Below the pieces are notes generated by a model. That model saw only the letters and a program-made list of their open reading frames with translations. It was not told the DNA's origin and ran no database searches. From an uncultured Verrucomicrobiota bacterium (GTDB lineage Bacteria > Verrucomicrobiota > Verrucomicrobiia > Opitutales > Opitutaceae), in NCBI GenBank assembly GCA_913058185.1, contig CAJXQX010000023.1, positions 1-49,862 of the forward strand: DNA of 49,862 nt. The letters are read 5' to 3'. Position 1 is the stretch's first letter. Each line of letters begins with the position of its first letter. The translations under genes and the position numbers were made by a program. Below, piece after piece: positions 1 through 49,862 of this stretch.

Positions 1-47
1 GAGATCAGCCTCGGTCTCGTGGGCTCGGAGATGTGTATAAGAGACAG
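1..47. other. Residual Illumina Nextera adapter (artefact)
   Basis: Positions 14-47 match the 34-nt Nextera transposase read-2 adapter, and 29-47 are the 19-nt Tn5 mosaic end (AGATGTGTATAAGAGACAG). Positions 1-5 (GAGAT) fit the 3' end of the P7 primer, and 6-13 (CAGCCTCG) sit exactly where the i7 index lies; I recall this octamer as a standard Nextera N7xx index. Real sequence therefore starts at about 48. Any gene call that starts in this stretch is false. Confidence 0.97.
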
Positions 48-48
48 G

Positions 49-1293
49 ATCAGCATCGATGAAGTTACGCAACATGCCGTTGGTGTAGAACACATCGGAG
101 CGGCCGTCGTTATTGAGGTCGGCGATGCGTGCGGCCCACGTCCAACCGGTTGCATTCATCCCGGTGAGATGGGCGACTTCCTCGAATTGGTCAGTGCCGG
201 TGCCGAGGTAGACGGCATTCCACATGTATTGGGGAATGAGTTCGGCGACGCGTTCGTTTTCCCAGAGGCCGCGTCCCATTTCTTCCATGCCGGTCATGTA
301 ACCGGCGCGGGTTTGGTCGCGCATGTCGGCGACCAGAAAATCAATTTCGCCGTCGTTGTTCAGGTCGCCGGCGTCGGCTCCCATGGAAAAGTAGGTCACG
401 TGCGGCAGTCGTTCGTCGACGACATCGGTGAAGGTGCCGTCGCCGTTGTTGAGGTAGAAGCGATCCGGGGTTTCGAAATCGTTGGCGACATAGATGTCGG
501 GCCAGCCGTCGCGGTTGGCGTCGAACCAGATGGCGGTGTGACCTTGGGACTTGCCCCAGATACCGGCGTCGAGAGCGACGTTGGTGAAAGTGCCATCGCC
601 GTTGTTGCGCATCAGGTAGTCGGGCTGACCGGTGGGACTCTGGGCGAAGTCGAGAATATTGGTGGCAATGTAGGCATCGAGATCACCGTCGCCATCATAG
701 TCGGCGAAGGACGCGTGGACGGAGGCGTCGTGGATATCGAGACCGTAGGCGGCTCCGCGTTCGGCGAAGGTGCCGTCGCCGTTGTTGACGAAGAGCAGAT
801 TCGGGGCGTCGAGCCGCGACAGGTAGATATCCATCCAACCATCCTGATCAATGTCCACGGCGGCTGCGCCGGTTTGGCCGGCGGGGTCGTCGCCCACATC
901 TACGCCACAGACCGCGGCGATGTCGTGGAAGCGCCCGGCAACGGTTTGTTGGTAGAGCGCGTTCGGGCCGTTTTTAGAAACGGCGTAAATGTCCGGCATG
1001 CCGTCGCGATCGAAGTCGGCCACGGCCAGCCCGGTCTCGAGGGCTCCCAGGGTGTATTCGCGGAAGCGATCTCCCCACATACGCGGATCGTTGTAGAGGT
1101 TGGGCACGGTCAGGCCGCTTTGCTCAGCAGGTAGTAAGGTAAACGGTGACTGGCCCGCGGGGGCGGCTTGGCGCTGGGCCAATGGGTAGTCGGTGAGCGG
1201 TGTGGCGTTGGTTATACCGGCCGTCGCGCCACACCCAACTACCAAAGCGATGGACGCTTGGATTCCGAAAATGGAAAGACGAAAAGAAGTCAT
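49..1293 (-). CDS. FG-GAP/VCBS-repeat lipoprotein (CRTAC1/UnbV-like), 3' end missing
   Basis: The minus strand is open from an ATG at 1291-1293 to the adapter junction, about 415 codons with no stop, so the C-terminus is lost at the contig end. The start MTSFRLSIF leads into a hydrophobic stretch and a lipobox (LVVGC, Cys21), indicating an outer-membrane or periplasmic lipoprotein. The body carries several FG-GAP/VCBS calcium-binding beta-propeller repeats with D-x-D-x-D-G cores, for example VADFDRDGMPDIY, VDIDQDGWMDIY, FADYDGDGDLDAY and DLNNDGEIDFL, and blades of the form NNGDGTF. Large families of such proteins, often with a C-terminal ASPIC/UnbV domain, occur in Verrucomicrobiota and Planctomycetota. 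The exact role is unknown; carbohydrate binding or surface adhesion is usually proposed. The long plus-strand reading frame over this region is only its antisense shadow. Confidence 0.88.
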
Positions 1294-1308
1294 GGTGGTC
1301 GGTATCAT

Positions 1309-1425
1309 TCTCTTCGTCTTACTCGTTCTCGTTCTCGTTCTCGAATTTGGAAGTGAGGAATTGTTCCGGCGGGGTTGCGCCCTCTCGGGCGCGAGAAAGA
1401 GAAAGAGAAAGAGAAAGAGTAAGAG
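1309..1425. repeat. Hexamer inverted-repeat block (TTCTCG / CGAGAA arms)
   Basis: A pyrimidine arm at 1309-1343 built of TTCTCG hexamers (CTTACTCGTTCTCGTTCTCG) faces a purine arm at 1392-1425 (GAGAAAGAGAAAG...AGTAAGAG). The 48-nt spacer includes a short GCGCCCTCTCGGGCGC hairpin. The block fills the gap between the haloperoxidase stop and the start of the VCBS lipoprotein. It is the leftmost of several such blocks, which end at about 14.7 kb. An mRNA hairpin or a terminator is possible, but I see no known element. Confidence 0.7.
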
Positions 1426-1437
1426 GGCGGAGGCGGG

Positions 1438-2688
1438 TTATTTCTTCCGGAGGAGCGTGGTGGCGAAAACATGGTCGGCAATTTTGATGCCCGCGCGACG
1501 ACCCTCGACGACATCGATCATGGTGTGGATGCCACCCCAGACGCGGCTCATGTTGAGCTCGATGCAGGCTTCAGAAAAACTGTCGTAGGAACGCACGACG
1601 CCGGGAAGACCGTCGGACGTGGCCGAGAACTGGAAGTCGTCGGTGCCGATGTAGAGGGCCAACATCCGCGATGCGGCACCGGTGAAGGTCGAGTGGGCCG
1701 AGGTGTAGGTCGGGTGAGCGGGTGAAGCCATGTTTGGAATGAACTCCGGTTTGGCTTCGATGTGGGCGTTGAGATCGCTCGTTGCTTCACGCAAGGCGGT
1801 TTCGGGTCGCCAGTGGAGGTAGTGGAATTTCGCTTCCCAGGACGAGATGCCAGCGTCGGCGGCGGCGAGGTTGATGAGGGCGAGGAGGTGGGCGGATTGG
1901 GTGACGTCCAGACCTTCGCGCTTGATCACATCCTGGGCGATCACGTTCCAGTGCCCCGCCGGCGTCGCGGTGCCGAGATCGTCGGCCCAGAACGGCGTGG
2001 ACAGCGTTTGGTATTCGTCGCGTTCGGCATCGTCACGGGCGCCGACCTTGGCGGTGAAGGCGAGTTGCTCGGCATATTCGGGTGAGTCGAGATCGAGAGG
2101 AGGTGGCGCACGGAATTGCGCAGCACTTTTCATCACAAACGGACGAACGTGGGCGACGGCGGGAGAGACGGGGGGACGAAAGGCCGGAGGGGTTTCGCGC
2201 CATTTGCCGACGTCGTTCGACATGATGGCCCCCGCGTAAGGCAAGTTGAGTCCGGCGTCGGAGCGATTGGCGAGGAGGCGTTGCGCCACGTACTGGCCCC
2301 ATTTGAGGCCGGCGGTTTTGGCTTCGCCATCGGCGATACCGGCGAGGGCTTCGTCATAGGCCTTGCGAAGGACACGTGGGTTGACCTCGTTGCCCCAGAT
2401 AGCTTGCAACACGGTGTAGGCGGCTGAGGCGATGGCGGCGTCACGGTCGGCTCCGGCGGGCGCCACCTCGTCGACTAACCACGGTTCGTAAGCTCGGTCG
2501 AATCCATTGACCGCATCAAAGATCGCGGCGTGGTAAGTGGCCAGATGCAGGGAAGCAATCGGGGGAGGGTTGCGAGAGAGGCGGGTGGCGTTGAGCACCT
2601 GATCGTTCCAGAAGAGCACAAGATTGGCCCACAGTGATGCTGAGCCCAGACAGAACAAGGTGATGAACGAGATGAATTTGCGGTTCAT
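1438..2688 (-). CDS. Vanadium-dependent haloperoxidase-like (PAP2 superfamily) secreted protein
   Basis: The 416-residue product has the vanadate/phosphate pocket signatures of the vanadium haloperoxidase and PAP2 superfamily. These are KxxxxxxRP (K287, R294; KFHYLHWRP), the Ser-x-His-Ser motif (S330-A-H332-S; YTSAHSTFTGAA) and R-x5-H (R382, H388; RVWGGIH). Family members oxidise halides with hydrogen peroxide or act as acid phosphatases; this sequence resembles the bacterial vanadium chloroperoxidase-like group, and its substrate cannot be told. The ATG at 2686-2688 is chosen because it opens a signal peptide (MNRKFISFITLFCLGSASLWA); the frame extends 30 codons further upstream without secretion features. 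It is followed by a repeat block and then the VCBS lipoprotein, so the two may be co-transcribed. Confidence 0.85.
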   Translation of the reverse strand: MNRKFISFITLFCLGSASLWANLVLFWNDQVLNATRLSRNPPPIASLHLATYHAAIFDAVNGFDRAYEPWLVDEVAPAGADRDAAIASAAYTVLQAIWGNEVNPRVLRKAYDEALAGIADGEAKTAGLKWGQYVAQRLLANRSDAGLNLPYAGAIMSNDVGKWRETPPAFRPPVSPAVAHVRPFVMKSAAQFRAPPPLDLDSPEYAEQLAFTAKVGARDDAERDEYQTLSTPFWADDLGTATPAGHWNVIAQDVIKREGLDVTQSAHLLALINLAAADAGISSWEAKFHYLHWRPETALREATSDLNAHIEAKPEFIPNMASPAHPTYTSAHSTFTGAASRMLALYIGTDDFQFSATSDGLPGVVRSYDSFSEACIELNMSRVWGGIHTMIDVVEGRRAGIKIADHVFATTLLRKK

Positions 2689-2892
2689 AGGAGAGGATTT
2701 TGGGAGGGCGAGCGAATTACTTGCCACTAAGGCATCGCACCATGTCTGGGAGCACCCGCAATCCTCCATTGAGTCCATTGTTAGGACTCGTTAGGCGCCG
2801 GAGGGGTTCTGAGGTGCTGTTTGCCCCTAAGAAACGTGAAAGTGGACCCGTCGCCGCGTCCTGATGATTCTCCGGAGTTTAAGGTCGCGAAG

Positions 2893-3486
2893 ATGATCGG
2901 TGACACGTTTGGATTCTCGCCCGTGTTTAGGCTTACATTAATTTTTCTTGGATGGACCGTGGTGACCTTGGCGGCGGTGGAGGTAGAAGATCGGGGCTTT
3001 GTGGTCTACCGGGACAATTGTATGGATTGTCATTTGAGCAGGGGGATGGGGATTCGGGAGATGAATGCACCATCGATTGCAGGATTGCCGCGGTGGTATG
3101 TGACAGATCAGTTGCGTGAGTTTCGGCGCGGGCAGCGCGGTGAGCACGATGATGATGCGGCAGGTCAGCTCATGCAGATTAAGGCGAAGAGTTTGGGCGA
3201 ACGAGACCTCGCGTTTGTCGGCCGGTTTATTGAGTCGATGGCGCCGAACCCTGAACGCGTGACGCTCGATGCGGAAATTACTCCTCGTGCTGAAGAGCAC
3301 TACCTGAGCGATTGTGCGGCGTGCCACGGGGATCGCGGAGAAGGAGGACGCCGCGAGCGGGCGCCACCTCTCACGCGTCAGCCGGATTGGTATCTGCTGA
3401 AGCAGATGGAGAATTTTCGCACGGGGCGACGTTCGCACGGGGCGACGTTCGCATGGGAACGCACCGAGTCTGGAGGAGTTAGCTGA
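2893..3486 (+). CDS. Dihaem cytochrome c (c4-like), C-terminus frameshifted
   Basis: The protein has a hydrophobic signal or anchor segment (FRLTLIFLGWTVVTLAAVEV) and two haem c sites, CMDCH and CAACH, each followed by the helices seen in c4/class I cytochromes, so it is a periplasmic electron carrier. A TTG start at 2821 is also open, but the ATG at 2893 places the signal near the N-terminus. A perfect 16-bp tandem duplication (3421-3436 and 3437-3452) shifts the frame and ends the protein at 3484-3486. With one copy removed, the frame continues as SHGNAPSLEELAETDAK and ends at the TGA at 3536-3538, the usual family ending. This is either a recent mutation or an assembly error. A 10-bp direct repeat (GCCTTAGTGG, 3521-3530 and 3539-3548) brackets the convergent gene ends. 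Confidence 0.8.
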   Translation: MIGDTFGFSPVFRLTLIFLGWTVVTLAAVEVEDRGFVVYRDNCMDCHLSRGMGIREMNAPSIAGLPRWYVTDQLREFRRGQRGEHDDDAAGQLMQIKAKSLGERDLAFVGRFIESMAPNPERVTLDAEITPRAEEHYLSDCAACHGDRGEGGRRERAPPLTRQPDWYLLKQMENFRTGRRSHGATFAWERTESGGVS

Positions 3487-3541
3487 GACCGATGCGAAAG
3501 CGATCGTCGCGTGGATTGTGGCCTTAGTGGCGGATTGAGCC

Positions 3542-6500
3542 TTAGTGGAAATCGTGGGAGGCTTGGGCTGAGACTTCGGAGAGGCGGAGCGCCGCGATGG
3601 TGGTCGCCTTGATATGGATGATTCCGTGTTGGATCTGAAGTTGGCCGGTGATTCGCAGGGCGGGCTCGAGGTTGATGACGAGGCGGTATGCTTCGAACTT
3701 CGGGGGAGTTACGATGCAGTTGGCGACGCCGGTTTCGTCTTCAAGGGAGATGAAAACAAAACCCTTGGCGGTGCCGGGGCGTTGACGGCAAATCACGCTG
3801 CCGGCGACCGTGACTTTGATGCCGTTTTTGGCGAGAGGTAGATCGCTGGCCCGCCAGACATCAGGTAAGGAGGAGCGCACGTGCGCCATCGGATGCATGC
3901 CGGCGGTAAGTCCCATCAACGTGAAGTCAGCCTGCACGCGTTCTCCGAGCGACATGGGTGATAGGATTTCGGATTTTGGATTGGGGGTTTCGGAATGCGA
4001 AGAAGGGGAGCTGGAGACGTGGTTTGAGGGATCGAATCTTTCTCTTTCCTCTTTATCGTTCTCTTTCTCCTCGGTGGTGCTAGGTGGATTCGCAGTCGAA
4101 CCGGGAAAGGGGTCAGGTCGGAAAAAGTGAACTTCGTCTCCCTGGGACTGCGTTTCACTTTTTAACGACGCGGCCCCCGGAGGCTGTGTTTCAATCTCTG
4201 CCGCGAGGAGCGGCTGCTCTTCAGCCTCTTGATTCTTGCTACTTGTTACTTGGTCCTTCTGCAGCGGGCTATCGGCCCGCTGCAGCAACGGTTCATCGGC
4301 GGACCAAGCGGCTTCGATTTGCCACAGCGCGGCACGGCGGTGAGTGGCGAAAGCATTGAGGGCGCCGCTGGCGGCGAGGGCGCGCCGATTGGCCGGCGAG
4401 AATGTGGTGCGAACGAGCCAATCTTCGATGTCGGAAAAAGGGCGTTCGGCGCGCGCTTCGAGCATGGCTTGGGTGTTCTTTTCGGAGAGTCCCTTTAGGT
4501 AACAAAGACCAAGTCGCACCCGGGGAATCTTTGGGGTTTCCGATTTCGGATTTCCGATTTCGGATTTTGGCGGGGTGGCTCGAGGGGTGGGTGCTTTGCG
4601 CTGATTTGTTCTTTCTCGTTCTTCTTTCTCTTTCTCTTCTGGGTTCGGCTGGTCGGGGTCGTTCGCACCGGGTAAGGGGTCAGGTCGTGAAAAGTGAACT
4701 TCGCTTCGCTGCGTTACACTTTGTCTACGACCTGACCCCGTGGGCTCGGCCACCAACAGCGGCTGCTCTTCCGTCTCTTGATACTTGTTACTTGATACTT
4801 GGCACTTCGCTGGAGGCGGCGGAGCCACCTCCAGCGTGCATAACCAGTCAGACGTTTGGACGCAGACGGGGAGGAACTTCACGCCGTGGCGGCGGGAATC
4901 CTGGACGAGGGTGGCGGGCCCATAAAAGCCCATGGGTTGGTTGTTGAGCAGGCTGGCGACAAACTCGGCTGGCCGGTGGGCTTTTAGCCAGGTGCTGGCG
5001 TAAGCGAGGAGCGCAAAACTCATCGAATGCGATTCGGGAAATCCGTAGAGCGCGAAGTTGGAGGCAGACTCAATCAACATCTCGATGATGCGGTCGGACC
5101 AACCATGCTTGCGCATGGCGGTGCGTAGATTGGTGAGGCCGCGTTCAAGGCGTTCGGTGCCGCGACTGAATCCCATGGCGCGGCGCAACTCTTCCGCTTG
5201 GGCGCCGTTGTAGTCGGCGAGCTCCATGGCGCAGGCGAGCATCTGCTCTTGGAAGAGCACGACGCCGTAAGTGCGTTCGAGAATGGGGAGTAGGCGCTCG
5301 TGGACTTCGGGATCGAGGCAGACGATGGGTTCTCCACCGTGGCGGCGGGCGATGATGGGGTGAACGAGTTGCCCCACGATAGGCCCGGGGCGCACGATCG
5401 CGACTTGCATGGCGACATCGTAGAAACAGGCAGGTTTGAAACGGCGCAGACTCGACATCTGGGCGCGGCTTTCGATCTGGAAGACTCCGATGGTATCAGC
5501 CTCTTGCATCATTTGATAGGTCTTCGGATCGTCGGCGGGAACGGTGTAGAGGGAGAGTTCCTCGCCGCGGTCGGCACAGAGTTCGAAGCAATCCTGGAGG
5601 GTCGCCATCATGCCGAGACCGAGGAGATCAACCTTCACGATTCCGAGGTCCTCGCAGTCGTCCTTGTCCCACTGGACCACTACGCGATTCGGCATGGAGG
5701 CAGGCTCGAGCGGCACGACTTGGTTGAGTCGCCCACCGCAAATCACCATGCCGCCGGAGTGTTGGCCGAGATGGCGGGGCAGGCCGTGGAGTTGTTGATG
5801 GAGTCGCGCGAGGGTAGCGGCTCGGGGGTGGGCTCGAGGCAGCCCAGATTTGGCAAGTTGCTCCTCGAGTTCGATCGTGTGAGGGAAGTCTCCACCGTGA
5901 AAGAGTCTGGAGAATCGCCCCATGATGTCGTCGGAGAGCCCGAGCACTTTACCGAGTTCGCGAGTGGCCCCACGACCACGGTAGGTGATGACGTTGGCGG
6001 TCATAGCCGCGCCGTGCGGCGAGTAGCGTCGGTAGACTTCTTGGATGACGGATTCACGGAGTCCACCGCTGGGCAGGTCCAGATCTATGTCGGGCCACGA
6101 CGGACGACCGCCGGCGCCGATGCGGCCTTCGCTGAGGAAGCGTTCGAAGAGGAGGTGGTTCTTCACGGGGTCGATGGCGGTGATGCGCAGGGCATAGCAG
6201 ACGACGCTGTTGGCTGCGGAGCCTCGGCCTTGCACGAGAATGCCATGGGAACGGGCCCACTTGCAGAGGTCGGCCACGATCAGGAAGTAGCCGCAAAACC
6301 CGAGCCGATCGATGAGGGCGAGTTCGGTGTCGATCTGGCGGCGGTAACGAGTCGTGATGCGGGGGATTAGATCGCGGATACCGGCGTAGACGAGCCGGCG
6401 CAGGTGTGACGGCATGTTATCCCAAGGCGGGACGGGGAAATCGGGAAAGGCGTAGCCGAGGTCTTGCAGGGTGAAGTCAAGACGATCGGCGAGACGGGCG

Positions 6501-7405
6501 GTGTTGGTGATGGCGTCGGGCAGGTCGGCGAACTTTTCCGCCATGAGGCGACCGGAGCGAACCTGGCGTTCGGCGTTGGGGGCGAGGAGACGCCCGGCGC
6601 CGTCGAGCGTGGTGTGATGTCGCAGACACGTGAATACATCCGCGATGGAGCGAGCGGAGCGGTCAGCGTGGGTGATGCCGCCGGTAGCGAGCAGCGGGAG
6701 TTTCTGATTGGCGGCGAGGTCGCGGAGGAAGCGCACGGTGCGTTCTTCGCCCCGGACGTGGTGACGCTGGACTTCGACGTAGAGTCGGTCGGGACCGAAG
6801 ATGCGTTGGAGGTGATCGAGGGGCGCGGCGACGGCGTCATTGCCGCCGGTCTGCCAAGCTGAGAGGAGCGGGCCTTCGGCGTCGCCCGCGAGCGCGATAA
6901 CGCCTTCGGAGTATTGAGCGACTTCGTCCCAGGTCGCGTAGCAAGGGCGTTTGCGTTCGCGGAGATCGGAGGGGGTGGGGCGAATGTCGGGCGTTCCTCC
7001 TTCGCCGAGGCTATGGCGGACAGGAACGCCCGACCCACATTGAGAGTTTGAGGTGGGTCGGGCTTTATGCCCGACAACGGTGGAGTGGAGCGGGAATCTT
7101 GGTTCCTGCTTGGCGTGTGAGATGAGTTGGCAGAGATTTTGGTAACCGGTGCGGTTGGCGGCGAGGAGGGGAAGAGCTGTGCCGTCGCGCAGGGTGATCT
7201 CGGTGCCGACGAGAGGCCGCACCCCGACATCGTTGGCGGCGTGATAGAAACGCGGAGTGCCATAAAATCCGTCGCGATCACAGACGGCCATCGCGGGCAG
7301 TTCGAGGCGCGCAGCCGCAGCCGCGAGATCGGCAGGCATAGAGGCGCCGCGCAAAAAACTGAATGCGCTATTGGCGTGGAGTTCGTGGTAGGGGGAGGAA
7401 GGCAA
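3542..7405 (-). CDS. dnaE2: Error-prone DNA polymerase III alpha subunit, ImuC/DnaE2, with in-frame repeat insertions
   Basis: This is the polymerase of the SOS mutasome, which carries out translesion synthesis with ImuA and ImuB. The N-terminus has the PHP domain opening (YHELHANSAFSFLRGAS), followed by the C-family palm (GRGSAANSVVCYAL; PDIDLDLPSG), the HIARRHGGEP/FQEQ region, the helix-hairpin-helix region (LGLCYLKGL) and a C-terminal OB fold. At 1287 residues it is about 200-250 longer than I expect for DnaE2. The excess lies in three places: about residues 109-142 (palindromic repeat), 863-960 and 1041-1150, the last two being composite repeats rich in EEKEKEERER and PKSE. These sit between CTLE and RVRLGL, and between the AALWQ region and SLGERV, both natural linkers. 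The start is TTG; the PHP motif begins six codons later and no upstream ATG exists. I see no LexA box directly upstream. Confidence 0.95.
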   Translation of the reverse strand: MPSSPYHELHANSAFSFLRGASMPADLAAAAARLELPAMAVCDRDGFYGTPRFYHAANDVGVRPLVGTEITLRDGTALPLLAANRTGYQNLCQLISHAKQEPRFPLHSTVVGHKARPTSNSQCGSGVPVRHSLGEGGTPDIRPTPSDLRERKRPCYATWDEVAQYSEGVIALAGDAEGPLLSAWQTGGNDAVAAPLDHLQRIFGPDRLYVEVQRHHVRGEERTVRFLRDLAANQKLPLLATGGITHADRSARSIADVFTCLRHHTTLDGAGRLLAPNAERQVRSGRLMAEKFADLPDAITNTARLADRLDFTLQDLGYAFPDFPVPPWDNMPSHLRRLVYAGIRDLIPRITTRYRRQIDTELALIDRLGFCGYFLIVADLCKWARSHGILVQGRGSAANSVVCYALRITAIDPVKNHLLFERFLSEGRIGAGGRPSWPDIDLDLPSGGLRESVIQEVYRRYSPHGAAMTANVITYRGRGATRELGKVLGLSDDIMGRFSRLFHGGDFPHTIELEEQLAKSGLPRAHPRAATLARLHQQLHGLPRHLGQHSGGMVICGGRLNQVVPLEPASMPNRVVVQWDKDDCEDLGIVKVDLLGLGMMATLQDCFELCADRGEELSLYTVPADDPKTYQMMQEADTIGVFQIESRAQMSSLRRFKPACFYDVAMQVAIVRPGPIVGQLVHPIIARRHGGEPIVCLDPEVHERLLPILERTYGVVLFQEQMLACAMELADYNGAQAEELRRAMGFSRGTERLERGLTNLRTAMRKHGWSDRIIEMLIESASNFALYGFPESHSMSFALLAYASTWLKAHRPAEFVASLLNNQPMGFYGPATLVQDSRRHGVKFLPVCVQTSDWLCTLEVAPPPPAKCQVSSNKYQETEEQPLLVAEPTGSGRRQSVTQRSEVHFSRPDPLPGANDPDQPNPEEKEKEERERTNQRKAPTPRATPPKSEIGNPKSETPKIPRVRLGLCYLKGLSEKNTQAMLEARAERPFSDIEDWLVRTTFSPANRRALAASGALNAFATHRRAALWQIEAAWSADEPLLQRADSPLQKDQVTSSKNQEAEEQPLLAAEIETQPPGAASLKSETQSQGDEVHFFRPDPFPGSTANPPSTTEEKENDKEERERFDPSNHVSSSPSSHSETPNPKSEILSPMSLGERVQADFTLMGLTAGMHPMAHVRSSLPDVWRASDLPLAKNGIKVTVAGSVICRQRPGTAKGFVFISLEDETGVANCIVTPPKFEAYRLVINLEPALRITGQLQIQHGIIHIKATTIAALRLSEVSAQASHDFH
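3956..4285 (-). repeat. Composite repeat insertion in dnaE2, C-terminal linker
   Basis: In dnaE2 sense the modules are: a perfect 11-bp hairpin (arms 4259-4269 and 4275-4285); a CAAGTAN heptamer array (4211-4253); a palindrome starting GGGGTCAGGTCG (4109-4177, one arm partly decayed); a GAGAAAGAGAACG-type purine tract (4036-4073); and a GAAATCC/AAAATCC tract (about 3962-3982). The whole stretch is open in the dnaE2 frame and encodes about 110 low-complexity residues, including EEQPLLAAE, EVHFFRPDPFPG, EEKENDKEERER and NPKSE. It separates the AALWQIEAAW helix from SLGERVQADFTL, which adjoin more closely in other DnaE2 proteins. Confidence 0.85.
4525..4836 (-). repeat. Composite repeat insertion in dnaE2, before the HhH region
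   Basis: The module order matches the insertion at 3956-4285. A 9-bp hairpin (4808-4816 and 4828-4836) leads to a heptamer array (4759-4804, AAGTATCAAGTAACAAG), the same EEQPLLVAE-coding stretch, and a well-preserved palindrome at 4676-4739 whose ends GGGGTCAGGTCGT and ACGACCTGACCCC pair. A purine tract (4606-4641) and repeated GAAATC units (4536-4570) follow. It encodes about 98 residues between CTLE and RVRLGLCYLKGL. The outer hairpin arm is itself the host codons for the CTLE region. Confidence 0.87.
6986..7075 (-). repeat. Double palindrome inside the dnaE2 N-terminal region
   Basis: A perfect 13-bp inverted repeat (GTCGGGCGTTCCT at 6986-6998, AGGAACGCCCGAC at 7022-7034) encloses a CCTTCGCC...GGCGGA unit like those at 9.6 and 9.7 kb. 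It is followed at 7057-7063/7069-7075 by a second palindrome, GTCGGGC...GCCCGAC. Together they add roughly 34 codons to dnaE2 without breaking its frame, between the PHP-associated segment ending LISHAKQEPRF and the segment beginning RKRPCYATWDEVAQ. Confidence 0.75.
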
Positions 7406-7434
7406 AGGAGGATAGGTGAGCTTGAAAATCGGCC

Positions 7435-7626
7435 CTCTTACTCGTTCTCGTTCTCATTCTCGAGACAGCGGAGTGGTCCACTTTCTTTAGTCTTTTCTCT
7501 TTATCTTTATGTTTCGTCAGGAGGGGCCTGAGAGGCAGATGAACGAGAACGAGTAAGAGGGGGGATGAGGGAGTGGGCGGCGGGCAGATTGGGGATAAAG
7601 AGAAAGATAAAGAGGAAAGAGAAAGA
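7435..7626. repeat. Two interleaved hexamer inverted repeats between imuB and dnaE2
   Basis: The 348-bp gap between imuB and dnaE2 (7406-7753) is mostly repeats. Pyrimidine arms lie at 7435-7463 (CTTACTCGTTCTCGTTCTC) and 7482-7515 (TCTTTAGTCTTTTC...TTATC). Their purine partners follow in the same order at 7541-7559 (GAACGAGAACGAGTAAGAG) and 7593-7626 (GATAAAGAGAAAGATAAAG). The arms therefore alternate a-b-a'-b', so the two stems cannot both form fully without a pseudoknot. The same arrangement recurs at 9447-9735. No gene or promoter was recognised here. Confidence 0.75.
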
Positions 7627-7659
7627 TGGGCTTAAGCGCGGTGAACTTGGGTCTGAAAT

Positions 7660-7749
7660 TCTTGATACTTGATACTTGATACTTGTTACTTGGGACTTCG
7701 CGGAGCGCGTGCTACTTGATACTTCGCAGGGACGCATCGCGCGTCCCTG
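7660..7749 (-). repeat. Heptamer array and hairpin after the imuB stop
   Basis: In imuB sense, just past the stop codon, there is a perfect 9-bp stem (CAGGGACGC 7727-7735, GCGTCCCTG 7741-7749), one partial heptamer unit (7711-7725), a small CGCG...CGCG hairpin, and then a run of CAAGTAT/CAAGTAA units (7660-7695). This is the same hairpin-plus-heptamer pair found inside dnaE2 and after lexA. The stem could act as a terminator or 3' stabiliser of imuB mRNA, but no U-tract follows it. Confidence 0.75.
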
Positions 7750-7753
7750 CGCG

Positions 7754-9424
7754 CTAGTCATATTCACCATCTAGATGCCATCCGGTGGGAGTTTCGGTGA
7801 GGCGGTAGAGACCGTGGTGAGGTGGCCCGAGCGCGATGTCCCATTCTTCGCGCGACCAAGTTTGATCGGATTGCCACCAGTCGCCGCTCGCTCGCCAGGG
7901 GCCGTGATAATCCTGAACTTCACCACTGAGGTGATCGCTCCACACATAGGCTGGGGCGTGGGAGTCGGTTCCTAATTCAACTCGGGCGGGACGGGGCGGT
8001 CGGAAGCGACGGAGAGGGACTCCTAGCGCGGGCAGGGTAGCGATGGCAGCGGAAGGAATGGCTTCGCCAGTAGCGGGCGCGCGGAGGCTGGCGGAGTCGG
8101 GGCGATGGGTGTCGGCGAGTTGAGGGGTGCCGACTTGGTCGGAACCGAGGAGGGCCGCTGCGCGGGCAAGGGTTTCGGAAAAACCGTGCGGATCGCGGAG
8201 TCCGGCGTCGAACAGACCTTGTTGCCGATGGAGGGGACGGGTGGGGAATAACTCTAAGCGCACGGCAACGATAGCGGCATCAGTTGATATGGTTTCGAGG
8301 TGAGATTGGAGCGTGCGGAAGAGCAGGTCAGGGGATGCAGTAGGTGCGGGCAGACGAATCGAGCGTTGGTGCGATTTGTCGTCATCGAGCCGTAGGCAAA
8401 GGTCAATTTCGGCGGCAGCGAGTGCGACGCCTTGAAGGTCGAGGCAGAGGCGATCAACAAAGCGTCGCAGCAGGAACATAAGGGGGTCGAGGGATTCGAT
8501 GAGATGCTCCAATTCTATTTCGGCGGCGAAACTTTGGGGTGGAGGGAGCGGTTGAATGGGACGGGTGCTTTGGCCGGCGGCGCGTTCCCAGAGAGCGAGA
8601 CCACCGGGGCCGAGGCGTTGGGCGACATCGGCTTTGGACAGAGCAGTGAGTTGGCCGAGCGTGGTGATGCCCCAGAGTTGTAGGATGTCGATATGTTTGG
8701 GATTAGGGTCGGCGGCGCTGAGCGGGAGAGGCGCGAGGAAGGTATGCGCGTCGTCGATCGTGACGACGGAGGGGCGGATGGGGGTATTGTCAGAGAGATC
8801 GATTCTTTCTCTTTCTTCTTTATCGTTCTCTTTCTCTTCGCGGTTCTGGGCGACGGGGTCAGGTCGTGAAAAGTGAACTTCCTCCTTCGTCAAGGCTTCG
8901 GCGGACATGCCGCTTCGATCCATTACACTTTGTCTACGACCTGACCCCGCCGTCGCGGCCCGAGCACCGTAGAGGGCGAGGAGCGGGGTGGAGGCGAGTC
9001 CGGCGGTAGCAGTGAAGCCGAGGGAGGCGAGCCGGGTGAGGGCGGCTTGTAGGCGAGGTTGGCGTTGGTTGGAGGGGAGCGAGGTGACATCGGCGGTGGC
9101 GATCCCGAGATCGGTGTCTTCAACCAGAGGGGACAGGCTGGCGGAGGCGGCCAAAAGGGAAGCGCTGGCTTCGTCGTCGGCGCTGGAGTTTGGCTGTTCG
9201 AGTAAGAGGTCGCTGCAGCGGGAGAGGGCTTGTGGGGCGGTCAGACCGGGCACCACGCCAGCGGCTCGGGCGGACGGAGTGAGGGCCGTGATGACGGCCC
9301 GGCGATGATCACCGTCGAGTAGGGCAACGGGTTTGGTCGTGAGATCGGGGCGAATGCGGAGCAGTGCTTGTAGCGAGAAATCAGATACGAGGATGGTGAC
9401 GAAACAGGATGTGGGTTTAGGCAA
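7754..9424 (-). CDS. imuB: ImuB, catalytically inactive Y-family polymerase-like mutasome subunit
   Basis: ImuB is the hub of the SOS mutasome and links the ImuC/DnaE2 polymerase to the beta clamp and ImuA. The N-terminal Y-family fold is visible (FVTILVSDFSLQALLRIRP; VITALTPSARAAGVVPGLTAPQAL). The SIDE-type catalytic acidic pair of active Y polymerases is absent (the segment reads SPLVEDTDLGIATADVTSL), as is normal for ImuB. A helix-hairpin-helix stretch (LWGITTLGQLTALSKADVAQRLG) and the typical C-terminus (GPWRASGDWW...GLYRLTETPTGWHLDGEYD) follow. About 48 residues near 160-207 are an in-frame repeat insertion. The start is TTG in the same context as those of imuA and dnaE2. Confidence 0.93.
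   Translation of the reverse strand: MPKPTSCFVTILVSDFSLQALLRIRPDLTTKPVALLDGDHRRAVITALTPSARAAGVVPGLTAPQALSRCSDLLLEQPNSSADDEASASLLAASASLSPLVEDTDLGIATADVTSLPSNQRQPRLQAALTRLASLGFTATAGLASTPLLALYGARAATAGSGRRQSVMDRSGMSAEALTKEEVHFSRPDPVAQNREEKENDKEERERIDLSDNTPIRPSVVTIDDAHTFLAPLPLSAADPNPKHIDILQLWGITTLGQLTALSKADVAQRLGPGGLALWERAAGQSTRPIQPLPPPQSFAAEIELEHLIESLDPLMFLLRRFVDRLCLDLQGVALAAAEIDLCLRLDDDKSHQRSIRLPAPTASPDLLFRTLQSHLETISTDAAIVAVRLELFPTRPLHRQQGLFDAGLRDPHGFSETLARAAALLGSDQVGTPQLADTHRPDSASLRAPATGEAIPSAAIATLPALGVPLRRFRPPRPARVELGTDSHAPAYVWSDHLSGEVQDYHGPWRASGDWWQSDQTWSREEWDIALGPPHHGLYRLTETPTGWHLDGEYD
8803..8948 (-). repeat. Composite repeat insertion in imuB
   Basis: In imuB sense the palindrome GGGGTCAGGTCGT...ACGACCTGACCCC (8855-8948) comes first, then the hexamer purine tract (8803-8840). 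This is the same partial order as in dnaE2. The loop of the palindrome holds an extra GTCCGCC...CTTCG unit (about 8887-8911) of the family found at 6997, 9583 and 9675, so one repeat is nested in another. The peptide GSGRRQSV...EVHFSRPDP...EEKENDKEERER is nearly the same as in dnaE2. It lies between GARAATA and the VTIDDAHTFLAPLPL segment. Confidence 0.87.
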
Positions 9425-9446
9425 AGGAAGGAGATTTGAAATCGTT

Positions 9447-9735
9447 TCTCTTACTCATTCTCGTTCTTTTTCTCGAAACAGGGGAGTGGTGAGGCGAAGA
9501 GTGGTCCGTTTTCTTTAGTCGTTCCTCTTTGTCTTTATTTTTCGTCAGGGGGCTGAGGGGCATCTGACGAGAACGAGAACGATCCGCCGTCGTCCCGCGG
9601 GGCGGAACTATGGCGGATAAGGAACGAGTAAGAGTGGGAGGTGCGACGCCCTGAGAGGCAGGTTGAGAAGAAAGATCCGCCGTCGCCTAGGCTTTGGCGG
9701 ACGAGTAAAGATAAAGGATAAAGAGAAAGATGAGG
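9447..9735. repeat. Hexamer repeat block with nested palindromes
   Basis: Pyrimidine arms lie at 9447-9475 and 9510-9545. The first purine arm is split: GAGAACGAGAACG (9568-9581) is interrupted by a TCCGCCGTCG...ATGGCGGA palindrome (about 9583-9618) and resumes as GAACGAGTAAGAG (9621-9633). A second such palindrome (TCCGCCGTCGCC...TTGGCGGA, 9676-9700) sits just before the second purine arm (9706-9731). The split arm suggests that the palindrome moved into an existing hexamer repeat. Confidence 0.72.
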
Positions 9736-9950
9736 TAGGACGCCTGCGTTCGTTTACTCATTTTCGGACTCGAAGACGGTGGAGCTGGGTGGAGAGATCT
9801 CTCTCTTTACTCGTTAGCATCATCTCCGGATCAGGGGCGGGAGGGCTTACAGATATGAGAACGAGAAGCAGCACGAGGATGAGGATTAGTGTAGTGAGGA
9901 GCATGGGGAGGTGGGGTTGAGGGTTAGGCTGAGAGGTCGGTGGAGATGCG

Positions 9951-10091
9951 TTTTCTTTAGTCTTTCCTCTTTATCTTTATCTTTCGTTGGGGGGGGGAGA
10001 ACGATAACTAGAACGAGTAAGATTAAGAGGAGGAGAGGGGGCTGGGCTGGGCGGATTGATAAAGAGAAAGATAAAGAGGAAAGAGAAAGAT
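9951..10091. repeat. Hexamer inverted-repeat block downstream of imuA
   Basis: A left arm at 9951-9987 (TTTCTTTAGTCTTTCCTC...TTATCTTTCG) pairs with a right arm at 10056-10091 (GATAAAGAGAAAGATAAAG and on), a near-perfect long stem. A single GAACGAGTAAG-type purine arm (9997-10030) lies in the loop. It begins 9 bp after the imuA stop. Confidence 0.75.
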
Positions 10092-10100
10092 TGCGTTGGG

Positions 10101-10754
10101 TTAGGCGGAGAGGGATTGGCGGATGCTGCGTTGGCGGGGAAGGGAGATATCCAGTTGGGGGAGAATGGCGGGTCGGTCGGTCTGGAGGGCTTGAAGGGTG
10201 AGCGGTTGGCTGAGTTGGAGGCGGAGAGTGGCGCTGGGGACGACGGCGCGTGGGGTGATGACGAGCAGAGTGAGTTCGGTGCCTTCGACGGCGCGTTGGA
10301 GGCGATACCAGAGCGGGGCAGGCACGCGGCGGAGTTCCGTGGCGGGAGCGTCGCGCAGGTCGAGCACAACTAGGCCGAGATTGGCGTCGCGAGCGAAGAG
10401 GTCGGTCACGCTCATCGCTGTGGCCGTATTACCGCCACGAGCCCAGACGAGGTGTTCTAGATCGCTGGCCGGAAGGGATTCCGGATTGAAGCGATTGGTC
10501 GGATCGACGAGAGCGGCGCGTTGCCCCTTTCGACGCGTGACGGCGAGGAGTTGGCCGAGGAGAAGATGACTGCCGCTGCTGGCTGCGGTGCAGGTGAGTT
10601 CAGTTAGAGCGGCGGTGGGCAGGCCACCACCGGTAGGTTCATCAATCTCGGCGATGCCGCTGGCTAGCCGCGAGCCTTCCCGCTGGGGGGCGGTGGGAAA
10701 GCGTTCGGCGATGAGAAGCCGAAGCGCAGCCATTTTTTCGGGCGCAGTAGACAA
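10101..10754 (-). CDS. imuA: ImuA-type RecA-like mutasome accessory protein
   Basis: The 217-residue protein has the RecA/SulA-like fold of ImuA: an N-terminal LRLLIAERFPTAPQ segment, then ASGIAEIDEPTGGGLPTAALTEL, typical of ImuA N-termini, a degenerate P-loop region (TCTAASSGSHLLLGQLL) and a Walker B-like strand (LGLVVLDL). It is thought to support ImuB/ImuC translesion synthesis. Position upstream of imuB and dnaE2 supports the call. The start codon is TTG at 10752-10754, preceded by TCCTTCCT as in imuB. An ATG seven codons in (MAALRLL) is an alternative start that would still keep the domain. Confidence 0.85.
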   Translation of the reverse strand: MSTAPEKMAALRLLIAERFPTAPQREGSRLASGIAEIDEPTGGGLPTAALTELTCTAASSGSHLLLGQLLAVTRRKGQRAALVDPTNRFNPESLPASDLEHLVWARGGNTATAMSVTDLFARDANLGLVVLDLRDAPATELRRVPAPLWYRLQRAVEGTELTLLVITPRAVVPSATLRLQLSQPLTLQALQTDRPAILPQLDISLPRQRSIRQSLSA

Positions 10755-10818
10755 AGGAAGGAAGACGGAAAAGGGAGTGGATGGTGAGTGGGGTTGAGGA
10801 GTCGCGGGGAGGGGGGAA

Positions 10819-11003
10819 GAGGTCAGGTCGGAAAAAGTTTACTTCTCCCGCTGGTACGGGATACGTAGAACTCTTTGACGACACTGACCCCGTGCGACAT
10901 GGCCTCCGCTTCGAGGTGGTGGCGAAGCGGTCTGATTCTTGTTACTTGATACTTGAAATTTGTTACTTCGGGTTGCTACGGCGTTCCGCGCCGTAGCAAC
11001 CCG
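10819..11003 (-). repeat. Hairpin, heptamer array and GGTCAGG palindrome after lexA
   Basis: In lexA sense a perfect 15-bp stem (10989-11003 with 10969-10983) contains the last lexA codons and, in its second arm, the stop codon (TAG, 10976-10978). Then come CAAGTAN-type heptamers (10931-10968) and, at 10819-10891, a decayed copy of the GGGGTCAGGTCG palindrome. The order is the same as in the dnaE2 insertions. The strong stem across the lexA stop could also end transcription or slow decay of lexA mRNA. Confidence 0.8.
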
Positions 11004-11590
11004 ACCATGACTCCTTGGATGATGAGTTCGGCGACGGGTAAGAGGTCGGGGTAGTGCGGGTTTTCCGCTCGGAGGAAAGGGCGTCCGCGTTTCTGGAGGA
11101 ATCGCTTGAGGGTGGATTCGCCGTCGATGAGGGCGGCGACGATCTGGCCGGGCACGGGTTCGCGTGGAGAGAGGAAGACAATGTCGTCTTCAATGATGTT
11201 GGCTCCGACCATAGAGTCACCTTTCACCCGCAGGCCGAAGATTCGGGCGTTGCGGCGGAGGCCGAGAGAGGCGGCGTCGACGGCCACGGTTTCGTCGGGT
11301 TCGAGGTATTGGGCGTTGGCGGCGGGTAGGCCAGCGGGGATGACCCCGAAGACGGGAATGGAGAGGAGCGCGGGTTTTGGCGACTTATCCGGTAGGGTGA
11401 ACGCACGGGCTTTACCGGTTTGGCGAATGAGGACACCTTTCTTTTCGAGGGCCTGCAGGTGGCGAGTCACAGCAAAGGGACTGGCGAAACCGAAGTGGGC
11501 TTGGATCTCCCGCAACGTGGGGAAAACCTCCTGTTGCTCGCGGTGGGCGTGCACGAAGTCGAGCACGGCTTGTTGGCGATCTGTTAACAT
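10976..11590 (-). CDS. lexA: LexA SOS repressor
   Basis: This 204-residue repressor has the winged-helix DNA-binding domain (MLTDRQQAVLDFVHAHR; recognition region FASPFAVTRHLQALEKKG), the Ala-Gly autocleavage site (A86-G87 in VIPAGLP) and the Ser-Lys dyad (S126 in GDSM, K162 in STLKRF). RecA filaments trigger its self-cleavage, which releases SOS genes. It heads the imuA-imuB-dnaE2 cassette on the same strand, a common arrangement for self-contained mutagenesis cassettes. The last residues (GLLRRGTP) and the stop codon are encoded inside a long hairpin, so the natural C-terminus may have been altered. Confidence 0.96.
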   Translation of the reverse strand: MLTDRQQAVLDFVHAHREQQEVFPTLREIQAHFGFASPFAVTRHLQALEKKGVLIRQTGKARAFTLPDKSPKPALLSIPVFGVIPAGLPAANAQYLEPDETVAVDAASLGLRRNARIFGLRVKGDSMVGANIIEDDIVFLSPREPVPGQIVAALIDGESTLKRFLQKRGRPFLRAENPHYPDLLPVAELIIQGVMVGLLRRGTP

Positions 11591-11591
11591 G

Positions 11592-11605
11592 TGTTTAAAT
11601 GAACA
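11592..11605 (-). promoter_or_regulatory. LexA operator abutting the lexA start codon
   Basis: In lexA sense the site reads TGTTCATTTAAACA, a near-perfect palindrome of the form TGTTC-N4-RAACA. From memory this matches the TGTTC-N4-GAACA motif described for Verrucomicrobia, with one mismatch. It ends one base before the ATG (11588-11590), so bound LexA would cover the translation start region. I found no second copy by eye upstream of imuA, imuB or dnaE2. Confidence 0.75.
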
Positions 11606-11729
11606 CTATTCGGGAAACCTGACAACCCTGAGATGAAAGCATGCGCGCAAGCCGTTGGAAGGGCGTGAGCTACGACTGGTTTTTTATGATCCCACTAGGT
11701 GAATTAAGTAGGGCAGCATCCGCCGTCGT

Positions 11730-11802
11730 TCTTCCTACTCGTTCTCTTTCTCGAATCAGTGGAGTGGAGTGGAGAGAGAACGAGAACGAGAACGAGTAAG
11801 AG
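11730..11802. repeat. Hexamer inverted-repeat block between coaX and lexA
   Basis: The pyrimidine arm 11730-11754 (TTCCTACTCGTTCTC...TCG) and the purine arm 11776-11802 (GAGAACGAGAACGAGAACG and on) form a stem. They are preceded at 11718-11728 by half of the TCCGCCGTCG palindrome. The block lies in the 235-bp gap between the lexA operator and the end of coaX. Confidence 0.75.
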
Positions 11803-11825
11803 GAGCGACGGGAGGCTCTACGCGC

Positions 11826-12596
11826 TTAGGTCCGATTTAAACTCCAGGCGGCGGCTAGGCCGCGGAGGGGGAGGTCGGGGACGTCGATGGTGGATTGGGT
11901 CAGCCGGCCAGAAACTACGTTTGCAGCACCGCCAGCGGTGAGGATACGAGCGGTGGGTTCTCCGGCGGCGGTGAGTTCGGCCAGCACACCATCGAGGCAA
12001 GCTTGGATGGCACCGACGAATCCCAACACTGCGCCGATGCGCATGGCTTCTTGGGTGGACTTGCCGATTGCGGTGGTGACGGGAGTGGTGACGTCTTCGA
12101 CTAGGGGCAACTGGGCGGTGCGTTCGTGCAAATAACGCGTCATGAGCGCCGGGCCGGGGGTGATGATACCGCCTTCGTAGCCACCACGCTTAGAGACGAT
12201 GTCGAAGGTCACGGCGGTGCCCAAGTCGATGACTACAACCGGAGGCTCGCCCAAGGCACATGCGCCGGCGGCATTGGCGAGGCGGTCTTGGCCGATTTCG
12301 GGAGGGTTGGGATAGTTGATCGGCACCCCGAGGTTGGCGGTGTGGGTGAGTTGCCACACCGGTAAATCAAATCGCTCCAGTAGCTTGGGTAGGCGGATCG
12401 TCCCTGCGGGCACGACGCTGCAGAAGGCGATGCCGGTTAAGGTGGCGGCCGGTTCGCCCAGTGAGCGGATCGCCGCATCGATCTCACCGAGTTCCGTGGT
12501 GGGTAGCGTGGCAGTCGTGCTTGCGGCATCGTGGCCACCGGGGGCGATGAAGCCCAGATCGGTGTGCGTATTTCCAATATCGATACAGAGCAGCAT
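11826..12596 (-). CDS. coaX: Type III pantothenate kinase
   Basis: CoaX phosphorylates pantothenate, the first step of coenzyme A synthesis. The 256-residue length is normal. The acetate/sugar kinase fold motifs are present: the N-terminal phosphate-binding loop (DIGNTHTDLGF), the conserved PPEIGQDRLANA segment and the second phosphate loop (VVVIDLGTAVTFD), followed by GGIITPG. It lies 8 bp after birA in a nadC-birA-coaX cofactor operon; birA and coaX are neighbours in many bacteria. Confidence 0.95.
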   Translation of the reverse strand: MLLCIDIGNTHTDLGFIAPGGHDAASTTATLPTTELGEIDAAIRSLGEPAATLTGIAFCSVVPAGTIRLPKLLERFDLPVWQLTHTANLGVPINYPNPPEIGQDRLANAAGACALGEPPVVVIDLGTAVTFDIVSKRGGYEGGIITPGPALMTRYLHERTAQLPLVEDVTTPVTTAIGKSTQEAMRIGAVLGFVGAIQACLDGVLAELTAAGEPTARILTAGGAANVVSGRLTQSTIDVPDLPLRGLAAAWSLNRT

Positions 12597-12604
12597 GGCG
12601 TGAG

Positions 12605-13594
12605 TCAGCGTTTGGCGATGGTTACTTCGCCGGCGCGAAAACGTTGCGGGAAACCGCCATCGGTTTTGAGCAGAAGCGAGCCGTCGGCATCGATCCCGTG
12701 GGCGATACCAGTCACCTCTTCGCGACCGTGGAGCAGGGTGATTTCACGGTCGCGCAGTGCATCATAGCGGTGCCACAGTTCGGCGAGTCGATCGTGGTAT
12801 TGGCCGTCGTGGAACTCCTGGCAGGCCACGAGTAATTTCCCCACGAAGGTGGCGGCAAAGTGGTTGAGATCGATCGGCTTGGTGGCGACTTCGTCGAGAG
12901 CGATGGCGCGGCCAGCGAGCTCTCCAGACCAACCGGCGGTGGGAGCGTTGAGATTGAGGCCACAGCCGATCACGAGGTCTCGGATGCGATCGGCATCGAG
13001 ACGAGCCTCAGTCAGGATACCGGCGACTTTCAGACCGTTCAGCTGGAGGTCGTTGGGCCACTTGATCTGGGGGCTCACTCGCGCGTAGCTGGCGAGCAGG
13101 TGACAAAGATTCACGCCAACCCATGGCGTGATGGTGGGGAGCTGATCGGGCGTGACTTCGGGGTTGAAGGCGAACGACAGGTAGAGGTTGCCGTTGGGCT
13201 CGCTCAGCCAGTCGCGACCGAGTCGACCGCGGCCTTTGGTTTGTTCACGCGAAATCACCACAAGCGGGGTGGAGGTGCCGGCGCTGAGTTGGCGCATGGC
13301 TTCATCGTTGGTGCTGTCGACGGTCTCCAGCGTGATCACGCGACACGGGGTGGAGGTGGGTAGGCGCGCCTCGATCATGAGCGCATCGAGCTTGGTCGGA
13401 CGCTCGGCGAGCCGGTAGCCGCGGGAACGGATAGCTTCGAAAATGAAGCCACGATCACGCAGTTTTTCCATGTGCTGCCAGATCGCTACTCGGCTGATTC
13501 CGAGCGTCTTGGCGAGATCGCTGCCAGAGACAAATCCGTCTCCAGAGTCGAGCAACGTGCGCACGATGGTGAGGTCGGGGCTGATCGCCTTCAT
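12605..13594 (-). CDS. birA: Bifunctional biotin-[acetyl-CoA-carboxylase] ligase / biotin repressor
   Basis: BirA attaches biotin to the carboxyl carrier protein of acetyl-CoA carboxylase and, in its long form, represses biotin genes. The N-terminal winged helix (SGSDLAKTLGISRVAIWQHMEKLRDRGF) makes this the two-function class. The ligase core has TNDEAMR, the biotinyl-AMP loop GRGRLGRDW, KWPNDLQLNGLKVAGILTE and a small C-terminal domain (ITLLHGREEVTGIAHGIDADG). The ATG at 13592-13594 is chosen because it overlaps the nadC stop (ATGA) and gives the normal length; the frame runs 46 codons further upstream over nadC. Confidence 0.94.
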   Translation of the reverse strand: MKAISPDLTIVRTLLDSGDGFVSGSDLAKTLGISRVAIWQHMEKLRDRGFIFEAIRSRGYRLAERPTKLDALMIEARLPTSTPCRVITLETVDSTNDEAMRQLSAGTSTPLVVISREQTKGRGRLGRDWLSEPNGNLYLSFAFNPEVTPDQLPTITPWVGVNLCHLLASYARVSPQIKWPNDLQLNGLKVAGILTEARLDADRIRDLVIGCGLNLNAPTAGWSGELAGRAIALDEVATKPIDLNHFAATFVGKLLVACQEFHDGQYHDRLAELWHRYDALRDREITLLHGREEVTGIAHGIDADGSLLLKTDGGFPQRFRAGEVTIAKR

Positions 13595-14511
13595 GCGGGC
13601 CAGTCCAATCCGATGTCGACCCAAGTGCTTTGGTGCACGAGGGCACCGGTGGAAACGAAGTCCAGACCGAGTCCGGCCAATGCGGGTAACGATTCGATGG
13701 TGATGCCGCCGCTCGCTTCGGTGAGGGCGCAACCTTTGATGAGGTCGATGGCCGTCTGGGTGTCGGCGATGGAAAAGTTATCCAACAAGATCACGTCGGC
13801 TCCGGCGGCGAGCCCGGGAGGGATCTGTTCGAGTCGATCCACTTCAACTTCGACCGGAAGTTTAGGCGCATGCCGGCGGGCAGCGGTGATGGCACCGGCG
13901 AGATCCTCGCCAGACCCTAGCAGCGCGAGGTGATTGTCCTTGAGCATCACGCGGTCGAAGAGACCGAGGCGATGATTCCAGCCGCCGCCGCAGGCGACGG
14001 CATATTTCTCGAGCATGCGATAACCGGGGGTGGTTTTACGGGTATCGAGCAGACGGGTCCGGCCTTCGCCTAGAGCGGTGACATAGCGGCCCGTGAGCGT
14101 GGCGATACCGGAGAGACGTTGGAGGAAATTCAGGATGACTCGCTCGGCCGAGAGCAAATGCCGCGGGTCACCGGTGAGGGTGGCGAGCGTATCGCCGGGG
14201 CGGACTCGGGCGCCCTCGCGCACATGGAGTTGGGCGCGGCAACCTTCGCCGTAGGTCGACAAGATCAGGGACAGCAACGGCAGGCCGCAGGCGATCAGCT
14301 CCTCGCGGGCAACCACATTGGCGTCGGCCAGACGGGGTGTGGTGGTGAGGCACCCGGTGGAGTGATCACCAGGAGTGACGGGCGGTTTACGCAATCCGAG
14401 TCCGGCGAGATCCTCGTCTCGAGCCATGGCGACGAGTTTACGCAGGTGGACCAGGTCCAGGTCGTCCCAGGTCAGGCGGTGGAGGAGAGCTTCGGAGAGG
14501 GCGGCAGACAT
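13591..14511 (-). CDS. nadC: Nicotinate-nucleotide pyrophosphorylase (carboxylating), quinolinate phosphoribosyltransferase
   Basis: NadC converts quinolinate and PRPP to nicotinate mononucleotide in de novo NAD synthesis. Recognisable motifs are RVILNFLQRLSGIATLT, the PRPP/quinolinate-binding DTRKTTPGYRMLEKYAVACGG segment, NHRLGLFDRVMLKDNH, VEVEVDRLEQ, DVILLDNFS and the GGITIES end. The ATG at 14509-14511 (MSAALSEALLHRLTWDD) fits family length; an upstream ATG at 14557 would add 16 basic residues. It is the first gene of the nadC-birA-coaX operon. Confidence 0.95.
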   Translation of the reverse strand: MSAALSEALLHRLTWDDLDLVHLRKLVAMARDEDLAGLGLRKPPVTPGDHSTGCLTTTPRLADANVVAREELIACGLPLLSLILSTYGEGCRAQLHVREGARVRPGDTLATLTGDPRHLLSAERVILNFLQRLSGIATLTGRYVTALGEGRTRLLDTRKTTPGYRMLEKYAVACGGGWNHRLGLFDRVMLKDNHLALLGSGEDLAGAITAARRHAPKLPVEVEVDRLEQIPPGLAAGADVILLDNFSIADTQTAIDLIKGCALTEASGGITIESLPALAGLGLDFVSTGALVHQSTWVDIGLDWPA

Positions 14512-14605
14512 CTTTGTAAGGAAAGCTATAAGGCGCGGCGCGCGGCGCGCGAATGTCAAATGACCGTTCTCAAATATCTCACGGCGGAGAAGCCGCGGCA
14601 GCGGA

Positions 14606-14711
14606 GATCTTTCTCTTTATCTATCTCATCTGGTCTGGGCTGCAGAACTGAGGGGGCTGGTGGAACCGGTGGGAGGAGAAAGATGAAAGATAAAGAATAA
14701 AGAGAAAGATG
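14606..14711. repeat. Hexamer inverted-repeat block upstream of nadC
   Basis: The left arm 14606-14630 (GATCTTTCTCTTTATC...) faces the right arm 14675-14711 (GAGAAAGATGAAAGATAAAG and on). It lies in the 255-bp divergent gap between nadC and the gene starting at 14767, and is the last block of this type in the window. The gap also has a GCGCGGCGCGCGGCGCGCG run at 14532-14550. Confidence 0.7.
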
Positions 14712-14766
14712 GGGATTGGCGGGAGAAGGGTTGCGGGGAGGTGAGGAGCGACCCCATCTTCCCCGG

Positions 14767-15057
14767 ATGACGTTAGACGAATTTAAGGCGTTGTCGGATG
14801 TATCGGAACTGGACCAAGCGCTGCAGGCGCTCTGGCAAGACCGGAATGGTAATTGGGACCAGGCACACGACCTCGCTCAAGCCGCCAATAATGCGCAGGG
14901 CGATTGGGTGCATGCCTATTTACACCGCAAGGAAGGCGATATCGGTAACGCAGGTTATTGGTATAGCCGGGCCAGTCAGCCGCGGGTCAGTGCGGGAGTT
15001 TTACTCGAAGAGGAGTGGGACCAGATCGCGACAACCCTGCTCGCGAGCGGAGATTAA
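14767..15057 (+). CDS. Conserved small protein of unknown function
   Basis: The 96-residue cytoplasmic protein is acidic and helical, with the segment NWDQAHDLAQAANNAQGDWVHAYLHRKEGDIGNAGYWYSRA. I recall similar short proteins (WD-AH, GDWVHAYLHR-EGD--NA-YWY-RA) as conserved hypotheticals in several phyla, including Verrucomicrobiota. The repeated A/W/Y helix pattern resembles a TPR-like hairpin pair. No function can be given. The start is set at MTLDEFKALSD; the frame is open a further 17 codons upstream into repeat sequence, which is unlikely to be translated. Confidence 0.75.
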   Translation: MTLDEFKALSDVSELDQALQALWQDRNGNWDQAHDLAQAANNAQGDWVHAYLHRKEGDIGNAGYWYSRASQPRVSAGVLLEEEWDQIATTLLASGD

Positions 15058-15076
15058 TCTACGCGGTGCATCTCGC

Positions 15077-15670
15077 TTATTCTCCGCGAGCGTCTCGGTA
15101 GGGGATGTGCCCCGGACTCAGGAACTGCGGGCTTCGTGAGAGCGTGTCTGCGATGATCGCCTCGAGGGCGGTGGCTCGCGCGTCGTTGCCGGTGGTGCGA
15201 TCCAGTTGCACGGCTTCGCCGTATTTACGTAGTAGGCGCAGACGCTCGTCATCCTGCCACATCAGCATCGCGTAGGCTTCTTTGCCGATGCCGACGAAGG
15301 GAAGCGTGAATCGGTTCAACACCAAGCCCGTTTGGTTGAAGTAGCGTTTCACGGCCAAATCAGCCAAACCTTTAGCCGTATGGATTTCCTGTTCCAGGAA
15401 GATGGGCGGTCGGTTGCCTTCGACGACAACCCGGGGCAGGCGGATGATTTTATTTTTGGGTTTGGCGGACAGACCCAGAGGGTGAGGCGAATCGCTCGGA
15501 GCGGTTTCTTGTTTGGCCCGGAATTTGGGCAAGCTTGCCGTTAAGGCGTTGCTCACTTCTGACGAAAGGTGCCGCTGGTCTGAATCCTCAACCGCCGCGA
15601 TCGCCAGCGGATGGAATGCACCAACGGTGCTTCCGATGGTGAGCAGTTCGATAAGCTTCGTGAGTTTCAT
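15077..15670 (-). CDS. Exported protein, tandem paralogue 1 of 2
   Basis: This is an unrecognised 197-residue protein with a signal peptide (MKLTKLIELLTIGSTVGAFHPLAIAA). Its core KNKIIRLPRVVVEGNRPPIF, then AVKRYF and the AYAMLMWQDDERLRLLRKYGE stretch are matched in order by the next gene upstream (15699-16277), so the two arose by tandem duplication. The RLPRVVVEG motif resembles a short extended linker, but no enzyme signature is present. A periplasmic or envelope location is inferred from the signal. The two genes are 28 bp apart on one strand and are probably co-transcribed. Confidence 0.7.
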   Translation of the reverse strand: MKLTKLIELLTIGSTVGAFHPLAIAAVEDSDQRHLSSEVSNALTASLPKFRAKQETAPSDSPHPLGLSAKPKNKIIRLPRVVVEGNRPPIFLEQEIHTAKGLADLAVKRYFNQTGLVLNRFTLPFVGIGKEAYAMLMWQDDERLRLLRKYGEAVQLDRTTGNDARATALEAIIADTLSRSPQFLSPGHIPYRDARGE

Positions 15671-15698
15671 GCGGACGAGCGGACGCATTGATTCGGGC

Positions 15699-16277
15699 TT
15701 AGTTGCCCTTGGTCTCGCGGTGCAGCGCTGACGGGGCTGGCAGGTAGTTTGGACGAATCGTGGCGTCTTGAATCATTTCCCGAGCTTCGTCGGCCTTTTC
15801 ATCGTCACCCAATATCTCCAAGGTGTCGGCCCGGTCGTTATACTGGGTGATGCGGCGCAGGCGTTCGTCTTCCGCCCACATCTCCATGGCGATGGCTTCG
15901 TTAGATTTCCCGATGATGGGGATGTGATGCTTGTTGAGCGCTTGAGCGGCGCCGCCGAAATAACGTTTTACCGCGATCTGTTGCAGACCCTTGTCGGTGT
16001 TGAGCTGACGCTCGGTGAAGATGGGGGGGCGTCGGCCTTCCACGACGACTTGAGGCAGGCGCACGATTCCATTCTTAGGCTTACCGTAGAGTTCCTCTTG
16101 CTCCGGGGTCCGCTTCGGCTTCGGTGGCGGCGGATTATATTTCGGCATGGCGTCCGCCAAGGCCGCCGCGAGGTTATCTGAAACTACTCGAGTCCGTTTC
16201 GATGTATCTTCCTGAGCAGTCAGGACCGCAGGAACTAAGCTAAACAAACAGGCAAAAAATCGGATTCTATTGCACAT
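15699..16277 (-). CDS. Exported protein, tandem paralogue 2 of 2
   Basis: The 192-residue product starts with a signal peptide (MCNRIRFFACLFSLVPAVLTA) and shares with its neighbour the motifs KNGIVRLPQVVVEGRRPPIF, AVKRYF and EAIAMEMWAEDERLRRI. A proline-rich stretch (NPPPPKPKRTPEQEE) precedes the conserved core. The ATG at 16275-16277 is chosen for the signal peptide; an upstream in-frame ATG would add 26 residues that hide it. Function is unknown. A TonB-C-like lipoprotein gene lies just upstream, which suggests an envelope role, but that is inference. Confidence 0.7.
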   Translation of the reverse strand: MCNRIRFFACLFSLVPAVLTAQEDTSKRTRVVSDNLAAALADAMPKYNPPPPKPKRTPEQEELYGKPKNGIVRLPQVVVEGRRPPIFTERQLNTDKGLQQIAVKRYFGGAAQALNKHHIPIIGKSNEAIAMEMWAEDERLRRITQYNDRADTLEILGDDEKADEAREMIQDATIRPNYLPAPSALHRETKGN

Positions 16278-16423
16278 ATTCTTATTGGACCAGCGGATTG
16301 AAGATTCGTTCAAATCGAAGGAAATTAGGGATAAGTTCGAATCTCTAGTCATCACAACCTAGTGAGACAAGGTTGAGTGGTGGAAAACGGGTAAATATGC
16401 GTCAGAAACGCCTAAGGAACTCA

Positions 16424-16960
16424 TCATCTAGGCGGATTGATCGGATCAAAACTGAATCTGATTTCCATGGATTCGGAGACTTTTTCAGTGCGCAGGTATT
16501 TTTCCTCCCCGTTTTCGTCGCGGGTCCAGTGGACTTCCCGGGCGGGTTCGATGTCCCATGATTCGATCGTGGCGGTGGCCGCCGCGATGAAGACCTCGGC
16601 GAGATCATTCATGGGACCGACTCGGTTCCAACTCGGGTGAATGTCGCGGGCCATGCCGTTTTCGTCGAATGTGACGGTGAGGTAAACGATGCATGCTCCT
16701 GCGTTGGCTTCACGAGCGGCTGGCGGATAATCGGGTTGAGTGAGCTCCGTGCGCGGATGAGCCGCGACGTAATGGGTCCAGTTTCGCGCAACCTGGGTGT
16801 CGGTGGGTTCCTTTTGGCGGGTCGCGAGGGTGCGGGGAGCTCCTTGAATTTCAAACGAACCGCTGCCGACGGCTTGGCTCGCCGGAGCGCGGCATCCACC
16901 AACAAAAAGACAAACTGTGCCTAGCGCGCCGAGGAGTAAGCAACGGCGACTCGCATTCAT
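16424..16960 (-). CDS. Lipoprotein with a TonB C-terminal-like domain
   Basis: The 178-residue protein begins with a lipoprotein signal (LFVGGC lipobox). Its central part, PDYPPAAREANAGACIVYLTVTFDENGMARDI followed by AAATATIESWDIEPA, follows the TonB C-terminal/energy-transducer pattern (YPPAAR...G.V.V.F.VD..G.V.D). There is no N-terminal transmembrane anchor or long Pro-rich linker, so it is not a classical TonB; it is a lipid-anchored relative. It overlaps the proA stop by four bases (ATGA, 16957-16960), so it is translationally coupled to proA. Confidence 0.75.
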   Translation of the reverse strand: MNASRRCLLLGALGTVCLFVGGCRAPASQAVGSGSFEIQGAPRTLATRQKEPTDTQVARNWTHYVAAHPRTELTQPDYPPAAREANAGACIVYLTVTFDENGMARDIHPSWNRVGPMNDLAEVFIAAATATIESWDIEPAREVHWTRDENGEEKYLRTEKVSESMEIRFSFDPINPPR

Positions 16961-18231
16961 GAGCGAATTTGGCCGGTGCCGGTTACGACGTATTTATAGC
17001 TGCAAAGTTCGGGTAATCCCATGGGGCCACGGGCGTGGAGGCGATCGGTGCTGATGCCAATTTCGGCGCCGAAGCCGAACTCGAATCCATCGTTGAAACG
17101 GGTGCTCGCGTTCCAAAAGACCGCGGAGCTATCGATGGCCGCCTGAAAGCGGGCCGCGGCTACCGCATCGCCAGTGATAATAGTTTCACTGTGGCCGCTG
17201 CTGTCGCGATTGATGATCGCGATGGCGTCTTCCAATCCGTCGACCACCTGAACGGCCATGATGGGTCCCAGAAACTCGTCTTTGAAATCGGCGGCGGTGC
17301 CGGCGACATGGGCGATGTCGGCGGTCGCCAGAATGGCGGCGGCGCGTTCATCTACTCGGAGTTCGACGCCTGCCTGAACGAGCGCACGGCCTACACGAGG
17401 GAGGAGGATGTCGGCGGCGGCGGAATCGACCAACAATTGCTCGGCCGCGTTGCACACGCCGGGCCGCTGGGTCTTCGAGTTGACCGTGATAGATTCGGCC
17501 AGCGCGGGATCAGCTGACTTGTCGAGGTGCACGAAACATACGCCGGTGTAGTGCTTGATGACCGGGATGGTGCTATTCTGGGCGACGAAACGGATAAGTC
17601 CTTCACCGCCGCGGGGGATGATACAATGAATAAGCTCGTCGAGCTTGAGCAGCGTGTTGAGCGCGGCGCGATCCGTGGTGGGGATCAGTTGCACGGCTTC
17701 GGGCGGAAGGTCGGCCGCGGACAACGCCTCGGCGATCAGAGCGGCCAATGCGGTGTTGGTGTGGAAGATCTCCTTACCGCCACGCAGGATGACGGCGTTG
17801 CCGGATTTGAGGCAAAGGATCGCGCAATCGATGGTGACGTTCGGGCGGGCTTCGTAGATGATACCAATCACCCCGATGGGCACGCGGCGTTTTTCGATCA
17901 CGAGTCCATTGGGACGGGTGGTGGTCTCTAGAGCGGCTCCGACGGGATCGGGTAGCTTGGCGACCTGGCGCACGGATTCCGCGAGTTGGTCGAGCCTTTC
18001 GGGAGTCAGGGTGAGACGATCGATCTGCGCGGAGGTGAGGCCGTTGGCTTCGGCGGCATCAAGATCCTTTTGATTGGCTACTTTGAGCGACTCTGCGGCA
18101 GCGGGAATGAGTTCGGCCAATTTCTCGAGGGCGGCATTTTTTTGCGCCGTTGGGACCGTCGCCAGCACATGGGAGGCAGCGCGGGCGCGCTCGGCGATTG
18201 AGGTTACGATTTGGGCGAGTTCATCAGACAT
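16957..18231 (-). CDS. proA: Glutamate-5-semialdehyde dehydrogenase (gamma-glutamyl phosphate reductase)
   Basis: ProA reduces gamma-glutamyl phosphate in proline synthesis. From MSDELAQIVTSIAERARAAS the 424 residues match the family: EKRRVPIGVIGIIYEARPNVTID, NAVILRGGKE, PRGGEGLIRFV, the catalytic cysteine segment KTQRPGVCNAAEQLLV, and the C-terminal GFGAEIGISTDRLHARGPMGL. The frame continues upstream without a stop into a CPBP protease segment, so the gene could be read either from this ATG (18229-18231) or as a 605-residue fusion. The base run AGAGGG directly before the ATG is too close to be a good ribosome site. No proB is nearby. Confidence 0.93.
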   Translation of the reverse strand: MSDELAQIVTSIAERARAASHVLATVPTAQKNAALEKLAELIPAAAESLKVANQKDLDAAEANGLTSAQIDRLTLTPERLDQLAESVRQVAKLPDPVGAALETTTRPNGLVIEKRRVPIGVIGIIYEARPNVTIDCAILCLKSGNAVILRGGKEIFHTNTALAALIAEALSAADLPPEAVQLIPTTDRAALNTLLKLDELIHCIIPRGGEGLIRFVAQNSTIPVIKHYTGVCFVHLDKSADPALAESITVNSKTQRPGVCNAAEQLLVDSAAADILLPRVGRALVQAGVELRVDERAAAILATADIAHVAGTAADFKDEFLGPIMAVQVVDGLEDAIAIINRDSSGHSETIITGDAVAAARFQAAIDSSAVFWNASTRFNDGFEFGFGAEIGISTDRLHARGPMGLPELCSYKYVVTGTGQIRS

Positions 18232-18774
18232 CCCTCTAGAACGCTGATTTGTTGAACCCTGAAAAGGGGAAACTTGAGCCTTCGGGGGTAGGCTAGGTGG
18301 CAAAACCTGACGAATCGGCTTGGCCGGCACGAGCACATCGACCGGTGTGGTCGTGCGACGATTGAGGAAGGAAACTCCGATCACGACCAATGCGGTGGCG
18401 ATTGCGATCAGTGGAAAACCGAGTAACCAGGCTGGAATCTCGTCGGATTCGGTCACTGCGTTCGGACTCAACACGCGATCGATCACGGGCAGCGAAATCA
18501 CAAAGCCGTTGTGAACCGCGTGCATGGCGATGCTAAGTCCTAGCGAACGCGTGCGGTAGTAGGTCCACCCGATGAGAAGCCCCATGATGAAGGTTACCGG
18601 GGCCTGCCAAATGTTGAGATGCAGGGCGCTGAAAAGCAGGGCACTGATCAGAATGGCTTTGCGCGGAGCGATGGTGCGCAGCATCCCGCCCAGCACCATG
18701 TAGCGATAGATGAATTCCTCCGTGAATGGTGCCATGATAACGGCCAAGAATACGGCGCCGAACGGGTAAAGCAT
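18232..18774 (-). CDS. CPBP (CAAX/Abi-type) membrane protease segment, N-terminally truncated and in frame with proA
   Basis: The three catalytic motifs of CPBP glutamic-type intramembrane proteases are present: EEFIYR (EExxxR), FSALHL (FxxxH) and HAVHNGF (HxxxN), with four hydrophobic helices. The usual first helices are missing. Upstream in the same frame is a matching helix (GLVWLSISLLSYAYPWLLEM) and a family-like EENPME, then a TAA at 18787-18789 where a single C-to-T change from CAA (Gln) would explain the break, and a further TAG near 18917. The remnant is therefore probably decaying. Its C-terminal tail (PVDVLVPAKPIRQVLPPSLPP) runs straight into ProA with no stop. Confidence 0.75.
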
Positions 18775-19022
18775 CGGGGTCAGCAGTTACTCCATGGGAT
18801 TTTCCTCCATCCCCATTTCCAGGAGCCAAGGGTAAGCGTAACTGAGGAGAGATATAGACAACCAAACCAACCCCGTCGAGGGCGGTAAGTGGACCGTGGG
18901 ATTTGGAAACCGAGTTGATCGCTAACATGGGGCCAACTGGAGAAGGATGTTTCGCCGGTGGCGAAACGATTCAGCCGAACCATGACCATTGGCCCATTTC
19001 GGGCTAGGGCTGAAGTCATGAA

Positions 19023-19061
19023 AGACCCCGGGGGTAATCAGCCAGAATCTATACGGGGTCT
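19023..19061 (-). terminator. Possible terminator after the PfkB kinase
   Basis: A 7-bp stem, AGACCCC (19023-19029) with GGGGTCT (19055-19061), overlaps the stop codon of the kinase gene and is followed in its sense by TTTC. The loop is long (25 nt), so the call is weak. Confidence 0.35.
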
Positions 19062-20080
19062 CAGCTTAGGTTCTCTAGCCGGGATTTCAGATCGGCGAAA
19101 ATGTCGTCAGGAATGATGGGTCCGAGATGTTTCACCGTTTCGGCTCCGACGTGGGAGGCAATCTTGCCGCTTTCGGCGAGCGATTTACCGCGGAGTTGGG
19201 CGGATAGGAATCCGGCCGCCCAGGAATCCCCGGCACCGTTGGTATCCACCACGTTGTCGACCACAACGGGTTCGATGCGGTGAAGTTCGTCGCCTTGGGC
19301 GATCCAAGCGCCGTCTTTGCCGACTTTCACGGCGGCGATCACGCCGTGGCTGGCGAGGCGCTTCGCGAGTTCATCGTAGGGGGACGTTTCGTCTTCGAAG
19401 AGGGCGCGAATCTCGTCTTCGTTGGCGAAGACGATGTCGATGCCGGAAGCGAGTTGTTTGAAGATCCACGGGCGCGTGGCGTTGATCACTTCGAACGAGG
19501 CGAGATCGATACTCACGGTGCAGCCGGCGGCGCGGGCCGCGGCCAACACAGCATCGGCGAGGGCTTCGTTGAATACGAGGTAGCCTTCCATGTGAGTGTG
19601 GCGGCAGCCCTCGAAATCGGCCGAGCTGATCTCATCAGGCGAAAGCGTCATGGCGGCGCCGAGGTCGGTGCGCATGGTGCGATCGGCGTCGGGGGTGGTC
19701 AGGATGAGCGAACGCGCGTTGGGCACCTCGCCGGTTTTGAAACGGGAGCTGTCGATGCCGAGCGCTTCGAAACGATTACGGTAAGTCGCGGCGACGTCAC
19801 AGTTACCGAGCTTGCCTAGGTAAGTGGTGCGGAGACCGAGACGGGTGGCGTTGAGCGTCGCGTTGGCTGCGGAGCCACCTGTCGAAGTAATGGTCTGGTC
19901 GGCCAGAGCGGTCAGAATAGCGGACATCTCAGCGTCGTTTACCAGCACCATACCTCCTTGATCGCCTGCGACGTGGTCACGGAGAAACTCGAACGGGACG
20001 GTGGCGATCAAGTCCATGATGGGTGAACCCACGCCAATGAGGTCTAGTTTAGCAGAGGAGGAGTCGGAGGAATCGGACAT
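19061..20080 (-). CDS. PfkB-family carbohydrate/nucleoside kinase (adenosine kinase-like)
   Basis: This 339-residue ribokinase-fold protein has the N-terminal GGSAANATLNATRLG motif that binds the sugar, and the C-terminal DTNGAGDSWAAGFLSAQLRG signature with the catalytic Asp and anion hole. The opening (LIGVGSPIMDLIATVPFEFLR) and the TMRTDLGAAMTLSPDEI region are closest to the adenosine kinase/sugar kinase subgroup common in Verrucomicrobiota and Alphaproteobacteria. The substrate is likely adenosine or a ribose-like sugar; sequence alone does not settle it. Confidence 0.88.
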   Translation of the reverse strand: MSDSSDSSSAKLDLIGVGSPIMDLIATVPFEFLRDHVAGDQGGMVLVNDAEMSAILTALADQTITSTGGSAANATLNATRLGLRTTYLGKLGNCDVAATYRNRFEALGIDSSRFKTGEVPNARSLILTTPDADRTMRTDLGAAMTLSPDEISSADFEGCRHTHMEGYLVFNEALADAVLAAARAAGCTVSIDLASFEVINATRPWIFKQLASGIDIVFANEDEIRALFEDETSPYDELAKRLASHGVIAAVKVGKDGAWIAQGDELHRIEPVVVDNVVDTNGAGDSWAAGFLSAQLRGKSLAESGKIASHVGAETVKHLGPIIPDDIFADLKSRLENLS

Positions 20081-20109
20081 AATTCTTAAAATTGGAGGTT
20101 CGGCGGTGG

Positions 20110-20493
20110 TCAGTTGGAAACTTGAAGATTGGTGGCGAGGAGGGGTTCGTCATCGATTTCGACGATGATTCCGTAGTCCCCGGGATCTTTGAAGGTCAAG
20201 TTACGGACCTCGTTGATGAGGTTGATGCGCTGAATGGGACCCTTTGATTTGAAGGGACGCTCGATCAGCGGCTGGAGATTCATAGGATCGAGGCCCATAG
20301 AGAGTTTGATCTTGTGGTCGCCCTCAGGCACGTCGCTCAGGGTCAGGAACCACACCATGAAGGGGTGAGTGAGTGGAAACTGGCGACCCCGGATATTTGA
20401 GAAAATACCGAGGATGGTGTGCTTGCCGGTGGCGGGGTCGATATGGACGCCGTCACAGGTGAGCCAGGCGAGGACTTGTGGTTTCGATTGCAC
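20110..20493 (-). CDS. DUF6941-like conserved protein
   Basis: The roughly 127-residue protein has the pattern KPQVLAWLTCDGVHIDPATGKHTILGIFSNIR, HPFMVWFLTLSDVPEG and a C-terminal beta-rich half (FKDPGDYGIIVEIDDEPL). I recognise this as the family of small C2-like beta-sandwich proteins named DUF6941; no function is known. The GTG at 20491-20493 is chosen because the conserved region begins three codons later; an upstream ATG at 20553 adds a poorly conserved 20-residue lead. It is divergent from the small membrane protein gene at 20579. Confidence 0.7.
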   Translation of the reverse strand: MQSKPQVLAWLTCDGVHIDPATGKHTILGIFSNIRGRQFPLTHPFMVWFLTLSDVPEGDHKIKLSMGLDPMNLQPLIERPFKSKGPIQRINLINEVRNLTFKDPGDYGIIVEIDDEPLLATNLQVSN

Positions 20494-20578
20494 GAGAAAT
20501 CCAAATGGGGGCAGCGAGAGGCACGCTGGCAAGCGGGAATGGCTTGGCGGCACGGCGAATCCGGCTTTGCTGGAGGGG

Positions 20579-20788
20579 ATGGAGGAATTTCGGATTATAA
20601 TCGAAGATACTTTACGAAACCTCGCCGCCTACCCGCGGTGGCTGGTGGCGAGCTGTGGTTTGATAGTGGCTCTGGCGCTGCTATGGGTCGCGGGTAAGCT
20701 CCTGAAGCTGACGGTGAAGATCCTGCTCGCACTGGCGGCTCTGGCGGTGATTTGCGGGGCGATTTGGTGGGGATTGGGTTACGTTTGA
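20579..20788 (+). CDS. Small two-helix membrane protein
   Basis: The 69-residue protein starts MEEFRIIIEDTLRNLAAYPRW and has two hydrophobic helices (VASCGLIVALALLWVAG; ILLALAALAVICGAIWWGL) separated by a basic turn (KLLKLTVK). A GGAGG sequence sits just before the ATG, one of the few Shine-Dalgarno-like sites in the window. The frame is open far upstream, but that part is antisense to the DUF6941-like gene. Function is unknown; pyrG follows 69 bp downstream. Confidence 0.6.
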   Translation: MEEFRIIIEDTLRNLAAYPRWLVASCGLIVALALLWVAGKLLKLTVKILLALAALAVICGAIWWGLGYV

Positions 20789-20857
20789 CCGGATCGATTT
20801 CGTCCCAAACAGAGCTTTTCCTTGTCTCGTCCCGTGTGCCCCCAATAACCGGTATCG

Positions 20858-22540
20858 ATGAAATATATTTTCGTGACCGGTGGGGTGGTTTCTTCCTTGG
20901 GCAAGGGGCTGACAGCGGCGGCACTTGGCGCGCTGCTTGAAGTGCGTGGATTGAAGGTCCGCATTCAGAAGTTTGACCCGTATTTGAACGTCGATCCCGG
21001 CACCATGAGTCCCTTCCAGCACGGTGAGGTTTACGTGCTCGAAGACGGTGCTGAGACCGATCTCGACCTGGGTCACTACGAGCGCTTTACCAGCGGCAAG
21101 CTTTCCCGGCTCAACAGTCTGTCGTCAGGACAGATTTACGAGAGTGTCATCCAAAATGAGCGCCGCGGCGTTTATCTCGGCAACACGGTGCAGGTGATCC
21201 CGCATGTTACCAACGAGATCAAAGAACGTATTTATCAAGGCGCCAAAGATGTGGATGTCTTGATTACCGAGATTGGCGGCACCACGGGTGACATCGAAGG
21301 ATTGCCATTTTTGGAGGCCATGCGCCAATTCGCGCTCGAGGCCGGCCCCCGCGAATGTCTCTTCATTCACATGACTCTCGTGCCCTACCTTGGTGCCGCG
21401 GGTGAACTGAAGACTAAACCCACCCAGCAGTCGGTCGCGAAACTGCGCGAAATTGGTATTCAGCCCCACATCGTCGTTTGCCGTTGTGAGCACGCGATGG
21501 ATCACGGCATGCGCGACAAGATTTCGATGTTCTGCAACGTGCCCGTGAAAGCGGTCGTCGAATGCCGTGACGTGAGTTCCATCTACAAGCTACCGCTTGC
21601 CCTCGAGAAGGAAGGCCTGGACGAACTCGTGGTCGATCTATTCGGCATGAAGCGTCCGATGCCGGACAAGAACATGTGGAACGACATCGTGAAGCGCATC
21701 GAGAATCCGCGCCACGAAGTCACCATCGGTGTCGTCGGCAAATACATCGAACTACAGGACGCCTACAAATCAGTCTACGAATCCATCACCCACGCGGGCA
21801 TCGCCAACTACTGCCGCGTGAATGTGAAGCGCATCGACGCCGAGGACCTCGAATCCCGCAATGGCATGAACCTGCTCAAGGGCCTCGACGGTATTCTCGT
21901 GCCGGGTGGCTTTGGCGATCGGGGCACGGAAGGCAAGATAGCGGCGGCGCGCTATGCCCGCGAAAATAACGTGCCTTACTACGGGTTGTGTCTCGGTCTG
22001 CAGATCGCGGTGATCGAGTTCTGCCGTAACGTGCTCAAGCTCAAAGGCGCGAACTCACTCGAATTTGATCCCGAATCGCCCGATCCCGTCATCACCATGA
22101 TGGAGGAGCAGAAGAAGATCATCGATAAGGGAGCCACGATGCGGTTGGGCAGTTATGAGTGCTCGCTCCAACCCGGGACTCTCGCCCGCCGCGCTTACGG
22201 CCAGGATAGTATTCGCGAACGTCACCGTCACCGCTTCGAGGTAAATAACGATTACGTCGGGGCGATGCAAAAAGCCGGCATGGTTTTCAGCGGCATCAAC
22301 CTACGTCGGAATCTCGTGGAGATCGTGGAAGTAAAGCATCACCCTTGGTTCGTCGCGGTGCAGTTTCATCCGGAATTTCAGTCCAAGCCGAACGCTGCGC
22401 ATCCGCTGTTCGCGGCTTTTATCAAGGCGACCCTCAAGCGCAAGAACGGCGCTAAGCCGACGAAAGCTAAGGCTAAGAAAAAGGTCACCGCCAAGAAGTC
22501 TCCAGCCAAGAAACGCGCGGCCAAAAAGTCCGCGAAATAA
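20858..22540 (+). CDS. pyrG: CTP synthase with a histone H1-like Lys/Ala-rich tail
   Basis: PyrG makes CTP from UTP, ATP and glutamine. The N-terminal synthetase domain ([53 protein letters not shown]) is followed by the class I glutamine amidotransferase domain with GGFGDRG, the nucleophile in GLCLGLQIA, and the HPEFQSKP end. The family normally ends near there, at about 535-545 residues. This one carries about 30 extra residues built of [17 protein letters not shown] and AAKKSAK, like histone H1 or bacterial H1-like DNA-binding tails. kdsA follows 12 bp downstream, so the two are probably one operon. Confidence 0.97.
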
Positions 22541-22552
22541 CCCCCTCCCTCT

Positions 22553-23347
22553 ATGCTTTACGATCCCGCCAAACTTCTCCTGCTTGCGGGACCGTGCTCG
22601 TTGGAGAACGCCGAGGTTTGCCGGACGGTTGCGACTGAACTCGTCGCGCTGCGCGAATCGCATGCCGATCTGAACATCGTTTTCAAAGGCTCGTTCGACA
22701 AAGCGAATCGCACCTCGATCAAGGGTGATCGCGGGACCGGTTTGGGGGAAGGCCTCAAGTTGTTGGCGATGGTGAAGCGGGAGTTCGCTCTGCCGGTCGT
22801 CACCGATATCCATAACGCCGAGCAATGTGCTCAGGTCGCCGAAGTCTGCGACGTATTGCAGATTCCAGCGTTTCTCAGTCGTCAGACTGATCTTCTTCTC
22901 GCCGCGGCGGCCACGGGCGCGATCGTGAATGTGAAAAAGGGGCAGTTTTTGGCCCCGACCGACATTAAGCACGTGGTCGGCAAGATTCGTGAAGGAGGCG
23001 CCACCGAGATCTGGCAGACCGAGCGTGGCACCACCTTTGGTTACCACAACCTGGTGGTTGATATGCGTGGATTTCCGATCATGGCGACCAACGGGCACCC
23101 CACGATTCTCGATGCAACCCACAGCGTGCAGCTTCCCGGAGCCGGAGATGGCAAAAGCAGTGGTCAGCGCGAATTTGTGGAGCCTCTCGCCAAAGCGGCC
23201 CTCGCCGCCGGAGCCAACGGACTATTTTTGGAGACCCACCCCGATCCGACTAACGCGATCAGCGACGGCCCAAATATGGTGCCTCTGAACGAGTTGGCCG
23301 ACCTGATCTCTCGTTGTCTCGCCGTATGGCGGGCCGTGCGGGAGTGA
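22553..23347 (+). CDS. kdsA: 3-deoxy-8-phosphooctulonate (KDO-8-P) synthase
   Basis: KdsA joins phosphoenolpyruvate and arabinose-5-phosphate to make KDO-8-P for lipopolysaccharide, which implies an outer membrane with LPS. The 264-residue length and the motifs [60 protein letters not shown] and FLETHPDP are typical. The start AGPCSLEN has Cys15 at the metal-binding site, which places it in the metal-dependent class rather than with E. coli KdsA, which has Asn there. pyrG-kdsA is a common gene pair. Confidence 0.96.
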
Positions 23348-23411
23348 GACGGGGAATCGTGCTACTGGCGTTGACCCGTTGGGGAAGCGCTTGCACGCTC
23401 CGCGAATTCCT

Positions 23412-24989
23412 ATGGCCGATTCTACTGCCCAACCCTATTTGATCGACGTGCCGATCCCCTCAATGGGGGCGACCGTTAACGAATTGACCGTCATCGATGT
23501 GATGGTGCAGACCGGTGACCGTTTTGCCAAAGGCGATAAGATCGTCGAGTTAGAAAGCGATAAATCGGTGTTCGAATTCGAGGCGCCTTGCGACGGCATT
23601 CTACGTGAATTGAAAGTCCGTGCTGGCGACATTGTGCCCTCGGGATCTCCGTTTATGCAGATCGAGACGTCCGATATCTCGCTCAAGCACCTGGAAACCA
23701 AGGAAGATGCCGCTGCGACTCCGGCACCAGTGCCGTCTGTCGTCGAATCAGCTCCAGTTGTAGCCGAGGTCGCTGACCTCGGTCCTATTGCCTCTCCGCC
23801 TCCTGTTTCATCCGGCCCCAAGTGGACACCTCGCGCTCGTAAACTGCTTGAGGCTGCGGGCCTGAATCCGACCATGATCACCGATATCGATGCGACTGGC
23901 TCCGGTGGCCGGGTATCGGGTGACGACGTGACCCGCTATCTTGCGAAGAATCCTGCGGGGGACTCCGTCGCTTCACCGGCCGCGTCCGCGCCATCGGCAA
24001 TCGACCAAACCGTTTGCATTGCTGGCGTCGGTTATGCTGTGCCGAATAATGTGCGCTCGACGAAAGATGTGTTGAAAGAATTTCCCGGTCGCACCGAGGC
24101 GGAGATGATCAAACTCACGGGAATTCGCGAACGTCGCTACGCCGGCGAAGGTGAAACCGCGACGGACCTTGCCGTTATCGCGGTGCAACATGCCGTGGCC
24201 CAGTCGGGGATCGATCTGTCCTCGATCGATGGCGTGATCATGGCGACTCTGATTCCCGATCAACCGGTTCCAGCCATGGCCTCGGGCTTGGCTAAGAAGT
24301 TGGGTATTCCGCGGGCGCTTGCCTTTGATTTGAATGCGGCCTGTTCGGGTTGGCTCTACGCGCTTGAAGTGGGCCGCTCGCTGATGCTCGGGGGTGGACC
24401 CAAGAATGTAATCGTCGTCACCGCAGAACTGCTTTCTCGCATCACCAATCCCAAGGACCACGAAACCGCGTTTCTCTTTGGCGATGGCGCGGGGGCCGCT
24501 ATTTTGACTGATGCTCCCGGCGGGCACCGCCTACACCGCTTGGCGCTGTCGGGTGATGCTTCGAAGCACGATGCGATTCAACGCAAGGGTGGTGGAGCCA
24601 ACAAACCATGGCCGAAAGCCGAGGATATCGATTTCACCGACTTTTATCTGCAGGTTAATGGCCCCGTGGTTTTCAAAGGTGCGGTTATCGCGTTTGCCAA
24701 CGAGATCGAAAAGACGATGCAACGGCACAATATGAAGCCGGAAGATATCGGCTGGATCGTGCCCCATCAGGCCAACGAACGTATTCTGCGAGCCGTATCA
24801 AAACGTGTAGGCATCCCTTACGAGCGCTTCGTCGTCACGATTGACAAATACGGCAATACTTCCGGTGCCAGTGTATCGATGGCACTTGGCTGGGCCGCCG
24901 AGGAAGAAATCTTCGCGACCGGTGATAAAATCATTTTCTGCAGTGTGGGAGCTGGATTTACCTACGCTGGCGGTTTGCTGGTCTGGTAG
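23412..24989 (+). CDS. Lipoyl domain, E3-binding domain and KAS III (FabH) fusion
   Basis: The 525-residue protein joins three parts. Residues 8-88 form a lipoyl/biotinyl domain with the ESDKS hairpin (K51). Residues 136-178 match the peripheral subunit-binding domain of 2-oxoacid dehydrogenase E2 subunits (TPRARKLLEAAGL...GSGGRVSGDDVTRYL). Residues 197-525 are a complete ketoacyl-ACP synthase III with Cys311 (NAACSGW), His452 (PHQANERI) and Asn482 (YGNTSGAS). Ala/Pro/Val-rich linkers separate them, as in E2 proteins. KAS III starts fatty acid synthesis from acyl-CoA. The fusion suggests that acyl groups are passed from a swinging lipoyl arm, or that the enzyme docks on a dehydrogenase complex; this is inference. 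The ATG at 23412 gives a normal lipoyl-domain start. Confidence 0.9.
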   Translation: MADSTAQPYLIDVPIPSMGATVNELTVIDVMVQTGDRFAKGDKIVELESDKSVFEFEAPCDGILRELKVRAGDIVPSGSPFMQIETSDISLKHLETKEDAAATPAPVPSVVESAPVVAEVADLGPIASPPPVSSGPKWTPRARKLLEAAGLNPTMITDIDATGSGGRVSGDDVTRYLAKNPAGDSVASPAASAPSAIDQTVCIAGVGYAVPNNVRSTKDVLKEFPGRTEAEMIKLTGIRERRYAGEGETATDLAVIAVQHAVAQSGIDLSSIDGVIMATLIPDQPVPAMASGLAKKLGIPRALAFDLNAACSGWLYALEVGRSLMLGGGPKNVIVVTAELLSRITNPKDHETAFLFGDGAGAAILTDAPGGHRLHRLALSGDASKHDAIQRKGGGANKPWPKAEDIDFTDFYLQVNGPVVFKGAVIAFANEIEKTMQRHNMKPEDIGWIVPHQANERILRAVSKRVGIPYERFVVTIDKYGNTSGASVSMALGWAAEEEIFATGDKIIFCSVGAGFTYAGGLLVW

Positions 24990-24993
24990 GGAT

Positions 24994-25031
24994 GTCGGGC
25001 CTAAAGGGCCAGATGACAGGACATGCAGAAC
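24994..25031. repeat. Dispersed repeat, copy 1 (GTCGGGC...GCCAGATG...AGAAC)
   Basis: Five bases after the stop of the lipoyl-KAS III gene is a 38-bp sequence that is closely matched at 38490-38527: GTCGGGC, AA(G/A), GCCAGATG, CATG, AGAAC in the same order and spacing within two bases. Both copies follow plus-strand stop codons. Confidence 0.55.
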
Positions 25032-25145
25032 ATTTTTAGGCTGACTGAATGTCAGCGAGCCTTCTGTTGCCGCAGGCCGATTCGCCTTCCAGCAACACGG
25101 AAACTCACCGCGACAGGGTGCGTTCGGGGCGTCGGTTTATGGTAG

Positions 25146-25202
25146 GGCGGTTTCGCCGACGGAGTCCCGTTCTGCGGGACGGAGATGGTGTAGCAAACCG
25201 CC
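25146..25202. repeat. Nested palindrome in a convergent gap
   Basis: GGCGGTTT (25146-25153) pairs with AAACCGCC (25195-25202), and inside it GTCCCG (25164-25169) pairs with CGGGAC (25175-25180). It lies in the 297-bp gap (24990-25286) between two convergent genes and could end transcription from either side. Nothing else was recognised in that gap. Confidence 0.5.
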
Positions 25203-25286
25203 GGTTGCGGTGGGATAGACGAAACGGCGCGCTCGGCGAGCACGCTCTACCGGGGAACGAGAAAGAGCTCGGACGGGCGAGCTCGA

Positions 25287-27398
25287 TCAGGGCTTGGAGC
25301 CGCTTAGTTCCTTCCAGAGGAATTCGTAGCCGAGGGCGTGGAGTTGTGCGCGTTCCGCGTTATTGGCGGCACCGCCGTGGCCGCCTTCGGTGTTCTCCCA
25401 GTAAAGAAAATCATGGCCGAACTCTTCGAGACGAGCGGCCATCTTACGGGCGTGTCCGGGGTGGACGCGGTCGTCGTGGGTCGAAGTCACAAAGAGAATG
25501 CGGGGCTGCTCTTGGGTGCGGGAAATGTTCTGGTAAGGAGAATACGCTTCGATGAATGCGCGTTCTTCGGGCAAGTCGGGGTTGCCGTATTCACCCATCC
25601 AGCTGGCGCCGGCCAGAAGTTTGTTGAAGCGCAACATATCGAGCAGAGGCACCTGGCAAACGACGGCGCCCCAGAGGTCGGGGCGCTGAGTATACATGAC
25701 GCCCATGAGTAAGCCCCCTTGGCTGCCGCCCATGATTCCTAGGTGAGGTGGGGTGGTGACGCCCCGCGCGACGAGGTCTTCGCCGATCGCGATAAAGTCA
25801 TTCCAAGAAACCTGACGATTTTCTTTGAGGGCGGCCTGATGCCAGGCGGGGCCGAATTCACCGCCGCCACGGATATTGGCGAGGACGAACACGCCGCCTT
25901 TGGCCATCCAGCTGCGGCCCCAGGTTCCGGTGTAACTGGGAGTCATGGAGATCTGGAACCCACCGTAGCCGTAGAGCAGGGTGGGATTCGAGCCGTCCAG
26001 TTTGATCCCTGCTTGGGCCACTTGGAAATAGGGAATGCGCGTGCCGTCGGGTGCGATGGCTTCGTGCTGCGTCATTTCGAGTCCGGTTTTATCGAAATAG
26101 GGTGGGGTGTTTTTCAACGCGACCCGGTCCTTCTTGCCGACAGTTTGCCAGTGAAGAGTGGCCGGACTCAGGAAACTGGAAGTGGTGACAAAAATTTGAT
26201 CCGAGGTGTCGGAATCAATACCCCGCGCCGAAGCGCTGCCGATGGCGGGAGTGTCGATTACGATGTGACTCCAATCGCCAGCCTCGAAGCGCCACGCGGC
26301 GAGCCGACCGTTGACGTTGTCCAACGTAGAAATGACGACGTGGTTCTTGGTCGTGGTGTATCCGCTACGGGCGAGGGAAACCCGCGGTTGCGGATCGAAG
26401 AGGATTTTGAATTCGCGGTCACCGGCCATGAACGCGTCGAAGTTGATCGCGACGAGTGCACCGGTAGGGAGCGTGGTTTCGCCAACCTCCCAATCGGACT
26501 TCACTTCGACGAGGAGCTGATTTTGGAATAATCCAATTTCGGAATCAAGCGGGACAGGGATCGGGGTAAGGGAATTGTTTGCTCCGATGAGGTGATACTC
26601 CGTGTCGTAGAACGTGAGGGAACGCACGATCATCTCTCGACGGCCGCTATTCGAATCGGAGACGGCCGAAAAGACGCCAACGTCTGTTTTGTCTCCGAGA
26701 TAGATTTCTGTGGCGGATTCGAATGGGGTGCCGCGCTGCCATCTGCGGATGGCCCTAGCGTAGCCTGAATCGGTCGCTCCGAGGGAATCAGTAGATGTTC
26801 CAACCAAGAGGGTGTCGGCATCGACCCAAGAGGCGCTGGTTTTCGCCTCGGGTAGGCGAAAGCCGTCGGCGATAAACTGTTTGGTGGTCAGGTCGAACTC
26901 ACGGATTACGACGGCGTCCTTACCTCCATCGGAAAGACGGAGCAGGGCGCGTTCGTTGGTCAGGTCGAGCACGGTGACACCTTTCCAGACCCAACTGACT
27001 TCTTCTATTTCGGCGAGCGCGTCCATATCGAGGACGGTCTCCCACGCGGGTTCATCGAGGGCGTAGGATTCGGGCGTGCAGCGCCGCCAAATTCCGCGCT
27101 CATGGTCGGCGTCCTGCCAGAAATTATAGTAGTAAGCGCCGTATTTAGCGACACCGGGAATTTTGTCACTCGAGTTGTAGATCTCGAGTAGGCCGTCGTA
27201 GATATCGGTGTAGCTTGGGGTGGAGGTAAGCTCGTCGAGCGCGATTTGGTTGCGCGCTTTGACCCAGTCCAGGGCGCGCTCAGATTCGACTTTTTCGAGC
27301 CAGAGGTAGGGGTCGTCCATGTCAGCGTGAATGGTGGTGAGGCTGAGGGTGGTGGCCGTGAGCAGGCATAGAATGCGAATAAATGAGGGGTAATTCAT
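25287..27398 (-). CDS. Secreted prolyl oligopeptidase family (S9) serine peptidase
   Basis: This 703-residue peptidase has a signal peptide (MNYPSFIRILCLLTATTLSLTTIHA), the N-terminal DPYLWLEKVESERALDWVKARN segment of prolyl oligopeptidases, a seven-bladed propeller region and a C-terminal alpha/beta hydrolase domain. The triad is visible as Ser in GGSQGG, Asp in THDDRVHPGH and His in EGGHGG; NIRGGGEFGPAWH is the family's RGGGE segment. It probably trims proline-containing peptides in the periplasm. Its start overlaps the rsmE stop (ATGA, 27395-27398), so the two are coupled. Confidence 0.93.
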   Translation of the reverse strand: MNYPSFIRILCLLTATTLSLTTIHADMDDPYLWLEKVESERALDWVKARNQIALDELTSTPSYTDIYDGLLEIYNSSDKIPGVAKYGAYYYNFWQDADHERGIWRRCTPESYALDEPAWETVLDMDALAEIEEVSWVWKGVTVLDLTNERALLRLSDGGKDAVVIREFDLTTKQFIADGFRLPEAKTSASWVDADTLLVGTSTDSLGATDSGYARAIRRWQRGTPFESATEIYLGDKTDVGVFSAVSDSNSGRREMIVRSLTFYDTEYHLIGANNSLTPIPVPLDSEIGLFQNQLLVEVKSDWEVGETTLPTGALVAINFDAFMAGDREFKILFDPQPRVSLARSGYTTTKNHVVISTLDNVNGRLAAWRFEAGDWSHIVIDTPAIGSASARGIDSDTSDQIFVTTSSFLSPATLHWQTVGKKDRVALKNTPPYFDKTGLEMTQHEAIAPDGTRIPYFQVAQAGIKLDGSNPTLLYGYGGFQISMTPSYTGTWGRSWMAKGGVFVLANIRGGGEFGPAWHQAALKENRQVSWNDFIAIGEDLVARGVTTPPHLGIMGGSQGGLLMGVMYTQRPDLWGAVVCQVPLLDMLRFNKLLAGASWMGEYGNPDLPEERAFIEAYSPYQNISRTQEQPRILFVTSTHDDRVHPGHARKMAARLEEFGHDFLYWENTEGGHGGAANNAERAQLHALGYEFLWKELSGSKP

Positions 27399-28150
27399 GA
27401 GGCAGAGAGTTCGTAGCTAAGCACACTCAATGCATAGATTGCGGCGGTTTCGCAACGTAGGACGAGTGGTCCGAGAGTGATGGGCTCAAAGCCAGCGCTT
27501 TGGGCGACACTCATTTCGCTGGGGGTGAAGTCGCCCTCGGGACCGATGGCCCAAAGGACACGGCGAGGGGGATGCCCGAGGGCCTGAGAGCGTTCGGTGA
27601 GGACGGTTTTGAGCGACTTGGCGCCGGGATGAAGACTGGCGACTAATTTGAGATCAAAGCCCCGGGCTGACTCTAAGAAGGGGGTGACGGGCTGGAGGGG
27701 AAGGATCACGGGAAGCCAGGGGTTACCGCATTGTTTGGCGGCTTCGAGAGCAGCCGTCTCCCATTTGTCGTGTTTGCGCTCAGAGCGACTCGCATCGAGA
27801 TGGACTTGGGTGCGTTCGCTTTGTAGCGGGATGATCTCGCTGGCGCCAATCTCGGTAGCCTTGCGGATAATCGCTTCCATGGTGCCCCCTTTAGGCAAAG
27901 CTTGAGCCAAACTAATAGAGTGGAGCAGGGGAGCAGCCGTTTGTGGGAATCGCACCTTAAGCTCGGCGGATTTCTTGGAATCTTTGACTAACTCGCAGAT
28001 CCATTCGGTCCCTTGTCCGTCGAAGACAACGACAGTGGTACCAGCTCGGGCGCGGTTCACGGCAACTAAATGGTGAGATTCGGCTGCGCTTAGAATCAGC
28101 GTTCGGGGTTCTTTTTCAGCGGGGCGACAGAAAGCACGAAAATCCGACAT
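27395..28150 (-). CDS. rsmE: 16S rRNA (uracil1498-N3)-methyltransferase
   Basis: RsmE methylates U1498 of 16S rRNA. The N-terminal PUA-like domain (LSAAESHHLVAVNRARAGTTVVVFDGQG) leads to the SPOUT methyltransferase domain with ALPKGGTMEAIIRKATEIGASEIIPLQSERTQV-type motifs, WAIGPEGDFTPSEM and the knot LGPLVLRCETAAIYALSVL. The ATG at 28148-28150 (MSDFRAFCRPAEK) is the best family start; the frame runs 21 codons upstream. Confidence 0.93.
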   Translation of the reverse strand: MSDFRAFCRPAEKEPRTLILSAAESHHLVAVNRARAGTTVVVFDGQGTEWICELVKDSKKSAELKVRFPQTAAPLLHSISLAQALPKGGTMEAIIRKATEIGASEIIPLQSERTQVHLDASRSERKHDKWETAALEAAKQCGNPWLPVILPLQPVTPFLESARGFDLKLVASLHPGAKSLKTVLTERSQALGHPPRRVLWAIGPEGDFTPSEMSVAQSAGFEPITLGPLVLRCETAAIYALSVLSYELSAS

Positions 28151-28213
28151 ACGACCATCAGGCCTAAAACCCCACCGGGAGGTGTCGAGGGCCGAACGCA
28201 GTAAGGACGCCAC

Positions 28214-28606
28214 GGTGAAAACCAGGGCGCCCTTGCCGACTAATCAAACTACAAACTATGAACCAAACAAAAGAACAGTTAAACTACAGTGGGGAAGACG
28301 CTGCCTCCGGAGGTTTCGTTCAAAAATTAGTGAGAAAATTCCCAACTATTTTCACACAGATACTTATTTAGCTGATTTGAGGGTGAAACCGGGGCGAATC
28401 ATGCGGCCGGACTGGGGGGAACTGCCTAGGGGGAAACGGATTTTATTGGAGAAGAGTGTATCTTAAATGTCCCAGTCCGGTGGAGCGCCCCATCTGCGTT
28501 CCGCTGCACGAAACTCCGTCAAAGCTTTGGATGGGTTCTCATTCCACTTCCTTTTCATGAGGGTTTCTGGTGCTTTGCCATACGAAGCTCGATTTAGAGC
28601 AAAGTA
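28214..28606. other. 393-bp region with no supported gene
   Basis: Between rsmE and tRNA-Leu no clear gene or RNA was recognised. A 37-codon plus-strand frame (28258-28371, MNQTKEQLNYSGEDAASGG...) starts with ATG and has AT-rich codons unlike its neighbours. It could be a small gene or chance. A plus-strand frame at 28467-28658 runs antisense into the tRNA and is not credible. Confidence 0.4.
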
Positions 28607-28691
28607 TGGTACCCGGGGTCGGAATCGAACCGACACGCCTTGCGGCGGCAGATTTTGAGTCTGCTGCGTCTACCAATTCCGCCACCCGGGC
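28607..28691 (-). tRNA. tRNA-Leu (CAA)
   Basis: An 85-nt tRNA on the minus strand runs from GCCCGGGTGGCGGAATTGG to the encoded CCA (28607-28609). The acceptor stem pairs GCCCGGG with CCCGGGT. The anticodon stem GCAGA/TCTGC holds the loop CTCAAAA, anticodon CAA. The variable arm TGCCGCAAGGCGT is of class II length, as expected for leucine, and the T-loop reads GGTTCGATTCC. Confidence 0.95.
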
Positions 28692-28777
28692 AAGGAGAGA
28701 AGGAAGGGCGAAAGTTAGGGCCAAGATTCTGGCTGTAAATCCAAATTTTTAGGGAATTTAGCGTAGCTACTTTTTGC

Positions 28778-28933
28778 ACTTCCTACACCGCGGCTCCGGC
28801 GGCCGTGCGTATCGCATTGCCGAAGGCAAGCCCCGGAATCTATCTGACGCTATCGCTCGGCGTTACTTTCCCCTTCAACCTCGCGATCGGCGTGCCGCTG
28901 TTTATGTGGTTTGCCCAGTTGATCGCCAATTAA
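28778..28933 (+). pseudogene. sbtA 3' remnant (sodium-dependent bicarbonate transporter)
   Basis: A plus-strand frame without a start reads TSYTAAPAAVRIALPKASPG, then IYLTLSLGVTFPFNLAIGVP and FMWFAQLIAN, ending at the TAA at 28931-28933. This is the C-terminal end of SbtA-type bicarbonate transporters (APAAVR, YLTLSLG-TFPFNL--G-P). The other 300 or so residues are missing: the sequence upstream is an 86-bp junction and then the tRNA-Leu gene. The gene looks deleted up to the tRNA. sbtB, its usual partner, follows 12 bp downstream and is intact. Confidence 0.8.
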
Positions 28934-28945
28934 CCTTTTAAGAAC

Positions 28946-29248
28946 ATGAAAGTGCCTCTGACATTACTCACCGTCGGAAGTGAAAGCCTGCTCAAGGAAG
29001 AATTGCTTCAAATGATGCGCGAGGAGGGAGCGACGGGATTTACCGTTACGCAAGCCGATGGGGAAGGCACCCAGGAATTTCGAACGACGGAATGGGAGGG
29101 CCCGAACGTGCGGATCGAGACCATTTTGACCGCCGCGACTGCGGACAAAATTTTGGAGCGATTGTCGGCTGACTATTTCGAGAGCTTTGCGGTCATCGCT
29201 TGGCTCACCGAAGTCAGCGTATTGCGGGGAGTGAAGTTTGAATCGTAG
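28946..29248 (+). CDS. sbtB: PII-like signalling protein, SbtB type
   Basis: The 100-residue protein matches the SbtB branch of PII-like proteins: LLKEELLQMMREEGATGFTV, ADGEGTQEFRT in the T-loop position, VRIETILTAATADKILERL, and YFESFAVIAWLTEVSVLRGVKF. In cyanobacteria and other bacteria SbtB binds adenine nucleotides and controls the bicarbonate transporter SbtA. It lacks the C-terminal Cys-containing extension of some cyanobacterial SbtBs. Here the adjacent sbtA survives only as a 3' fragment, so this SbtB has lost its obvious partner in this window. Confidence 0.8.
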   Translation: MKVPLTLLTVGSESLLKEELLQMMREEGATGFTVTQADGEGTQEFRTTEWEGPNVRIETILTAATADKILERLSADYFESFAVIAWLTEVSVLRGVKFES

Positions 29249-29277
29249 TTGGATACTTTTCACCTGCCGGGCCGAAG

Positions 29278-29718
29278 CTAGTCTCGATCGGGTGGGGTGA
29301 TAATCACGGGGCAAGGTGCATTTTTGAGGACGCCATGAGTCGTGCTGCCGACGAGCAGGTCGTATATCTCGGTGTGGCCATGTGATCCCATGACGAAATA
29401 GTCGACGTTCTCCTGTTTTGCCTGTTCGACGATGCAGGTGACGGCCGACCCATTACAGTGGTGAATGCGGGCTTTTACGTCGCGCTCCTGCATGAACCCG
29501 AGCGAATGGGCGAGTTGCTGTTCGGCATTCTTGGCCATCACACTCGTGATTTCCTGCACATTTTCGACCGCCAAGCCGAAATCGCTGGTTACGATGGGAG
29601 GTTGGGTTGAGTGCATCAAAATAACATCGGCGGGGAGGTCTTTCGCTAACTGAGAAACTTCCTCGAGCACGGCGTTGGTGGCCTGAGAGAAGTCGATGGG
29701 AGCCAGGAGCGTTTTCAT
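29278..29718 (-). CDS. Universal stress protein (UspA family), ATP-binding type
   Basis: The 146-residue single-domain Usp begins MKTLLAPIDFSQATNAVLEEV and ends with the ATP-binding pattern G-x2-G-x9-G-S/T (GSHGHTEIYDLLVGSTTHGVLKNAPCPVII). Such proteins are dimers induced by starvation or redox stress. It is convergent with sbtB and separated by 29 bp. A weak AGGA lies seven bases before the ATG. Confidence 0.92.
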   Translation of the reverse strand: MKTLLAPIDFSQATNAVLEEVSQLAKDLPADVILMHSTQPPIVTSDFGLAVENVQEITSVMAKNAEQQLAHSLGFMQERDVKARIHHCNGSAVTCIVEQAKQENVDYFVMGSHGHTEIYDLLVGSTTHGVLKNAPCPVIITPPDRD

Positions 29719-29850
29719 GGTCCTAACTATAGGCAGATCGCGAGAAAGGGCTGCGCAGCTGTTCGGATAAATGCTGCATTAAATGATGGGATCAAAAAAC
29801 CGCTTGCTTCGGGGCATCCGATCCGGCTTGGTGGCTCACTCTTCATTGTT

Positions 29851-29927
29851 CGGGCCGTAGCGTAGCCTGGTAGCGCGCTTGCATGGGGTGCAAGAGGTCG
29901 GGAGTTCGAATCTCCCCGGCCCGACCA
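29851..29927 (+). tRNA. tRNA-Pro (GGG)
   Basis: A 77-nt tRNA with acceptor stem CGGGCCG/CGGCCCG, D-arm TAGCCTGGTAGCGC, anticodon stem CTTGC/GCAAG around the loop ATGGGGT (anticodon GGG), T-loop GTTCGAATC and an encoded CCA end. Confidence 0.96.
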
Positions 29928-29989
29928 TGAAGAGGGAGTGGCGGATTTGCCACCACGGTGGCAATGTCACTGACCGGCCCCGATTTAAC

Positions 29990-32446
29990 CTATTCTTTGG
30001 AACCGGATCGGGTTTGCAAATATGCCACTAGATCAGCCGCTTCAGCAGGAGTCAGAACGCCATTGAAAGCAGGCATGGTAGAGGTTAATCCGCTGCGATC
30101 AGCGATTTCGGAAACTTTCACGATCACGAGTCCCCGATCGGGGGTTTCGATCTCCAGAGTGTCCGCGGTGTCTCCGATCAGCACGCCGGCGATGACGGTG
30201 TCATCCTGCTGGGTTATCGCGATCAATCCGTAGCCGGGCGAAATGGTGCGAGCGGGGTGTAGAATCGCCTCGAGCAGTTCGGCAGGGCTGAGTCTCGAAC
30301 CCATATCGTCGAAGGCCGGGCCTGCCACGCCGCCGTGGCCCTCGAGACGATGGCAATTGACGCAACTCAAGTGGTGGGCGTTGCGCAGGAGAGCCTCTCC
30401 ATTGATGGGGTCGCCACGGGTGAGTGCATCCAGATAGTTCTGTTCGCTGGCGGCATCAGTTTGCTTGCTGGAGTTATTCCAAGACTCATCGGCGATCTGG
30501 CCCGGAGGAATCGCTTCGATGCGCGAGATGACAGCATCGGCGTTGCCGCCATTGTATTTAGTGCCCCATTCGATCAGGTAGAGCGCTCCGTCAGGTCCGA
30601 GTTCCAGATCCATCGGGCGTCGAATCGGCACGCCGGAGAGAATGCGGCGATATTCGATGGGCTGTTCGTTTTCGTCGAGTTTGGCGGCGATGATGCGTCC
30701 GCGCATCCAATCGTAGAAAAAGAGGTGCCGATCGAATTCGGCGGGCAGCTTGGCGGCGGAATCCAGCGCCGGATCGAAATAGTAAACGGGCCCCGCCATA
30801 GCGCAACGTCCTCCTACTCCCAGGAGCAGGGTGTCGGGCGAATGGGAGTAGGTATACGAAATCAGTGAGGGTTGCGCGGCGGGGAGATCCCGCAATCCGC
30901 TATTATGCGGGGAGTCGTTGCGCACGGCGGTAGGATCCCAGCTACCAGAGGTAATTTTGGTAGCGTAATTATATTTCGAATACGGCTGATTGTCGGCGAC
31001 GAAAAATGGCCAGCCGTAGTTTCCCGAAGTGCGGGCTTGGTTGATCTCGTCGTAGCCGGCCGGTCCTCGCTGAGGGTTGAGCGATCGTGCATCGGGTCCG
31101 ACTTCGCCCCAGTAAACGGTGTTGGTCTGCTGATCGACTGAAAGGCGGAAGGGATTGCGACAACCCATTACGTAGATCTCGGGCCGAGCCTTGGCGTTGG
31201 TTGCATCGAAGAGGTTGCCTTCGGGGATGGTGTAGGAGCCGTCAGGCTGGGGGATTATCCGTAAGATCTTTCCCCGTAGGTCTAGGGTATTGCCGGCGCT
31301 TGATTGCGCGTCCCAAGCGGCGCGTTCAGGGCGCTCGTCAACGGGGTTGTAGCCGTCGGAATCGAATGGATTGATGTTGTCTCCCGTCGAGATCAGGAGA
31401 TTACCCTGAGCATCAAAGGCCAAGGAGCCACCGGTGTGGCATGGCGGGGCATCTCGCTGCACCGGAATGCGGAGTAGCACGTGTTCGGAATCGAGATCCA
31501 GCGAGTCTCCTCGGAGGGTGAATCGGGAAACGCGGTTCTCACTCACGTCGGGTGCGGAGTAGCACAGATACATCCAACCGTTTTTGGTGAAATCAGGGTC
31601 GAGGGTGAATCCGATCAGACCGTCGTCGAGTTGGCTGAACACCTCGAGTTGACCAACCGTTATCGAAGAGCGTTGATCGGGCAGGGAGCGTTTGATCGCG
31701 CCGAGACGTTCGATGTAAAAGAGGCGCCCGTCTTTCGCCACGGCGAGTTCGAAGGGATCAAGCGGAGAGTCGTCCAAAACCACGCGGCGTAATCGGATCG
31801 CAAAATATAGGGCTACGTCGACGGGATCGTTGGTCGTATCGAGACGGAAGCGGCCGATCTGGTGATCGGGAAAATCCGGCGTGCCTTGTCGCATGGTGAT
31901 GCGTAGGCGGCTGCCATGGGGAATAAATACCGGCACCTTTGGGGCGAAGTAGGCTTGATGAATTTGACTGAGAGCCCCCGCGATTGCCCAGCCGGTATCT
32001 GGATTGTCCCCTGAAATCGCCGAATCCAGCATCCAGCCATCTTGTTCGTGGTCGGTGTAAGCGTGGGCGAGTGGAATTGAAACGGCCTTATTGCTTGAGT
32101 CGAAATAGGAAATTTCGACCCGTGATAGAATGAAGTTTCCGTGGGGAGCCCAACCTGGTCCTCCATTGGGTAGACGACCGTCAGTTAGGGCTTGCAATCG
32201 TAGTCCGTGGAACGTGCCGCCGGTCCACTCGGATTCGACGGTGTAGAGGGAAGGTATCGCATGACGGTAGGTCGCATAGAACGTTCCATCAGATTGCGCG
32301 ACGAGTTTGGATCCGCCGGTGGCGGAGGCCGTGCGGTTATGCAGTAGAAACCAATTCGCGTGAGCGGTTAGAACGAATCCACTCCCAAGTAATATCGCAC
32401 CTAACACGCGGTTGATGAGTCGGATGACGGACGACAATTTGGACAT
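29990..32446 (-). CDS. Secreted sugar dehydrogenase-like propeller fused to a CxxCH haem domain
   Basis: The 818-residue protein has a signal peptide (VLGAILLGSGFVLTAHA), an N-terminal beta-rich domain of about 190 residues (WFLLHNRTASATGGSK...), and a glucose/sorbosone dehydrogenase (GSDH, PQQ-type) propeller: LAVAKDGRLFYIERLGAIK, GLIGFTLDPDFTKNGWMYLCYS, CHTGGSLAFDAQGNLLISTGDN, GKILRI, RNPFRLSVDQQTNTVYWGEVGPD and YDEINQA. A PVC-type cytochrome c domain with CVNCHRLEGHGG ends it. Similar fusions are frequent in Verrucomicrobiota and Planctomycetota. It probably oxidises a sugar in the periplasm and passes electrons to its own haem. Confidence 0.88.
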   Translation of the reverse strand: MSKLSSVIRLINRVLGAILLGSGFVLTAHANWFLLHNRTASATGGSKLVAQSDGTFYATYRHAIPSLYTVESEWTGGTFHGLRLQALTDGRLPNGGPGWAPHGNFILSRVEISYFDSSNKAVSIPLAHAYTDHEQDGWMLDSAISGDNPDTGWAIAGALSQIHQAYFAPKVPVFIPHGSRLRITMRQGTPDFPDHQIGRFRLDTTNDPVDVALYFAIRLRRVVLDDSPLDPFELAVAKDGRLFYIERLGAIKRSLPDQRSSITVGQLEVFSQLDDGLIGFTLDPDFTKNGWMYLCYSAPDVSENRVSRFTLRGDSLDLDSEHVLLRIPVQRDAPPCHTGGSLAFDAQGNLLISTGDNINPFDSDGYNPVDERPERAAWDAQSSAGNTLDLRGKILRIIPQPDGSYTIPEGNLFDATNAKARPEIYVMGCRNPFRLSVDQQTNTVYWGEVGPDARSLNPQRGPAGYDEINQARTSGNYGWPFFVADNQPYSKYNYATKITSGSWDPTAVRNDSPHNSGLRDLPAAQPSLISYTYSHSPDTLLLGVGGRCAMAGPVYYFDPALDSAAKLPAEFDRHLFFYDWMRGRIIAAKLDENEQPIEYRRILSGVPIRRPMDLELGPDGALYLIEWGTKYNGGNADAVISRIEAIPPGQIADESWNNSSKQTDAASEQNYLDALTRGDPINGEALLRNAHHLSCVNCHRLEGHGGVAGPAFDDMGSRLSPAELLEAILHPARTISPGYGLIAITQQDDTVIAGVLIGDTADTLEIETPDRGLVIVKVSEIADRSGLTSTMPAFNGVLTPAEAADLVAYLQTRSGSKE

Positions 32447-32592
32447 ACTCGAATTCAGCTTTCCACGGCTGGGGCGAACGGCGAGTCGAAATTCCGAATA
32501 ACCGCTCGAAATCGGGGAGTGCGACCGCGTCTTAACGCTTCAGCATTGAAAGCTACGTTCGAACGGGTGCTGTTAGGGCGAAGCTCCCTCGC

Positions 32593-35057
<2,465 letters not shown>

Positions 35058-35118
35058 TTCTCTATTCAAATACGCTGGAATTAAACTCCGGTGGGCTACT
35101 CTTAAAATCACCTCATTT

Positions 35119-35994
35119 ATGAAATCTATATCCTTGTTCAAATCGATCTCTCTGGCCGTGGTGGTGGCGACTGTGCTCCCGCTCTATTCTTCTGCTCAGT
35201 CAGCGCTCAAATTCCCGGCTCCTAGTCCAAGTGCCACCGTAAAACAGGTGGTGGGTCTTACTGATGTGGAGATCGTTTACGCGCGGCCTGCCATGCGAGG
35301 ACGGGAAGTCTTTGGTGGCTTGGTGCCTTTTGGCGAGATCTGGCGCACCGGAGCGAATGCCGCGACAACCGTTTCGTTCAGTGGTCCGGTGGCGTTCGGT
35401 GGCACGATGATTCCGGCCGGGACCTACGCCTTATTCTCAGTGCCGGGGAAGAAGGCGTGGGAAGTGATTCTGTCGTCCAATACCAAACAATGGGGTTCCT
35501 ATGAGCACGATGCCAAGGACGAGGTGGCCCGAGTGAAGGTCATGCCGGTGAAGACGGCGGCGGTGGTCGAGTCTTTGACCCTTTCGTTAGATGAAGTGGA
35601 TGCAGATGCGGCGACGTTGAACATCGCGTGGGAGGCCGTGCGGGTGCCGATTACGGTGATTGCCGATACCAAGGCTGAATTGCTGCCTCAAATCCAGGCA
35701 CTGATGGCCAGTGATGCGCAGAAGAAACCGTATCTTCAGGCAGCGATGTATCTCTACGCTAAAGGCGTAAATTTGGAGCAGGCGGCGCAGTGGATTGGGA
35801 AAGCGGCGGCGGGGCAGCCGGACGCGATTTGGATTTCTTACCGTCAAGGACTGGTGCTCGAAGCTTTGGGTGACAAAGCGGGTGCAATGGAGGCGGCGAA
35901 GAAGTCGCTGACCGGAGCCAAGAAAATGGAGGGTGAGATTAGCACCGAATACATCCGCCTCAATCAGACTTTGATCGCTCGACTCAAATCCTAA
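35119..35994 (+). CDS. Secreted DUF2911 protein with C-terminal helical region
   Basis: The 291-residue protein has a signal peptide (MKSISLFKSISLAVVVATVLPLYSSAQSA) and the DUF2911 domain: PSPSATVKQVVGLTDVEIVYARPAMRGR, GLVPFGEIWRTGANAATTVSF and GTYALFSVPGKKAWEVILS. A TPR-like C-terminal part (AAQWIGKAAAGQPDAIWISYRQG) follows. The family is common in Bacteroidota and Verrucomicrobiota and has no known function. The ATG at 35119 is chosen for the signal. Its stop overlaps the start of the next gene (TAATG, 35992-35996). Confidence 0.87.
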   Translation: MKSISLFKSISLAVVVATVLPLYSSAQSALKFPAPSPSATVKQVVGLTDVEIVYARPAMRGREVFGGLVPFGEIWRTGANAATTVSFSGPVAFGGTMIPAGTYALFSVPGKKAWEVILSSNTKQWGSYEHDAKDEVARVKVMPVKTAAVVESLTLSLDEVDADAATLNIAWEAVRVPITVIADTKAELLPQIQALMASDAQKKPYLQAAMYLYAKGVNLEQAAQWIGKAAAGQPDAIWISYRQGLVLEALGDKAGAMEAAKKSLTGAKKMEGEISTEYIRLNQTLIARLKS

Positions 35995-38474
35995 TGCATT
36001 TCCCCCGCCTTCTCTCGGTTTCACGAATTTTAATCCCGTTGGCCGTATTTGGCTCGATGGCCACGGCTGCGGTCACGCCGCCGAGCGCAGGTGCGATCTT
36101 GGAGGAGTTGCAACGAGTTCGGGAAACCGGGCGGGTGCTTTTTCTGGCGGCTCATCCAGATGATGAGAACACGCGGCTGATCGCGTATCTCGCCAACGGG
36201 CGACATTACGCGACGGGTTACCTTTCACTGACGCGGGGTGATGGGGGGCAGAATCTGATCGGCCCGGAGCTACGCGATGCGTTGGGCGTGATCCGCACCC
36301 AGGAGTTGTTGGCGGCACGGCGCGTTGATGGTGGGCGCCAGTTTTTCTCCCGGGCCAATGACTTTGGCTACTCCAAGAGCGCCGAGGAAGCGTTGACGGT
36401 TTGGGATCGGCAGGAGGTTTTGTCGGATACGGTGAGAGTGATTCGACAGTTTAGACCAGACGTCATTGTGACGCGTTTCTCGCCGACCCGCACGGGCACG
36501 CATGGGCACCATACGGGATCGGCAGTTATGGCGGTAGAGGCCTTTACTTTGGCGGGTGATTCAGCGGCATTTTCCGAGGAGTTAGGGCATTTGAAACCCT
36601 GGCAGCCCAAGCGCGTGGTCTGGAATGCTTCCAGCCGTGGAGGTAGGGTGTCGGAGGATACGATTTCATTGGAAGTGGGCGGTTACAACGCCGTGCGGGG
36701 AGAATCGTTTGGCGAGATTGCGGCGCATTCGCGTTCGCAACATCGAAGCCAAGGGTTTGGGGCCGTGGGCACCCGAGGAAATGCGACCGAACGGTTTGCC
36801 CATTTGGTGGGTGAGTCCGCGACGACCGATTTGATGGACGGAGTGGAGGATGCTTGGGCTAGCTACGCGGGTGGAGCGTCGATTTCGGCACAACTAGACT
36901 CGATCATATCTGCTTTTGATCCGTTGAATGTCACCGCTTCGGTGAAAGCGCTTTTGGCGGTCAAGGCGGCCTTGGCGAATTTGTCACCCGATGACGTGAT
37001 CATCGCGGAAAAGCAGGTGCAGTTAGACCAGATCTTGGTCGCGATGCTGGGGCTCTACGGTGAAGCCGTCGTGCCGGATACGAAAGTGGTGCCAGGCGAG
37101 GTGCTCAAAATTACTCACCGAGTGGTGCAGCGGAATGCGACGGAGGTGCCGGTATCCTGGCAGAGTATCGAGTTTGAGTCGGATCTGGGTTCGGTGGTTG
37201 TGGCCAAAAACTTGAGCCCTAATGAAACGGAAACGGTTGAGCTTAATCCAACCTTACCGGCGGATACCGCGCTGACGCATCCGTATTGGTTGGAATTACC
37301 GAGCGCCGCGGGGATGGCGGTCGTCGCGGATAAATCCCTTATCGGCACGCCGGAGAATCAGCCGGCGTTCGGGATGGAATATCACTTTCAAATTGAAGGG
37401 CAGACTTTGGTCGTGCCGGTGGCTCCGGTAAAAGTTACGCGTGATCCGGTGCGCGGAGAACTACGGGATGCGCTCCAAGTGATTCCGCCGGTATCGGTGG
37501 GGTTTACCAGCCAGCTCGAGCATTTTGAACCCGGCGAAACGCACTCCATTTCGGTCCAAGCTACGGCGGCGCGAGACGAAATCGGGGGAACGCTTGAATT
37601 GGAGTTGCCGGCTGGCTGGTCGGCAAATCCCACGCGCGTGCCATTCTCCCTATCTTCGGTGGGAGATCGGGTGGAAGCGGAGTTTACCGTCCAGGCGCCG
37701 ATGCGAGTCGAATCGGTCAAGATCGGCGTGCGTGGCACGGTGCAGGGACGCGGTTTTGACCGAAGCCCTGAGCTGGTGACTTATGATCACATCCCGGTTC
37801 AATTGCTGCAGCCCAAAGCAACGCTCACGGCGATGAGTTTTGAACTTAATACTCGGGGTCGACGCGTGGGTTATCTGCCTGGAGCGGGTGACACAACGGG
37901 GGAAGCGCTAACGTTGATGGGTTATGAAGTGAAGACTTTGACCACAGCGGATTTGAGCGCTGATGGTTTAGCAGGTTTGGGTGCGGTGGTCCTTGGAATC
38001 CGTGCTTATAATACGAAGCCTGAACTGATGGCGCGGCGTTCGGCGTTATGGGATTTTGTGCAATCGGGTGGTAACGTGATTACTCAATACAACACGATAT
38101 CTCAGCTGCCGAGCGGCGACCTTGGGCCCTATCCGTTTTCAGTTTCTCGTGACCGCGTAACGGATGAGACGGCGGCGGTGACGTTGCTGGCGGCGGATCA
38201 CCCCGCGATCGTGGGTCCGAATAAAATCACGTTAGCCGATTTCGACGGTTGGGTGCAGGAGCGGGGATTGTATTTCCCCAATCAATGGGACGACGCCTAT
38301 ACGCCTTTACTGGGAATGGCCGATCCGGGTGAACGCCAGACCAAGGGTAGTCTCTTGGTGGCGAAGCACGGTGACGGCTATTTCGTTTATACCGGATTAT
38401 CGTTCTTCCGCGAGTTTCCCGCGGGCGTGCCGGGGGCGTATCGACTGTTTGCGAATTTGGTTTCGCTGGAGTGA
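35994..38474 (+). CDS. Secreted PIG-L (LmbE-like) deacetylase, large form
   Basis: The 826-residue protein has a signal peptide (LIPLAVFGSMATAA) and an N-terminal PIG-L de-N-acetylase domain with the zinc motif AHPDDE, SLTRGDGGQN, the RTQELLAARRVDGG segment and GTHGHHTGSA. A long beta-rich middle (Ig-like, NEW3-like: SIEFESDLGSVVVAKNLSPNETETVEL) follows, and then a C-terminal glutamine amidotransferase-like/ThuA-like region (RGRRVGYLPGAGDTTGEALTLMGYEVKTL...GGNVITQYNT). It probably removes N-acetyl groups from amino sugars in the periplasm. It is coupled to the DUF2911 gene by start/stop overlap. Confidence 0.88.
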   Translation: MHFPRLLSVSRILIPLAVFGSMATAAVTPPSAGAILEELQRVRETGRVLFLAAHPDDENTRLIAYLANGRHYATGYLSLTRGDGGQNLIGPELRDALGVIRTQELLAARRVDGGRQFFSRANDFGYSKSAEEALTVWDRQEVLSDTVRVIRQFRPDVIVTRFSPTRTGTHGHHTGSAVMAVEAFTLAGDSAAFSEELGHLKPWQPKRVVWNASSRGGRVSEDTISLEVGGYNAVRGESFGEIAAHSRSQHRSQGFGAVGTRGNATERFAHLVGESATTDLMDGVEDAWASYAGGASISAQLDSIISAFDPLNVTASVKALLAVKAALANLSPDDVIIAEKQVQLDQILVAMLGLYGEAVVPDTKVVPGEVLKITHRVVQRNATEVPVSWQSIEFESDLGSVVVAKNLSPNETETVELNPTLPADTALTHPYWLELPSAAGMAVVADKSLIGTPENQPAFGMEYHFQIEGQTLVVPVAPVKVTRDPVRGELRDALQVIPPVSVGFTSQLEHFEPGETHSISVQATAARDEIGGTLELELPAGWSANPTRVPFSLSSVGDRVEAEFTVQAPMRVESVKIGVRGTVQGRGFDRSPELVTYDHIPVQLLQPKATLTAMSFELNTRGRRVGYLPGAGDTTGEALTLMGYEVKTLTTADLSADGLAGLGAVVLGIRAYNTKPELMARRSALWDFVQSGGNVITQYNTISQLPSGDLGPYPFSVSRDRVTDETAAVTLLAADHPAIVGPNKITLADFDGWVQERGLYFPNQWDDAYTPLLGMADPGERQTKGSLLVAKHGDGYFVYTGLSFFREFPAGVPGAYRLFANLVSLE

Positions 38475-38489
38475 TCGGTCTGGACGGGA

Positions 38490-38529
38490 GTCGGGCGTGA
38501 AGAGCCAGATGGCACATGATGTAGAACGG
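38490..38529. repeat. Dispersed repeat, copy 2
   Basis: This matches the sequence at 24994-25031 (GTCGGGC, GCCAGATG, CATG, AGAAC) and again lies just after a plus-strand stop codon. The rest of the 285-bp gap (38475-38759) holds several small hairpins and no gene. Confidence 0.55.
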
Positions 38530-38711
38530 GTTTGGGCAACAAGAGATGCTGCACAGGTGGCTCTTTATTTGGGAGTGTCCATGGCAGAGCGATAGGCTGC
38601 AGCGGTTGGCCCAATTTGGCGGCAATTCGAGGCAACTTTCTAGGGTTGGAGTCAATCCCGACTCCACCGACTGGGGTCAGCGACCCCGGGTTCCTCCCGA
38701 TTAGTTGAAAC

Positions 38712-38732
38712 GGGCGTCGTCCAGCGACGCCC
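38712..38732. terminator. Hairpin between convergent genes
   Basis: A perfect 8-bp stem (GGGCGTCG, loop TCCAG, CGACGCCC) lies between the PIG-L gene and the molybdenum hydroxylase gene, which converge. Short flanking palindromes (GGGGTCAGCGACCCC at about 38674-38688) add to it. A two-way terminator is likely, although no long T-run is present. Confidence 0.5.
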
Positions 38733-38759
38733 TTACAGTGGCCAAAAGGCCGTCGGTCA

Positions 38760-40874
38760 TTATGCTTTCAGATCGTTCTGCAGGAACGGGAGATTGCGCA
38801 TGCGCACACCGGTAGCGGCAAAGACCGCGTTGGCGACGGCCGCAGAGGCGGGAGGGAGCGCGGGCTCTCCGAGACCGGTGGGCGGGTAGCCAGTGTCGAG
38901 AAAACGGGTCTCCACTTCGGGCGCTTCGTTCATGCGGATCAATCGATAGGTATTGAAGTTAGTGTTGGCCGAAGCGCCATCGATGATGGGCATGTCGCCA
39001 AACCAAGCGCAGCCGATTCCGTCGACTACCCCGCCTTCGCATTGGTTCTCCGCGCTGCTGAGGTTGATCACTTGGCCGCAGTCCACCGCACAGTAAACCT
39101 TGTGCACCTTGATGTTGCCGTCGCTTACGGAAACTTCCGCGACTTGGGCCACGTAGGAGTGATGCGAGAAATGGACGGAAATTCCTTGGAATCTACCGGA
39201 TGGAGGTTTGCCCCAATTGGCCATTTTGGCGGCCGCTTCCAATACTCCGCGCATTCGGGCAGGTTCATAGTCCACTTTGCCGAAGGGAGAGGTCTCCGCT
39301 TGGCGCAGGAGTTCCAGCCGAAAGGCCAACGGTTCCTTGCCGAGGGCGTGACCGACTTCCTCGAGGAAGGATTGATCGAGGTAGGCACAGACGTTGTGGT
39401 TAGGGGATCGCCAGGCCCCTGTGCTCACGTCGGTGCGGATGTGGTGGATATCGACCTGGTAATTCGGCACGGCGCCGTTGGGGAAATTATTATTCACCAC
39501 GGCGCCGCGTGGTGTGACGCTGGCCGATTGTAAATGCCAGGCGGTGAATTGGCCTTGGGCATCGATTCCGGCGCGATAGTGGTAGAGGCCGGCGGGACGG
39601 AAGCCGCCGTTTATCATGTCCTCTTCCCGTTTCCAAACGATGTTGACGGGGGCACCGGCTAACTGGGATGCGTGCACCGCGTCTTCCACGAAGTCGGTTT
39701 TGAGCCGACGGCCGAAACCACCACCGATACGGGTCATTTCCGTGGTGATCTTGTCTTCGGACAGACCGAGGATGCGGGCTGCCCCGCGCTGAGCGTTGGC
39801 GGGCGTTTGCATGGGGCCGAGCAAGTAGGCAGAATCCTCTTTCACATCGGCATACATGTTGATCGGCTCCATGGGAGCGTGGGGGAGAAATGGGACCTTG
39901 TAGATGGCCTCGATCACGCGTTCGGCCTTTTGCAGAGCTTGTTCGACGTTGCCCACCTTGCGTTTGGTGTCTCCGGTTTCATTTTTGATGGCGTCAGCAA
40001 AGGCTGCGGAAAGTCGGGTCGAACTTTCCCTAACTTTAGGGGATTTCCATTCAATCTGCAGGGCTTCCTTACCTTTGAAGGCGGCGTAGGTATTGGTGGC
40101 CAAAACGGCGACCTTGTCGGGCCAAGAAACGACTTTGACTACGCCCGCAACCTTGAGGGCGGCGGAGCTGTTTACCTTGCCGAGTTTCTGACCGTGCTCG
40201 GGAGGATTGGTAATCGCACCGTAGAGCATCCCGGGCTTCTTCGTGTCGATTCCGTAGCGTTGCTGGCCGGTGACGATCTTGGGAACGTCGGTCCCGGGAA
40301 CACGGGTTCCTAGCAGGGTAAATTCTGAGGCATCCTTGAGTCGCACCGAATCAGGTAGCGGCAGTTTGGCGGCGGCAGTGGCGAGTTCACCGTAGGATAA
40401 GGTTTTTCCGGTTGGAGTGTGGGTGACCGTGCTGTTGGCGGTGGTGCAATCGGCAGTTTTGACTCCCCATTTTTTCGCGGCGGCGGTGACTAGCAACGCT
40501 CGGGCAGATGCACCGGCTTCGCGCAAGGTGGGGTAGGTGGAACGGATAGCGCCGCTCCCGCCAGCTACCTGGCGCTCGTATTGGTCGGTGTCGAGCGGGG
40601 CTTGTTCGATGGTCACGTCCTCCCACGCCACATCGAGCTCTTCGCCGATGATCATGGGGAAAGCGGTCTTGATACCCTGGCCAATTTCCGGGTTCTGATT
40701 GAGCAAGGTGATTTTGCCTGATGGGGCGATGCTCAGAAATGCGTTGGGTTGAAACGTCGCTGCGTTCGAGGGCGTCGCTGCTTGGCCCCAACGGAAACTG
40801 AGGAGTAAACCGCCGCTGGCCGCAGCTGACAGTTTGAGGAATGAGCGGCGATCGTAGGTGGTGGCGGGGCTCAT
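38760..40874 (-). CDS. Molybdopterin-binding subunit of a xanthine dehydrogenase-family hydroxylase (IorB-like)
   Basis: The 704-residue large subunit has a Tat signal ([15 protein letters not shown]), so it is exported folded with its cofactor. The single-chain IorB-type layout is seen: [53 protein letters not shown], a split aldehyde oxidase domain ([11 protein letters not shown]), [18 protein letters not shown] and the active Glu region GLGEPALPP. Isoquinoline 1-oxidoreductase and aldehyde dehydrogenases of this group hydroxylate aromatic or aldehyde substrates. The substrate here is unknown. It is coupled by ATGA overlap to the Fe-S subunit. Confidence 0.92.
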
Positions 40875-41338
40875 TTTGCACCTCCTTTATCGGCGGCGAG
40901 GTGGATCGCAGCCTTGATGCGTTGGTAGGTGCCGCAGCGGCAAATGTTACCGGACATGCTGGCATCGATCTCTTCATCGGTGGGGTTAGGGGTGCTGGCG
41001 AGAAGGGCGGTGGCGGACATGATCTGACCGGCTTGGCAGTAACCGCATTGAGGAACGTCCACCTCTTGCCACGCGGCTTGCACGGGATGGTCACCATTGG
41101 CGGAAAGGCCTTCTATCGTGGTGATCGGCTGACTGGCAGCCGCTGAGACGGGGAATGAGCACGAGCGAATGGGCGCGCCATTGAGGTGAACGGTGCACGT
41201 GCCACATTGGCCAATGCCGCAGCTGTATTTTGTGCCGGTGAGTTCGAGGAGATCACGCAAGACCCAGAGTAAGGGCATGGTGGGGTCGGCTTCGACAGAG
41301 CGGGCTTCGCCGTTAACGGTGAGAGTATACTTAGCCAT
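40871..41338 (-). CDS. (2Fe-2S) small subunit of the molybdenum hydroxylase (IorA-like)
   Basis: The 155-residue protein has the plant-type ferredoxin cluster motif CGIGQCGTC...C and the second cluster CGYCQAGQ...CRCGTY, the standard two-cluster layout of xanthine dehydrogenase small subunits. It passes electrons from the Mo site to an external acceptor; no FAD subunit is nearby, consistent with the IorAB type, which often uses a cytochrome. It has no export signal, so it is probably carried out with the Tat-bearing large subunit. Confidence 0.94.
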
Positions 41339-41497
41339 AGGGGGTAGAAAGTAAGGGGGTGGAACGAAACTGTGGTTACTAGATTACACCAATCTCAGCC
41401 TTAAACTTATGAAGACGAAAGCTGACAATCGTCATTTCACTTCAAAAAAATGCCCCCGCTCACGTCTCAGTCCGAGGTGAAGAGGGTGATGCGAGGC

Positions 41498-42013
41498 TCA
41501 GCCCATGCCTTTGTCCCGGAGAGCGGTGCTGAGTTCCTGCATGAAGGCTTCACCATCTTCGGGCGAAGGGCGGTAGTCTTCTTGGCTCACCTCGGTGAAG
41601 CCGGGGCGACCTTGGTTATCGACCATCCATTTGCCGGTTACTCCGTCGCTGAAGGTTACAGATCCACTGGCAATGGCACCGGGGATCAATACCGCGGCAT
41701 CGACGTCGATAGTCACTCCGCCTACGGCGGGGGTTTCACCTTCACTGGCGTCTTCAGCTGCAGCGGCTGGGCTGGAAGCGTCGTCGACGGGAGGTTTGGG
41801 TTTAGGGGGAGGCGCCTTGGTGACGTCGCTCGCATCGGCCTTAGGTGCTTGGTCGATGAGGGTGAGGTCCAAGTCGTCGACGAGGAATCTCACGTCCATG
41901 TAGGTCATGGAGATCTTAAAATCAGCATCGATGCGTTTTTGCACATCGGAGAGGGTGGCTCCGTCTCGGACCCAGTTGGCGACTTCGGCGGTTTGCTCGG
42001 GTGACAGGGACAT
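41498..42013 (-). CDS. Conserved protein of unknown function
   Basis: The 171-residue protein starts MSLSPEQTAEVANWVRDGATLSDVQKRI, a predicted helical segment that looks like a helix-turn-helix, followed by MTYMDVRFLVDDLDLTL, an acidic Ala/Pro-rich linker, and a beta-rich end (ASGSVTFSDGVTGKWMVDNQGRPGF). I recall the same opening in other Opitutaceae proteins of unknown function. It lies 122 bp after dnaA, on the same strand. Confidence 0.65.
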   Translation of the reverse strand: MSLSPEQTAEVANWVRDGATLSDVQKRIDADFKISMTYMDVRFLVDDLDLTLIDQAPKADASDVTKAPPPKPKPPVDDASSPAAAAEDASEGETPAVGGVTIDVDAAVLIPGAIASGSVTFSDGVTGKWMVDNQGRPGFTEVSQEDYRPSPEDGEAFMQELSTALRDKGMG

Positions 42014-42135
42014 TAGGAAATTTTGATTTTTGGACTGCAGATTTTAGAGATTCAGGATCTCAGGCCCCGAACAAGAGGCAATTGGTGGATCCAGTCCTAA
42101 CAGAACCCTGATTCTCGACCGCTGGAAGCTCGAAA

Positions 42136-43533
42136 TCAGCGCGAGAGCTGATTGCGCAGGAAGTCGATGCTGCTGCGGGTCGTCTGGTCTTGCTCCATCA
42201 TGTTGTCCACCGCTTTGCAGGCGTGGATCACGGTGCCGTGGTCGCGGCCCCCAAAGGCATTGCCGATTTCCTGGAGCGAATGCTTGGTCATGGTGCGGGA
42301 GAGATACATGGCGATCTGGCGAGGGATGGCGATGTTGTTGGGACGTCGCTTGCTCGTCATGTCGCTGAGGAGAATCTGGAAATGGTCGGCCACCTTCTTC
42401 TTGATCGTCTCCATCGTCAGGATGTTCTGAGCCTGTTCCATGAGAACGTCCTGTAAGAGCATCTCGGCCGCTGCGACATCGAGGGTGCGTCCGGTGAGGG
42501 AGGCGTAACTGGCGACTTTGATCAGGGCGCCTTCAAGGCGTCGGATGTTCTTGGAGATGTTTTGCGCGATGAATGTGATGACATCGGCGGGAACCTCGAG
42601 CTTCAGGCTTTGAGCCTTGGTGCGCAGGATGGCGACACGCGTCTCGAAGTCAGGAGATTGAATGTCGGCGGCGAGTCCCCATTCGAAGCGGGAGACGAGA
42701 CGAGCTTCGAGTTTGCTGATTTCGGATGCGCGTCGATCGCTGGATAGCACGATTTGGCGACCGGATTCGAAGAGCTCATTAAAGGTGTGGAAAAATTCCT
42801 CTTGGATGCGTTCCTTGCCGCCGAGGAACTGCACATCGTCGATCAACAACACGTCCACATTGCGGTAACGTTGGCGAAATTTCACCAAAGCATTCTCCTG
42901 CAGTCCTTGGATAAACTCGTTGGTGAACTTTTCGGTCGAGAGGTAAGCCACCCGGGCGTCTGGCTTCTGTTGAAGAACCGCGTGCCCAATGGCGTGCATT
43001 AAATGAGTCTTACCGAGGCCCGTATCTCCATAAACGAAGAGGGGATTGTAGGCTTGAGCGGGGGATTGAGCGACCGCCATGGCGGCAGCTTGCGCCATCT
43101 GGTTATTACTACCGACGACGAAATTTTGAAAGGTGTTGCGCGGATTGAGGGTGCCGGTGGCGCGTGAACGTCGCTCAAAGGTGTCCGCGTTGGTATCCCT
43201 GCGTCTGTCCGTCTTGACTGATGGAGCGCTGGGCTGTTGGCGGTCGGAAGAGGGTTCCGATGTCGTCGCGGTGGGAGTGCTCGCTTTCTTTAGCCGCACA
43301 TTCACTTCGTTTCCAGTGATCAGTCGCAGGCGTTGAACGATGAGATCTAAGTAGTTATCGTGGATCCAGATCGCGGCAAAATCGTTGGGCACACCCAGGG
43401 TTAGCTCTGTCTCGCTGGATTCAAGACACTCAAGAGGATCGAACCACAGTTGGAACACGTCTTCGGGGAACAGGGACTTAAGGTCCTGTTTGGCGGTTTC
43501 CCAGAGATTGGAGATCGAAACGGTATTGGGCAT
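42136..43533 (-). CDS. dnaA: Chromosomal replication initiator protein DnaA
   Basis: DnaA opens the replication origin. All four domains are present in 465 residues: domain I (LWETAKQDLKSLFPEDVFQLWFDPL), a variable linker (residues about 85-135, rich in Ser/Thr), the AAA+ domain (NPRNTFQNFVVGSNNQMAQAAA; Walker A GDTGLGKTH; Walker B LLIDDVQFL; sensor SSDRRASEI) and the DNA-binding domain with RQIAMYLSRTMTKHSLQEIG and GRDHGTVIHACKAV. No dnaN or recF lies beside it, unlike the classic dnaA-dnaN order. Confidence 0.97.
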   Translation of the reverse strand: MPNTVSISNLWETAKQDLKSLFPEDVFQLWFDPLECLESSETELTLGVPNDFAAIWIHDNYLDLIVQRLRLITGNEVNVRLKKASTPTATTSEPSSDRQQPSAPSVKTDRRRDTNADTFERRSRATGTLNPRNTFQNFVVGSNNQMAQAAAMAVAQSPAQAYNPLFVYGDTGLGKTHLMHAIGHAVLQQKPDARVAYLSTEKFTNEFIQGLQENALVKFRQRYRNVDVLLIDDVQFLGGKERIQEEFFHTFNELFESGRQIVLSSDRRASEISKLEARLVSRFEWGLAADIQSPDFETRVAILRTKAQSLKLEVPADVITFIAQNISKNIRRLEGALIKVASYASLTGRTLDVAAAEMLLQDVLMEQAQNILTMETIKKKVADHFQILLSDMTSKRRPNNIAIPRQIAMYLSRTMTKHSLQEIGNAFGGRDHGTVIHACKAVDNMMEQDQTTRSSIDFLRNQLSR

Positions 43534-44052
43534 TAAATGAGATCGGTTACGCGGTTTTATTCACAGCGCTTAGTGGAACACCGAAATCTAACGTCATCGT
43601 CAGGAAACTCAACAGGGCAGGGGTAGCAGAAAAAAGTGGTTTAATGCGGTAGTTTTTGTAAATCTGATCGCAATCGGATTTATAAATCATTAACAATTAA
43701 GTGTTAATGAATAAAAACTACACAAGGGTAGAGTTAAACTGAAGGGGACGGGAGAAAGAGCGTTCCGTTGCTAACGAGATGGTTTGAACGGAGGAGGAGT
43801 AGTAAACGGGAAGGCAAATTGGGGTTTCAATCCTAACTTTCCAACAAGTTATTCACATTCGTAGGCGGATAACTTTTTTCGAGATTTTTATTGATAATAG
43901 GGCCACGATTTCACCGTTAGAATTTATTCAATTTCCCGTAAGTACTGGAGCACTACAAAATGGGTATTTTACGTCGTAGCGACCAGATATTGGCCGCGAC
44001 GCTCGTAGTGAAAAAAATGTTACGCGAGCGTGACGGTTCGGTCGCTAAATGG
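43534..44052. other. oriC: Putative chromosomal origin region (oriC)
   Basis: The 519-bp gap upstream of dnaA is clearly richer in A+T than the rest of the window. It holds two DnaA-box matches TTATTCACA (43557-43565 and 43849-43857), weaker ones (TTATTCATT in reverse near 43697-43711, TTATTCAAT near 43924), a perfect inverted repeat CATTAACA-N6-TGTTAATG (43688-43709), and runs of T and A around 43870-43930. No gene was seen in it. Position beside dnaA supports an origin, although not every bacterium initiates there. Confidence 0.6.
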
Positions 44053-46083
44053 CTAAACGGGGTCCGGATCGACCCACTTTCCGTGCTCCCGGATCAGATC
44101 AATTAATCTTTCGTCAGCCTCTTTTTGAGGGATGTTATAGCGCACACAGGTTTTTCCAACGTAGAGATTGATTTTAGCGGGAGCTCCGCCGACGTAGCCG
44201 AAGTCTGCATCGGCCATTTCACCCGGGCCGTTTACGATGCAGCCCATGATGGCGATCTTCACGCCCTTGAGGTGTCCGGTCTTGCTGCGAATACGTTGGG
44301 TGGTCGATTGCAGGTCGAACAGGGTCCGACCACAGGAAGGGCAGGCCACAAATTCCGTCTTGGTGATGCGAGCGCCAGCGCCTTGGAGGACGTTGTAGGC
44401 GAGTTTCACGGCGCGATGTGCATCGGCCTCGGTCTCGAGGCTTACCAGATCGCCCAATCCATCACACAATAGCGATCCGGTAAGAACCGATGCATCGAGC
44501 AAGCGGGATAGGAAACTCGGGTCGGGCGAAAGTGCGGTTTCGGACGTGTTGCGGATCCACAGCGGAATCCGGGAACGATGCCCGACGAGGGTGGAAGCGA
44601 TACGGCGGTAGGCGCCGACGGCATGATCTGGGGCCGCCGCTCCATCGGCGTGGGTGATGAGGATGCGATCATGGCCGATTTCGGTGAGCACCGGGGCAAG
44701 CGTAGCAATTCCCTTCGCGGTGGTGGCGATGGCCAGCAAATGCGGAGGTTGGTTGCGGACCGCGCCAATCCATTCACGCAGTAAGTCGGTGTCATCTTCG
44801 ACAAATTGCCGAAGGATCACGACTGTTTTCCCCGCTGCCCCTAGCACGGGCTTCAGATCTTCAATCGAAAGCGTGGAAGCGATCTCGAGGACGGAGAAGA
44901 CGGTGGGGAAAGATGCCTCTGATTTAGCCCATTCCGATAGATCGGCCGCGCTATGAATTGGAACGAGCAACCCTTCGGGCGGATTTTCCTTGAGGGTGGG
45001 CGAATCCAGCGACGCAGCAGTCGCGGCGAGATCGGCAATGGAGCGAGCCTTGACGATCACCCGAGGAGGTTGCTCGGTGCCGACGAGGCAATCGGATCCC
45101 AACTCGACTGAGTTGACCTGTCTCCGCGAGAAGTGGAACGGATCCAGGGCATCTGGTGGCTCGATGGGAAATTCCGTCGCAGCCACGGCTGGCTCTTGCC
45201 ACAGGGATGCGGCCTTGGTGGCCAACGCCTGGGCTACAGGAATCTCGTAGACAGGATCTTCGGTAAGCGAGACGCGGATGGTGTCTCCTAGTCCGTCCAA
45301 CAGCAGACTGCCGATGCCTATGGCGCTCTTGATGCGACCGTCCTCACCATCACCGGCCTCGGTCACACCGAGGTGGAGTGGGTAGTGCATCGATTCGGCA
45401 GCCATCCGCTGCACCAGCAAGCGATAGGCTTCGATCATGACCTTCGGGTTGGAGGCCTTCATCGAGAGAATCATGTCGTGGAAGCTATGGCTCTCGGCGA
45501 TACGCAGGAACTCCAGTGCACTCTCCACCATGCCCAGTGGGGTGTCGCCGTATCGATTCATGATACGATCGGAAAGGGATCCGTGGTTGGTGCCGATGCG
45601 CAGAGCGCGTCCCAGCTCCTTAGAGCGTTTCACCAGCGGGGAAAACGTCTCGTGCAGGCGTTCCAACTCTTCGGTGTATGCCTGATCGGAGTATTCGAGG
45701 ACCGCGAATTTCTTTTTGTCGGCGTAGTTGCCGGGGTTCACTCGAACCTTCTCGACGTGCTCGATGGCTTCCATCGCCGCCGAAGGTAGAAAGTGGATGT
45801 CGGCTACGAGTGGCACATCGGCGAATCCGGCCGCCGAGAATTCACGACGAATCTCACCGAGGGCTTTTGCGGCGGTTTTGTTGGGCGCGGTTATGCGGAC
45901 GATCTCGCAGCCGGCTTCAGCGAGGGCGATGGATTGGGCCACGGTGGTGGCGACGTCTTGCGTGAGCGTGGTCGTCATCGATTGCACCCGCAGAGGATTG
46001 TCTCCTCCCACGCCGATCGAACCCACGTTTACGGCGGTGGTCTCGCGGCGAATGGTGCGAAAACGGGAAGCGCAATAACTCAC
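44053..46083 (-). CDS. ispG: 4-hydroxy-3-methylbut-2-enyl-diphosphate synthase, long (three-domain) form
   Basis: IspG (GcpE) makes HMBPP in the MEP isoprenoid pathway. The TIM barrel (VGGDNPLRVQSMTTTLTQDV; VADIHFLPSAAMEA; RIGTNHGSLSDRIMNRYGDTPLGMVESA; LGVTEAGDGEDGRIKSAIGIG) and the 4Fe-4S domain (ACPSCGRTLFDL; MGCIVNGPGEMADADFGYVGG) are separated by about 270 extra residues. At 676 residues it is the long type found in plants, Chlamydiae and Bacteroidota. The start is GTG at 46081-46083. It is the last gene of the cluster that also holds dxr of the same pathway. Confidence 0.96.
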   Translation of the reverse strand: MSYCASRFRTIRRETTAVNVGSIGVGGDNPLRVQSMTTTLTQDVATTVAQSIALAEAGCEIVRITAPNKTAAKALGEIRREFSAAGFADVPLVADIHFLPSAAMEAIEHVEKVRVNPGNYADKKKFAVLEYSDQAYTEELERLHETFSPLVKRSKELGRALRIGTNHGSLSDRIMNRYGDTPLGMVESALEFLRIAESHSFHDMILSMKASNPKVMIEAYRLLVQRMAAESMHYPLHLGVTEAGDGEDGRIKSAIGIGSLLLDGLGDTIRVSLTEDPVYEIPVAQALATKAASLWQEPAVAATEFPIEPPDALDPFHFSRRQVNSVELGSDCLVGTEQPPRVIVKARSIADLAATAASLDSPTLKENPPEGLLVPIHSAADLSEWAKSEASFPTVFSVLEIASTLSIEDLKPVLGAAGKTVVILRQFVEDDTDLLREWIGAVRNQPPHLLAIATTAKGIATLAPVLTEIGHDRILITHADGAAAPDHAVGAYRRIASTLVGHRSRIPLWIRNTSETALSPDPSFLSRLLDASVLTGSLLCDGLGDLVSLETEADAHRAVKLAYNVLQGAGARITKTEFVACPSCGRTLFDLQSTTQRIRSKTGHLKGVKIAIMGCIVNGPGEMADADFGYVGGAPAKINLYVGKTCVRYNIPQKEADERLIDLIREHGKWVDPDPV

Positions 46084-46126
46084 GGCAAATAATCGATTTA
46101 CGAACTAGGACTTACGGAAGGCCTCG

Positions 46127-47539
46127 TTATTCGTCGGTCGTTTCCTCGGAAGGTGGAGGTGTATTGTCGCGGACGAGGCGGCGGACATCGAAGAAACTCA
46201 CGTAGAGAATCATGGTGAGCAGAAGCATCATGAACACACTTTGCGTCGTCATGATGAAATTGGAGGGGAGAGCTCGGCCGCGGATTTTTGCGACCGTCGC
46301 GAATAGCATATGCCCGCCATCGAGCACGGGGATCGGCAGCAGATTGAAGATCGCGAGATTGATGTTCACAAGGATGGTGAACCACAGGACCAGTCGAATA
46401 TCAGCCTGAGCCGCCATGTGAAATACCCGGATGATCCCGACGGGACCACTGAGTTTGGAAATACCAATGTCAGACTGCGGATTGATCAGACTGCCCAGCG
46501 TGCGGAAGGTCATGCCGACGTGGTCGCTGATTTGTTTGAATGGCGTCGGATAAACGAGTTTGGAGTCGGTGGTGAGGCTGAGTCCGAGTTCCGCCGGCTG
46601 TTCGATTCCGGGCCGGGCAGGCAGGGTGAGCACGATTTCTTTGCCTGCCCGCTGAATCCGCACGGCGACCTCCCGGTTTTGGTAGGCGGTGATATGGTCG
46701 GCATAGGTCTGGATGTTGAGGATGCGGGTGTCGTCAAGAGCCAGTAAGCGGTCGCCTTCCAAGAGACCAAGCAGCGCTCCGGCAGACTCCGGCTCCACGG
46801 CATGCACGATAAGTTCGTAGGCCGCGATGATACCGACTTTTCGAATCTCCTCTTCACCCGCGAGTTGTGGGTAAATGGTGACGTCCTGTAGCACACCATC
46901 GCGCTCGATGGTGAAGACGTTGTAGCGGCGGCCATCTTTGGTGCGGCCCGCGCTGGTCACTAAGGTCTGTAATAGATCCTGCCAATCGTCGACCTGACTG
47001 CCATCGATCTCACGGATGGTATCTCCGATGAGAAGTCCGGCCTCTTTGGCCGGGCTGGACACGCGTTCCCCCGCGGCGTTTTCGAGGTCATCAACGACGT
47101 AACCAATGCTGGTGGTTGCTTGGTCGCTGGTGGTCGGTTGACCCACCAGCCAGATCACGGTTGCGAGCAGAAAGGCGAAAATTATATTAAATGTGGCTCC
47201 GGCCACGAAAACCAACATCCGCGTTGAGTAGGAGACCGGCGGAAGATTACGCGAATCGGCTTCTTCCCCCTCGATGGCAGGCATATCCGCGAGTTGAGGC
47301 AGCGCAACATAGCCACCGAGCGGTAGCCACGAGATGCGGTATTCTACGCCATCTTTGCCTTCCCAACCGAACATCTTAGGACCAAATCCAATCGAAAATC
47401 GTGAGACGTGCACGCCGCGACGGCGGGCGGCCAGAAAATGGCCGAGTTCGTGGACGAAAATCGAACCACCGAAAAACAGGACGATCAGAAAGATCGCCCA
47501 AATATTGGAAAACAAGGCGGGAAGGAAATCGGCGAACAT
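46127..47539 (-). CDS. rseP: Site-2 zinc metalloprotease RseP
   Basis: RseP cuts anti-sigma factors and signal-peptide remnants within the inner membrane. The 470 residues have the zinc motif HELGH in the first helix (FGGSIFVHELGHFLAARRRGV), two PDZ domains (SPAKEAGLLIGDTIREIDGSQV; GALLGLLEGDRLLALDDTRI) and the third zinc ligand in PIPVLDGGH near the C-terminal helices. It stands between dxr and ispG, as expected for the uppS-cdsA-dxr-rseP-ispG cluster. Confidence 0.96.
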   Translation of the reverse strand: MFADFLPALFSNIWAIFLIVLFFGGSIFVHELGHFLAARRRGVHVSRFSIGFGPKMFGWEGKDGVEYRISWLPLGGYVALPQLADMPAIEGEEADSRNLPPVSYSTRMLVFVAGATFNIIFAFLLATVIWLVGQPTTSDQATTSIGYVVDDLENAAGERVSSPAKEAGLLIGDTIREIDGSQVDDWQDLLQTLVTSAGRTKDGRRYNVFTIERDGVLQDVTIYPQLAGEEEIRKVGIIAAYELIVHAVEPESAGALLGLLEGDRLLALDDTRILNIQTYADHITAYQNREVAVRIQRAGKEIVLTLPARPGIEQPAELGLSLTTDSKLVYPTPFKQISDHVGMTFRTLGSLINPQSDIGISKLSGPVGIIRVFHMAAQADIRLVLWFTILVNINLAIFNLLPIPVLDGGHMLFATVAKIRGRALPSNFIMTTQSVFMMLLLTMILYVSFFDVRRLVRDNTPPPSEETTDE

Positions 47540-47567
47540 GGTTTAAGGGCCGGGCGGCAAAATTGGT

Positions 47568-48743
47568 TTATAAAAAAGTATGGGCGAGGCGACGAGCCTC
47601 AGCGTCGTGGTCGATGACCGCAGAAAGATCAGTCGGATCACGATGGTCCATCTGCTCAAGCGTTTGTTCCACGATTCGTGGAATTGTCAGAAATGAAATC
47701 CGTTCGCTCAAAAACGCTTCGACGGCGATTTCGTTGGCGGCGTTGTAGGCCGCGGGGGCGGTGCCGCCGCTGCGAAGCGCCTCGATGGCGAGTCTGAGGA
47801 GAGGAAATCGGGCGTGATCCAATGGCTCAAAATCGAGCGAGAAGGGCTGTCGTAGGTCGAGGGCGGGCTCGACGGGAGGCAGCCGGAGCGGATGCAGCAG
47901 GGCATGCTGGATCGGAAATGTCATCGAGGGAGGGCATAGATGCGTGAGCATCGCCCCATCGGTAAATTCTACGATACAGTGGGCGAGACTGCCACGATGC
48001 ATGACTGCTTGGCATTGATCGGGTTGTAGATCGAAGAGCCAGCGGGCTTCGATGAGCTCGAGACCCTTGTTGGCCATGGTAGCCGAATCGACCGTGACTT
48101 TTGGCCCCATCGACCAATTGGGGTGCTGGAGGGCGTCCGCGGGAGTCACATCGGCCAATTGTTCGATTTTCCGACCACGGAAAGCGCCGCCGGAGGCGGT
48201 GAGCACGACTCGAGAGATATCTTTGGTCGGATTGTCGGCGAGACACTGAAAGACAGCGTTATGCTCGCTGTCGACCGGCCGCAGGGTGATGCCCTTTTCG
48301 CGAGCCGCCGCCATGACAAATTTACCGGCCATCACCAGAATCTCCTTGGAAGCGAGGGCGAGATCCTTGCCGGCTTGGATCGCGGCCATCGAAGGTTCGA
48401 GTCCCGTGACCCCGACCACAGCGCATAGCACCACGTCAGCCTCGGGCAGCGTCGCCAACGTCTTCAAACCTTCGATTCCCTCATGAATTTCAACGCCGGA
48501 GGGAAAGTGTCCATCTGAACGGGCCCGGGCGGCGGATTGGGCGTCGAATAATGCGACCTGTCGGACCGCGGGGTGCCGCTGCGCTATCCGAGCGAGATGG
48601 TCGGCATGGGTGCGTGCCGCGATACCTACGAGCTGCAGGTGTTCGGGGTAAGCCTCGATCACGCGTAGAGTATTCTCGCCAATTGAGCCGGTGGCTCCAA
48701 GCAAGACGATCCGTTTAGGTCCGCTGGCAGGAGACATCGTCAC
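47568..48743 (-). CDS. dxr: 1-deoxy-D-xylulose 5-phosphate reductoisomerase
   Basis: Dxr makes 2-C-methyl-D-erythritol 4-phosphate, the committed step of the MEP pathway. The NADPH fold (RIVLLGATGSIGENTLRVI), LASKEILVMAG, the metal/substrate segment RPVDSEHNAVFQCL, LTASGGAFRG, MGPKVTVDSATMANKGLELIEA and the AYNAANEIAVEAFL helix are all present in 391 residues. The start is taken as GTG (48741-48743), which overlaps the cdsA stop (GTGA); an ATG two codons later is equally possible. Confidence 0.96.
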   Translation of the reverse strand: MTMSPASGPKRIVLLGATGSIGENTLRVIEAYPEHLQLVGIAARTHADHLARIAQRHPAVRQVALFDAQSAARARSDGHFPSGVEIHEGIEGLKTLATLPEADVVLCAVVGVTGLEPSMAAIQAGKDLALASKEILVMAGKFVMAAAREKGITLRPVDSEHNAVFQCLADNPTKDISRVVLTASGGAFRGRKIEQLADVTPADALQHPNWSMGPKVTVDSATMANKGLELIEARWLFDLQPDQCQAVMHRGSLAHCIVEFTDGAMLTHLCPPSMTFPIQHALLHPLRLPPVEPALDLRQPFSLDFEPLDHARFPLLRLAIEALRSGGTAPAAYNAANEIAVEAFLSERISFLTIPRIVEQTLEQMDHRDPTDLSAVIDHDAEARRLAHTFL

Positions 48744-49561
48744 AGAAGGGTAAATGCCATGAACGCGATCGGAGAGGTCAGGATGAGACTGTCAGTAAGA
48801 TCAAAGAATCCACCGATACCGGGGATGGTTGAACCCGTGTCCTTGGCGTCCGCGTGGCGTTTAATGATCGATTCGACCAGATCCGAAATAATTGCCAGTC
48901 CGGCAATGGGTAGGGCGATGATCGCAGCGATCAGGGGCGTGAACGAAGGTGGGACTTGGTCAGCGAAAAGATACGCGAGTCCGGCGCCGACGGCGGCCGA
49001 AGTAATCAATCCGCCGACGGCTCCCTCCCATGTTTTCTTGGGACTGATCTCGGGGGCCATCTTGTGGCGACCGATGGTGAGTCCAGTGAGCAATGCGCCG
49101 ACATCACAAAACTTCGCTACCGCAACCATCCAAATGGCGAGGAGCAATCCCGTGTTTGGCGCCGGAGCGGAGATCAACACGATCCGCACCAGGAACGACA
49201 ACATGAATGGGATGTAGACGATGCCAAAGAGCGTCCAAGCCAGTGTATCCAATCGTTGGTTACTGTTGCGCTCGCCGAGAATGCGGACGGCAAAAATGAC
49301 GGCGGCCAGAGCAAGCAAGCTGCCGAGGTGGATGCCGTGAGGCTCGAGATAAAGGGGGGAAAGGCAGAGTGCTCCTCCCGCTATCATTCCGACCCGGTCA
49401 AAAGGTTCGATGCCGAGACGCCGGATAAGTTTGTAAAACTCCCAGAGTGTGAGCACTGCGAGGAGGCTGATTAGCCAAACCGCTCCGGTGGATCCGAGGA
49501 AGATCACGCACCCGGCGACGGTAGCCCAAAGCAAAACGGTGCTAAAAATTCGAGAAACCAC
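48740..49561 (-). CDS. cdsA: Phosphatidate cytidylyltransferase
   Basis: CdsA makes CDP-diacylglycerol, the precursor of phospholipids. The 273-residue protein is very hydrophobic, with about seven or eight membrane helices. The family signature is present in two pieces: SPKKTWEGAVGG and SDLVESIIKRHADAKDTGSTIPGIGGFFDLTDSL. The usual final DR-DS motif reads DLTDS here, keeping both Asp residues and losing the Arg. It lies between uppS and dxr and overlaps dxr by four bases. Confidence 0.94.
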   Translation of the reverse strand: MVSRIFSTVLLWATVAGCVIFLGSTGAVWLISLLAVLTLWEFYKLIRRLGIEPFDRVGMIAGGALCLSPLYLEPHGIHLGSLLALAAVIFAVRILGERNSNQRLDTLAWTLFGIVYIPFMLSFLVRIVLISAPAPNTGLLLAIWMVAVAKFCDVGALLTGLTIGRHKMAPEISPKKTWEGAVGGLITSAAVGAGLAYLFADQVPPSFTPLIAAIIALPIAGLAIISDLVESIIKRHADAKDTGSTIPGIGGFFDLTDSLILTSPIAFMAFTLL

Positions 49562-49604
49562 GGGTCGAGGAGGAGAGAAAGGATCGAGTCAGAAAATGGC
49601 GGGG

Positions 49605-49862
49605 TCAACCGCGAGATGACGCCGGACTGGCGCCGGCAGTTTCGGCCGAAAGTTGATCTCCGGTGCGTCCAAAGCGACGTTCTCGACTGTTGAAGTCCTG
49701 AATCGCATGGGTGAAGGCTTCGCGATCGAAGTCGGGCCAAAATATCGGCAAGAAAACAAACTCGGCATAGGCCGCCTGCATTAGGAGGAAATTGCTGACC
49801 CGGGTCTCTCCGGATGTGCGGATCACCAGATCCGGGTCGGGGATGTCAGCAGTGTAGAGATG
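49605..49862 (-). CDS. uppS: Isoprenyl transferase (undecaprenyl diphosphate synthase), 5' end beyond the window
   Basis: UppS builds the C55 lipid carrier for cell-wall synthesis. Only the last 85 codons are in the window, but they carry the clear family end: [56 protein letters not shown]. The RTSGE(x)R-x-SNF motif binds the isopentenyl diphosphate. The gene ends at the TGA at 49605-49607, 43 bp before cdsA, and heads the uppS-cdsA-dxr-rseP-ispG cluster. Confidence 0.95.

Follow-up and report, generated by a model that had tools for sequence, protein, structure and literature searches.

Composite repeats inserted in frame in dnaE2 and imuB of an Opitutaceae bacterium, and host-matched hairpins at the edge of a dispersed heptamer element

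The locus analysed here raises the question of how composites of short repeats came to stand in frame within dnaE2, which encodes an error-prone DNA polymerase, and within its neighbour imuB, and whether such composites are peculiar to these genes. The window, that is the whole stretch of DNA that was analysed, comprises 49,862 nucleotides, and the features on which the argument rests are listed below.

Insertions in dnaE2 and imuB

3542..7405, minus strand: dnaE2, error-prone DNA polymerase, 1287 aa, three insertions (NCBIfam PRK05672, 1048.5 bits against a cut-off of 939; Pfam)
3956..4285, minus strand: dnaE2 insertion 1, aa ~1041-1150, in the stretch joining the helix-hairpin-helix domain to the OB domain (homologues have little or nothing here; low pLDDT)
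3964..3993, minus strand: insertion 1, GAAATC-type tract
4037..4069, minus strand: insertion 1, purine tract of GAGAAA type
4109..4177, no strand assigned: insertion 1, palindrome of GGGGTCAGGTCG type with one degenerate arm
4232..4258, minus strand: insertion 1, CAAGTAN heptamer array (4232-4252 by scan, first unit by eye)
4259..4285, minus strand: insertion 1, hairpin CTGCAGCGGGC/GCCCGCTGCAG, the left arm being host codons (LLQR)
4525..4836, minus strand: dnaE2 insertion 2, aa ~857-960, ahead of the helix-hairpin-helix domain (absent or short in homologues; low pLDDT)
4534..4568, minus strand: insertion 2, GAAATC array
4609..4638, minus strand: insertion 2, purine tract
4676..4739, no strand assigned: insertion 2, palindrome with two exact half-sites
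4781..4807, minus strand: insertion 2, CAAGTAN heptamer array (4781-4801 by scan, first unit by eye)
4808..4836, minus strand: insertion 2, hairpin CGCTGGAGGtGGC/GCCGCCTCCAGCG with one mismatch, the left arm overlapping host codons
~6983..7099, minus strand: smaller N-terminal dnaE2 insertion, aa ~103-141, a different hairpin repeat (GTCGGGC...GCCCGAC; alignment and reading of the sequence)
7658..7725, minus strand: two heptamer arrays between imuB and dnaE2, one with an 11-bp hairpin
7754..9424, minus strand: imuB, Y-family-like, 556 aa, one insertion (Pfam IMS and IMS_C; homologues)
8803..8948, minus strand: imuB insertion, palindrome 8855-8948 followed by purine tract 8804-8838 (homologue alignment; pLDDT)
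10819..10955, no strand assigned: non-coding composite, heptamer then palindrome, between lexA and imuA

The modules lie where a preliminary description of this DNA had placed them, as motif counts against expectation bore out: the window holds 5 exact half-sites of the GGGGTCAGGTCG palindrome and 7 with at most one mismatch (0.46 expected), 11 matches to CAAGTAN arrays with at most one mismatch (0.03 expected), 5 of GAAATC (0.40 expected) and 20 of the GATAAAGAGAAAGA-type purine tract with at most two mismatches (0.14 expected). Their order was also read correctly, since dnaE2 insertions 1 and 2 both run, in coding sense, from hairpin through CAAGTAN array, palindrome and purine tract to GAAATC, and imuB has the palindrome and then the purine tract. 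All of the dnaE2 and imuB insertions are in frame, open in the host reading frame and located in linkers.

Alignment with same-genus and same-family homologues established that the segments are insertions in both DnaE2 and ImuB, as had been proposed, the linkers concerned being short in most homologues. In a set of 80 named DnaE2 homologues, the linker of insertion 2 has a median of 12 aa and a maximum of 90 aa (79 measurable; the maximum belongs to L304, apparently the contig of relative G004, and L342 has 89) against 111 aa in the window, and that of insertion 1 has a median of 26 and a maximum of 75 aa (76 measurable) against 113 aa. The smaller N-terminal segment, which had been grouped with these, is likewise an in-frame insertion but is made of the different repeat listed above, and it stands out less (49 aa, where the 32 measurable homologues have a median of 19 and a maximum of 51). 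A 7-nt periodicity was sought in the DnaE2 linkers of the 80 homologues, and the insertion-1 set (58 linkers of at least 60 nt) gave no clear signal, with 0.289 observed against 0.272 after codon shuffling. It is striking in single homologues only, such as L305 and L306.

The three large inserts are predicted by AlphaFold to be disordered, in agreement with the earlier suggestion of disordered linker peptides. In blocks of ten, pLDDT was 25-41 for insertion 1 and 23-41 for insertion 2, in a DnaE2 fragment model that lacks the N-terminal insertion and is weak overall (mean pLDDT 56); in ImuB it was 29-38 over most of the insert and below 50 at aa 161-215.

Dispersal and order of the repeat families

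A restriction of the composite to error-prone polymerase genes was rejected after the whole-genome search, since modules and composites are dispersed. Across the genome of the window (G000, a draft assembly of 159 contigs), 40 palindrome half-sites were found against 1 in a reversed control, and 36 dispersed double heptamers against 0. The window is repeat-dense between 3.9 and 11 kb (5 of the 40 half-sites and 7 of the 36 double heptamers); because contigs C60, C80 and C141 likewise carry several repeats, no hot-spot is claimed for the dnaE2/imuB locus. Heptamer arrays also occur in dnaE1, sucB, metH and an AMP-binding ligase gene, which had gone unnoticed before, and antisense arrays are present in genes too (AMP-binding ligase, metH). 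A further in-frame candidate, an open reading frame of 421 aa on C35, was set aside, its sole Pfam match reaching 27.1 bits against a cut-off of 27.9.

The fixed module order claimed earlier stands in part. In 17 of 19 close pairs outside dnaE2/imuB, and in 19 of 21 overall, the heptamer comes first and the palindrome second; the two exceptions lie at C80 and C103, and the count left out two palindromes judged spurious (C3:87424 and window position 26884). A fixed order of all four modules is ruled out by the purine tracts, which occur on either side and on either strand of heptamers and palindromes, and GAAATC arrays are too few (4) for a verdict on their place. The upstream open reading frame points at the array in 29 of 39 cases, the array beginning a median of 20 nt past its stop. 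Survival of reading frames was considered as a cause of this orientation and found weak, heptamer arrays being almost equally open both ways (1.66 against 1.70 of 3 frames; 44 arrays). Palindromes have a mean of 1.15 of 6 frames open, with none open in 11 of 40.

Of the six Y1 transposase genes, three have inverted repeats of GGGGTCAG type at their borders, and for one of these the repeat is GGGGTCAGGTCG itself. L033 is bounded by GGGGTCAGGTCGTGTTT..., which has only the outer ~13 nt in common with the dnaE2 palindrome variant, and L031 and L032 have related ends; bounding repeats were sought at L034-L036 and none was found, and the exact dnaE2 variant bounds no transposase of G000. Two of the three repeat-bounded transposases were scanned against the NCBIfam model for REP-associated tyrosine transposases (RAYT, NF047646), and both scored below its cut-off of 80 bits (L033 73.6, L031 69.4). 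The palindrome arm fits the GGGGWSAS motif (PMC3733652) as GGGGTCAG, whose presence in every palindrome copy is a consequence of the chosen search pattern. In the copies inspected by eye, no unpaired GTAG/CGTC tag was seen at the palindrome end, the arms reaching the outer GGGG.

Host-matched hairpins at the heptamer edge

The heptamer element, GAAGTNN(CAAGTNN)n, often opens with a hairpin in which host sequence supplies the left arm, and the right arm is the inverse copy of it and ends exactly at GAAGT. This match to the host flank had escaped the preliminary description. Perfect stems of at least 7 bp ending exactly at GAAGT were found at 21 of the 47 anchors in G000 (shuffles 0.4%), and relatives gave 5/20 in G005 and 4/14 in G004, both after removal of loci that had been picked for their orthology to hairpin sites, and 8/27 in G065 (genus g59), with shuffle rates of 0.4-0.8% across the four genomes. 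Since the remaining 26 of the 47 G000 anchors have no such stem, and none was found at 12 anchors from mixed other family genomes (L223-L233), the hairpin is an optional part of the element. Among control GAAG sites left unshuffled, 7-bp stems occurred in 0.4% of 812 (G000), 0.9% of 111 (G005), 1.9% of 108 (G004) and 4.2% of 48 (G065); in this comparison the loci picked for orthology were still part of the G005 and G004 sets, and the G065 rate makes the contrast weaker in that genome.

At orthologous sites free of arrays, mostly first selected for strong hairpins in G000, the longest stem was 3-6 bp in 14 of 14 (6 loci), and the same test gave only 5 at an occupied site too (C25, with a loop of 27 nt). 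Differences in the left arm are mirrored in the right arm in 22 of 24 cases (12 comparisons, 9 sites), the tally of arm pairs with the register fixed being 95 the same, 22 changed on both sides and 2 broken. Of the 22, 8 come from C10:45704 alone, whose stems may have arisen separately, and without it the proportion is 14 of 16. The count left out dnaE2 insertion 2 against G004 (stem not abutting the array), C42/metH, and C1:18684 against G005 (degenerate array, no stem). Judged from these comparisons, the right arm appears to be an inverse copy of the flank that is missing from array-free relatives, which is the pattern by which template-switch hairpins are recognised.

It could be argued that the hairpins are selected transcription terminators or stabilisers of mRNA 3' ends, that the arrays merely sit behind them and that the arm changes are ordinary compensatory mutations. 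The position of most arrays just past a stop codon and in sense orientation would fit, as would the occurrence of REPs near 3' gene ends reported in PMC3733652, and the array-free relative G001 has a 6-bp hairpin directly after the stop codon at C10:2773. We nevertheless consider this unlikely, in that no array-free orthologous stem exceeds 6 bp, stems of 17 and 22 bp overlap the final codons of open reading frames, and the copies read by eye show no U-run downstream. Paired stems also lie inside the frames of dnaE2, sucB and the AMP-binding ligase, where terminators would be harmful, and there too stems change on both sides (one pair in dnaE2, one in sucB and two in the ligase, where one further pair is broken).

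Origin of the dnaE2 and imuB copies

We favour the reading, with a probability of about 0.72, that a dispersed, mostly non-coding composite has landed in frame in tolerant linkers, with hairpins arising by template switching and a palindrome of the kind linked to RAYT-like transposases. Its first part would be GAAGTNN(CAAGTNN)n, usually lying ~20 nt past a stop codon and oriented like the gene that ends there; its second, after the heptamer, would be a GGGGTCAG-type palindrome, probably a relative of the repeats at the ends of RAYT-like Y1 transposase genes and presumably mobilised in trans by a Y1 transposase. The right arm of the hairpin may stem from template switching (snap-back synthesis) at the array edge. 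Copies landing in frame in tolerant surface linkers would be translated into disordered peptide, probably with no specific function beyond toleration. More tentatively, at slightly less than even odds, GAAGTNN(CAAGTNN)n would be a previously undescribed class of element that on formation or replication copies the host DNA beside it, in many cases the final codons of a gene, into an inverted arm, leaving a perfect 5'-edge hairpin at gene ends and even within reading frames, a process at work in two or more genera of the family Opitutaceae.

The copies in dnaE2 and imuB may have spread by recombination between the two neighbours. Among the four genomes searched, the linker GAAGAGCAGCCGCT, which encodes EEQPLLxAE, occurs exactly only in both G000 dnaE2 insertions and in G005 imuB, a distribution that suggests local copying between neighbouring dnaE2 and imuB; G004 has no exact match despite the presence of both dnaE2 insertions. 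The idea that the repeats are mobile or expanding thus holds for their dispersal and expansion across the genome, and not for a separate insertion event behind each copy, since GAAGAGCAGCCGCT points to copying.

That the dnaE2/imuB composite is instead a selected functional module, such as a binding motif in the linker (EEQPLLxAE) or a means of tuning SOS mutagenesis, seems to us improbable. This linker is common to insertions in two partner genes, a similar peptide, EEPQLLAAEP, is kept in G007, and many intragenic REPs are described from replication and repair genes (PMC3733652); against this, DnaE2 of G001 and G003, of the same genus, is without the module, the ImuB of the window has neither the heptamer array nor the linker present in G005 ImuB, and similar arrays occur in sucB, metH and the AMP-binding ligase. 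An assembly artefact, with repeats wrongly joined into both genes, is very improbable despite the draft state of the assembly and the adapter-like sequence beside the palindrome at the ends of C9, C27 and C141, because the separately assembled G004 dnaE2 (insertion 1 split over two contigs) and G005 imuB carry insertions in the same linkers, and the window copies keep the reading frame, their flanks aligning to homologues on both sides. The dnaE2 contig of G005 stops before insertions 1 and 2, and G005:C101, considered as its missing 3' end, proved to be a non-coding composite.

If the edge of the repeat does time and again take up a fresh inverse copy of its neighbour, it would provide a readable, genome-wide record of template switching in bacteria, and perfect hairpins at gene ends would be explained without selection for RNA structure. 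The linkers of mutagenic polymerases would also be seen to collect repeat-coded peptide, so that annotations and structural models of these proteins need care.

The preliminary description knew of no element of this kind. The heptamer element, as the part of the composite that looks new, agrees with this, but DnaE2 palindromes and GGGGWSAS repeats are already in print: the account of Di Nocera and co-workers (2013; PMC3733652), as far as it is drawn on here, describes terminal inverted repeats with GGGGWSAS that lie beside TIRYT/RAYT-like Y1 transposase genes and also occur as dispersed copies of a non-autonomous kind, records palindromic repeats inside DnaE2 genes and in Opitutus, and leaves mobilisation and de-novo formation of repeats to future work. 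The present palindrome resembles those families in its motif and its dispersed copies, with related repeats bounding Y1 transposase genes, and differs in following a heptamer in fixed order; moreover, no transposase of the genome has an exact counterpart to the inner part of the dnaE2 copies. The GTAG/CGTC REPs that the same account describes within genes also occupy replication and repair reading frames, DnaE2 included, whereas here no unpaired tag was seen and several repeat families form composites. Rickettsia palindromic elements (PMC10969869) are similar by description, as in-frame palindromes in unrelated genes, here recognised by insertion relative to homologues, and the part of that work considered mentions no heptamer part. 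The TAACTGA heptamers of Beggiatoaceae and cyanobacteria (PMC4679880) likewise form short arrays of 7-nt units dispersed between genes, reportedly in particular upstream of start codons, whereas the present arrays follow stops, often with a host-matched hairpin. Finally, template-switch hairpins (PMC8794818, PMC8604942) are described as inverse copies of nearby sequence made in a single event, with stems that can stay paired; they appear in those accounts not to be linked to one repeat family, whereas the present hairpins recur at the same edge of a repeat that is dispersed in the genome.

Repeat insertions in the polymerase genes

In this region of the window lexA, imuA, imuB and dnaE2 all lie on the minus strand, the ImuA match, at 42.3 bits, falling short of its curated cut-off of 150 bits. 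The preliminary description had reported composite repeats inserted in frame, twice in dnaE2 and once in imuB; all of the claimed modules were recovered in place, far above chance, and the reading frame is indeed kept. Alignment with same-genus and same-family proteins identified three insertions in DnaE2 and one in ImuB.

Insertions in the window and in the encoded proteins
3956-4285 (-), dnaE2 insertion 1
4525-4836 (-), dnaE2 insertion 2
6983-7099 (-), dnaE2 N-terminal insertion
8803-8948 (-), imuB insertion
DnaE2 residues about 103-141, 857-960 and 1041-1150, insertions by alignment
ImuB residues about 158-218, insertion by alignment

The closest named DnaE2 homologues found were from uncultured Opitutaceae metagenome assemblies. 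Compared with 80 named homologues, the linker of insertion 2 has 111 residues in the window versus a median of 12 (79 measurable), that of insertion 1 has 113 versus 26 (76 measurable), and the N-terminal stretch has 49 versus a median of 19, the longest among the 32 measurable homologues having 51. AlphaFold confidence was very low over the three large inserts but high right beside most insert ends; because the DnaE2 fragment model was poor overall (mean pLDDT 56), this prediction supports disorder of the inserts, short of proof. The proposal that colonising repeats had turned into disordered linkers is largely right, although the repeats occur genome-wide and their general kind is already known. 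The dnaE2 insertions share a linker peptide, EEQPLLxAE, which may resemble short sliding-clamp binding motifs. Different simple or heptamer repeats occupy the same DnaE2 linkers in other Verrucomicrobia.

Repeats in DnaE2 linkers of other Verrucomicrobia
Locus L342, insertion 2 linker, TRTRTR/poly-T stretch
Locus L306, insertion 1 linker, CGGAGTG units in inverted arms
Locus L305, N-terminal linker, AATCCAAAATCC-like units

Adapter-like sequence remains in the assembly: from base 19 of the window the first open reading frame begins MGSEMCIRDR, which we take to be a translated Nextera adapter, and at three contig ends (C9, C27 and C141) the palindrome runs into CTGTCTCTTATACACATCT. A 16-bp tandem duplication of 2.6 copies (3416-3457) in the cytochrome-like gene at 2821-3486 seems to shift its frame, and the likely C-terminus, LEELAETDAKAIVAWIVALVAD, read by eye, continues in another frame.

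Order and distribution of the modules

The composite, a heptamer array followed by a palindrome, was found throughout the genome of this organism (G000; 4.09 Mb, 159 contigs) when the whole genome was searched. Mapping of 57 stretches, picked by their matches to these repeats, located 57 heptamer arrays, 40 palindromes, 23 purine tracts and 4 GAAATC arrays. The heptamer preceded the palindrome in 19 of 21 pairs at most 80 nt apart (17 of 19 without dnaE2 and imuB), and no constant side or strand was found for the purine tracts in these stretches. Of the fixed module order first described, the heptamer-then-palindrome part thus holds genome-wide, but the placing of the purine tracts does not: the composite is a genome-wide unit and the longer dnaE2 order is common to local copies.

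Exact half-sites GGGGTCAGGTCG numbered 40 in G000 versus 1 in the reversed control, and CAAGTANCAAGTA 36 versus 0. As a DNA query (E of at most 1), insertion 2 matched all 8 genomes of the genus, with 64 matches in G000, 58 and 48 in its relatives G005 and G004, and 1 to 21 in other members. The palindrome was abundant in 3 of 141 genomes (G005, 44; G000, 40; G004, 22; each other genome, at most 7). Of 120 family genomes, 27 contained GAAGTNNCAAGTNNCAAGT, among them G065 (genus g59; 32 copies), G000 (27) and G095 (12); the reversed control was absent from these three and reached at most 4 copies in any other family genome. In the phylum draw GAAGTNNCAAGTNNCAAGT occurred in 17 of 387 genomes, G000 counted. 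Genus g59 (G065; L240, L242, L243, L255 and L256) also has five pairs of facing heptamer arrays, 61-131 nt apart, which form large array palindromes.

Among four genomes searched, the linker GAAGAGCAGCCGCT was exact only in both G000 dnaE2 insertions and the G005 imuB insertion, which suggests that the composite spread between these neighbouring genes; G004 had no exact match, though both dnaE2 insertions are present there. A decayed version of the module in the same dnaE2 linker of the relative G007, read by eye, indicates that the module probably predates the three richest species. In G005, a non-coding composite (L220, about 1500-1700) has a 3' tail past the palindrome, CCCCTTAACCGGTTCG, which resembles the tail in the dnaE2 copies, and the unit may therefore extend beyond the palindrome.

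The heptamer element and its often host-matched hairpin

In its own sense the array starts GAAGTNN(CAAGTNN)n, often with a hairpin ahead whose arms vary by site. It is this hairpin, with one arm apparently copied from host sequence, that deserves further work. In a loose first test, strong stems stood at 22 of 57 arrays versus 1.05% of 1140 random places. A strict test required a perfect stem of at least 7 bp with the right arm ending exactly at the G of GAAGT; such stems were found in G000 (21 of 47 anchors, or array starts), G005 (5 of 20), G004 (4 of 14) and G065 (8 of 27), and at none of 12 anchors in other family genomes. Shuffled flanks gave 0.4 to 0.8%, and unshuffled control GAAG sites 0.4% of 812, 0.9% of 111, 1.9% of 108 and 4.2% of 48 in the four genomes, respectively.

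The longest stem, 22 bp, lies at an open reading frame end (C106:8894); the same gene end is kept in G007, with right arm and array both absent. At C69, three array-free relatives have the coding left arm, differing somewhat, without the right arm. The longest stem at 14 array-free orthologous sites (6 loci) was 3 to 6 bp (loop 3-12); by the same test eight occupied sites of G000 had stems of 7 to 22 bp, except that C25, whose loop is longer, reached 5 bp. Where both species carry the element (12 comparisons, 9 sites), 22 of 24 left-arm differences were mirrored on the right, or 14 of 16 without C10:45704, which gives eight of the mirrored differences and whose stems are possibly separate in origin. 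Reading by eye placed one mirrored change in sucB coding sequence and another within dnaE2 insertion 1; it also showed that two changed left-arm bases at C66 occupy synonymous positions in the last codons of a gene. In G004 (C52; L068, about 600-890) the gene end matching the C66 site of G000 shares a contig with dnaE2 and lies directly upstream of it, in a neighbourhood unlike that of the window.

Since the right arm repeats the flank in inverted form, is missing at array-free sites and tracks left-arm changes, the simplest account is template switching, in which a polymerase would switch template at the array edge and copy the flank inversely. The copy could have been made on insertion of the element or later through repeated arm correction; both are allowed, because orthologous stems at C53 and C10:45704 are quite different.

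Where the upstream neighbour of an intergenic anchor could be read, with open reading frames standing in for genes, it points towards the array in 29 of 39 cases (two-sided binomial, 0.003), and its stop codon lies at a median distance of 20 nt. The main rival explanation is that the hairpins are terminators maintained by selection, which leaves unexplained both the lack of hairpins at array-free sites and the hairpins within reading frames. Intragenic arrays lie in dnaE2, dnaE1, sucB and, antisense, metH and an AMP-binding ligase gene.

Array-bearing dnaE1
L179:1226-4873 (G000 C6:56725-60372), dnaE1 with heptamer array in the C-terminal linker

Like dnaE2 insertion 1, the dnaE1 array sits in the linker ahead of the C-terminal region with GFYVSGHPM; in the relatives G002 and G003 a peptide resembling the GAAATC translation takes its place.

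Relation to described repeats

Inverted repeats starting GGGGTCAG or GGGGGTCAG bound three of the six Y1 transposase genes of G000, and those of one of the three contain GGGGTCAGGTCG. In the open-licence literature searched, by sequence words included, no description of the heptamer element was recognised, which is weak evidence of novelty; the sequence words led only to papers whose titles suggest other subjects. Template switching is described for RNA genes (PMC8794818) and for yeast coding sequence (PMC8604942). Di Nocera and co-workers (2013; PMC3733652) call transposase genes so bounded TIRYT, give GGGGWSAS as the motif, describe dispersed families and place most intragenic GTAG elements in O. 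terrae. As they also report palindromes within replication and repair genes, DnaE2 among them, the general phenomenon of the preliminary description is in print, and the palindrome family and composite are a variant of the published kind.
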